DNA from: Bacteroidia bacterium
GTDB taxonomy: Bacteria; Bacteroidota; Bacteroidia; UKL13-3
Length of the DNA stretch: 32,845 nucleotides
Reading direction: 5' to 3'
Assembly: GCA_020049855.1 (NCBI GenBank)
Contig: JAGVLJ010000051.1
Coordinates: 1 to 32,845 of the forward strand
The position numbers and the translations under genes were made by a program. Positions 1 to 32,845 of this stretch are shown piece after piece. Position 1 is the stretch's first letter, and the number at the start of each line of letters is the position of its first letter. The notes beneath the pieces were generated by a model. That model was not told where the DNA came from, did no database searches, and saw nothing but the letters and a program-made list of their open reading frames with translations.

Positions 1-285
1 ACGATGTCAATCGAAACGACTTTAATGGCATTTTCTGCCAGGTCTGAGATAAATTCTTTGTGCAGCAAATACTTCCGGCTCTTATCTCCCAAAAGCCTTT
101 AACTTCCAAACGATTACTGGCTAACTCGTTGGATAAAACACATCAGGTTAATAGGTCTTAATTCTTCAATCCAATCACCTCACAAAGCAATAAACATGCG
201 ATGTCGTAATTTTAAGGATATGAATATCCCTGTTGTCTTTATATTTCAAGGTCTGCGATTTCACAGAAAAATTTCTGCGAATAAA
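1..285 (-). pseudogene. frameshifted coding remnant, family not recognised
   Basis: On the minus strand, protein-like stretches continue one another only by switching frame. Reading from about 285 down to 1, a first stretch contains LKYKDNRDIHILKITTSHVY. A second, after a shift and past a TGA, contains GDWIEELRPINLMCF. A third contains NELASNRLEVKGFWEI. The last contains RKYLLHKEFISDLAEN and runs off the window edge. No single frame is open and there is no usable ATG. The charged, ordinary residue composition suggests a former gene rather than random sequence. I do not recognise the family. It points away from the respiratory operon, so it would have been divergently transcribed. Confidence 0.4.
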
Positions 286-297
286 CATAAAATGAAA

Positions 298-309
298 TGA
301 TGTATATCA
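298..309. promoter_or_regulatory. Crp/Fnr-family-like palindrome TGAT-N4-ATCA
   Basis: The sequence TGATGTATATCA is a perfect TGAT-N4-ATCA inverted repeat. This is the core of the classical Fnr/Crp-type operator (TTGAT-N4-ATCAA in the enterobacterial consensus). Its centre (303.5) lies about 41-42 bases before the start point expected from the TAnnTTTG element at 333-340, the usual place for a class II activator. The assignment to a Crp/Fnr-family regulator is an inference. No regulator gene is in the window. Confidence 0.45.
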
Positions 310-310
310 G

Positions 311-340
311 TTTACGGAATCTTATGACGAATTAATTTTG
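311..340 (+). promoter_or_regulatory. putative Bacteroidota-type promoter of the respiratory operon
   Basis: TAATTTTG at 333-340 fits the Bacteroidota -7 consensus TAnnTTTG. TTTA at 311-314, about 19 bases upstream, is one base off the -33 consensus TTTG. The promoter would fire toward the decayed frames at 424 and 762 and then the intact operon from 1368. I see no comparably good promoter between 1218 and 1367. The -7 motif is short and could occur by chance. Confidence 0.35.
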
Positions 341-423
341 TTCTTATTAAATGTTATCACAGTACAAGTTATAACCTTATTAGTAGTATATATTAAATTG
401 CCGGAGATAAATTTATAAACTAT

Positions 424-702
424 ATGTTACAAAAAACTACAAGGAAAGAAAAACAATTAGGCGACCATCCAGAGAGAAGCGATTTAAGTAAATTCGGATT
501 TGTCGCAACGGATGTTATATTAGTTGGTGGTGGTTTGCAAAAGGTATTTTCAGATGAGAAAGGAAAAGAAGAATTTGAAAGTGGAGAAAAAATTAAAGTA
601 CCATCGCCGGCAGAAGGTATAATAAATGAAGCAGGTTTCACTCGTCTCAAAGACTATCATGCAAAATCGGAATCGAAAAAGAAATTCGCAATGAATTTGT
701 GA
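424..702 (+). pseudogene. decayed leader of a Tat-exported redox protein
   Basis: A 92-codon frame that resembles only the N-terminal export region of the iron-sulfur protein encoded at 2953-3918. Here a hydrophobic stretch is followed by GGGLQKVFSDEK; the intact protein has IGLKKVFSEEE, then a similar short segment (KIKVPSP against SIVFSPN). The twin-arginine motif SRRDFL of the intact protein appears as ERSDLS, so Tat export should fail. None of the cysteine motifs is present. I read this as the stub of a former iron-sulfur or molybdopterin-enzyme gene of the same operon type whose body is deleted. A small expressed protein is possible but less likely. Confidence 0.5.
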
Positions 703-761
703 ATGCGTAAAATAAAAACGGAAGGAACATTAATTAAAAATAATTCAAAATTATAAGAACA

Positions 762-1217
762 ATGGGCCACAATAAAATCTTCAAAATAATGCTGTCAAGG
801 CAAACAGATATTGGAACAATTATCGGGTTACTTTTTATATTGTATGCGTTGTTTCCAACATTGAAAGGCAGAGCGGCTTGGCCATTAGCAAATAATTTAA
901 TCCATCTTGATGCTTCTATTAAAAAAAATCTTACAGCAGGTAAATATATTTTTAATAAAACATGTACTAACTGCCATGGCAACAAAGGAAAAGACGCTGG
1001 GTGCAAAGAAGCCGATTTGGCACTTTCAAAAACAAAAGTTCAAACTGATGGCCGGTTTTTTTTGAAAATTTCAAAGGGAAGAAAAGACATGACGGCAAAT
1101 AAAAAAAACATTAGTGAAGAACAGCTATGGCAACCGGTAAGTAATGTATGCAGTTTTAAAATAATGATTGCCAAAAGAAATGAACCAGACTCAATCAATA
1201 ACAAGTGTAGGTCCTAA
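762..1217 (+). pseudogene. diverged or decaying cytochrome c, relative of the 6293 gene
   Basis: The 151-residue frame aligns with the intact cytochrome at 6293-6706 over most of its length. The heme-binding CTNCH (residues 68-72) matches CLSCH. QTDGRFFLKISKGRKDM matches QTDGELFWKISEGRKPM, including the probable axial methionine (M110). ISEEQLWQPV matches FSEEQLWQLV. Signs of decay are an internal deletion of about seven residues after the heme motif, a proline in the last helix, and read-through past the stop position of the intact gene. The base sequence just upstream also resembles that of the intact gene, but with ATA where that gene has its ATG start. It could still make a membrane-anchored cytochrome, since a hydrophobic segment is retained at about residues 19-34. 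Confidence 0.55.
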
Positions 1218-1241
1218 ACCGGAGACGAAAATAAAACAATC

Positions 1242-1364
1242 ATGAAAATAATTGCCTCAATTAAAACCGATATATCAAACACTCTGCTTTCAGGTGCTGA
1301 TTCAAAAGACACACTATACAAAGCAGATCGATATCACAATATTCAAATAGAACCTAAACTGTAA
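1242..1364 (+). CDS. short hypothetical frame before the porin gene
   Basis: A 40-codon frame with an ATG start ends four bases before the porin start. It has no recognisable domain, no signal peptide and no resemblance to its neighbours. It may be the tail of another decayed gene in the 424-1364 stretch or a chance frame. It is listed because it fills the gap between the cytochrome remnant and the porin. Confidence 0.12.
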   Translation: MKIIASIKTDISNTLLSGADSKDTLYKADRYHNIQIEPKL

Positions 1365-1367
1365 TAA

Positions 1368-2576
1368 ATGAAATTAGCAATGAATATGAAAACATTTACT
1401 TTACTCACGACATTGTTCGCTATAAGCAGCAGCCTTTGGGCACAAAACACGTCAACAGAGGAAACCAATTCATCGGGAAATTCAGGCGATACTAAATTTG
1501 TCCTGACCGGCTACGGATATAGTGGAATGACAATAGAAGGCAAAGGCAAAGAACAAAAATCAACCTTTGGTGAAACCGGTTTCGCCCCAATTTTTATCTG
1601 GAAAGCATCTAAAAACTTATTCTTTGAAGGTGAAGTGGAATTTATACTGTTAGGTGAAGGCCTGGATATAGAATTAGAATATGCAAACGTCAATCTTATT
1701 ATGAACAAATACATGACGCTGCGTGCAGGAAAATTTCTTTCACCCTTTGGCACATTTCAGGAAAAACTACATCCCGCATGGATAAATAAAATGGTAAGTA
1801 AACCTTTGGGATTCGGACACGGAGCCGTTGGACCGGATGCCGAAATCGGTTTCGATTTACGCGGAGGAGTTCCATTGGGCTCTTCTAAAATGAACTACTC
1901 CCTTTATGTTTCCAATGGACCGATACTTCGCACAGGAGTTGAGGAGGAAAACGAAGCCGGTATGTTGGAATATGGCAATATTGTGGACAACAATAAGAAT
2001 AAAGCAATCGGAGGAAGAATCGGATTTTTACCTTTCAGTAATTCATCGTTGGAAATTGGTGTTTCTGCACAAACAGCAAAAGGAGGTAATAATGACTCCA
2101 TTTTTTTCTACAATAAAAAAAACAATGCGATGGATGCACTGGAATATAACAATATCGGAACAAAGTCGTATGCCCTTGATCTTTCTTATGTGAAAAGTTT
2201 GGCTTTCATTAAAGGAACCCTTGACATAAAGGGGCAGTTGAACAATGTTACCGTTGACAAAGCTGATTATGCCGATTTAATAGACAGCACTAAATACTCT
2301 TTTAAAAATGTAACACAGTCCTACTATGTACAACTGGCATACCGTCCCAATATGCTGAGAAATAAATTTTTCAATAAAACAGAATTGGTAGGACGTTACT
2401 CAGCTCTGAAAAGTCCGGAAGAATCAAAATGGGGAGAAGAGGAAACGCAACTTACAATTGGCTTGAATTATTGGGCCAGTTGGAGGTCGGTCATCAAGTT
2501 CAATTATCAGATAACGCAAAATGGTGGTAATGAATCCGAACCTGCCATTTTAATACAATTTGTAACGGGATTTTAA
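1368..2576 (+). CDS. outer-membrane beta-barrel porin, OprP/OprO-like
   Basis: A 402-residue exported protein. A signal peptide ends near SLWAQ. The mature part is built of alternating amphipathic strands rich in aromatic and glycine residues and ends in ...IQFVTGF with a terminal phenylalanine, as outer-membrane barrels do. The stretch LRAGKFLSPFGTFQEKLHPA, near residue 125, recalls phosphate-selective-porin-like proteins of Bacteroidota. It is the first intact gene of a co-oriented series running to 6706 and probably provides the outer-membrane pore for the substrate or product of the respiratory module. In-frame ATGs at 1368, 1380 and 1386 are all possible; the signal peptide itself begins with the third. 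The substrate cannot be told from sequence. Confidence 0.75.
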   Translation: MKLAMNMKTFTLLTTLFAISSSLWAQNTSTEETNSSGNSGDTKFVLTGYGYSGMTIEGKGKEQKSTFGETGFAPIFIWKASKNLFFEGEVEFILLGEGLDIELEYANVNLIMNKYMTLRAGKFLSPFGTFQEKLHPAWINKMVSKPLGFGHGAVGPDAEIGFDLRGGVPLGSSKMNYSLYVSNGPILRTGVEEENEAGMLEYGNIVDNNKNKAIGGRIGFLPFSNSSLEIGVSAQTAKGGNNDSIFFYNKKNNAMDALEYNNIGTKSYALDLSYVKSLAFIKGTLDIKGQLNNVTVDKADYADLIDSTKYSFKNVTQSYYVQLAYRPNMLRNKFFNKTELVGRYSALKSPEESKWGEEETQLTIGLNYWASWRSVIKFNYQITQNGGNESEPAILIQFVTGF

Positions 2577-2602
2577 TTTAAAACACCTTAAAAAATACGA
2601 TT

Positions 2603-2866
2603 ATGAAAAAACGGATCGTGCTATCAGCCATCATTACGGCAATGGGAATGCTCTTTGCGATTAACGGTTGTGTTTCAACAAGGGTTGCTGAAAAAAGTGG
2701 CTCTGAACTTTGGAGTGATAACTGCATCAGGTGTCACAATGCACCTGCCTCCTCAGTTTATTCTCCCGACCAGTGGGAAGCCGTTGCAATGCACATGAGA
2801 ATCAGGGTGGGCTTAACTGAAGTAGAGACCAAAAAGATAATGGAGTTTCTTAAAGCCGGAAACTGA
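2603..2866 (+). CDS. small monoheme cytochrome c, probable lipoprotein
   Basis: An 87-residue protein. Residues 1-22 form a hydrophobic export signal ending at C23 (AINGC), which fits a lipobox loosely because Asn is unusual at the -2 position. One heme motif, CIRCH, lies at residues 41-45. Two methionines (M64, M66) in the helix after it are candidates for the axial ligand. It lies 26 bases after the porin and 86 before the iron-sulfur gene, so it is clearly in the operon. The likely role is a membrane-tethered periplasmic electron carrier. Tethering to the inner or outer membrane cannot be decided. Confidence 0.75.
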   Translation: MKKRIVLSAIITAMGMLFAINGCVSTRVAEKSGSELWSDNCIRCHNAPASSVYSPDQWEAVAMHMRIRVGLTEVETKKIMEFLKAGN

Positions 2867-2952
2867 TATGGCAACAGTTAAGTCATTCAGAATTAGTATA
2901 TGTCTTTGGTTTTGGAAGAAAAAGAACATCCTTAACAAAAAAAAATGAATTT

Positions 2953-3918
2953 ATGAATAATAGTAATAAGAAAACAACCTCCCGCAGAGATTTTTTGCAA
3001 AAAGGACTTTTAGCCGGAACTGCCATTACAGCAAGCGTCATCGGATTGAAAAAAGTCTTCTCGGAGGAAGAAATGCAATCTGCTGACAAATCCATAGTCT
3101 TCTCGCCGAACGGAAAAGTATTTACTGTTGACACAAACAAACTTTGCGAATACACTGCTCCACCTCCGACCAACGACGGAGCACGCATAGGAATAGCAGG
3201 AAAAAAATTCGTTATGGTTATTGACTTGGCCAAATGCGATGGTTGCAAGGCATGCACCGAGTGCTGTCAAGCCATGCATTTCACCGAACCAGATAAAGAA
3301 TGGATAAAAGTCTTCAAGATGCAGGATGCCGAAACGCTCATCCCGTATTATTTCCCAAAACCATGTTTCCACTGCGATAACCCCCCTTGCACCAAGGTTT
3401 GTCCGGTCAATGCCACTTTCAAACGGCAGGACGGAATCGTACTGATTGATAACGAGCGGTGCATCGGCTGCCGCTCTTGTATGGCTGCCTGCCCATATTC
3501 AACCCGGTTCTTTAACTGGTCGCACCCCGTTCAGTCCAAAGAAGTAACCAATATCCCCTATTCGCCTGAACATGGATTCCCACGCAGAATGGGTACCGTA
3601 GAGAAATGCGACTTCTGCCCCCACATGATCCGTCAGGGGAAAATGCCCACCTGTGTTGATGGATGCCCCATGGGGGCTATATGGTTTGGCGACCAAAATG
3701 AAGATGCAGTTACCAACTCAGAGGGCATCACTATGCGACTCAGCCAGCTCATAGAAGATAATGCCGCCTACCGGCACCTTGAGGATTTGGGAACCGAACC
3801 GAGGGTGTATTATCTTCCCCCAAAGAACCGAAAATATCCAAAGCCCGATATGAACGAACAACCCCAACTCCAAAAAGTTAAACATGGAGAAATGAACATG
3901 GGAAATATGCAAATGTGA
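2953..3918 (+). CDS. Tat-exported iron-sulfur subunit with four [4Fe-4S] motifs
   Basis: A 321-residue protein of the DmsB/PsrB/NrfC/HybA type. The twin-arginine signal TTSRRDFLQKGLL at residues 8-20 precedes a hydrophobic stretch, so the folded protein should be exported to the periplasm. Four cysteine groups follow at about residues 95-104, 138-150, 170-180 and 219-238; the last has the long spacing seen in these families. The family passes electrons between a catalytic subunit or cytochrome and an NrfD-type membrane partner, here encoded next. The C-terminus is rich in Met, Asn and Gln, with two Met-containing repeats (EMNMGNMQM). What is unusual is that no molybdopterin catalytic subunit accompanies it in this window. 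Confidence 0.9.
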   Translation: MNNSNKKTTSRRDFLQKGLLAGTAITASVIGLKKVFSEEEMQSADKSIVFSPNGKVFTVDTNKLCEYTAPPPTNDGARIGIAGKKFVMVIDLAKCDGCKACTECCQAMHFTEPDKEWIKVFKMQDAETLIPYYFPKPCFHCDNPPCTKVCPVNATFKRQDGIVLIDNERCIGCRSCMAACPYSTRFFNWSHPVQSKEVTNIPYSPEHGFPRRMGTVEKCDFCPHMIRQGKMPTCVDGCPMGAIWFGDQNEDAVTNSEGITMRLSQLIEDNAAYRHLEDLGTEPRVYYLPPKNRKYPKPDMNEQPQLQKVKHGEMNMGNMQM

Positions 3919-3948
3919 AAAACAATTATAATTAAATGAACAATAAAT

Positions 3949-5358
3949 ATGGAAATTACGGAACAACAATATAACCGCAACGAAGTTGAAGTCCTTCGAG
4001 AGACAAGTATCCGCCCTCTGCGTCAATGGGGAACCAAAGTGAAAATATGGCTTGCCTTCTTAATTCTGGTATGCGGATGGGGTCTTTTCTGTTTTATTTA
4101 CCAGTTGCAACACGGATTGGGTGCCACGGCCATGCGAAATTATGTATCGTGGGGGCTTTACATCGCCACCTTTGTATTTTTCATCGGCATCAGCCACTCC
4201 GGCACTTTGGTTTCAGGCATTCTCCGTATAACAAAGCAGCCCTGGCGGATGCCTATTACCCGATCGGCCGAACTGATGACATTTGTCTCGCTGCTCTTTG
4301 GTGGAATCATGCCGATTATTGACTTAGGTCGTCCTGACCGGCTTCACCACATAGTTCTGTTTGGGCGTCTTCAGTCTCCACTCATTTGGGACGTAATATG
4401 CATCGGAACCTATTTTGTTGGCAGCAGCATGTTCCTGTTTCTGCCTATGATACCCGATATGGCACTTTGCAGAGATCGTTTGAAAGGAACGGCTTCCAAA
4501 TTCCGGTTATGGATTTATGAAAAGTTGTCTTTGGGATGGACTGGAACTCCGATGCAACATAAACGTCTTGAGCTGACAATGACTATTATGACCATTATAA
4601 TTATTCCCATTGCCGTTTCAGTCCACACGGTAGTAGCCTACATTTTTGCCATGACACTACGCCCCGGATGGGACAGCACGGTGTTCGGGCCCTACTTTGT
4701 TGCCGGTGCACTTTACAGTGGCTCGGCCACTGTTATTCTAGCCATGGCCGCCTTCCGGAAATTTTATCATCTTGAAAAATACATAACCCTCAAACACTTT
4801 GACCTTACCGGCAGAATTGTGCTGGCACTTACTCTCATTTACGCCTATATGAACCTGAACGAATACTGGATTCCTGCCTACAAAATGGCGGTAGGCGAAG
4901 GACGGCTGTTAAATGATTTGTTCAGTGGTACTTATGCAAAAGTATTCTGGATACTTCAGTTCGGCACCGTGCTGCTGCCCATTATTGCGATGAGTTTTCC
5001 GGCGGGAAGAAAACCACTTCCTCTCATTATCTCCTGCATCATCATTGTGATTGGAGCCTGGGTTAAACGATATATAATTGTAGTTCCAACGCTCCTACAC
5101 CCATACATGCCCATTCAAGAAGTACCATGGGACTGGGCACATTACTTTCCGAACTGGGTCGAATGGTCGGTAACAATGGGATGCTTTGCCGGCATTTTCC
5201 TCGTGATTACACTTTTTGCAAAATTATTTCCTATGATGGCAATATGGGAGGTGGAAGAAGGAATGAAAATTGAGGAAACAAGACGGCTCGGTATGGAAAT
5301 ATTCAAGAAGAACGAATCAGAAGAAGCCAAAGTGGCAACAACAGATGGAAACAAATAA
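3949..5358 (+). CDS. nrfD: NrfD/PsrC-family quinone-interacting membrane subunit
   Basis: A 469-residue polytopic membrane protein with about ten hydrophobic segments, starting at about residue 33. The conserved family stretch IIDLGRPDR lies near residues 123-131, followed by a helix containing histidines. The length matches the ten-helix branch (ActC of alternative complex III, QrcD, TtrC, HybB) rather than the eight-helix PsrC/NrfD branch. The family exchanges electrons with quinone through the adjacent periplasmic iron-sulfur protein, and some members may move protons. The gene follows that subunit by 30 bases and overlaps nothing downstream if the next gene starts at 5402. The symbol names the family, not a demonstrated nitrite-reductase role. 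Confidence 0.88.
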   Translation: MEITEQQYNRNEVEVLRETSIRPLRQWGTKVKIWLAFLILVCGWGLFCFIYQLQHGLGATAMRNYVSWGLYIATFVFFIGISHSGTLVSGILRITKQPWRMPITRSAELMTFVSLLFGGIMPIIDLGRPDRLHHIVLFGRLQSPLIWDVICIGTYFVGSSMFLFLPMIPDMALCRDRLKGTASKFRLWIYEKLSLGWTGTPMQHKRLELTMTIMTIIIIPIAVSVHTVVAYIFAMTLRPGWDSTVFGPYFVAGALYSGSATVILAMAAFRKFYHLEKYITLKHFDLTGRIVLALTLIYAYMNLNEYWIPAYKMAVGEGRLLNDLFSGTYAKVFWILQFGTVLLPIIAMSFPAGRKPLPLIISCIIIVIGAWVKRYIIVVPTLLHPYMPIQEVPWDWAHYFPNWVEWSVTMGCFAGIFLVITLFAKLFPMMAIWEVEEGMKIEETRRLGMEIFKKNESEEAKVATTDGNK

Positions 5359-5401
5359 CCGAATAAATGTGGAGCGTGTAGAACATAAAACATCAGAAAA
5401 A

Positions 5402-6280
5402 ATGAAAAAAACAAATTTTATTCTTACGGCAATCCTATTGATTTGTCTCCCCTTTCTCTTGGTGAAAAATCCGGTATGGGCTCAAAAAAAAGAGTCCTCA
5501 CTTCAATTATCCTTTCTCAAGAAAGCCGATCAGAGTAAAAATATTCTCCTAACGGTGAAGGCAAGAAACGAAGCAGGAAAGTTTGCTCCAGCCCCAAATG
5601 CATCACTCTCAATTTTTATTAAAAGTAATGAAGAATGGCTGCTTATAAAAACCCTTATCTCTGATTTGGGAGGTAAAGCAAGCATGAAACTGGCTGACGA
5701 TTTGCCAATGGATAACGAAAAATATTTCAGCATCATGGCAAAGATTGAAAACGACAGCAGATATGAAGATGCCGAAGAAGAATTGAGAGTCAAAGAATCC
5801 CGCCTTACCCTCTTATTAGACCCGACAGATACGAATCGGATCCTGACTGCTACGGTAACCCAAACCGGCAATGATGGCGAACCAATGCCAGTGCAGGAAG
5901 CCGAAGTGAAGTTTTATGTAGAACGTCTTTTCGGAAAAATGCCGGTAGGCGAGGAATTTGTCGTTGCCACTGATGCAGCGGGTAAAGCAACCTACGCCTT
6001 GCCCAAAAACATTCCATCATCCGACACGCTCGGCAATCTGACTATTGTGGCGGTCATAGAAAACAACGAAACATTCGGAACCGTGGAAAGCAATGCTTCT
6101 GCAAAATGGGGTGTTCCTCTCCAATGGGAAAAAGACCCGTTTCCACGTGCTTTATGGGAGCCTAGGGCACCACCTGCCATGATTCTGTTCTTTGCTATTG
6201 TTTTCGGAGGGATATGGCTCACTTATTTCTTTGTAATATTCCAATTAATTAAAGTGCACAGCGAAACAAAAATTAAATAA
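5402..6280 (+). CDS. membrane-anchored periplasmic beta-sandwich protein, unknown function
   Basis: A 292-residue protein. I chose the ATG at 5402 because a clean signal peptide starts there and ends near PVWAQ. The frame is open upstream to 5270, but that part overlaps the NrfD gene and is hydrophilic. Two segments of alternating strands, with phrases such as GKFAPAPNASLSIFI and DAAGKATYALP, look like Ig-like domains of the kind found in adhesion and copper-handling proteins. A single hydrophobic helix near residues 256-283 anchors the C-terminus. There are no cysteines for heme or clusters, so it is not a redox protein itself. Its place between NrfD and cytochrome c suggests a structural or docking subunit of the complex. 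I know no named family for it. Confidence 0.7.
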   Translation: MKKTNFILTAILLICLPFLLVKNPVWAQKKESSLQLSFLKKADQSKNILLTVKARNEAGKFAPAPNASLSIFIKSNEEWLLIKTLISDLGGKASMKLADDLPMDNEKYFSIMAKIENDSRYEDAEEELRVKESRLTLLLDPTDTNRILTATVTQTGNDGEPMPVQEAEVKFYVERLFGKMPVGEEFVVATDAAGKATYALPKNIPSSDTLGNLTIVAVIENNETFGTVESNASAKWGVPLQWEKDPFPRALWEPRAPPAMILFFAIVFGGIWLTYFFVIFQLIKVHSETKIK

Positions 6281-6292
6281 CAATCAAAAATT

Positions 6293-6706
6293 ATGAAAAC
6301 AACCAAAACAATCACTCCACTGATTGCATGCAGTCTCTTGTTATTTGCATTCGTTCATCAAACCGATGTATGGAAAGCACCTGAATCGGCAAAGGCAAAA
6401 AAAAACCCGGTTGCAATAACCGAAGCGTCTATGGCTATTGGTGCAAAACTTTATGTAAAAGAATGCCTTTCTTGTCACGGCAAAAAAGGAAGAGGCGATG
6501 GACCAAAAGCATCCGACATTGAAAAACCGGTTACCGACCTGTCCATAGCAAAAACACAGGCACAAACCGATGGCGAACTCTTCTGGAAAATTTCAGAGGG
6601 AAGAAAACCCATGCCCGCAAATAAGAAAATCTTTAGCGAGGAACAGCTATGGCAACTTGTAAATTATATACGTAGCTTCGACAAAACGATTGTTAAATCA
6701 AAGTAA
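6293..6706 (+). CDS. monoheme class I-like cytochrome c
   Basis: A 137-residue exported protein, with an N-terminal hydrophobic signal or anchor at about residues 8-22. The single heme site CLSCH lies at residues 58-62, followed by GKKGRGDGP as in small cytochromes c of electron-transfer chains. M107 in GRKPMPANK is the likely sixth ligand. The final helix carries EEQLWQLVNYIRSF, a conserved ending of this family. It starts 12 bases after the previous gene and closes the operon. It probably accepts electrons from the iron-sulfur/NrfD module and passes them to a terminal oxidase or reductase. A decayed relative lies at 762-1217. Confidence 0.85.
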   Translation: MKTTKTITPLIACSLLLFAFVHQTDVWKAPESAKAKKNPVAITEASMAIGAKLYVKECLSCHGKKGRGDGPKASDIEKPVTDLSIAKTQAQTDGELFWKISEGRKPMPANKKIFSEEQLWQLVNYIRSFDKTIVKSK

Positions 6707-6782
6707 TATTACAGACCGGAAACATTACAAATATGAAGCAAATACATCGTTTTTTCGATTATTAACAAATACTCTTTGAAGT

Positions 6783-8675
6783 TTAAATATTATTATCATA
6801 TTTCATTAATTGCAAACTTGTAAGGATAACGATCAGCGTTACTCCAACATCTGCGGCTATTGCGAAAACTAAATTGCTGTAACCGATAAACGCTAGTGTT
6901 ATGAATAATACTTTTACTCCTATTGCTCCGATGGTGTTGAATTTTATTCTGCGTAATGTTTTTTTGCTTAAACGAATTAGAAAGGGAATGAGTGAAAGTT
7001 TATCATTCATCAATGCAATGTTTGCGGTTTCTATTGCTGTGTCGCTTCCTGCTGCTCCCATTGCGATGCCTACGGTGCTTTGTGCCAATGCCGGTGCATC
7101 GTTTATTCCATCTCCTACCATTGCTACTTTTCCATATTGCTGTAAAAGTTCTTTTATTTTTTCGGCTTTGTTTTCGGGTAACATATTGCCGAATATTTTT
7201 TTGATGCCTACTTGCTGTGCTACATAGTTTGCTGCTTTTTCGCTGTCGCCTGTGAGCATTACGGGTTCTATGTTCATTGCTTCAATTTCTTTTAATGCTT
7301 CTGCACTGTCGGGTTTTATTTCATCCATCAATCCTATAATTCCTGAAACTCCATTTCCGAAACTTACTACCACGCTTGTTTTGCCTTGTGATGAAAGTTG
7401 TTCTACAATTTTTACGGCTTCTTTGTCTATGGTTTGCGTTTCTTGAATAAAATCTAATTTGCCTACATATATTGTTTCGTCCTCACACACTAAACATTTT
7501 GCCGTTGCTCCTTTGCCCATAATGCTTTTGAAACCTTCGGTTTTGTGTGGTTCAAATCCTTCTTTCTTGCTTGCATCAACTATGGCTTGTGCAAGTGGAT
7601 GTTCGGAAAATATTTCTGCCCCTGCGGTGCAAGCCAATAGTTCTTCTCGGCTTATTCCGTTCAACGGAAAAATATCTGAAACAATCGGGTTGCCAAATGT
7701 GATTGTTCGTGTTTTATCTAATGCAATTGCCTTGATTGATGCCAATGCCTCAATGTATTTTCCGCCTTTTACTAATGCCCCCTTTGCAGATGCGTTTCCA
7801 ATGGCTGCGTAAATGGCTACAGGTGTTGATATAACCAATGCACACGGACAAGCAATTACTAAAAGTGTAATGGCTTGCTGTAACCAATGGTTAAAATCTA
7901 AATTCAAAACGAAAACTGGAACAACAAACAGTAAAATAGAAAGTGCAAGCATTACAGGCGTGTAATACTTAGCGAATTGCTGAATAAATTTTTGTGTTTC
8001 ACTTTTGTTTGCCGTTGCTTCAAATGTTAAGCGAATAATTTTTGAGAAAGTTGTATCAACAGAGAGTTTTGTTGTTTCCATTTCTATAAAACCATTTTTG
8101 TTAAGTGTTCCTGCAAACAAATTGTCGCCTGTGCTTTTGTCTTTTGCAATTGGTTCGCCTGTGATGGCTGCTTCATCAACCAATGTTTCGCCTGAAACAA
8201 TTATGCCGTCAAGCGGTATCATTTCACCCGGTTTTACCTGAATGATGGTTCCGACTGCAATTTTATCAATTGGTATATCTTGGTTTTCCGATTTTACAAA
8301 TGCTGTTTTTGGTGCTTTGCTTATCAATTCGTCTAAAGCAGATTTTGAATTTTCTATGCCAATATCTTCTAAGCGTTCGCCTAAAACATAAAGAACAACT
8401 AATACTGCTGCTTCGGGAAATTCTTTTAGATAAAATGCTCCGATTACGGCAATTAGCATGAGTAAATTGATGTTGCTGAATTGGAGTTTGAAGATTGCTT
8501 TTACTCCGTTCCACAAAACATTATAGCCAATGCCTAAAATAAAAATGGCGAAAACGAAAGGTGCATAAGGCATAGGTATATGTATGCCGATGATGGACAA
8601 AACTTCTAACGCTACAACTATTATGATTGCTGATAGAAGAAAGATGAATTTTTTATCGTTGATTGGTAATTTCAT
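6783..8675 (-). CDS. P1B-type heavy-metal ATPase, Zn/Cd/Pb-like, with DKTRT substitution
   Basis: A 630-residue cation pump without an N-terminal metal-binding domain. Visible motifs are AAITGEP (actuator domain, about residue 170), IACPCAL in the transport helix (C276, C278), the SEHPLAQAI motif of heavy-metal ATPases, and GDGIND near residue 520. In the last membrane helices, AADVGVTLIV resembles the Asp-containing helix of Zn/Cd/Pb pumps rather than that of Cu pumps. The phosphorylation motif reads D320-K-T-R-T instead of the near-invariant DKTGT; the Arg codon (CGA) is at 7707-7709. This could impair phosphorylation, be tolerated, or be a base error. It is the last gene of the minus-strand block, 70 bases after mgtC, and converges on the respiratory operon. 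Confidence 0.9.
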   Translation of the reverse strand: MKLPINDKKFIFLLSAIIIVVALEVLSIIGIHIPMPYAPFVFAIFILGIGYNVLWNGVKAIFKLQFSNINLLMLIAVIGAFYLKEFPEAAVLVVLYVLGERLEDIGIENSKSALDELISKAPKTAFVKSENQDIPIDKIAVGTIIQVKPGEMIPLDGIIVSGETLVDEAAITGEPIAKDKSTGDNLFAGTLNKNGFIEMETTKLSVDTTFSKIIRLTFEATANKSETQKFIQQFAKYYTPVMLALSILLFVVPVFVLNLDFNHWLQQAITLLVIACPCALVISTPVAIYAAIGNASAKGALVKGGKYIEALASIKAIALDKTRTITFGNPIVSDIFPLNGISREELLACTAGAEIFSEHPLAQAIVDASKKEGFEPHKTEGFKSIMGKGATAKCLVCEDETIYVGKLDFIQETQTIDKEAVKIVEQLSSQGKTSVVVSFGNGVSGIIGLMDEIKPDSAEALKEIEAMNIEPVMLTGDSEKAANYVAQQVGIKKIFGNMLPENKAEKIKELLQQYGKVAMVGDGINDAPALAQSTVGIAMGAAGSDTAIETANIALMNDKLSLIPFLIRLSKKTLRRIKFNTIGAIGVKVLFITLAFIGYSNLVFAIAADVGVTLIVILTSLQLMKYDNNI

Positions 8676-8745
8676 TGTTTTTTATGTTTTAAAAAAATGT
8701 TAAATGTATTTATTGAATTTTCTGTTATGTTTTTTTTAATTCAGT

Positions 8746-9231
8746 TCAATCCTCATTATTTCCCGTGTTATTATCATCATGTTTATGCTCTAAATGTGAA
8801 CTCCATCTTTTCTTTATTCTTAAATACCATTTAAAATGATGCAATGCCAGTAAAAAATAAATGACCATAGTTGAGCAGATGGCAATAATGAACATATTGT
8901 AAGCAACTGCTACACCTATTGCTGCCGTTGCCCAAATTGATGATGCAGTAGTTAATCCTTGGGTAATACCTTTAGTATTGTCTTTGTATATAATGCCAGC
9001 CCCGAGAAAACCAATACCTGTTACAATATTTGCAGCGATTCTTCCACCGGCTGTGGTATCCACCGAGTGTATTCCAATAACTGTAAACAAAGCTGCACCC
9101 AAGCATACCATTGCATAGGTTCTAATCCCAGCAGCAGAAAGATGTCGTTCCCGTTCAATTCCAATAAATGCTCCAAGAGCAAAAGCAATTAAAAGCTGGA
9201 GGGTGATAAATAATTCAGTTTTTATATCCAT
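8746..9231 (-). CDS. mgtC: MgtC/SapB-family membrane protein
   Basis: A 161-residue protein. It has the MgtC signature: an early ALGAFIGIERER segment, then GIRTYAMVCLGAALF, and then VTGIGFLGAGII before TTASSIWATAAIGVAV. About four to five membrane helices are visible. The C-terminal tail is short and hydrophilic, rich in His, Asp and Asn (LEHKHDDNN), and lacks the ACT-like domain of Salmonella MgtC. Family members modulate Mg2+ homeostasis and, in pathogens, F-type ATP synthase; most environmental members are uncharacterised. It lies 24 bases downstream of the SulP-carbonic anhydrase gene, so the two are very likely co-transcribed. Confidence 0.88.
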   Translation of the reverse strand: MDIKTELFITLQLLIAFALGAFIGIERERHLSAAGIRTYAMVCLGAALFTVIGIHSVDTTAGGRIAANIVTGIGFLGAGIIYKDNTKGITQGLTTASSIWATAAIGVAVAYNMFIIAICSTMVIYFLLALHHFKWYLRIKKRWSSHLEHKHDDNNTGNNED

Positions 9232-9255
9232 AACTTTATAATTTGTTTTTTCTGA

Positions 9256-11433
9256 TTATTGACCTAAGGTTACTAATGCTTCAAAACTTATATTTCCTGT
9301 ATTGGTGTCGTAATAGGCGGCCACTATACCCAGATTTCCACTCCCCACCTGTTCTCTTAAATAAATACTCGATGATAAAATTTCGTTCACAGAATTTTGG
9401 GCATTTAAACGACTGGATTTATCCAGTAACTCACCGGGAAGCAGAGTTCCTGTTTTACCAACGATTAAAGCAACTTTATCTACCGATGGCTGAATTTTGT
9501 TGGTAATCATCGCTATTTTTCCTTCATTTATTTTATGTATAGCGGCATTTACGGCACCACAATTTGAATGTCCCATTACGACAATCAGTTTAATACCAAT
9601 TTCTTTGTGAGATAGTTCCATACTTCCTATAATTTCGGGGCTGACAATATTTCCTCCAATCCGGATAGAGATCAGATCTCCTAAGTTGGCATCAAAAACC
9701 ACTTCGGGGGAAGTTCTTGAATCAATGCAACTTAGAACAGCCACCATCGGAAATTGCCCGGTAGCGGTAGCATTCATCTGATGCATGAATTCCTTTTTTG
9801 ACCATTTACCTTTAAGAAAACGTTCATTGCCGGCCTTCAATAAATTTAGTATTGCTTCAGGAGTTAACCGTTCACGGGTGTTTTTATCAAGCACATTTAC
9901 AAATTGTATGTGGTCTGTAAGTTGGTATTCCTTTTTTAGCCCTATTTTGTTAAGCTTAATTTTTTTCTCCGGAGCTACAACTTCTTTGAAATCTTTTAAT
10001 ATTTCAAGAACATCGTTATCAATGTAATCCGTATTTGTAGCATCAATAATTACCTGAGAATTTTCGGGAATGCTCCACAAAGTTTCTTTAATGGTGGCTT
10101 TATTGAGAAAGGATACCTGATTGGGCAATTCGATGCGGATAGTTTCATTGCTATAAACATTTTCCTTTCCTATCTTAAACGGATTTCTGAAATTGCTCCT
10201 TAACAGGTAAAAAATACTTACGCCCAAGCCAATCAAAATCCCTATTAGTAAATCGGTAAGAAGAATTCCCATTATCGTTGCTATAAAAGGGATAAACTGA
10301 TTCCATCCCTTTTGAAACATTTCTTTAAATAGCTTTCCCTTTGCTAATTTATATCCGGTCATAATCAATATAGAAGCTAACGTAGCCAATGGAATCATAT
10401 TTAAAACAGAGGCAATTGTTAAAATACTGATAAGTAAAAATAAGCCATGTAGTATGGCAGATAATTTGGTTTTAGCTCCTGCATCAATATTTACTGAACT
10501 TCTAACAATTACTGATGTTACAGGCAACCCACCAAAAAATCCCGCTAACATATTTCCAAGCCCCTGGGCAATAAGTTCTTTATTAGGCGGTGATTCCCTT
10601 TTGTGTGGGTCAATGTTATCAACCGCTTCCAGGTTTAATAATGTTTCTAACGAAGCGACAATGGCTATTGTGAAAGCAACAATCCACACATTATAATCAG
10701 CAAGGGCAGACAATGCAGGAAGCTTTATTGTAAACAATTCTGAAATATCGGGCGAAGGTATATTTACCAAATGAGGCCCTTCAATATAAAAGTCAGGAGT
10801 AAATCTTCGAAAAACTTCATTAAGTCCAATACTTAAAGCAACAACGATTAACGAAGCCGGCAAAAAATTTACTTTTTTCAATGTTTTATCCCATAAAACA
10901 AGCAATAGCATAGATATAAAACTGATAACTAAAGATCCGGCATTGAAATGATTAAAACTTCCTAATAAGTGAGAAAAAGTATTTTCGCCATTGGGTTGAA
11001 TAAAAGAAAAAGCATCTTCATGGTCGGCATCGTAACCAATAGCGTGGGGAATTTGTTTTAAGATGAGTAAAATTCCAATTGCAGCTAATAACCCTTTAAT
11101 AACATTTGAGGGTATGTAATTTGCAATTATCCCACCTTTAAAATATCCTCCTGCCATTTGTAAAAAGCCCGCTATTAAAAGGGCTGTCGAAAAAATTTCA
11201 AATCCGCCAAGCCTAGTTATTGAAGCAAGTACAATAGCAGCAAGACCTGCTGCCGGGCCGCTTACACTTGTTTGAGATCCACTAAAAAAACCTACTACTA
11301 TTCCTCCTATAACTCCTGAAATTATACCTGATAACAAAGGAGCGCCTGAAGCTAAGGCCACACCTAAGCATAATGGCAGTGCGACAAGATATACCACAAG
11401 GCCTGCCGGCAAATCATATTTTAAATTTTTCAT
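9256..11433 (-). CDS. SulP anion transporter fused to beta-carbonic anhydrase
   Basis: A 725-residue fusion. Residues 1 to about 405 are a SulP membrane domain (opening PAGLVVYLVALPLCLGVALA; GLPVTSVIVRSSVNIDAGAKT later). Residues of about 430-540 form a STAS-like domain. Residues of about 545-725 are a beta-class carbonic anhydrase with its zinc ligands C569 (in CIDSR, with the D571/R573 pair), H622 and C625 (GHSNCGAV). Such SulP-anhydrase fusions are known in several bacteria and are thought to couple HCO3- or sulfate-type anion transport to CO2/HCO3- interconversion. All catalytic ligands are present, so the enzyme part should be active. Bicarbonate uptake is the likeliest role, but sulfate cannot be excluded. 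The next genes encode MgtC and a zinc-type ATPase, which suggests linked ion and zinc handling. Confidence 0.93.
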   Translation of the reverse strand: MKNLKYDLPAGLVVYLVALPLCLGVALASGAPLLSGIISGVIGGIVVGFFSGSQTSVSGPAAGLAAIVLASITRLGGFEIFSTALLIAGFLQMAGGYFKGGIIANYIPSNVIKGLLAAIGILLILKQIPHAIGYDADHEDAFSFIQPNGENTFSHLLGSFNHFNAGSLVISFISMLLLVLWDKTLKKVNFLPASLIVVALSIGLNEVFRRFTPDFYIEGPHLVNIPSPDISELFTIKLPALSALADYNVWIVAFTIAIVASLETLLNLEAVDNIDPHKRESPPNKELIAQGLGNMLAGFFGGLPVTSVIVRSSVNIDAGAKTKLSAILHGLFLLISILTIASVLNMIPLATLASILIMTGYKLAKGKLFKEMFQKGWNQFIPFIATIMGILLTDLLIGILIGLGVSIFYLLRSNFRNPFKIGKENVYSNETIRIELPNQVSFLNKATIKETLWSIPENSQVIIDATNTDYIDNDVLEILKDFKEVVAPEKKIKLNKIGLKKEYQLTDHIQFVNVLDKNTRERLTPEAILNLLKAGNERFLKGKWSKKEFMHQMNATATGQFPMVAVLSCIDSRTSPEVVFDANLGDLISIRIGGNIVSPEIIGSMELSHKEIGIKLIVVMGHSNCGAVNAAIHKINEGKIAMITNKIQPSVDKVALIVGKTGTLLPGELLDKSSRLNAQNSVNEILSSSIYLREQVGSGNLGIVAAYYDTNTGNISFEALVTLGQ

Positions 11434-11532
11434 TTTGCAATTGTTTTTATTTACTGTTTGACTAAATGTTTTCTTTCAACGTGCAGCAGGTTATTCTGCT
11501 TTTAGCATTGTAGGTGTGTTTATGACTTAAAT

Positions 11533-12297
11533 TTAAATTTTTTGATTAATATATTTTATGGCTTCCTGTATATTAAGTTCTCGGGTATGGTTTCCTGTTC
11601 TTACATAGAACAAAGTATTACCCTGAAATTTTAAAAACACAGGAATTTTAATTTTACATACTTCGATAGCACAGATGTCATTCTCTTCTCTATGAAAAAA
11701 ATATATGCGAATGTTTTTACAACAATCTGTGCCGATATTGAGAGCAACTAACTCCATAATGTGTTGTTCAAAACCATCCCTGTTTTTCTTTTTTAACGAC
11801 TGATAATCTTTTTCAAGACCGATAATGGCAGCATCGTCCGTTACGCCTATCATTAGTGTTCCCTTCCGTGAATTCATAAAAGCAACAATGGTTTTCAGGA
11901 CTGCGAATTCAAGCTCTTTGTTTGTTTTATTTTGCCTGTAATCCCAACGCAGCGATGATTTGAATTCTACGGTTTCGCATTCCCCTTTTTCCAATAATTC
12001 TTCCAATGACAAGCGTTTCTCTTTATTATTCAGCGATGTTTTTAAGAAGTAAAATAAATAACCTACCAAACCACCGACAGCAAGAAAAATGGAGACTAGC
12101 AAAACTCTGTCAAAGTCTATTTCCCAGAGAAAATTTTTATACGATGAAATAATGACTTCTGCCAAAGGTTGGCTATGATTTAATCGGTCGTATTTCAACA
12201 ATGCAATTACCAATGGGCAAACAATGAAAAGACTGCTTACAGCACCCAGCGATATCCATAAAATTGGGTTAAAATGCTTTTTAATTATGTTAATCAT
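11533..12297 (-). CDS. membrane-anchored AlbA_2 (Schlafen-like) domain protein
   Basis: A 254-residue protein. Two hydrophobic helices near residues 11-32 and 64-86 form an N-terminal membrane hairpin. A cytoplasmic domain follows from about residue 98. It carries the AlbA_2/divergent-AAA-associated pattern: ETVEFKSSLRWD, then AFMNSRKGTLMIGVTDD, and near the end a GNTLFYVRTGNHTREL segment. AlbA_2 domains are linked to nucleic-acid binding and occur in regulators and Schlafen-type proteins; their placement on a membrane hairpin is seen in some bacteria but remains uncharacterised. The start codon overlaps the last bases of the acyl carrier protein gene, implying coupled translation. The function is unknown. 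Confidence 0.8.
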   Translation of the reverse strand: MINIIKKHFNPILWISLGAVSSLFIVCPLVIALLKYDRLNHSQPLAEVIISSYKNFLWEIDFDRVLLVSIFLAVGGLVGYLFYFLKTSLNNKEKRLSLEELLEKGECETVEFKSSLRWDYRQNKTNKELEFAVLKTIVAFMNSRKGTLMIGVTDDAAIIGLEKDYQSLKKKNRDGFEQHIMELVALNIGTDCCKNIRIYFFHREENDICAIEVCKIKIPVFLKFQGNTLFYVRTGNHTRELNIQEAIKYINQKI

Positions 12298-12535
12298 AAC
12301 GTATGTTTAGCTTTGATTTTAAATAATTTTCTGCATCGTTAATGGTCATTATTTTTTCAGCATCTTCATCAGGAATGGTAATGTCAAACGCTTTTTCAAA
12401 ATCAATTATCAGTTCAACCATGTCTAAAGAATTTGCCCCCAAATCATAGAATAATTTTTCAGGTGTCAGTTCATCCTGATTTACTTTTAGCTTATCAATG
12501 AGAATTACATAGAATTTTTCTTTAAAGTTTTTCAT
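12290..12535 (-). CDS. acpP: acyl carrier protein
   Basis: An 81-residue acidic helical protein of normal ACP length. S36 in DLGANSLDMVEL is the expected 4'-phosphopantetheine attachment site; the usual Asp before it is Asn here. An acidic recognition helix follows (EKAFDITIPDEDAEK). I start it at the ATG at 12535 because the frame upstream only covers an imperfect hairpin and reads unlike an ACP. Its stop codon overlaps the start of the AlbA_2 gene. No fatty-acid or polyketide enzymes are nearby, so this is probably a stand-alone secondary ACP rather than the housekeeping one. The symbol indicates the family only. Confidence 0.85.
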   Translation of the reverse strand: MKNFKEKFYVILIDKLKVNQDELTPEKLFYDLGANSLDMVELIIDFEKAFDITIPDEDAEKIMTINDAENYLKSKLNIRYD

Positions 12536-12551
12536 TTTGAATTTATTTGGC

Positions 12552-12616
12552 GGGTGAAGAACCCTGCTCCCAAATTTCCCTGCTCTTAACAAGAACAAGG
12601 GAACAGGGGTTCACCC
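12552..12616. repeat. imperfect long hairpin between czcB and the ACP gene
   Basis: GGGTGAA at 12552-12558 pairs with TTCACCC at 12610-12616. Further inward, ACCCTGCTCCC pairs imperfectly with GGGAACAGGGGT, and TTCCCTGCTCTT with AAGAACAAGGGAA. The element contains the near-direct repeat CCCTGCTC twice. No T-run follows on either strand, so it is not a normal intrinsic terminator. It may be an mRNA processing or attenuation structure or a small palindromic repeat element. Confidence 0.5.
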
Positions 12617-12627
12617 ATTTGTTTTAT

Positions 12628-13905
12628 TTAATGTGCATGTCCCTCGCCTTTGTTATTCATCTTAGCCAAAATGAAAAATGCTCCATTCACCACCACCTTG
12701 CTGTTGGCGGGGATTTCTTTTAGCAAAGTAATTTCACTGTAACCTACATCGGTAGTGCCTTTTCGAATGGGGATTTTTTCAAAAGTTGTTCCTTCTTCTT
12801 TGTGTTCAGGTTCTTCTTTTTCGCTGTGTTCGTGTCCGTGTTCATCGTGTTTGTGTTCGGCTGTCTCGGTTTCGCCATGATGTTCTTCTTCTTTGTGAGC
12901 ATCGGTAACGATAAAAATATAGTCCTGCCCTTCGTGGTTTACAATGGCGTTGGCAGGCACTGCATCAACGGTAGCGTTTTCTAAACTTACCAATGCGGTA
13001 ATGCTCATGCCGTCAATCAAACCTTGTTTGTTTCCTTTTACCATTGCGTGAACTGCAACGGCTTTGGTGTTTTGCTCAAATGTGTTGCTGATGGCGTAAA
13101 CATCTGCATCGTATTCTTTACCCGGATTGTTGGTGAGTGTAAAATGTATGGTTTGCCCGACTTTGAGTTTTTGCAAATCTTTTTCATACACATATAAATC
13201 AAGATGCAGTTGGCTGTTGTCCACTATTTCGGCAATGGGGTTGTTGGCATCTACATAGCTGCCGATGTTTACCATTACGTTGCTGATTGCCCCGCTGATT
13301 GGGCTTGTGATGCTAACCGCAGACTGCATGTTTTCGGATGTAAGGGTTTCGGTATTTATACCGATTAGTTCTAACTGCTTTTGTAAACTCGCCCTTTTTG
13401 CTTTCAGGGTTTTGAGTTCCGCTTCGGCTGATTGAAGATTTTTTAATGCAGTTGCGTTGCCTTGTTCCAATTCTTTTTGTCGGGCAAATTCTAATTGTGC
13501 CAATTCTGCTTTTGATGAAACACTCAAAAATTCCTCTTGCAAAGTGATGAATGAATTATTGGTAATGGTGGCAATTATCTGTCCTTGGTTCACTGTATTG
13601 CCTGTTTGCACCAAAATGGATTTGATTACCCCGCCCAATGATGCTGTGGCGTTTGCCTTATTTTGATTTGGCACTTTTAAAATCCCGTTGGCTTTGAGTG
13701 AGGCGGTGAGTTGTTTTTTCTCAATGCTACCCAATTCAATCTTTATCGATTTCATTTGCTCGGCTGTAAGCATAGCCGTGTTGGTGTTTTCGTGTTCATC
13801 GTGATGCTCGGTTTCTTCTCCGTGCGTTTCGGTTTTATTACTGTTGCAGGATACAAATACAATTGATGTTGCAAGGGCTGCTATAAAGATTTTATTTTTA
13901 CTCAT
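12628..13905 (-). CDS. czcB: CzcB/CusB-type efflux adaptor lipoprotein, histidine-rich
   Basis: A 425-residue periplasmic adaptor (membrane fusion protein) of the heavy-metal RND pumps. The signal ends at C20 (VFVSC), a good lipobox. A short His/Glu-rich segment follows (about residues 28-40). Then come a split barrel-sandwich domain (VKSILVQTGNTVNQGQIIA-like and AISNVMVNIGSYVDANNPIA halves), a coiled-coil hairpin rich in Ala, Glu and Lys (about residues 125-185), and a beta-barrel domain. A second, much longer His/Glu-rich insert lies near residues 335-370, and the C-terminus is GEGHAH. These histidines probably bind the transported metal. An upstream in-frame ATG at 13950 would prefix the signal with hydrophilic residues, so I prefer 13905. 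It lies directly downstream of the pump gene. Confidence 0.9.
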   Translation of the reverse strand: MSKNKIFIAALATSIVFVSCNSNKTETHGEETEHHDEHENTNTAMLTAEQMKSIKIELGSIEKKQLTASLKANGILKVPNQNKANATASLGGVIKSILVQTGNTVNQGQIIATITNNSFITLQEEFLSVSSKAELAQLEFARQKELEQGNATALKNLQSAEAELKTLKAKRASLQKQLELIGINTETLTSENMQSAVSITSPISGAISNVMVNIGSYVDANNPIAEIVDNSQLHLDLYVYEKDLQKLKVGQTIHFTLTNNPGKEYDADVYAISNTFEQNTKAVAVHAMVKGNKQGLIDGMSITALVSLENATVDAVPANAIVNHEGQDYIFIVTDAHKEEEHHGETETAEHKHDEHGHEHSEKEEPEHKEEGTTFEKIPIRKGTTDVGYSEITLLKEIPANSKVVVNGAFFILAKMNNKGEGHAH

Positions 13906-13962
13906 GATTTTATTTTTTATGTTTTTGAATTCTTGAACATTCGATTTCATCGTTTTGAAATT

Positions 13963-16900
13963 TTATTTGTTGACTAAGAAATTGATATTAATAATAGACT
14001 GATTGTATAGATTCAGGTTATTGAGGTATTCTGATTTAATGGAAATTGCCTGGGTAAGATTCTGAATATATTCCACATAGCTGATTGCACCTTTTGAGTA
14101 TGACAACTGTGTCACCTTTAGTTGTTCATCAGCTTGATTCAACCCTGTGTTTTCGTAATAGTTCAACAATGCGGCAAATTTCTGATACTCCTGTATCTGC
14201 CTACTATATGCAGTCTTTAAATTATTGACCGTATTTTGCCAGGCTTTCTGAGCAGTCATAACTCTAAATTGCGAAGATTGAATGCGTCCGGACTGGGCAT
14301 TGAAAAAAACGGGGGCAGAAATTCCGAATTGAATGCCTGCAACTCGGGTTCCGGGGAAATAATTGCGATTTATATCAGCCGGGTTAAAAGAGGAAAGCAA
14401 ATATTGATGGTAATACCCGATGGTAAAATCAGGCAGCAATTTGTTTTTTTCATAACGCAATTGATATTTTGCCAGATTAATCTGCTGTTCATAAAAACCA
14501 TAAACCGGATTTTGCTTTACCAGAGCGGTATCAGGGTTTAAGGTAAAGGGGAGTTTTGTCAGTTTGATATCGGAAAAACCAAGAGCATCGGTAGTGTTAA
14601 GAAGTTTTTGCAGTTCCAGCATGGCAATGTTCCTATCTGCTTCCGTCTGTTGTTTGAGAAGCCGTATTTCCTGATATTTATTTTGTGCAGAAAGTTTTTC
14701 AAGGTTGGATGTTTCACCCGTTTTGAATCTGAGCTCGGCAGCATTGGAAAAAATTTTGTAAATACTGTCCTGATATGTGAGTAGTTTCAATTTTTCGATG
14801 AAATAAGCCAAATTATAATATGCAATTTTCACATCACGTATCAATTCATTTTGCGTAACGGCAGAAAGTTTTTCGCTGAGGGCTGTTTGCTGCGTCAGAA
14901 TTTTACTTTGAGAAGAATAAACAGTGGGAAAAGAAAAACTTTGTGTGATTCCAAAACTATTGTCAATGTTACCGCCACTGGTGGGGTCCTGTATCAGCGA
15001 AAAATTAGTTCTATCAATCTCCCATCCTGTTTTCTGCAATGCTTTATTTTGCTGTACTTCCATCCGGGTAGCCTGTAAACCGGGGTTATTTTTAAATGCA
15101 ATGCCTATTGCGTCTTCAACGGTAAGTTGTATTGGCGTAGTTGAAGTTTGAGCAGTTACGTTGCCGCTAAAAACAAACATCAGCAATACAATGGTTGTAA
15201 GAATAGTTGGTTTCATGCCTTCAGCTCCGCTCAGTCCGTGTTTTCTCGTTTTTGAAAATAAAATATAGAGCAAGGGTAATACAAAAAGTGTAAGGAATGT
15301 TGCTGTAATCAGCCCGCCGATTACAACGGTTGCCAATGGCTTCTGCACTTCCGCACCCGCACCGTGCGAAAAAGCCATCGGGAAAAATCCAAGCGATGCA
15401 ACGGTGGCTGTCATCAACACCGGTCGCAAACGGATTTTTGTTCCTTCTTTTATCCGTTCTAAAATGCCGGTCATTCCTTCTTTTTCCAACTGGTTGAAAG
15501 TTCCAATAAGCACAATGCCGTTTAAGACCGCTACACCAAACAAGGCAATAAAACCGATACCTGCCGAAATGCTGAAAGGCATATCACGAATGAGCAAAGC
15601 GAAAACACCGCCTATGGCACTCATTGGAATAGCTGTGTAAATTAGGGTTGCTTGTTTTACTGAACTGAATGTGAAATAGAGCAACATAAAAATGAGTGCC
15701 AGGGCAACTGGCAAAGCAATCATAAGTCGTTTGGATGCTGCTTGTAAATTTTCAAATGTTCCTCCATACGTGTAGTAATATCCTTCGGGCAATTTTACAT
15801 TTTCATCAAGTTGCGTTTGAATGTCGGCAACAACACTTGCTACATCTCTGCCTTTAATGTTGAACCCTATCACAATTCTTCGTTTGCCGTCTTCACGGCT
15901 TATTTGTGCAGGCCCCAATTCCATTTTAATGTCGGCAACTTGTGATAAAGGGATTTGAGTTCCGTTTGCAGTAGGAATATACAAATGGCTTACATCGTCA
16001 ATGTTGTTTCGGTGTGTGCTGTCTAAGCGAACCACCAAATCAAATTTGCGTTCGTTTTCATAAACTACACCTGCTCCACCACCTGCAAAAGCGGTGCTTA
16101 CAATGTGGTTAATATCCTCGATGTTCAAACCATAATTGGCAATTTGCGAACGGTTGTATTTGATTACGATTTGTGGAAGTCCTGCAACCCTCTCAACACT
16201 TGGTTCGGTTGCACCATCCACACCTTGAACAACTGAATTCACTTTATTGGCGTAAGTTAAAAGTGTGTCCATGTTTTCACCGAAAATTTTCACGGCTACA
16301 TCTTGGCGTATGCCTGTCATCAGTTCATTAAACCTCATTTGAATAGGTTGGTTTTTTTCAAAGAAAACTCCAGGGATTGTGTTTAATTGTTCTTCAAACT
16401 CTTCTGCCAGTTCATCATAAGAAATATCCCGTTTCCATTTATCAGGTGATTTCAGAATTATCATCATATCAGTGGCTTCGGGTGGCATTGGGTCGGTGGG
16501 AACTTCGGCTGCACCTGTTTTTCCTACTACCATTTTCACCTCGTCAAATGCTTTTATCAGCCGTGATGCCTGCATGGAAGTTTCCAAACTTTGCGAAAGG
16601 GATGTTCCTTGCGGCAAAATGCAATGAAAAGCAAAATCACCTTCCTGCAAGGTTGGTATAAATTCACCACCCATTTTTGAAAACAGGAAAACAGAAATTA
16701 TAAATACCGCAACAGTTGCACCTACAAATACTTTTTTGAAACGAATAGCTGTTTCTAATAATGGTGCATAAATGCTTTGGAAAAAGTTCATCATTCTATC
16801 ACTAAAAGTTTTTTTGTGTGATATATTTCTCGGTAAAATCAAAGCACTCATCATAGGAATGTAAGAGAGTGAAAGAAACATTGCACCAATAATTGCGAAA

Positions 16901-18345
16901 GAAACTACCTGTGCCATGGGGCGAAACATTTTTCCTTCAATGCCAATCAAACTAAGGATTGGCAAATAGACAATCATTATAATAATTTGTCCGAACGCTG
17001 CACTATTCATCATTCGCTTTGCACTGCTTCCAACAGCTTTGTCCATTTCCATTTGCGAAAGTGCATGAGTTTCCTTTCGGTGTTCTAAAAAATAAAGCGA
17101 TGCTTCAACTATTATAACTGCCCCGTCCACAATCAAACCAAAGTCAATGGCTCCTAAACTCATGAGATTTGCACTTACACCAAATACATTCATTAAACCC
17201 AATGCAAACAGCATGGATAAAGGAATGGCAGAAGCAACAATCAGCCCTGCACGAAGGTTTCCAAGAAACAAAACCAAAACGAAGATTACGATCAAAGCTC
17301 CTTCAATCAGGTTTTTTTCTACAGTGCTGATGGCCCGGTTTACTAAATCGGTTCTGTCAAGGTATGGTTCTATTATCACATCTTGCGGCAACGATTTTTG
17401 GATGGTATGCATTTTATCTTTAATGCGGCTTACCACATCGGCACTGTTTGCACCTTTCAACATCATCACCACGCCACCTACTGCATCAACTTCGCCGTTG
17501 TAAGTCATAGCACCGTAACGCACGGCACTGCCCAAATGCACTTCGGCAACATCTTTAATAAGTATGGGAATGCCGTTTGGGTTGGTTTTGACAACGATGT
17601 TTTTGATGTCGTCAAACGAACCAATCAAACCTACTCCGCGAATGAAATAGGCGTTTGGCTTTTTGTCAATGTATGCACCGCCCGTGTTTTCGTTGTTCTT
17701 TTCAAGTGCTGTAAAAATTTCGGGAATGGTTATTCCCATTGCAATTAACCGGTCGGGATTTACCGCAACCTCATATTGCTTTAGTCGTCCGCCAAAACTG
17801 TTTACTTCCGCAATTCCGGGTGTGCCATACAGTTGTCGGGCAACAATCCAGTCCTGCATCGTCCGCAAGTCCATTGCGGTGTATTTACTTTCACTGCCTT
17901 TCTTCGGGTGAATGATGTATTGATAGACTTCGCCCAAACCTGTGCTTACAGGTGCTAATTCGGGTGTGCCAACACCTTTTGGAATTTTGCTTTCGGCTTC
18001 CTTTAGTCGTTCGTTAATCAGTTGTCGGGCAAAGTAGATGTCCACTTTATCGTGAAACACAACAGTAATTACTGAAAGCCCGAAACGGGAAATGCTTCGC
18101 AACTCTTCCAAGTCAGGAAGGTTGGCAATGCTTTGTTCAATGGGATATGTTACCAACTGTTCTACCTCTTGTCCTGCAAGAGTTGGGCAAACCGTAATGA
18201 TTTGCACCTGGTTGTTGGTGATGTCGGGAACTGCGTCAATAGGCAGTTTGCTTGCACTCCACACTCCCCAAACAATGAGTGCAAGTGTCATCAATGCGAT
18301 GATGAATTTATTTTTTATGCTGAACGCAATTATTTTGTCTAACAT
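13963..18345 (-). CDS. czcA: CzcA-type heavy-metal RND pump fused to a TolC-family outer-membrane channel
   Basis: A 1460-residue fusion. Residues 1 to about 1035 are a complete heavy-metal RND antiporter. The proton-relay helix IDFGLIVDGAVIIVEA carries D401, D407 and E414, the pattern of Zn/Co/Cd/Ni pumps rather than Cu/Ag pumps. Residues 1044-1460 form a TolC-like channel with long coiled-coil helices (LSAQNKYQEIRLLKQQTEAD) and YSKGAISYVEY near the end. The junction retains a complete signal peptide beginning at M1044 (MKPTILTTIVLLMFVFSG) and ending near VTAQ, followed by a typical OEP start. Such fusions occur across Bacteroidota. The pump probably exports zinc, cobalt or cadmium from the periplasm together with the CzcB product. 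Cleavage at the internal signal, or a second start at M1044 (complement of 15214-15216), could deliver the channel separately. Confidence 0.93.
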   Translation of the reverse strand: MLDKIIAFSIKNKFIIALMTLALIVWGVWSASKLPIDAVPDITNNQVQIITVCPTLAGQEVEQLVTYPIEQSIANLPDLEELRSISRFGLSVITVVFHDKVDIYFARQLINERLKEAESKIPKGVGTPELAPVSTGLGEVYQYIIHPKKGSESKYTAMDLRTMQDWIVARQLYGTPGIAEVNSFGGRLKQYEVAVNPDRLIAMGITIPEIFTALEKNNENTGGAYIDKKPNAYFIRGVGLIGSFDDIKNIVVKTNPNGIPILIKDVAEVHLGSAVRYGAMTYNGEVDAVGGVVMMLKGANSADVVSRIKDKMHTIQKSLPQDVIIEPYLDRTDLVNRAISTVEKNLIEGALIVIFVLVLFLGNLRAGLIVASAIPLSMLFALGLMNVFGVSANLMSLGAIDFGLIVDGAVIIVEASLYFLEHRKETHALSQMEMDKAVGSSAKRMMNSAAFGQIIIMIVYLPILSLIGIEGKMFRPMAQVVSFAIIGAMFLSLSYIPMMSALILPRNISHKKTFSDRMMNFFQSIYAPLLETAIRFKKVFVGATVAVFIISVFLFSKMGGEFIPTLQEGDFAFHCILPQGTSLSQSLETSMQASRLIKAFDEVKMVVGKTGAAEVPTDPMPPEATDMMIILKSPDKWKRDISYDELAEEFEEQLNTIPGVFFEKNQPIQMRFNELMTGIRQDVAVKIFGENMDTLLTYANKVNSVVQGVDGATEPSVERVAGLPQIVIKYNRSQIANYGLNIEDINHIVSTAFAGGGAGVVYENERKFDLVVRLDSTHRNNIDDVSHLYIPTANGTQIPLSQVADIKMELGPAQISREDGKRRIVIGFNIKGRDVASVVADIQTQLDENVKLPEGYYYTYGGTFENLQAASKRLMIALPVALALIFMLLYFTFSSVKQATLIYTAIPMSAIGGVFALLIRDMPFSISAGIGFIALFGVAVLNGIVLIGTFNQLEKEGMTGILERIKEGTKIRLRPVLMTATVASLGFFPMAFSHGAGAEVQKPLATVVIGGLITATFLTLFVLPLLYILFSKTRKHGLSGAEGMKPTILTTIVLLMFVFSGNVTAQTSTTPIQLTVEDAIGIAFKNNPGLQATRMEVQQNKALQKTGWEIDRTNFSLIQDPTSGGNIDNSFGITQSFSFPTVYSSQSKILTQQTALSEKLSAVTQNELIRDVKIAYYNLAYFIEKLKLLTYQDSIYKIFSNAAELRFKTGETSNLEKLSAQNKYQEIRLLKQQTEADRNIAMLELQKLLNTTDALGFSDIKLTKLPFTLNPDTALVKQNPVYGFYEQQINLAKYQLRYEKNKLLPDFTIGYYHQYLLSSFNPADINRNYFPGTRVAGIQFGISAPVFFNAQSGRIQSSQFRVMTAQKAWQNTVNNLKTAYSRQIQEYQKFAALLNYYENTGLNQADEQLKVTQLSYSKGAISYVEYIQNLTQAISIKSEYLNNLNLYNQSIININFLVNK

Positions 18346-18447
18346 TTTTTAAATCAGTTTATTGGATAAATACAGGATTACTTGCAGTGCGTCAGCATCG
18401 TAAGTAGTTTTGTTTTGTTCTGCGATATCAGAACATCCTAAAATTCA

Positions 18448-18768
18448 TTAACTGATTTTTGGCGGTTGCCAAATATTGAAGTAAATCTCCCGGGCAAAAT
18501 CGTTTTGGTAAACAGGAAGTTGGTTTGAAAAAATCGGGACGAATAAAGAGAGATTTGCAAAATAATGAAGGGTACTGAAAACAGAACCACAACAAGTACA
18601 AATACAAAACGGAGTACAAGTTTCCTGTTTGTGGCTGTGTTTTTCGTGGTTGGCAACAGCTGTTGTAACAGATGATTGCTCAGTTTGATTGCAATCACGC
18701 TGGTCGCCACATGGCAAGATGGAAAGTGCCAGAATGTAAACAAAAAAAATCAGCGTGAAGAACTTCAT
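18448..18768 (-). CDS. small exported Cys/His-rich protein, DUF6660-like
   Basis: A 106-residue protein. A hydrophobic N-terminal signal (about residues 2-17) is followed by PCGDQRDC and a His-containing acidic/basic segment (HEKHSHKQE). A dense cysteine cluster, CTPFCICTCCGS, lies near residues 52-63, and the C-terminus is IWQPPKIS. The overall pattern matches a small family found beside CzcA-type pumps in Bacteroidota, which I recall as DUF6660. The Cys and His residues suggest periplasmic metal sensing or buffering, which is an inference. It is the first gene of the efflux operon, 102 bases before czcA. Overlapping frames in the same region are shadows. Confidence 0.7.
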   Translation of the reverse strand: MKFFTLIFFVYILALSILPCGDQRDCNQTEQSSVTTAVANHEKHSHKQETCTPFCICTCCGSVFSTLHYFANLSLFVPIFSNQLPVYQNDFAREIYFNIWQPPKIS

Positions 18769-19292
18769 TGGGGCAAATATATATTATAAAGCTTCTAAAT
18801 AAGTTTTTTGTGTGTTCAGTCTTCAATTTCTTTCGATAAATATTTTAAGCGTGTCTGAATTTTCTTTACTGCATATTCTCATTGTTAGTATCCCAAAACA
18901 TCCTAAGGTTTAAAAGTTGACAACAATATTTAACTTTAAAAACTGTACAATAAACAAAGGCAACGCGGGTTTACAGAACGATAATATTAAAGCAGGTTTC
19001 TTGCTGCGAAATCAGTTTAACGGTATTGAAACCTTTGGCATTCCTGATGCTTTATGGTTGGTTTACCACAACCCAGCTATAGATTGGCTCAATAATTTCC
19101 CAGCAAAACGATTAGTACAATTAGGGGATAAGCAATATTGCCGCTGATGGAAGATAAGTTTGTAAAAATTAAATTTCTGTATCGCCTGAAAACCAAATTT
19201 CAAAGGCCGATCGGGCTGCCGGTTTTTACCTAATCAATTCAAAAGGACAAAATGCTTCGATACTACAAATGATTCAGATGCAATACGGGTTT
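18769..19292 (+). pseudogene. 524-base stretch with two broken coding fragments only
   Basis: There is no intact gene here. From 18917 to 19147 a plus-strand frame begins with TTG, not ATG, and has protein-like content (KAGFLLRNQFNGIETFGIPD, then WLVYHNPAIDWLNNFPAKRL). A second fragment in another frame, from 19173 into the 3' end of the next gene, contains ISKADRAAGFYLINSKGQNA and ILQMIQMQYGFSVN. They look like parts of one or two decayed genes at the junction between the metal block and the surface-protein gene. I do not recognise the family. The 18769-18916 part is AT-rich and I see nothing firm in it. Confidence 0.35.
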
Positions 19293-21392
19293 TCAGTAAA
19301 CCGTAAGCCTTCTGCTGATCAAACGACCATCGAACAACAGATGATAGAGATAAACCCCCGGAGCTAATGAATACATTGGAATCTGAACGGAAAAGCTTCC
19401 ACCCCCTTTTGTTCCATTTTCCACTTCTACCAATTCCTTGCCCTGAACATCACTAATCCAGAGTTTCATGTTTCCCTTTTCTGGCAGGTTATAATCTATC
19501 GTAGTGAAATTGTTTACCGGATTCGGAGAATTCTGACCAAGCCAAAAGTTAACAATAGATACTTTTTTATCAATTCCAAGATAAAAATCCTGAATGGTAA
19601 AAGCAGCCTTTGATCTTACAAAAGTGGCTCCTGCAGGGTTGTTCAGTTGAATATGAAATGTTCTGTTTCCGGTACTGAATCCATTCCTGTGAATTTTAAT
19701 CGGAACAAATTTCATCATTTCACCGGGCTGAAAAATGAGTTGTCCGGAAGCACTTTCATAATCGGTACCATTTAAAGCAGAACTATCGAAAGTCGAGTAA
19801 AAGGTCGTAACGACTGAAAAGGCCGGTTCCGATAGAAATACTTTTACATTTACCGTCGTATCAATCGTTGATGGTTCTTGTATTATCACATCACTGATAC
19901 AAATTACCACAATTGGTGCAATAATTACGGTTGTTGTTCCGCTAGATTGTGAGGCAATACCATTCAAGCCATTTGGGCCTGAGCCTAGGGTAGTATTGCT
20001 GCCACCTGAGCCGCCATTACCCGCATTGCCAATGGTAAAAATATTGTCTTTTGTCATAACAGAAGAGGTTCCATTTGAATAGATTCCGATGGACGGTCCA
20101 CCGGAACCACCAGAACCGGAACCACCGGCACCTCCATTACCTCCATTTCCACCTTTGCCACCGGCCCCAACCTCTGCCGTACAAACATTGGCACCATTAC
20201 CTCCGGTTCCTCCGATTCCCCCAAGACCGCCATTGCCGCCATTACCGCCATTACCACCATTACCCGTGAATATTTTATTGTTCTCTAAAATAACCTTTGC
20301 ATTTGAAACCAACACAGCGATAGAAGCTCCCCCTCCCTTTCCTGAGGTTCCGCCAATACCACCGCATCCACCGCTTCCACCACCACCTCCTCCATTACCT
20401 GATCCTTTGTCGCACAGGCTGCAATCCTCAGCCCCGCCACCGCCACCGCCACCACCACCATTACCGGCCAGAGCGTTTGATCCATTAACCCCATCACCTG
20501 GTTGATACATAGTGCCTGAAATTGTTCCAGCAACAGCGGCTGTTCCGTTTATTCCATTGACTCCTGTTATTCCATTATTTCCATTGCCACCTGAATTGCC
20601 CGGATTTCCCCATGTACCTGCAAACCCCCCAGAAGTACCCCCTCCACCATTACTTCCCGAAAATCCATTGTTTTGGCCTTCATTTCCACCTGCACCACCT
20701 GCACCACCTGCTTTGCCGCATATTGAGGTTCCTCCAGATCCACCGATTCCACCTGTTGCTGCATTACAACTACCTGAAGAACCGGCAGTTCCACTTAAGC
20801 CATTGTTGCCAGAATTTCCATTAGAACCCGCGGCTCCTGCGGCTGCGTTTCCAGCTCTGATGGAATTATTGCTGAGGATCAGGGTTCCAGTTCCGCCACT
20901 AACCAGTACGCCATAAGAGCTTTCGCCCGGGCTTGCCGGACTTAAACCCCCAATATCAAATCCATCTAAACGAGTATCTGTTGTAAGATTGTCAGCTCTT
21001 ACGGGAACTGAAATTCCTCTGAGGTTTGTGCTATTTGCTGAAGAGCGACTCCAATTCGGCATACCATCAAATTGACCGTAAACATTAACCCCTGAGACCA
21101 TGAGTAATGAAGCAGACAAGTTATAGATTCCTTTGGATACATATACGTCTTTATTGGCCAGCTTGGCGATGGCAATTCCTTTGTCAATTGTTTTCACAGG
21201 GGCACCCATGGTTCCCGCGTTTAAATCATCTCCGTTGGTCCCATCAACAAAAATCGCCTTGTCCTTATCACCATCTATGCCATCTCCATTGACATCCTGA
21301 TAAAACATATCCGGTATATCCACCGGTGGGCAAACTTGTGCAGTTAATTGAAAACTGAAAGTTATAATTACTGATAGAATTATCTTTTTCAT
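19293..21392 (-). CDS. glycine-rich beta-helix/Calx-beta surface protein with T9SS sorting domain
   Basis: A 699-residue secreted protein. A signal peptide (to about residue 19, LTAQV) is followed by an aspartate-rich DVNGDGIDGDKD stretch and a pectate-lyase/DUF1565-like opening (AIFVDGTNGDDLNAGT, residues 47-62). Residues of about 180-480 are dominated by Gly, Asn and Ser, with triplets such as GGNGGN resembling PGRS tracts. Three short beta-helix-like rungs interrupt it (near residues 159-180, 357-376 and 434-454). Residues of about 500-602 fit a Calx-beta domain (NGTDYESASGQLIFQPGE). The end, about residues 617-699, has the type A sorting pattern GQNSPNPVNNFTTI and finishes in RLTVY. T9SS would carry it to the cell surface or outside. 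The function is unknown, perhaps adhesive or structural. Confidence 0.85.
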   Translation of the reverse strand: MKKIILSVIITFSFQLTAQVCPPVDIPDMFYQDVNGDGIDGDKDKAIFVDGTNGDDLNAGTMGAPVKTIDKGIAIAKLANKDVYVSKGIYNLSASLLMVSGVNVYGQFDGMPNWSRSSANSTNLRGISVPVRADNLTTDTRLDGFDIGGLSPASPGESSYGVLVSGGTGTLILSNNSIRAGNAAAGAAGSNGNSGNNGLSGTAGSSGSCNAATGGIGGSGGTSICGKAGGAGGAGGNEGQNNGFSGSNGGGGTSGGFAGTWGNPGNSGGNGNNGITGVNGINGTAAVAGTISGTMYQPGDGVNGSNALAGNGGGGGGGGGAEDCSLCDKGSGNGGGGGGSGGCGGIGGTSGKGGGASIAVLVSNAKVILENNKIFTGNGGNGGNGGNGGLGGIGGTGGNGANVCTAEVGAGGKGGNGGNGGAGGSGSGGSGGPSIGIYSNGTSSVMTKDNIFTIGNAGNGGSGGSNTTLGSGPNGLNGIASQSSGTTTVIIAPIVVICISDVIIQEPSTIDTTVNVKVFLSEPAFSVVTTFYSTFDSSALNGTDYESASGQLIFQPGEMMKFVPIKIHRNGFSTGNRTFHIQLNNPAGATFVRSKAAFTIQDFYLGIDKKVSIVNFWLGQNSPNPVNNFTTIDYNLPEKGNMKLWISDVQGKELVEVENGTKGGGSFSVQIPMYSLAPGVYLYHLLFDGRLISRRLTVY

Positions 21393-21560
21393 AGAGGTGT
21401 TTTTTTCAAGGGTGAAATCTAATATAAAATTGAGAATTCAAAACATGAATGGTCCTTTTTTTTATCGCCTTAAGAGGATTTCCCGTTGACCAAAGCCCAT
21501 ATACGTTTGTCTGTGGTATTTTAAAAACCAACCGGTCTGATATTTGGCCTTAGACAATCG

Positions 21561-21568
21561 TATCTTTG
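21561..21568 (+). promoter_or_regulatory. TAnnTTTG promoter element of sucA
   Basis: TATCTTTG, 23 bases before the sucA ATG, matches the Bacteroidota -7 consensus exactly. A TTTG lies at 21543-21546, but its spacing (14 bases) is shorter than the usual 17-23, so the -33 element is doubtful. The implied leader is about 15-20 bases. Confidence 0.5.
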
Positions 21569-21591
21569 CGACCCATATAGTAATTTTTCAA

Positions 21592-24318
21592 ATGAATGGA
21601 TACTCTTATTTAAGCAATACGGACCCGATTGCACTTGAAAAACTTTATCAAAAATACAAAACCGAACCTCATTCTTTAGACATCAGTTGGCAAAGATTTT
21701 TTGAAGGTTTTGATTTGGCCTATGGAAATATGGCCATAACACAAACAGGCATTTCTGATGATATGTTCAAGGAAATCAACGTACTCAGATTAATAAACGA
21801 AGGATACCGAACAAGAGGACATTTGTTTACCAAGACCAACCCCGTTCGAGAGAGACGCAATTTTTCGCCCACACTTGGCATTGAAAACTTTGGGCTGACA
21901 TCAGCCGATTTGGACAAAACATTCAACGCCGGTGTAGAAATAGGCATTGCTCCGGCGAAACTAAAGGACATCATCGCTCATTTAGAAACCACTTACTGCC
22001 AAAGTATCGGGGTTGAATTCATGTACATTAGCAATCCGGATAAAAAAGAATGGCTTCGCAAACGCATGGAGGAGACCAAAAATACACCACAATTGTCCAT
22101 CCCTCAAAAAAGGCTAGTTCTTGATAAACTCAATCAGGCCACTATTTTCGAAAATTTTCTACATACCAAATATGTAGGGCAAAAACGCTTTTCGCTTGAA
22201 GGGCTGGAAACACTCATACCGGCTTTGGAGGCTGTAATAGAGTTTGGATCGGAACTGGGTGTCGAGGAGTTTGTGATAGGCATGGCACATCGGGGAAGAC
22301 TCAATGTTTTGGCTAATATCTTAAACAAAAGTTACGAAGAGATTTTTGCAGAGTTTGAAGGCAAAGCTTTTCAGAATGCCATTTTTGAAGGAGACGTGAA
22401 ATATCACATGGGTTATTCGTCAAATATCAAAACAAGTAAACACAAATTGGTGCGGCTTACACTTTGTCCAAATCCTTCACATCTCGAATCCGTAAACCCT
22501 GTTGTTCAGGGTGTGGCCCATGCCAAATTTGTGAACAAATACCACAACAATCGCGATAAAATAGCCCCGATTATGATTCATGGGGATGCCTCTGTTGCCG
22601 GACAGGGAATTGTTTATGAAGTTTTGCAGATGTCTGGCCTGGAAGCTTATGAAGTTGGCGGTTCCGTTCATATTGTCACCAACAATCAAATTGGTTTTAC
22701 CACTAATTTCCATGACGCAAGGACGAGTATATATTGCACCGATGTAGCCAAAACAACCAAATGTCCGGTCTTCCATGTGAATGGCGATGATGTCGAGGCT
22801 TTGGTTTATGTGATAAAACTGGCTATGGAATACAGGCAGACTTTCAAGTCGGATGTATTTATAGACATATTGGGTTACCGACGCTATGGACATAATGAAG
22901 GCGATGAGCCGCGATTTACACAACCTTTGCTTTATAAAACCATCGCCAAACACCCAAACCCAAGAGAAATTTATGCAAAAAAACTCCTGGATCATGGCAG
23001 TGTAGAGGCCGCACTTGCCAGAAAAATGGAGGAGCAGTTCAAAACACTTTTGCAGGGAAAGCTGAATGATGTAAGAAGCGAAAAGGTTTTTGAATCAAAG
23101 GACCTTCCCATGCGAAACTGGGCCGGCTTTAGAAAAGCCACCTCTTCTGATTTTAGAGAATCTCCGGTAACGGCAGTTCCTGCCAATACTTTCGAATCTT
23201 TGGCCGAACGGATTTCAACTTTGCCTCAGGATTATTTGCCCATTAAAAAGGTCCAGAAGATTTTTAAAGACAGGCAGCAAATGATAAAGTCAAAATCTTA
23301 CGATTGGGCCATGGCTGAACTGATGGCCTATGCCACCCTGGTGAATGAAGGTTTTCATGTGCGTATGAGCGGTCAGGATTGTGAAAGAGGTACTTTTTCT
23401 CACCGCCATGCGGTGGTGAAGAAAGAAGCTACAGAATTGGAGTACATTCCATTGCAACATGTGAGTGATCATCAGGGGCGTTTTGAAATATACAATTCTC
23501 TCTTGTCTGAATTTGCTGTGCTCGGTTTCGAATACGGTTATGCCATGACCTCGCCAAAGACATTGACTATATGGGAAGCACAATTCGGAGACTTTGCCAA
23601 CGGGGCCCAGATAATTATTGATCAGTATATCGCAGCCGGTGAAGCTAAATGGAAGCGGTTTAACGGACTGACACTTTTTCTTCCCCATGGATACGAGGGT
23701 CAGGGGCCGGAACACTCTTCGGCCAGACCCGAGCGATTTTTGCAACTTTGTGCCAACAACAATATGCAGGTAGTCAATTGCAGTACTCCTGCCAATTTAT
23801 TTCATGTTTTAAGACGACAAATGCACCGCAATTTTCGTGTTCCTCTGATCGTGATGACACCCAAAAGTTTGCTTCGACATCCTCGGTGTGTGAGCAGTTT
23901 GACAGATTTCACCAAAGGAGGATTCAACGAAATGATTGACGATACTTCGGCAGATGCTTCCGGGATTGAACGGGTATTGCTCTGCACCGGTAAAATCTAT
24001 TACGAAGTATTAAACAGGCAGGAAACACTGAAAACCGAAAAGGTGGCAGTTGTCAGATTGGAACAACTGTATCCGCTCCCTTTCAAGCAAATAGAAATGC
24101 TGGCAAAAAAATACAAGAACGCCAACTGGGTATTTATCCAGGAGGAGCCCAAGAATATGGGAACCTGGCTGCACCTCCTGCGTTATGATCTTCCAATTAA
24201 ACCAACACTCATCAGCCGAAACTCCAGTGCTTCGCCGGCCACAGGATTTGCTCATGTTCATAAAGCCGAGCAGGAAGAGATTTTGAGGAAGGCTTTTGAT
24301 TTGACAATTGCGAATTAA
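21592..24318 (+). CDS. sucA: 2-oxoglutarate dehydrogenase E1 component
   Basis: A 908-residue thiamine-diphosphate enzyme of the TCA cycle that decarboxylates 2-oxoglutarate and transfers the succinyl group to the E2 lipoyl domain. The N-terminus (YLSNTDPIALEKLYQKY, then SWQRFFEGF) is the E2-binding region typical of OGDH E1. AHRGRLNVL (residues 232-240), GDASVAGQGI (331-340) and NNQIGFTT (364-371) belong to the cofactor-binding half. The C-terminal half carries the transketolase pyrimidine-type and C-terminal domains (GYEGQGPEHSSARPERFLQL). I take the ATG at 21592, since the frame upstream begins only with TTG and contains the promoter element. No sucB follows, which is unusual because the two are commonly adjacent. 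Confidence 0.97.
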   Translation: MNGYSYLSNTDPIALEKLYQKYKTEPHSLDISWQRFFEGFDLAYGNMAITQTGISDDMFKEINVLRLINEGYRTRGHLFTKTNPVRERRNFSPTLGIENFGLTSADLDKTFNAGVEIGIAPAKLKDIIAHLETTYCQSIGVEFMYISNPDKKEWLRKRMEETKNTPQLSIPQKRLVLDKLNQATIFENFLHTKYVGQKRFSLEGLETLIPALEAVIEFGSELGVEEFVIGMAHRGRLNVLANILNKSYEEIFAEFEGKAFQNAIFEGDVKYHMGYSSNIKTSKHKLVRLTLCPNPSHLESVNPVVQGVAHAKFVNKYHNNRDKIAPIMIHGDASVAGQGIVYEVLQMSGLEAYEVGGSVHIVTNNQIGFTTNFHDARTSIYCTDVAKTTKCPVFHVNGDDVEALVYVIKLAMEYRQTFKSDVFIDILGYRRYGHNEGDEPRFTQPLLYKTIAKHPNPREIYAKKLLDHGSVEAALARKMEEQFKTLLQGKLNDVRSEKVFESKDLPMRNWAGFRKATSSDFRESPVTAVPANTFESLAERISTLPQDYLPIKKVQKIFKDRQQMIKSKSYDWAMAELMAYATLVNEGFHVRMSGQDCERGTFSHRHAVVKKEATELEYIPLQHVSDHQGRFEIYNSLLSEFAVLGFEYGYAMTSPKTLTIWEAQFGDFANGAQIIIDQYIAAGEAKWKRFNGLTLFLPHGYEGQGPEHSSARPERFLQLCANNNMQVVNCSTPANLFHVLRRQMHRNFRVPLIVMTPKSLLRHPRCVSSLTDFTKGGFNEMIDDTSADASGIERVLLCTGKIYYEVLNRQETLKTEKVAVVRLEQLYPLPFKQIEMLAKKYKNANWVFIQEEPKNMGTWLHLLRYDLPIKPTLISRNSSASPATGFAHVHKAEQEEILRKAFDLTIAN

Positions 24319-24319
24319 T

Positions 24320-24682
24320 ATGAGTTCATTTACAAGAATCTGGTGTCTTTGCTGGGGTTTTGCCTTCATCGGTATTGCTGCCGTGTTTCACAATCCCGTC
24401 GAATCTAATGTTTGGTCTTCCTGGTTTTTAATGGCCTCAGTACTCTGTTTCGGGGTAATTTGGGGTCGGGTGCCGTTGTTTGCCTATGTGGGCATGACAA
24501 TGATCTGTATCGGGTGGGGTATTTTTCATTGGCCACCTGTTTTTTCAGGATTTGACAATCCTCAAAATGCAGGACCTATGGAACGCATGGCTACTGAATC
24601 GGTTGCACTCATTCTCACAGCAATTGTTATCGGCGTTTGCGGTTATATGAACCGCTTAAAAGAGTTGACTAAAAGGGAATAG
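24320..24682 (+). CDS. small four-helix membrane protein, unknown
   Basis: A 120-residue protein with an ATG one base after the sucA stop, so it is co-transcribed and probably translationally coupled. Hydrophobic segments lie near residues 7-22, 34-47, 52-68 and 92-108. The loop between the third and fourth contains GFDNPQNAGPMERM, and the short C-terminal tail is basic and acidic (NRLKELTKRE). There are no cofactor motifs. I do not recognise the family. It ends only three bases before the convergent LTA-synthase-like gene. Confidence 0.65.
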   Translation: MSSFTRIWCLCWGFAFIGIAAVFHNPVESNVWSSWFLMASVLCFGVIWGRVPLFAYVGMTMICIGWGIFHWPPVFSGFDNPQNAGPMERMATESVALILTAIVIGVCGYMNRLKELTKRE

Positions 24683-24685
24683 GCC

Positions 24686-26497
24686 TTACTCCATAGCCTC
24701 TGTCAATTTGTAGAGATAGGCAAACATTTTTCTTTGAGAATCCCTGCTACCTTCCTTACCTTTAATGAATTGCTCCATTTTGATATCGTATATAACGGTA
24801 TCTGATCGGCCGATGAACCCGGTACCTTCGTTGTAATAAATTAGTGCATAGGGATCTGCCTGAGCATTCATGAGGTTCCGCGAAAACGGGTAATCACTTT
24901 TAGATTCAATATTCGCAAGTCCAAGAAGAGTGTAAGGAATATCAGTATGAGAACAGGGAGAAGAATCAACGAAAGCCGTATCCATATAACCTCCGCCAAT
25001 CAGCAGGGGGATGTGGAATTTTTCAGGGTCATTTACAGCACAAAAATTAGGCCTTCTGATGCCGTGATCTGCTGTAATCATCAGGATCACATTTTCCCAT
25101 AATTTTTGATTCTTTAAACCCAGTATGAACACCCCCAAACAACTATCCGTGTAGCGAATGGCATTGAAAAAATCGCCGTTAACCCCCGAATAACCGGATG
25201 TCACCGGAACCTTGAAAGGGTCATGCGAACTAATCGTGTAAACCGTATAAAAAAACGGTTGAGCCACTGTTTTCAAATCTTCAAGCATTTCACCAAAAAC
25301 ATAACTGTCGTGGTATCCCCACTTAGATTCGGGATACGCTTTTTTGTAGTCTTTTTTCTCCTTGATAACATCAATACCTCCGTTGTAAAGCAATGACCGC
25401 ACGTTTGCAAAAGAAAGATCACTCCCGCAAGTGAAACCTGTTCTGTATCCCGCTTTCTTAAAATCACTGAGGATATTTGGCAGGGCTGCTGCTTTTTCAG
25501 GGTATTCCAGAATGGAGCCTTTGGGCAAAGAAGGAAATCCGGTAAAAAGTGAGGCCAACCCCTTTTCTGACCGATCGCCGCTTGAAAAACACCTGATAAA
25601 TGAAACACTTTGTTTCATCAACGCATCCAGATTTGGAGTAAGTCCTTTTACACCGCCAAATGACTCAACTGCTCCAGCAGTGAAACTTTCCAAAACTATC
25701 ATGATGACGTTTGGGCGACCCGTTTTTGAGATCGCACGATTTGATTCGTCACCCTTGTAAGCGGCAAAAAGATCATTGGCTTCTTTTTCACCTATTAGTT
25801 TGTACTTGTCGAAATCTATTTCCTTGCCCGTCAGGGCATAACCCAAATTCCAAACGGTATTAACCGCCATGTGATTGGCAAAAGGTACGCTGCTAAAATA
25901 GGCATCACTGATGCTCAGCGGAACATTGCCTATGCCTCCGCGAACCGGTATAATTGACATCCCAAGCAATAAAAGACCCGCAGCAAATGCAGGCCATGAT
26001 TTGTCCATCCAATGTTTGAACAGGACAAAAATCCTTTTCCATATAAGGTAAAAAAAATAAAACAGAGCAGCAACTACCAGGAAGATGATCAGCACCTCTA
26101 ATCCGGAAACGGAAGCCGTGGCTCCTGAAGGATTTTTGAGATAAACCAGAACCGAGTCATTCAACTTGTACCCCCAATAGGTGTACAGCTTGGCATCTGC
26201 CACCACAATCAGGCAGAGTATTCCAAGAATGATCAAATGATAGATGTTTAAAAACTTGCTGAAATAAAGCTTCCGATCCAGGCAAAATGAAAAAAGAAAA
26301 ATGATGAAAGGAATGACTGAAAGATATGTGGCCACCGAAAGATCAAGCTTGAAACCGTGGACCGCCGATCTCAGCAAAAGTGCCATCCCGCTGTTCCCCT
26401 GATCATTCAGGTTGAACAGAAAAAAAACAAACCGGGCCACCTGGAAAAACAATATCCAGTAAACCCAATAGACAAAAAATGCCAAAAGACGTTTCAT
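24686..26497 (-). CDS. LTA-synthase-family membrane sulfatase-fold enzyme
   Basis: A 603-residue protein. About five N-terminal membrane helices (residues 1-185) are followed by an extracytoplasmic alkaline-phosphatase/sulfatase-fold domain from about residue 262. Metal and catalytic positions known from LtaS can be placed: E270 in IVLESF, the nucleophile position in SSGDRSEKGL (S310, where LtaS has Thr), H425 in TISSHDPF, and D477-H478 in TADHGIRRP. Gram-negative members are phosphoglycerol or phosphoethanolamine transferases acting on envelope glycans or lipids; lipoteichoic acid itself is not expected here. The substrate cannot be assigned. A Ser at the nucleophile position could still act as one. 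The gene is transcribed alone and converges on the sucA unit. Confidence 0.88.
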   Translation of the reverse strand: MKRLLAFFVYWVYWILFFQVARFVFFLFNLNDQGNSGMALLLRSAVHGFKLDLSVATYLSVIPFIIFLFSFCLDRKLYFSKFLNIYHLIILGILCLIVVADAKLYTYWGYKLNDSVLVYLKNPSGATASVSGLEVLIIFLVVAALFYFFYLIWKRIFVLFKHWMDKSWPAFAAGLLLLGMSIIPVRGGIGNVPLSISDAYFSSVPFANHMAVNTVWNLGYALTGKEIDFDKYKLIGEKEANDLFAAYKGDESNRAISKTGRPNVIMIVLESFTAGAVESFGGVKGLTPNLDALMKQSVSFIRCFSSGDRSEKGLASLFTGFPSLPKGSILEYPEKAAALPNILSDFKKAGYRTGFTCGSDLSFANVRSLLYNGGIDVIKEKKDYKKAYPESKWGYHDSYVFGEMLEDLKTVAQPFFYTVYTISSHDPFKVPVTSGYSGVNGDFFNAIRYTDSCLGVFILGLKNQKLWENVILMITADHGIRRPNFCAVNDPEKFHIPLLIGGGYMDTAFVDSSPCSHTDIPYTLLGLANIESKSDYPFSRNLMNAQADPYALIYYNEGTGFIGRSDTVIYDIKMEQFIKGKEGSRDSQRKMFAYLYKLTEAME

Positions 26498-26601
26498 TTT
26501 TTCAAAGCCTGTTCATACAGAAAATGCGAAGAACGCTAAAGATGCCGACTATCGGAATAACATTTCGACACCACCGAGAATTGCATTGGTGATTAAGATA
26601 A

Positions 26602-26634
26602 AAAAAAGGGCTCTTGAAACAAAAGCCCTTTTTT
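26602..26634 (-). terminator. intrinsic terminator after the metallopeptidase gene
   Basis: AAAAAAGGGCT (26602-26612) pairs perfectly with AGCCCTTTTTT (26624-26634) around an 11-base loop. The A- and T-runs on either side make it able to act in both directions. It lies 27 bases beyond the stop of the minus-strand gene ending at 26661 and separates it from the LTA-synthase-like gene. Confidence 0.8.
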
Positions 26635-26660
26635 AGATCACTTAATTTGAATGAATAATT

Positions 26661-29600
26661 TTACCTCGCCACCACAATCTTCTTTGTAAACTTGCTCAAA
26701 TCCTTCGAATCAATTAGCGTCACCATATACAATCCTTCCGACAGGCCTGAAATATCAAAGGTGTAATCGTCCTTACCCGTTTTAATAATGGTGTTCTCAT
26801 AAACCTTCTGGCCCATTGAACTTACTATTTCTATTTTATCGAATTCGGAACCATTGAGACTAAGACTTAAAAAGGTATTTGCAGGATTGGGCCGGATTAT
26901 GGGCAAGGGCAAAACCTTGTCAATCTCTTTTGGTAGCTTGTTCAGAAAAGGTTCCGGATATGATTCTGGATAGGTAACGCTGCACTCCGGCAAACTGTCT
27001 AAGAAAATGCAATCCGTTGGTCTTTCCTTGATACGCTGAACGCGGTCTATCTGACAAACCCAAAACTCAGCTAATGGTGCCAAACTACTGTCAGCATTGG
27101 CAGCCAATTCGGAATAAATGGTGTTGGCTTTCGAATAATCGTTGACCAAAAAATACAAGCCTGCTTTCTGAAATTTCAAATAGTCCAGCAATTGAACGGC
27201 TTGCCACGCAGTAGCAGTGTCGCACCTGGCTATCCAATGGTTGATCGTATTTTTTAAACTCGCGACTATACCATAAGTCGAATCCGGATTGCTCAAAAAA
27301 GCACTGTCATTCAGTAGATAGTCTCCAACAAGTTCATTCATTTTTGCAAGACCAATATCAATATAGACATAGTCAGTGGCGGTCATGCTTGTGTTCCATT
27401 CTGTTGCTGTAAGGGCCAGTTCCCAATCAGGTACAATGTTACCGGCCTGCACCGAGTCGTATTGCCTGACCAAAATATCTTCAAAAACATCTTTAACATT
27501 TTGAAAAGGAGCACCACTATAAGTAATGTTTCTAGGGTTGGCCGGAAGTGCAGTACTTGGACCACCGCGGTAACCCCACAAGCTACCATTGCAAAGGTTG
27601 CCCCTATCCGAATTATAGGTGGATAAAGATGAATAAAAAGTTGTTCCAACTGCAACTTGAGCCCAGTCCCAAGGAACCGGACCTCCAGACTTAGGATAGA
27701 TGAGATTATAATTCTGATAAGTGTTGGGCCAGTTTACTATGGTACTCGGTGCAGCATTTGGGGTATTATCCCAATAATTGTCATCTGCACTAAAGAAACC
27801 GGTGGCCGATACCACATCACGGGTTCTTCCTATCAAAGCCATTGGCGAAGAACCGGTAGCAGCAAACCTCAGATTGTTTATGCCCCCATCCATATAAATG
27901 GGAGCTTTAAGTAAGCGGAGGGTTTGGCTAAACGCATTGTCAGTGGTCACATTATTGCCATTAAATATATTTCCGCCTCCCTCCCTTCCGAAGGCATTTG
28001 AGATTTCCAATCTGCCACCTGCTACATTGAAACCTACGCCCTGATCATCACCTGTAAATTGCCCACAACGCGAAAACAAGGATGATGGAGCATTAAAATC
28101 AATGGCTTTTTCGGAAACGGAATAATTCGCCCCGGCTAAGGAAAGCGGAGCTGCCGAACTGCCTGTAAACTGAGTACCAATAGTAACATCGCGGATGGTT
28201 GGGGCCGATAACACACTTGAAATCTCAGCCCCAATGATATTTAGACCAATATCATTCGAACCATTCTCGATTAACAAATTACTCAGCCCTGTTCCTCTTC
28301 CCTCAATTCTAAGTCCTTTGCCACAACCTTGCAACTCAAGATTAGTGGCCATGAATGGCCAGCGACCAACATTATTAAAACACACTATTCCACGTTCGCT
28401 TCCAATTACTTTTAAGTCCCATATAGAATGTTGGTAGCCCCAAAAATAAACACATTTGAAATTGCTGTTTGTGGGTACTATGCGTACATGATTGAAATTG
28501 CTGCGTACACCAAGATTCAGATGTGCATCGCTCCCCATTGCTATCATACCGCTGTTCACTAAAAAACGCGGATTAGTACCAGTATTTACCAGCCAGAAAT
28601 AAACATTAGCCACCTCCATTACTTTTTGGTAATTGGTGTTTCCATTAAAAACAATGGACGAATAAGCTCCCAGTTGTATGCGGTTTTGGGCCTCTGCGGT
28701 TGTCCATATACCCGGCATATTGAACCGCACAAAGCCCAAACCATTGTTGCCGCCTACAGGTGCTAAAGATGCTCCGTTTTCTAAAATTAAGGTGCCTCGT
28801 ATTTCCAGGATGGCGTTGGGGCCGTCTAAAATGATTTGGGTACCGGGGCCAATACGCAGGGTAGCTCCAACGTCTATGACTAATGTGGAGTTGTTGTTGA
28901 TGCGAAGGACGGATGGGTTTGTAGAATTCCCAGACAAGAAAAGTTCCGAAGCATTCTTAAACACAAAGTTACCAATATTACCACTGGCACTGCCCATAAT
29001 TAAATTCCCATTAGTTGCAATCTCAACTAAAGACGAGTACACATTATAGGTTACTTGTGTAGTATTTATTTTGTCGTACCAATAATCTCGAAACAGCCCC
29101 CCATTATAAAAACCCAAGTCATCTTCACTATTTATTTTAAGTGAAGCTGAATTCTCAACACGAATATCATCAGTTAGGTCATATTTGCCATACATGGGGT
29201 ACACTTCATCGAACGGAGAAATATCAGATTGTCTCTTATAGTCACAAGCATTAAAGGATAAAATATCTCCGGTCAACAGGCCTACATCACAAGTTTCATA
29301 GTTGAAATTTTCGTGATTTATAGCACCAATCCTACCAGTTCCATCTGTGTTTAATTCGGTGCTTATAAATCGTTGATCAATGTCTCGATGCCTTTTTATG
29401 ATGTCGGTATTCATTATCAGATAGTCTTCGGGAATTACGAAGGCATTATTAATATTGCCATCACTCATATTATAGTCAATGATTTCCTTAAATGCCCTCT
29501 TATTCTCTGAGGGAATAAACTCGCTCAAACTCTGGAAGTACATCGGGTAATCATTGATATCAAACTTTCGATCCCATAGAGGTCTGAAAATGGTGGCAAA

Positions 29601-31382
29601 AGGAATTTCATAATTGTCATTATTAAAGTCATTATAAAAATCCGAGGTCTCAGTATTGCCAAATGTGGTGAAGTTATTAGGACCATCCCATAGGTCAAGT
29701 ACTGTCTGAGCAATTATCCATTCCGAAAGTAAGGGCGTTGTAAGATTATCACGACGATTTGCCGCATTTCCAAAATTAATTCTTGGGTGCAATTCCTCAC
29801 CACCTATATTCCTGTTTGATTCCTGGTCCAATGCAGCCCAGGTCATCTGATCCATAATAAAAGCGAAGCCATTTGCTAATCCTTCCGACATGGTTACATG
29901 AGGATGCCTATTGTTCCAGTTCCAAACATGTGTGCCTCCGCTTTCTTGCCATATCACGTAATCATTCTGAACAATCATATCAGTGAAAAAATGACCAAAC
30001 TCATGGTAATGGGTGTTCTCTGTATTGTGAGTGCGTACCACATTGATACCTAAGACAATCGTATTACTTGACCAGCCTCTATATTGGGCAATATCTGGGT
30101 CTAACTTCAAAATTCGGTCCGTCTTTGTAATTATTTTGCAGTTAAAATCATCGATTCTATCACCTTTACTACCCATTTGTGCTTTTGATAAATCAAATGC
30201 AGACCTAAACCAGGTATAAGTTCGTGTAAGGTTGTGTTCTCCGGGAAAAATCCAATTCTCGCCATTCGTAGGCGTACCAAAAGTTACTGTTACCCTATTT
30301 CCTCCATTTCTGTGAAGCCTGCTTCCGGAAGTTTCCCATTGATGATAATTTTGCCCTATCCCTTTATACTCTACTTTAAAGTTTTTCCAATGGTTATAAT
30401 CGTGCAGCTTCACCCTGATAAAAATGTCTGCATATGACTTATTCAAATTCCTGCAAAATTCAAAATTGATTGTTCTGCTTCCATTCTGAGTAATATACCC
30501 TTCTTCGTCGGTGCGGCAAGTGGTGATTACCTGAAATGGTGATCTGTTAATACAAATTTCGACAGTGGCATTTCGGAGACCGATAGGCACTTGTCTTGCG
30601 TTATTTCCTTCAACATCATTAATACTCACAATCCTCGTGTTCACTATCCTGCCCCAAAAACCATGAGCCCAAAACCCGCAGCCGTCAGCCTTCTTCATCA
30701 ATTGCTGATTGATTAACAAATCCACAGAATCATAGCCAAAGGTATCGGGTTCTAAAAAAGGAATACTAAATGCCAGACCTTCGGTTCTCCAACTGTAAAC
30801 CATAGAACTGTCATCATCGGCCAGTGAATCGGGCATATCGGTAACAGGCAGTGTACTCTTGTCTAAGTAAATTCGGTCTGGAGCCGCGGAATCACTACCC
30901 ACCAGCCAATTTCGTTTGCACGAAATAAAATCGTGAAAATCAAACACCTCAACTGTATTCCACGGAGTAAAATAAATGTGAGCCGATGCCAGACGTCTGG
31001 CACTTAGGTAGGGGATATTGGTGTCAAGCGATATAAACTCGATTTCTTTTGGGTAAAACGGCAGATTCGCTGTGTCATACGAAAACGAGTAGTTCAGGGT
31101 AATGGAATTGCCACTGTCAATACTAATCAGATTACCCTCGCCATAAGGTGATGACGGAGGTACTATTTCGATCCATGATGTAGATATGACATCAATAGAA
31201 TCTTTGAATACTATATCCTGAAAAGCTGTGATTTCAATTTCCACACTGAATATGCCATCCAGACTGTCCACTTCATGTGTGATGACTTTGGCTTCAAATG
31301 GTTTTCGATAGCTACTTTCCGAACATTGTGCATTCACAAAATGGGTAGCTAAAAAGGCGATTGCTGCTAATAGTATTTTCAT
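26661..31382 (-). CDS. secreted gluzincin-like metallopeptidase with beta-helix region and T9SS sorting domain
   Basis: A 1573-residue secreted protein. A signal peptide (to about residue 18, VNAQ) opens it. Residues of about 20-440 contain beta-rich domains without a clear family. The zinc motif H460-E-F-G-H464 lies in HYHEFGHFF, and 36 residues later SEGLA (E500) supplies the third ligand expected of gluzincins, so a peptidase fold is likely. From about residue 740 to 1200, repeated short strands (SELFLSGNS, TLVIDVGATLRIGPGTQIIL) look like a right-handed beta helix. A helical, perhaps TPR-like segment precedes the C-terminal type A sorting domain from about residue 1493 (IIRPNPANTFLSL), which ends in KKIVVAR. 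The protein is probably released or surface-attached. It starts 14 bases after the upstream lipoprotein gene, and the two are likely one operon. Confidence 0.85.
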   Translation of the reverse strand: MKILLAAIAFLATHFVNAQCSESSYRKPFEAKVITHEVDSLDGIFSVEIEITAFQDIVFKDSIDVISTSWIEIVPPSSPYGEGNLISIDSGNSITLNYSFSYDTANLPFYPKEIEFISLDTNIPYLSARRLASAHIYFTPWNTVEVFDFHDFISCKRNWLVGSDSAAPDRIYLDKSTLPVTDMPDSLADDDSSMVYSWRTEGLAFSIPFLEPDTFGYDSVDLLINQQLMKKADGCGFWAHGFWGRIVNTRIVSINDVEGNNARQVPIGLRNATVEICINRSPFQVITTCRTDEEGYITQNGSRTINFEFCRNLNKSYADIFIRVKLHDYNHWKNFKVEYKGIGQNYHQWETSGSRLHRNGGNRVTVTFGTPTNGENWIFPGEHNLTRTYTWFRSAFDLSKAQMGSKGDRIDDFNCKIITKTDRILKLDPDIAQYRGWSSNTIVLGINVVRTHNTENTHYHEFGHFFTDMIVQNDYVIWQESGGTHVWNWNNRHPHVTMSEGLANGFAFIMDQMTWAALDQESNRNIGGEELHPRINFGNAANRRDNLTTPLLSEWIIAQTVLDLWDGPNNFTTFGNTETSDFYNDFNNDNYEIPFATIFRPLWDRKFDINDYPMYFQSLSEFIPSENKRAFKEIIDYNMSDGNINNAFVIPEDYLIMNTDIIKRHRDIDQRFISTELNTDGTGRIGAINHENFNYETCDVGLLTGDILSFNACDYKRQSDISPFDEVYPMYGKYDLTDDIRVENSASLKINSEDDLGFYNGGLFRDYWYDKINTTQVTYNVYSSLVEIATNGNLIMGSASGNIGNFVFKNASELFLSGNSTNPSVLRINNNSTLVIDVGATLRIGPGTQIILDGPNAILEIRGTLILENGASLAPVGGNNGLGFVRFNMPGIWTTAEAQNRIQLGAYSSIVFNGNTNYQKVMEVANVYFWLVNTGTNPRFLVNSGMIAMGSDAHLNLGVRSNFNHVRIVPTNSNFKCVYFWGYQHSIWDLKVIGSERGIVCFNNVGRWPFMATNLELQGCGKGLRIEGRGTGLSNLLIENGSNDIGLNIIGAEISSVLSAPTIRDVTIGTQFTGSSAAPLSLAGANYSVSEKAIDFNAPSSLFSRCGQFTGDDQGVGFNVAGGRLEISNAFGREGGGNIFNGNNVTTDNAFSQTLRLLKAPIYMDGGINNLRFAATGSSPMALIGRTRDVVSATGFFSADDNYWDNTPNAAPSTIVNWPNTYQNYNLIYPKSGGPVPWDWAQVAVGTTFYSSLSTYNSDRGNLCNGSLWGYRGGPSTALPANPRNITYSGAPFQNVKDVFEDILVRQYDSVQAGNIVPDWELALTATEWNTSMTATDYVYIDIGLAKMNELVGDYLLNDSAFLSNPDSTYGIVASLKNTINHWIARCDTATAWQAVQLLDYLKFQKAGLYFLVNDYSKANTIYSELAANADSSLAPLAEFWVCQIDRVQRIKERPTDCIFLDSLPECSVTYPESYPEPFLNKLPKEIDKVLPLPIIRPNPANTFLSLSLNGSEFDKIEIVSSMGQKVYENTIIKTGKDDYTFDISGLSEGLYMVTLIDSKDLSKFTKKIVVAR

Positions 31383-31396
31383 GATATTATGTATAT

Positions 31397-32122
31397 TTAC
31401 TTATTGATATGATGTGACTTGAGTTGCCAGATATCGCCGTTTTGAAACTCAAAGCGGACAATCCCAATGCCCCTTGACAGATAGAACTTCATTATTCTGT
31501 AGTCATGTAAAAATTGATTCTTTTTTGCTGTTATTAATAAACAAGAAAGCTTTTGTCCATTGATCGTTAATTGTGCTGATGTATCGGTCAGTTGCCTGTC
31601 ATCTGTGTAATTTTGACCCAAATGAAATGGAAAATTAAAAAAATGCCCCATCGAGGCAATGTTTGTCGTTCGAGAGGAATGGAGTACAAACCAGATATCC
31701 CCTCCAAATCTGTTGTCAATAGAAAATTCTTCTCTGCTACCCCAACGGTCAGGTGCATCCCCAAAATAAGTTATGTTGGAATGATTATAAACTATCATAT
31801 AATTATACTTACATACTTCACTTGCCCCATCGACACATTGGTTATTGGTATAGCTTTTAAAAGTGTAATCAAGAGTCAGCGTATCTACAATATTAGAGTC
31901 TAACAATTCAAACTCCCACCAGCTTTCATCAGGAAAAATCAGGTATTCAAAAGCTTCGGGTGGTGCTTCTTTAATTGTTTCGCACTTTACAATACAGGGT
32001 GGTTTATCGGGTCCACAACTAAACCAAGAAGTAGTGAATACTGCTAAAATAATAAGGCAACTAAAAGTCTTTAAGATTTTTAGAAGGGCAGAAGTTTTAC
32101 TGGATTTAAAAGCTGTTTTCAT
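31397..32122 (-). CDS. lipoprotein of unknown function
   Basis: A 241-residue protein. A basic N-terminus and a hydrophobic stretch (about residues 20-35) end at a lipobox-like TTSWFSC, so it is probably a lipoprotein, with cysteines close to the mature start (GPDKPPCIVKC). The mature part is beta-rich and ends with GIGIVRFEFQNGDIWQLKSH. The same ending, GRIRFETFNGEVWNLIDQH, occurs in the frame just upstream (32299-32841), so the two are relatives. The phrase resembles endings of Bacteroidota lipoproteins that report fitted surface values, but no domain name can be given. It precedes the metallopeptidase gene by 14 bases and may help or regulate it. Confidence 0.75.
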   Translation of the reverse strand: MKTAFKSSKTSALLKILKTFSCLIILAVFTTSWFSCGPDKPPCIVKCETIKEAPPEAFEYLIFPDESWWEFELLDSNIVDTLTLDYTFKSYTNNQCVDGASEVCKYNYMIVYNHSNITYFGDAPDRWGSREEFSIDNRFGGDIWFVLHSSRTTNIASMGHFFNFPFHLGQNYTDDRQLTDTSAQLTINGQKLSCLLITAKKNQFLHDYRIMKFYLSRGIGIVRFEFQNGDIWQLKSHHINK

Positions 32123-32166
32123 AAGTCAAAAAAACTCAAACAAAATTCTTTTGGTTAAAAGCACTA

Positions 32167-32196
32167 CAAACGTAACTGAAAAATGCATAAAAGCAA
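32167..32196 (-). promoter_or_regulatory. putative promoter of the lipoprotein-metallopeptidase operon
   Basis: On the minus strand TACGTTTG (complement of 32167-32174) fits TAnnTTTG exactly. TTG (complement of 32194-32196) lies 19 bases upstream of it, a normal -33 spacing. The -7 element is 44 bases before the lipoprotein ATG. Confidence 0.45.
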
Positions 32197-32298
32197 GATG
32201 TGAAAATATGATATGGGAAAAATGACTTTATGATGACTTGTTCGCAAGGCAAAAATTCCCAACATCAATAAAATTGTATTTTTCATAATAGTCCTGTT

Positions 32299-32841
32299 TT
32301 ACTTGATTATGTGCTGATCAATTAAGTTCCAAACCTCGCCGTTAAAAGTTTCAAACCGAATTCGGCCAACGTTTTTTGCCCAAAAAATGCGTTTTTGACC
32401 TTTGCCCCCTCCTCTGTTATTTGAAAAATCTTTGACCTGATAATATTGCTTGTTTTCTACTTCAAGTGAGTCATAAATATTTTCGAGTTTGATAATTTCT
32501 CCGGCTAATATTTCTTCCCAACTTCCAATACTGTCAATTGAATAAAACACGGTTCCACTACCCCCAAAAGGATATCGTTCTGAGACCTGACTCGTTTTTG
32601 AATTTTCACCATTGCTATAATCAGCTATTATGCTAAAACTTGGATTAGCTTTCGTCAAGTCATGACCATAGGAAGACCATTTGGTAAATAAAATTATTCC
32701 TTCATAATCAAATGAAAAACGGTCTTGTTCAGAATAAACTTTTTGATTATAATCATTAGCGTCCGAAATAAATTTAAAATAAAAGGGAGTTACTAACAAC
32801 GTAAACTCCCTTTTTTGTGGAATTTTGCTTTTGCACAACAA
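32299..32841 (-). pseudogene. probably 5'-truncated relative of the adjacent lipoprotein gene
   Basis: The frame is open to the window edge but contains no ATG in about 180 codons; its first possible start is a TTG. From about residue 25 onward it matches the 31397-32122 lipoprotein in layout: a similar middle (FGGSGTVFYSIDS against FGGDIWFVLHSS) and a similar end (GRIRFETFNGEVW against GIVRFEFQNGDIW). The export signal and lipobox are missing. The first 20 or so codons coincide with a terminator hairpin at 32781-32816 that probably serves another gene. I therefore read it as truncated, but a start beyond the window edge cannot be excluded. Confidence 0.5.
32781..32816. terminator. bidirectional terminator-like hairpin
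   Basis: On the plus strand AAAAGGGAGTT (from 32781) pairs with AACTCCCTTTTTT (to 32816). AC/GT extends the stem with one bulged base. T-rich runs follow on both strands. It falls within the open frame of the truncated lipoprotein relative, which argues against that frame being translated through it. Confidence 0.65.
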
Positions 32842-32845
32842 AGAA

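Follow-up and report, generated by a model that had tools for sequence, protein, structure and literature searches.

A recurrent six-gene Fe-S/NrfD module of Bacteroidota as a candidate minimal menaquinol:cytochrome c oxidoreductase

The stretch of Bacteroidia DNA analysed here (32,845 nucleotides, hereafter the window) raises the question of what an Fe-S/NrfD pair does when it is encoded together with a porin, two monoheme cytochromes and an Ig-like protein and no molybdopterin catalytic subunit. The six ORFs of the operon (Table 1) share one orientation and are separated by gaps of 12-86 bp, which bears out the compact layout first proposed from the letters alone; the Ig-like ORF likely starts at 5402 rather than at the TTG at 5270. 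Since the same families are found together again in other genomes, this grouping is not due to chance, and the search for conserved synteny located all six in four further loci (L040, L111, L125 and L131). The six genes are a recurrent module, not accidental neighbours. Its core of Fe-S subunit, NrfD, Ig-like protein and cytochrome c occurs in 16 of 64 genomes of the order and in 39 of 395 sampled from the class, and a scan of named genomes for exact matches to short patterns taken from the window protein returned seven hits, all labelled Bacteroidota. No description of the gene set was found in literature searches, whose coverage lay mostly outside subscription journals. The module comprises two subfamilies, here termed W, to which the window belongs, and C, which is the commoner.

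Table 1. Features of the operon and of the region immediately upstream
Feature	Position	Strand	Length (aa)	Basis
Probable remnant of a paralogous Fe-S subunit gene (decayed N-terminal part)	424..702	+		Similarity to L120 Fe-S subunit
Decayed cytochrome c paralogue, probable remnant	762..1217	+		Similarity to 6293..6706
Outer-membrane beta-barrel of porin size	1368..2576	+	402	Pfam Porin_O_P (weak)
Monoheme cytochrome c, predicted lipoprotein	2603..2866	+	87	One CxxCH; lipobox INGC
Tat-exported Fe-S subunit with four 4-Cys motifs	2953..3918	+	321	Fer4 families
NrfD-type quinol-binding membrane subunit (predicted)	3949..5358	+	469	PF03916, 111.6 bits
Periplasmic protein, two Ig-like domains and C-terminal membrane helix	5402..6280	+	292	Big_1 (weak), AF2, fusions
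Monoheme cytochrome c, ActE-like	6293..6706	+	137	Cytochrome_CBB3

Many bacteria pair Fe-S/NrfD proteins of the CISM family with a molybdopterin subunit (PMC8076601), and the window pair might in principle serve such a subunit encoded elsewhere in the genome, an explanation that we regard as highly improbable. No molybdopterin subunit adjoins any orthologous operon, so the module lacks the catalytic component that characterizes CISM enzymes (Psr, Dms, Ttr, Arr). The sole PF00384 protein of the window genome, and thus the only candidate for an unlinked catalytic partner, is a formate dehydrogenase adjoining a NuoEF-like protein; PF00384 is absent from 9 of 34 module-bearing genomes, and in the others it is missing from the module contig except in G367, where it lies 2 Mb away. 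These neighbourhood and genome-wide results led us to reject a molybdopterin partner, whether linked or unlinked. The premise of the sequence-only reading that an Fe-S/NrfD pair normally needs a molybdopterin or ActB subunit proved incorrect, as Mo-free SirCD of Shewanella and CbcSTU of Geobacter (PMC11434368) and NrfCD of Melioribacter (PMC3534657) are known to pass quinol electrons to c-type cytochromes. The module shares with SirCD and CbcSTU, which were compared by description only, a four-cluster Fe-S subunit and an NrfD without a molybdopterin subunit, and differs from them and from NrfCD in having monoheme cytochromes and an Ig-like protein in place of multiheme partners, and an NrfD of the ActC branch. 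Mo-free NrfCD quinol dehydrogenases are therefore already known, and the window module is a variant with monoheme cytochromes and an Ig-like protein.

The closest solved relative of the window NrfD is ActC of alternative complex III (6btm_C). In our trees the two form one clade with support of 100/100 and DsrP outside, and the 11 ActC rows, including four solved structures, form a tight clade of their own (100/100) from which the window NrfD is excluded. No support was obtained for a placement inside ActC; the trees make the window NrfD a sister or stem lineage of ActC, and an AU test of ActC as sister to versus nested in the module family gave p 0.089. With reference residues of R. marinus ActC taken from PMC5928083 and PMC8076601, all 13 N-side half-channel residues and all 6 pocket residues are identical, as are Ser164 and Asp169, and Arg395 is kept; the residues mapped in this way are retained in 15-17 of 17 W sequences. 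This conservation of the pocket suggests that NrfD binds menaquinol. ActC His139 is replaced by Asp125, and QrcD and DsrP1 also have Asp at the corresponding quinone-site position (PMC8076601). Ser143 and Asp148 likewise belong to the predicted quinone site. ActC Asp253, Tyr323 and Glu394 are also replaced (Asp253 by Ile), so that any proton path would differ from the plain ActC path. The Fe-S subunit carries a Tat-type motif (SRRDFLQKG) and 16 ligand Cys over four motifs with conserved ligand columns, forms its own clade (support 86/94) and has four Cys in the motif beside the quinone site, where ActB has three.

The ActC-branch NrfD with its identical pocket and N-side half-channel, the four-cluster Fe-S subunit and a cytochrome c that shares 32% identity (1e-17) with the ActE of the same genome could together mean that the module is a reduced alternative complex III, which lost subunits and kept the task of feeding oxidases. 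We consider this improbable, since a complete alternative complex III is already present in the genome (L009), ActC remains a separate clade, the quinone-site Fe-S motif differs by one Cys and FNR-like regulators adjoin many W loci. Furthermore, ActB (the fusion of molybdopterin-like ActB1 with ActB2), pentaheme ActA, ActD and ActF are absent from the window operon and from the module at ~65 loci. The module also differs from alternative complex III by the Asp in place of the quinone-site His and by its membrane-anchored Ig-like subunit and outer-membrane parts. At L109 an act cluster begins nearby, as a separate, divergent operon.

Among curated families the best NCBIfam matches are to DsrO/DsrP and QrcC/QrcD, which share the Asp at the quinone site; the Fe-S subunit is closest to DsrO (183.9 bits). 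Assignment to DsrOP or QrcCD was rejected, as every score falls under its curated cut-off (bits/cut-off: DsrO 184/200, DsrP 116/350, QrcC 146/400, QrcD 77/570). No DsrMK, DsrJ, QrcA or QrcB was found near the module, and the position of DsrP outside the clade of module and ActC further separates it from DsrMKJOP.

The AF2 model of the Ig-like protein has strands at residues 33-234, arranged in two beta-sandwich domains, followed by a helix at 258-289. Residues 132-236 match macroglobulin/Ig-type sandwiches with Z of 9-10.8; these solved structures are generic and carry no functional information, which argues against naming a known redox or docking fold. Natural fusions of NrfD to the Ig-like protein (L101) and of cytochrome c to it (L090), one case each and both in draft genomes, indicate that the protein belongs with the core and lend support to its earlier designation as a component of the complex. 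The join in L101 retains a signal-peptide-like segment, so a lost stop codon or an assembly fault is possible there.

The porin is the sole gene of its kind in the genome and scores 17.1 bits against Pfam Porin_O_P, under the cut-off of 20.9. Its AF2 model, informative for barrel size only at a low-confidence pLDDT of 54, has ~16 strands, and its closest solved folds are general porins. Relatives adjoin other modules in L040, L101, L106, L111, L125, L126 and L131, and the lipoprotein cytochrome comes after the porin in L040, L111, L125 and L131. The window porin family lies within 7 kb in only 6 of 13 W loci, and DUF5777 barrels are found at others; the porin is therefore a variable component. 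The link to an outer-membrane process that the sequence-only reading drew from it is thus circumstantial: the barrel position persists in relatives, filled by either a window-type porin or DUF5777. A barrel and a cytochrome beside an inner-membrane quinol dehydrogenase recall MtrCAB-type conduits, but the barrel is of ordinary size, each cytochrome carries one heme and no decaheme protein is present; on these sequence features the porin-cytochrome pair is not an MtrCAB-type conduit.

The two ORFs upstream of the porin look like decayed pieces of a second copy. The first aligns with the N-terminal part of the L120 Fe-S subunit at 50% identity (76 aa), no longer has the twin arginine and ends just before motif I; a small Tat protein of the kind found upstream of C-type Fe-S genes was rejected because its best matches are full Fe-S subunits and the twin arginine is gone. 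The second is 47% identical over 90 aa to the ActE-like cytochrome c of the window and has lost the conserved surroundings of the heme site. Its position would fit the intact opener of a cytochrome-porin-cytochrome cassette (L040, L051, L054, L056), but this was set aside given its nearest relative and the lost heme-site residues. A paralogous module is present elsewhere in the genome (L008, NrfD 48% identical to that of the window), which also encodes aa3, cbb3, NorBC, NosZ and FNR-like regulators.

Comparison of the subfamilies separates two forms. W-type modules have four 4-Cys cluster motifs, all predicted to hold [4Fe-4S], an intact half-channel and often an FNR-like regulator, with the window porin family and lipoprotein cytochrome at some loci only; no FNR-like gene adjoins the window operon itself. 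The C type lacks one cluster Cys, with a [3Fe-4S] outer cluster predicted, and its proton half-channel is eroded, the residues His83 and Thr111 being missing. Counting only loci of at least 11 kb, 13 W loci contain the Fe-S subunit in 13, the Ig-like protein in 13, cytochrome c in 12, an outer-membrane barrel in 12 and an FNR-like regulator in 8; in 44 C-type and divergent loci, to which L093 and L095 were assigned by Fe-S motif and tree, the Fe-S subunit is present in 44, the Ig-like protein in 43, cytochrome in 39 and a barrel in 33. The C type co-occurs strongly with the Sec-type nitrous oxide reductase, and within genera the presence of the module follows that of NosZ (permutation p 3e-5), a signal that comes from the C form; in W-type genomes the association with NosZ is not significant (5/9, p 0.08).

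Together these observations make a minimal menaquinol:cytochrome c oxidoreductase, serving periplasmic or outer-membrane acceptors, the probable product of the window operon. This earlier reading remains the best fit, as the orthologous operons have no molybdopterin neighbour and the NrfD groups with ActC but outside it rather than deep within a known complex. Menaquinol would be bound by NrfD at the periplasmic face, and the motifs and known fold suggest that electrons would enter the membrane-near Fe-S cluster and pass along the four [4Fe-4S] clusters to the outer end. There the membrane-anchored Ig-like protein may dock the ActE-like cytochrome c as acceptor, which would reduce periplasmic partners including the porin-linked lipoprotein cytochrome; lipobox, barrel and synteny suggest that the final acceptor lies in or close to the outer membrane. 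Protons may move through the ActC-like half-channel as quinol is oxidised, which would couple the two processes. The complex is probably active at low oxygen, next to the alternative complex III of the same genome that presumably feeds the oxidases, and the sister subfamily, also present in the window genome, probably supplies nitrous oxide and nitric oxide reduction.

The reaction could also run in reverse, with an oxidation at the outer membrane or in the periplasm feeding cytochromes, the Fe-S/NrfD pair and finally menaquinone, as in Qrc. Many module relatives are encoded with EB_dh-type lipoproteins, and in other enzymes this domain passes electrons from oxidised substrates. In W-type NrfD, as in QrcD, the residue aligned with ActC His139 is Asp (PMC8076601), and QrcCD was shown to reduce menaquinone with protons taken from the cytoplasm (PMC13059093). 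However, the sister subfamily follows an electron-accepting pathway, that of NosZ, and the monoheme cytochrome resembles ActE, which belongs to a quinol-oxidising complex; we therefore judge the reverse direction unlikely.

In summary, we tentatively suggest, as a possibility rather than an expectation, a distinct Bacteroidota complex whose C form may link menaquinol to cytochrome c for N2O respiration and whose W form may carry electrons electrogenically to an acceptor at the outer membrane, with an Fe-S/NrfD core resembling the ancestral stock of the ActB2-ActC core of alternative complex III. Sec-type (clade II) nitrous oxide reductase is frequent in Bacteroidota, and our literature searches found no account of the route by which quinol electrons reach the periplasmic reductases of this phylum. 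A compact complex that tracks NosZ makes such a route testable. Whether NrfD subunits move protons is still debated for alternative complex III and Qrc (PMC13059093), and the W and C forms, of which only the W form has the ActC-like half-channel and the additional cluster Cys, constitute a natural experiment on proton movement by NrfD.

The window's operon encodes a module that we propose acts as a minimal menaquinol:cytochrome c oxidoreductase, built without a molybdopterin subunit around an Fe-S–NrfD–Ig-like–cytochrome c core. Its six ORFs are intact, co-oriented and tightly spaced, as the sequence-only reading had described. Pfam recognized the NrfD subunit at 111.6 bits, alongside several 4Fe-4S families, two cytochrome c families and weak matches to an Ig-like domain (Big_1) and a porin. 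The lack of a molybdopterin subunit held in the relatives searched, and the operon thereby passed the first refuting check set by the sequence-only reading: among 34 module-bearing genomes searched for PF00384, only G367 had a match on the same contig as a module, 2 Mb distant, and 9 of the 34 had none anywhere in the genome. A search for an unlinked catalytic subunit in the source genome (2.9 Mb, 99.4% complete) returned formate dehydrogenase as the sole PF00384 protein. This genome carries three NrfD genes: the window's, that of a paralogous module on another contig (48% identity in NrfD), and the one for ActC, which belongs to a complete set of alternative complex III (ACIII) genes. The paralogous module, ordered as EB_dh-type cytochrome, lipoprotein cytochrome, DUF5777 barrel, Fe-S, NrfD, Ig-like and cytochrome c, represents the second subfamily (C type, as opposed to the window's W type) and lies ~18 kb from cbb3 oxidase genes. 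Also encoded are NorBC, oxidases of the aa3 and cbb3 types, and a Sec-type NosZ whose gene cluster includes an FNR-like regulator.

Using the window NrfD as query, module-type NrfD was found in 16/64 genomes of the order, 39/395 of the class and ~12/395 sampled across the phylum, three of the latter outside the class. Full-length module NrfDs scored at least 307 bits, versus at most 265 for other phylum-sample matches, which are presumably mostly ActC. Gene order in the core is near-invariant over ~65 loci, and all six window families occur together in four (L040, L111, L125, L131), bearing out the synteny check proposed from sequence. The outer-membrane part comes in two versions: one combines a DUF5777 barrel, lipoprotein cytochromes and EB_dh-type proteins, and the other consists of the window's porin and the lipoprotein cytochrome that goes with it. 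Typing by best BLAST hit had placed the divergent loci L093 and L095 in the W type; their Fe-S motif and tree position lie outside it, and the W counts were therefore corrected to 13 loci of at least 11 kb, with Fe-S and Ig-like genes at 13, cytochrome c and barrel at 12, and window-type porin at 6. Some loci add multiheme lipoproteins: those with two to six CxxCH motifs adjoin C-type or divergent modules (L093, L095, L089, L098, L124), a few bear a collagen-like GPxG stalk, and they are candidates for surface electron transfer. At L094 and L096, other kinds of Fe-S/NrfD pairs stand in tandem with the module, giving up to three NrfD genes per locus. Many C-type modules are preceded, directly upstream of the Fe-S gene, by a conserved small Tat-signal protein (78-104 aa) whose similarity to the Fe-S subunit is limited to the N-terminal linker and which is devoid of cluster motifs. 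Tandem modules are frequent in relatives (L108, L110, L118, L119, L124, L127, L131), which makes a decayed neighbouring copy the simplest reading of two apparent gene remnants upstream of the window operon; they are probably leftovers of a second module.

Features of the window and loci of the small Tat-signal protein
Feature	Position	Remarks
Decayed Fe-S N-terminal gene (candidate)	424-702	directly upstream of operon
Decayed cytochrome c gene (candidate)	762-1217	directly upstream of operon
Ig-like gene, most likely start	5402	
SulP-type transporter + beta-carbonic anhydrase domain	9256-11433	apparent fusion, from sequence reading
CzcA-type RND pump + TolC-like outer-membrane efflux domain	13963-18345	1460 aa; apparent fusion; signal-like segment at the junction (fusion or lost stop)
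Glycine-rich predicted surface protein	19293-21392	699 aa; long GG-repeat stretches; apparent C-terminal secretion tail
Small Tat-signal protein		L044, L045, L046, L047, L089, L097, L102, L103, L114, L116, L121-L124, L131

The closest solved structure to the window NrfD is ActC (6btm_C, 219.7 bits). In a tree comparing module NrfDs with four solved ActC sequences, local ActC sequences and DsrP (SirD, CbcU, QrcD, PsrC and TtrC being absent here and from the Fe-S tree), module and ActC formed a single clade (100/100). The window NrfD is not placed deep inside ACIII: within this joint clade the ActC sequences cluster tightly at the end of a long branch, and the window protein falls outside that cluster. 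One divergent module row, L167, grouped with ActC at 97/94, while module monophyly was not rejected (AU p 0.089); the trees are compatible both with ActC as a sister group of the module family and with ActC arising within it. Module Fe-S subunits formed their own clade (86/94), apart from DsrO, NrfC, HybA and ActB2, the last represented by one row.

Residues proposed for R. marinus ActC in two reports (PMC5928083, PMC8076601) were transferred through the 6btm_C alignment. The window NrfD is identical at 13/13 N-side half-channel and 6/6 quinol-pocket positions, retaining Ser164, Asp169 and Arg395, and matches 4/6 on the P side; ActC His139 is replaced by Asp125, as in QrcD, DsrP1 and others, and Asp253 by Ile. 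These states are near-invariant across 17 W-type sequences. C-type sequences have lost many of the half-channel residues (His97 to Leu in 52/60, Thr125 to Ala in 53/60). Proton movement through the ActC half-channel is itself a proposal of those papers, not an established fact (PMC5928083, PMC8076601), and in Qrc the Arg equivalent to Arg395 did not act as a pump gate (PMC13059093).

The Fe-S subunit further separates the subfamilies. Motif I, which we take from the known family fold (NarH, PsrB) to ligate the cluster most distant from the membrane, at the electron exit, has four Cys in 16/16 W-type sequences. Its second Cys is missing in 55/55 C-type sequences (Ala, Leu, Glu, Val or Lys), and a [3Fe-4S] cluster is therefore predicted there. 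Cysteines of the remaining motifs are retained apart from two Ser. Motif III is complete, whereas it is the three-Cys motif of ActB, whose single [3Fe-4S] cluster adjoins the quinone site (PMC5928083). Module electrons therefore probably run through a full cluster wire and not the ActA branch of ACIII.

An AlphaFold2 model of the window Ig-like protein (8 sequences, mean pLDDT 68) shows two beta-sandwich domains between a signal peptide and a C-terminal helix, in keeping with the anchored beta-sandwich protein first described. The protein has its own gene in 56/57 loci of at least 11 kb, the sole exception (L090) having it fused behind cytochrome c; on a short contig carrying Fe-S, NrfD, cytochrome c and window-type porin (L101) it is fused behind NrfD. 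These two fusions connect NrfD, the Ig-like protein and cytochrome c, each being a single case in a draft genome, with the L101 join retaining a signal-peptide-like stretch.

Fe-S/NrfD pairing without a molybdenum subunit is established: SirCD and CbcSTU (PMC11434368) and NrfCD of Melioribacter (PMC3534657) have all been described as quinol dehydrogenases that deliver electrons to cytochromes. The module shares this pairing. No description of its gene set was found in the literature searched, nor a complex with this gene set in the accessible part of an NrfD survey (PMC8076601), in line with the initial failure to recognize a named complex.

Co-occurrence with Sec-type NosZ (TIGR04246), a single trait chosen because of the window genome, points to possible electron acceptors. 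NosZ was present in 30/39 genomes of the class with the module versus 100/356 without (Fisher 3.5e-9, relatedness ignored) and in 15/16 versus 13/48 in the order (2.8e-6); permutation within genera gave p 3e-5. The effect was confined to genomes with C-type modules only (25/30, a count including G266, the genome of L101, W-type by tree and lacking NosZ), with 5/9 in W-type genomes (p 0.08). An FNR-like regulator occurs at 8/13 W loci and adjoins none of the window copy's genes. The C form thus probably hands electrons to NosZ/Nor, and the W form would serve a different acceptor under low oxygen, which may be located at the outer membrane.
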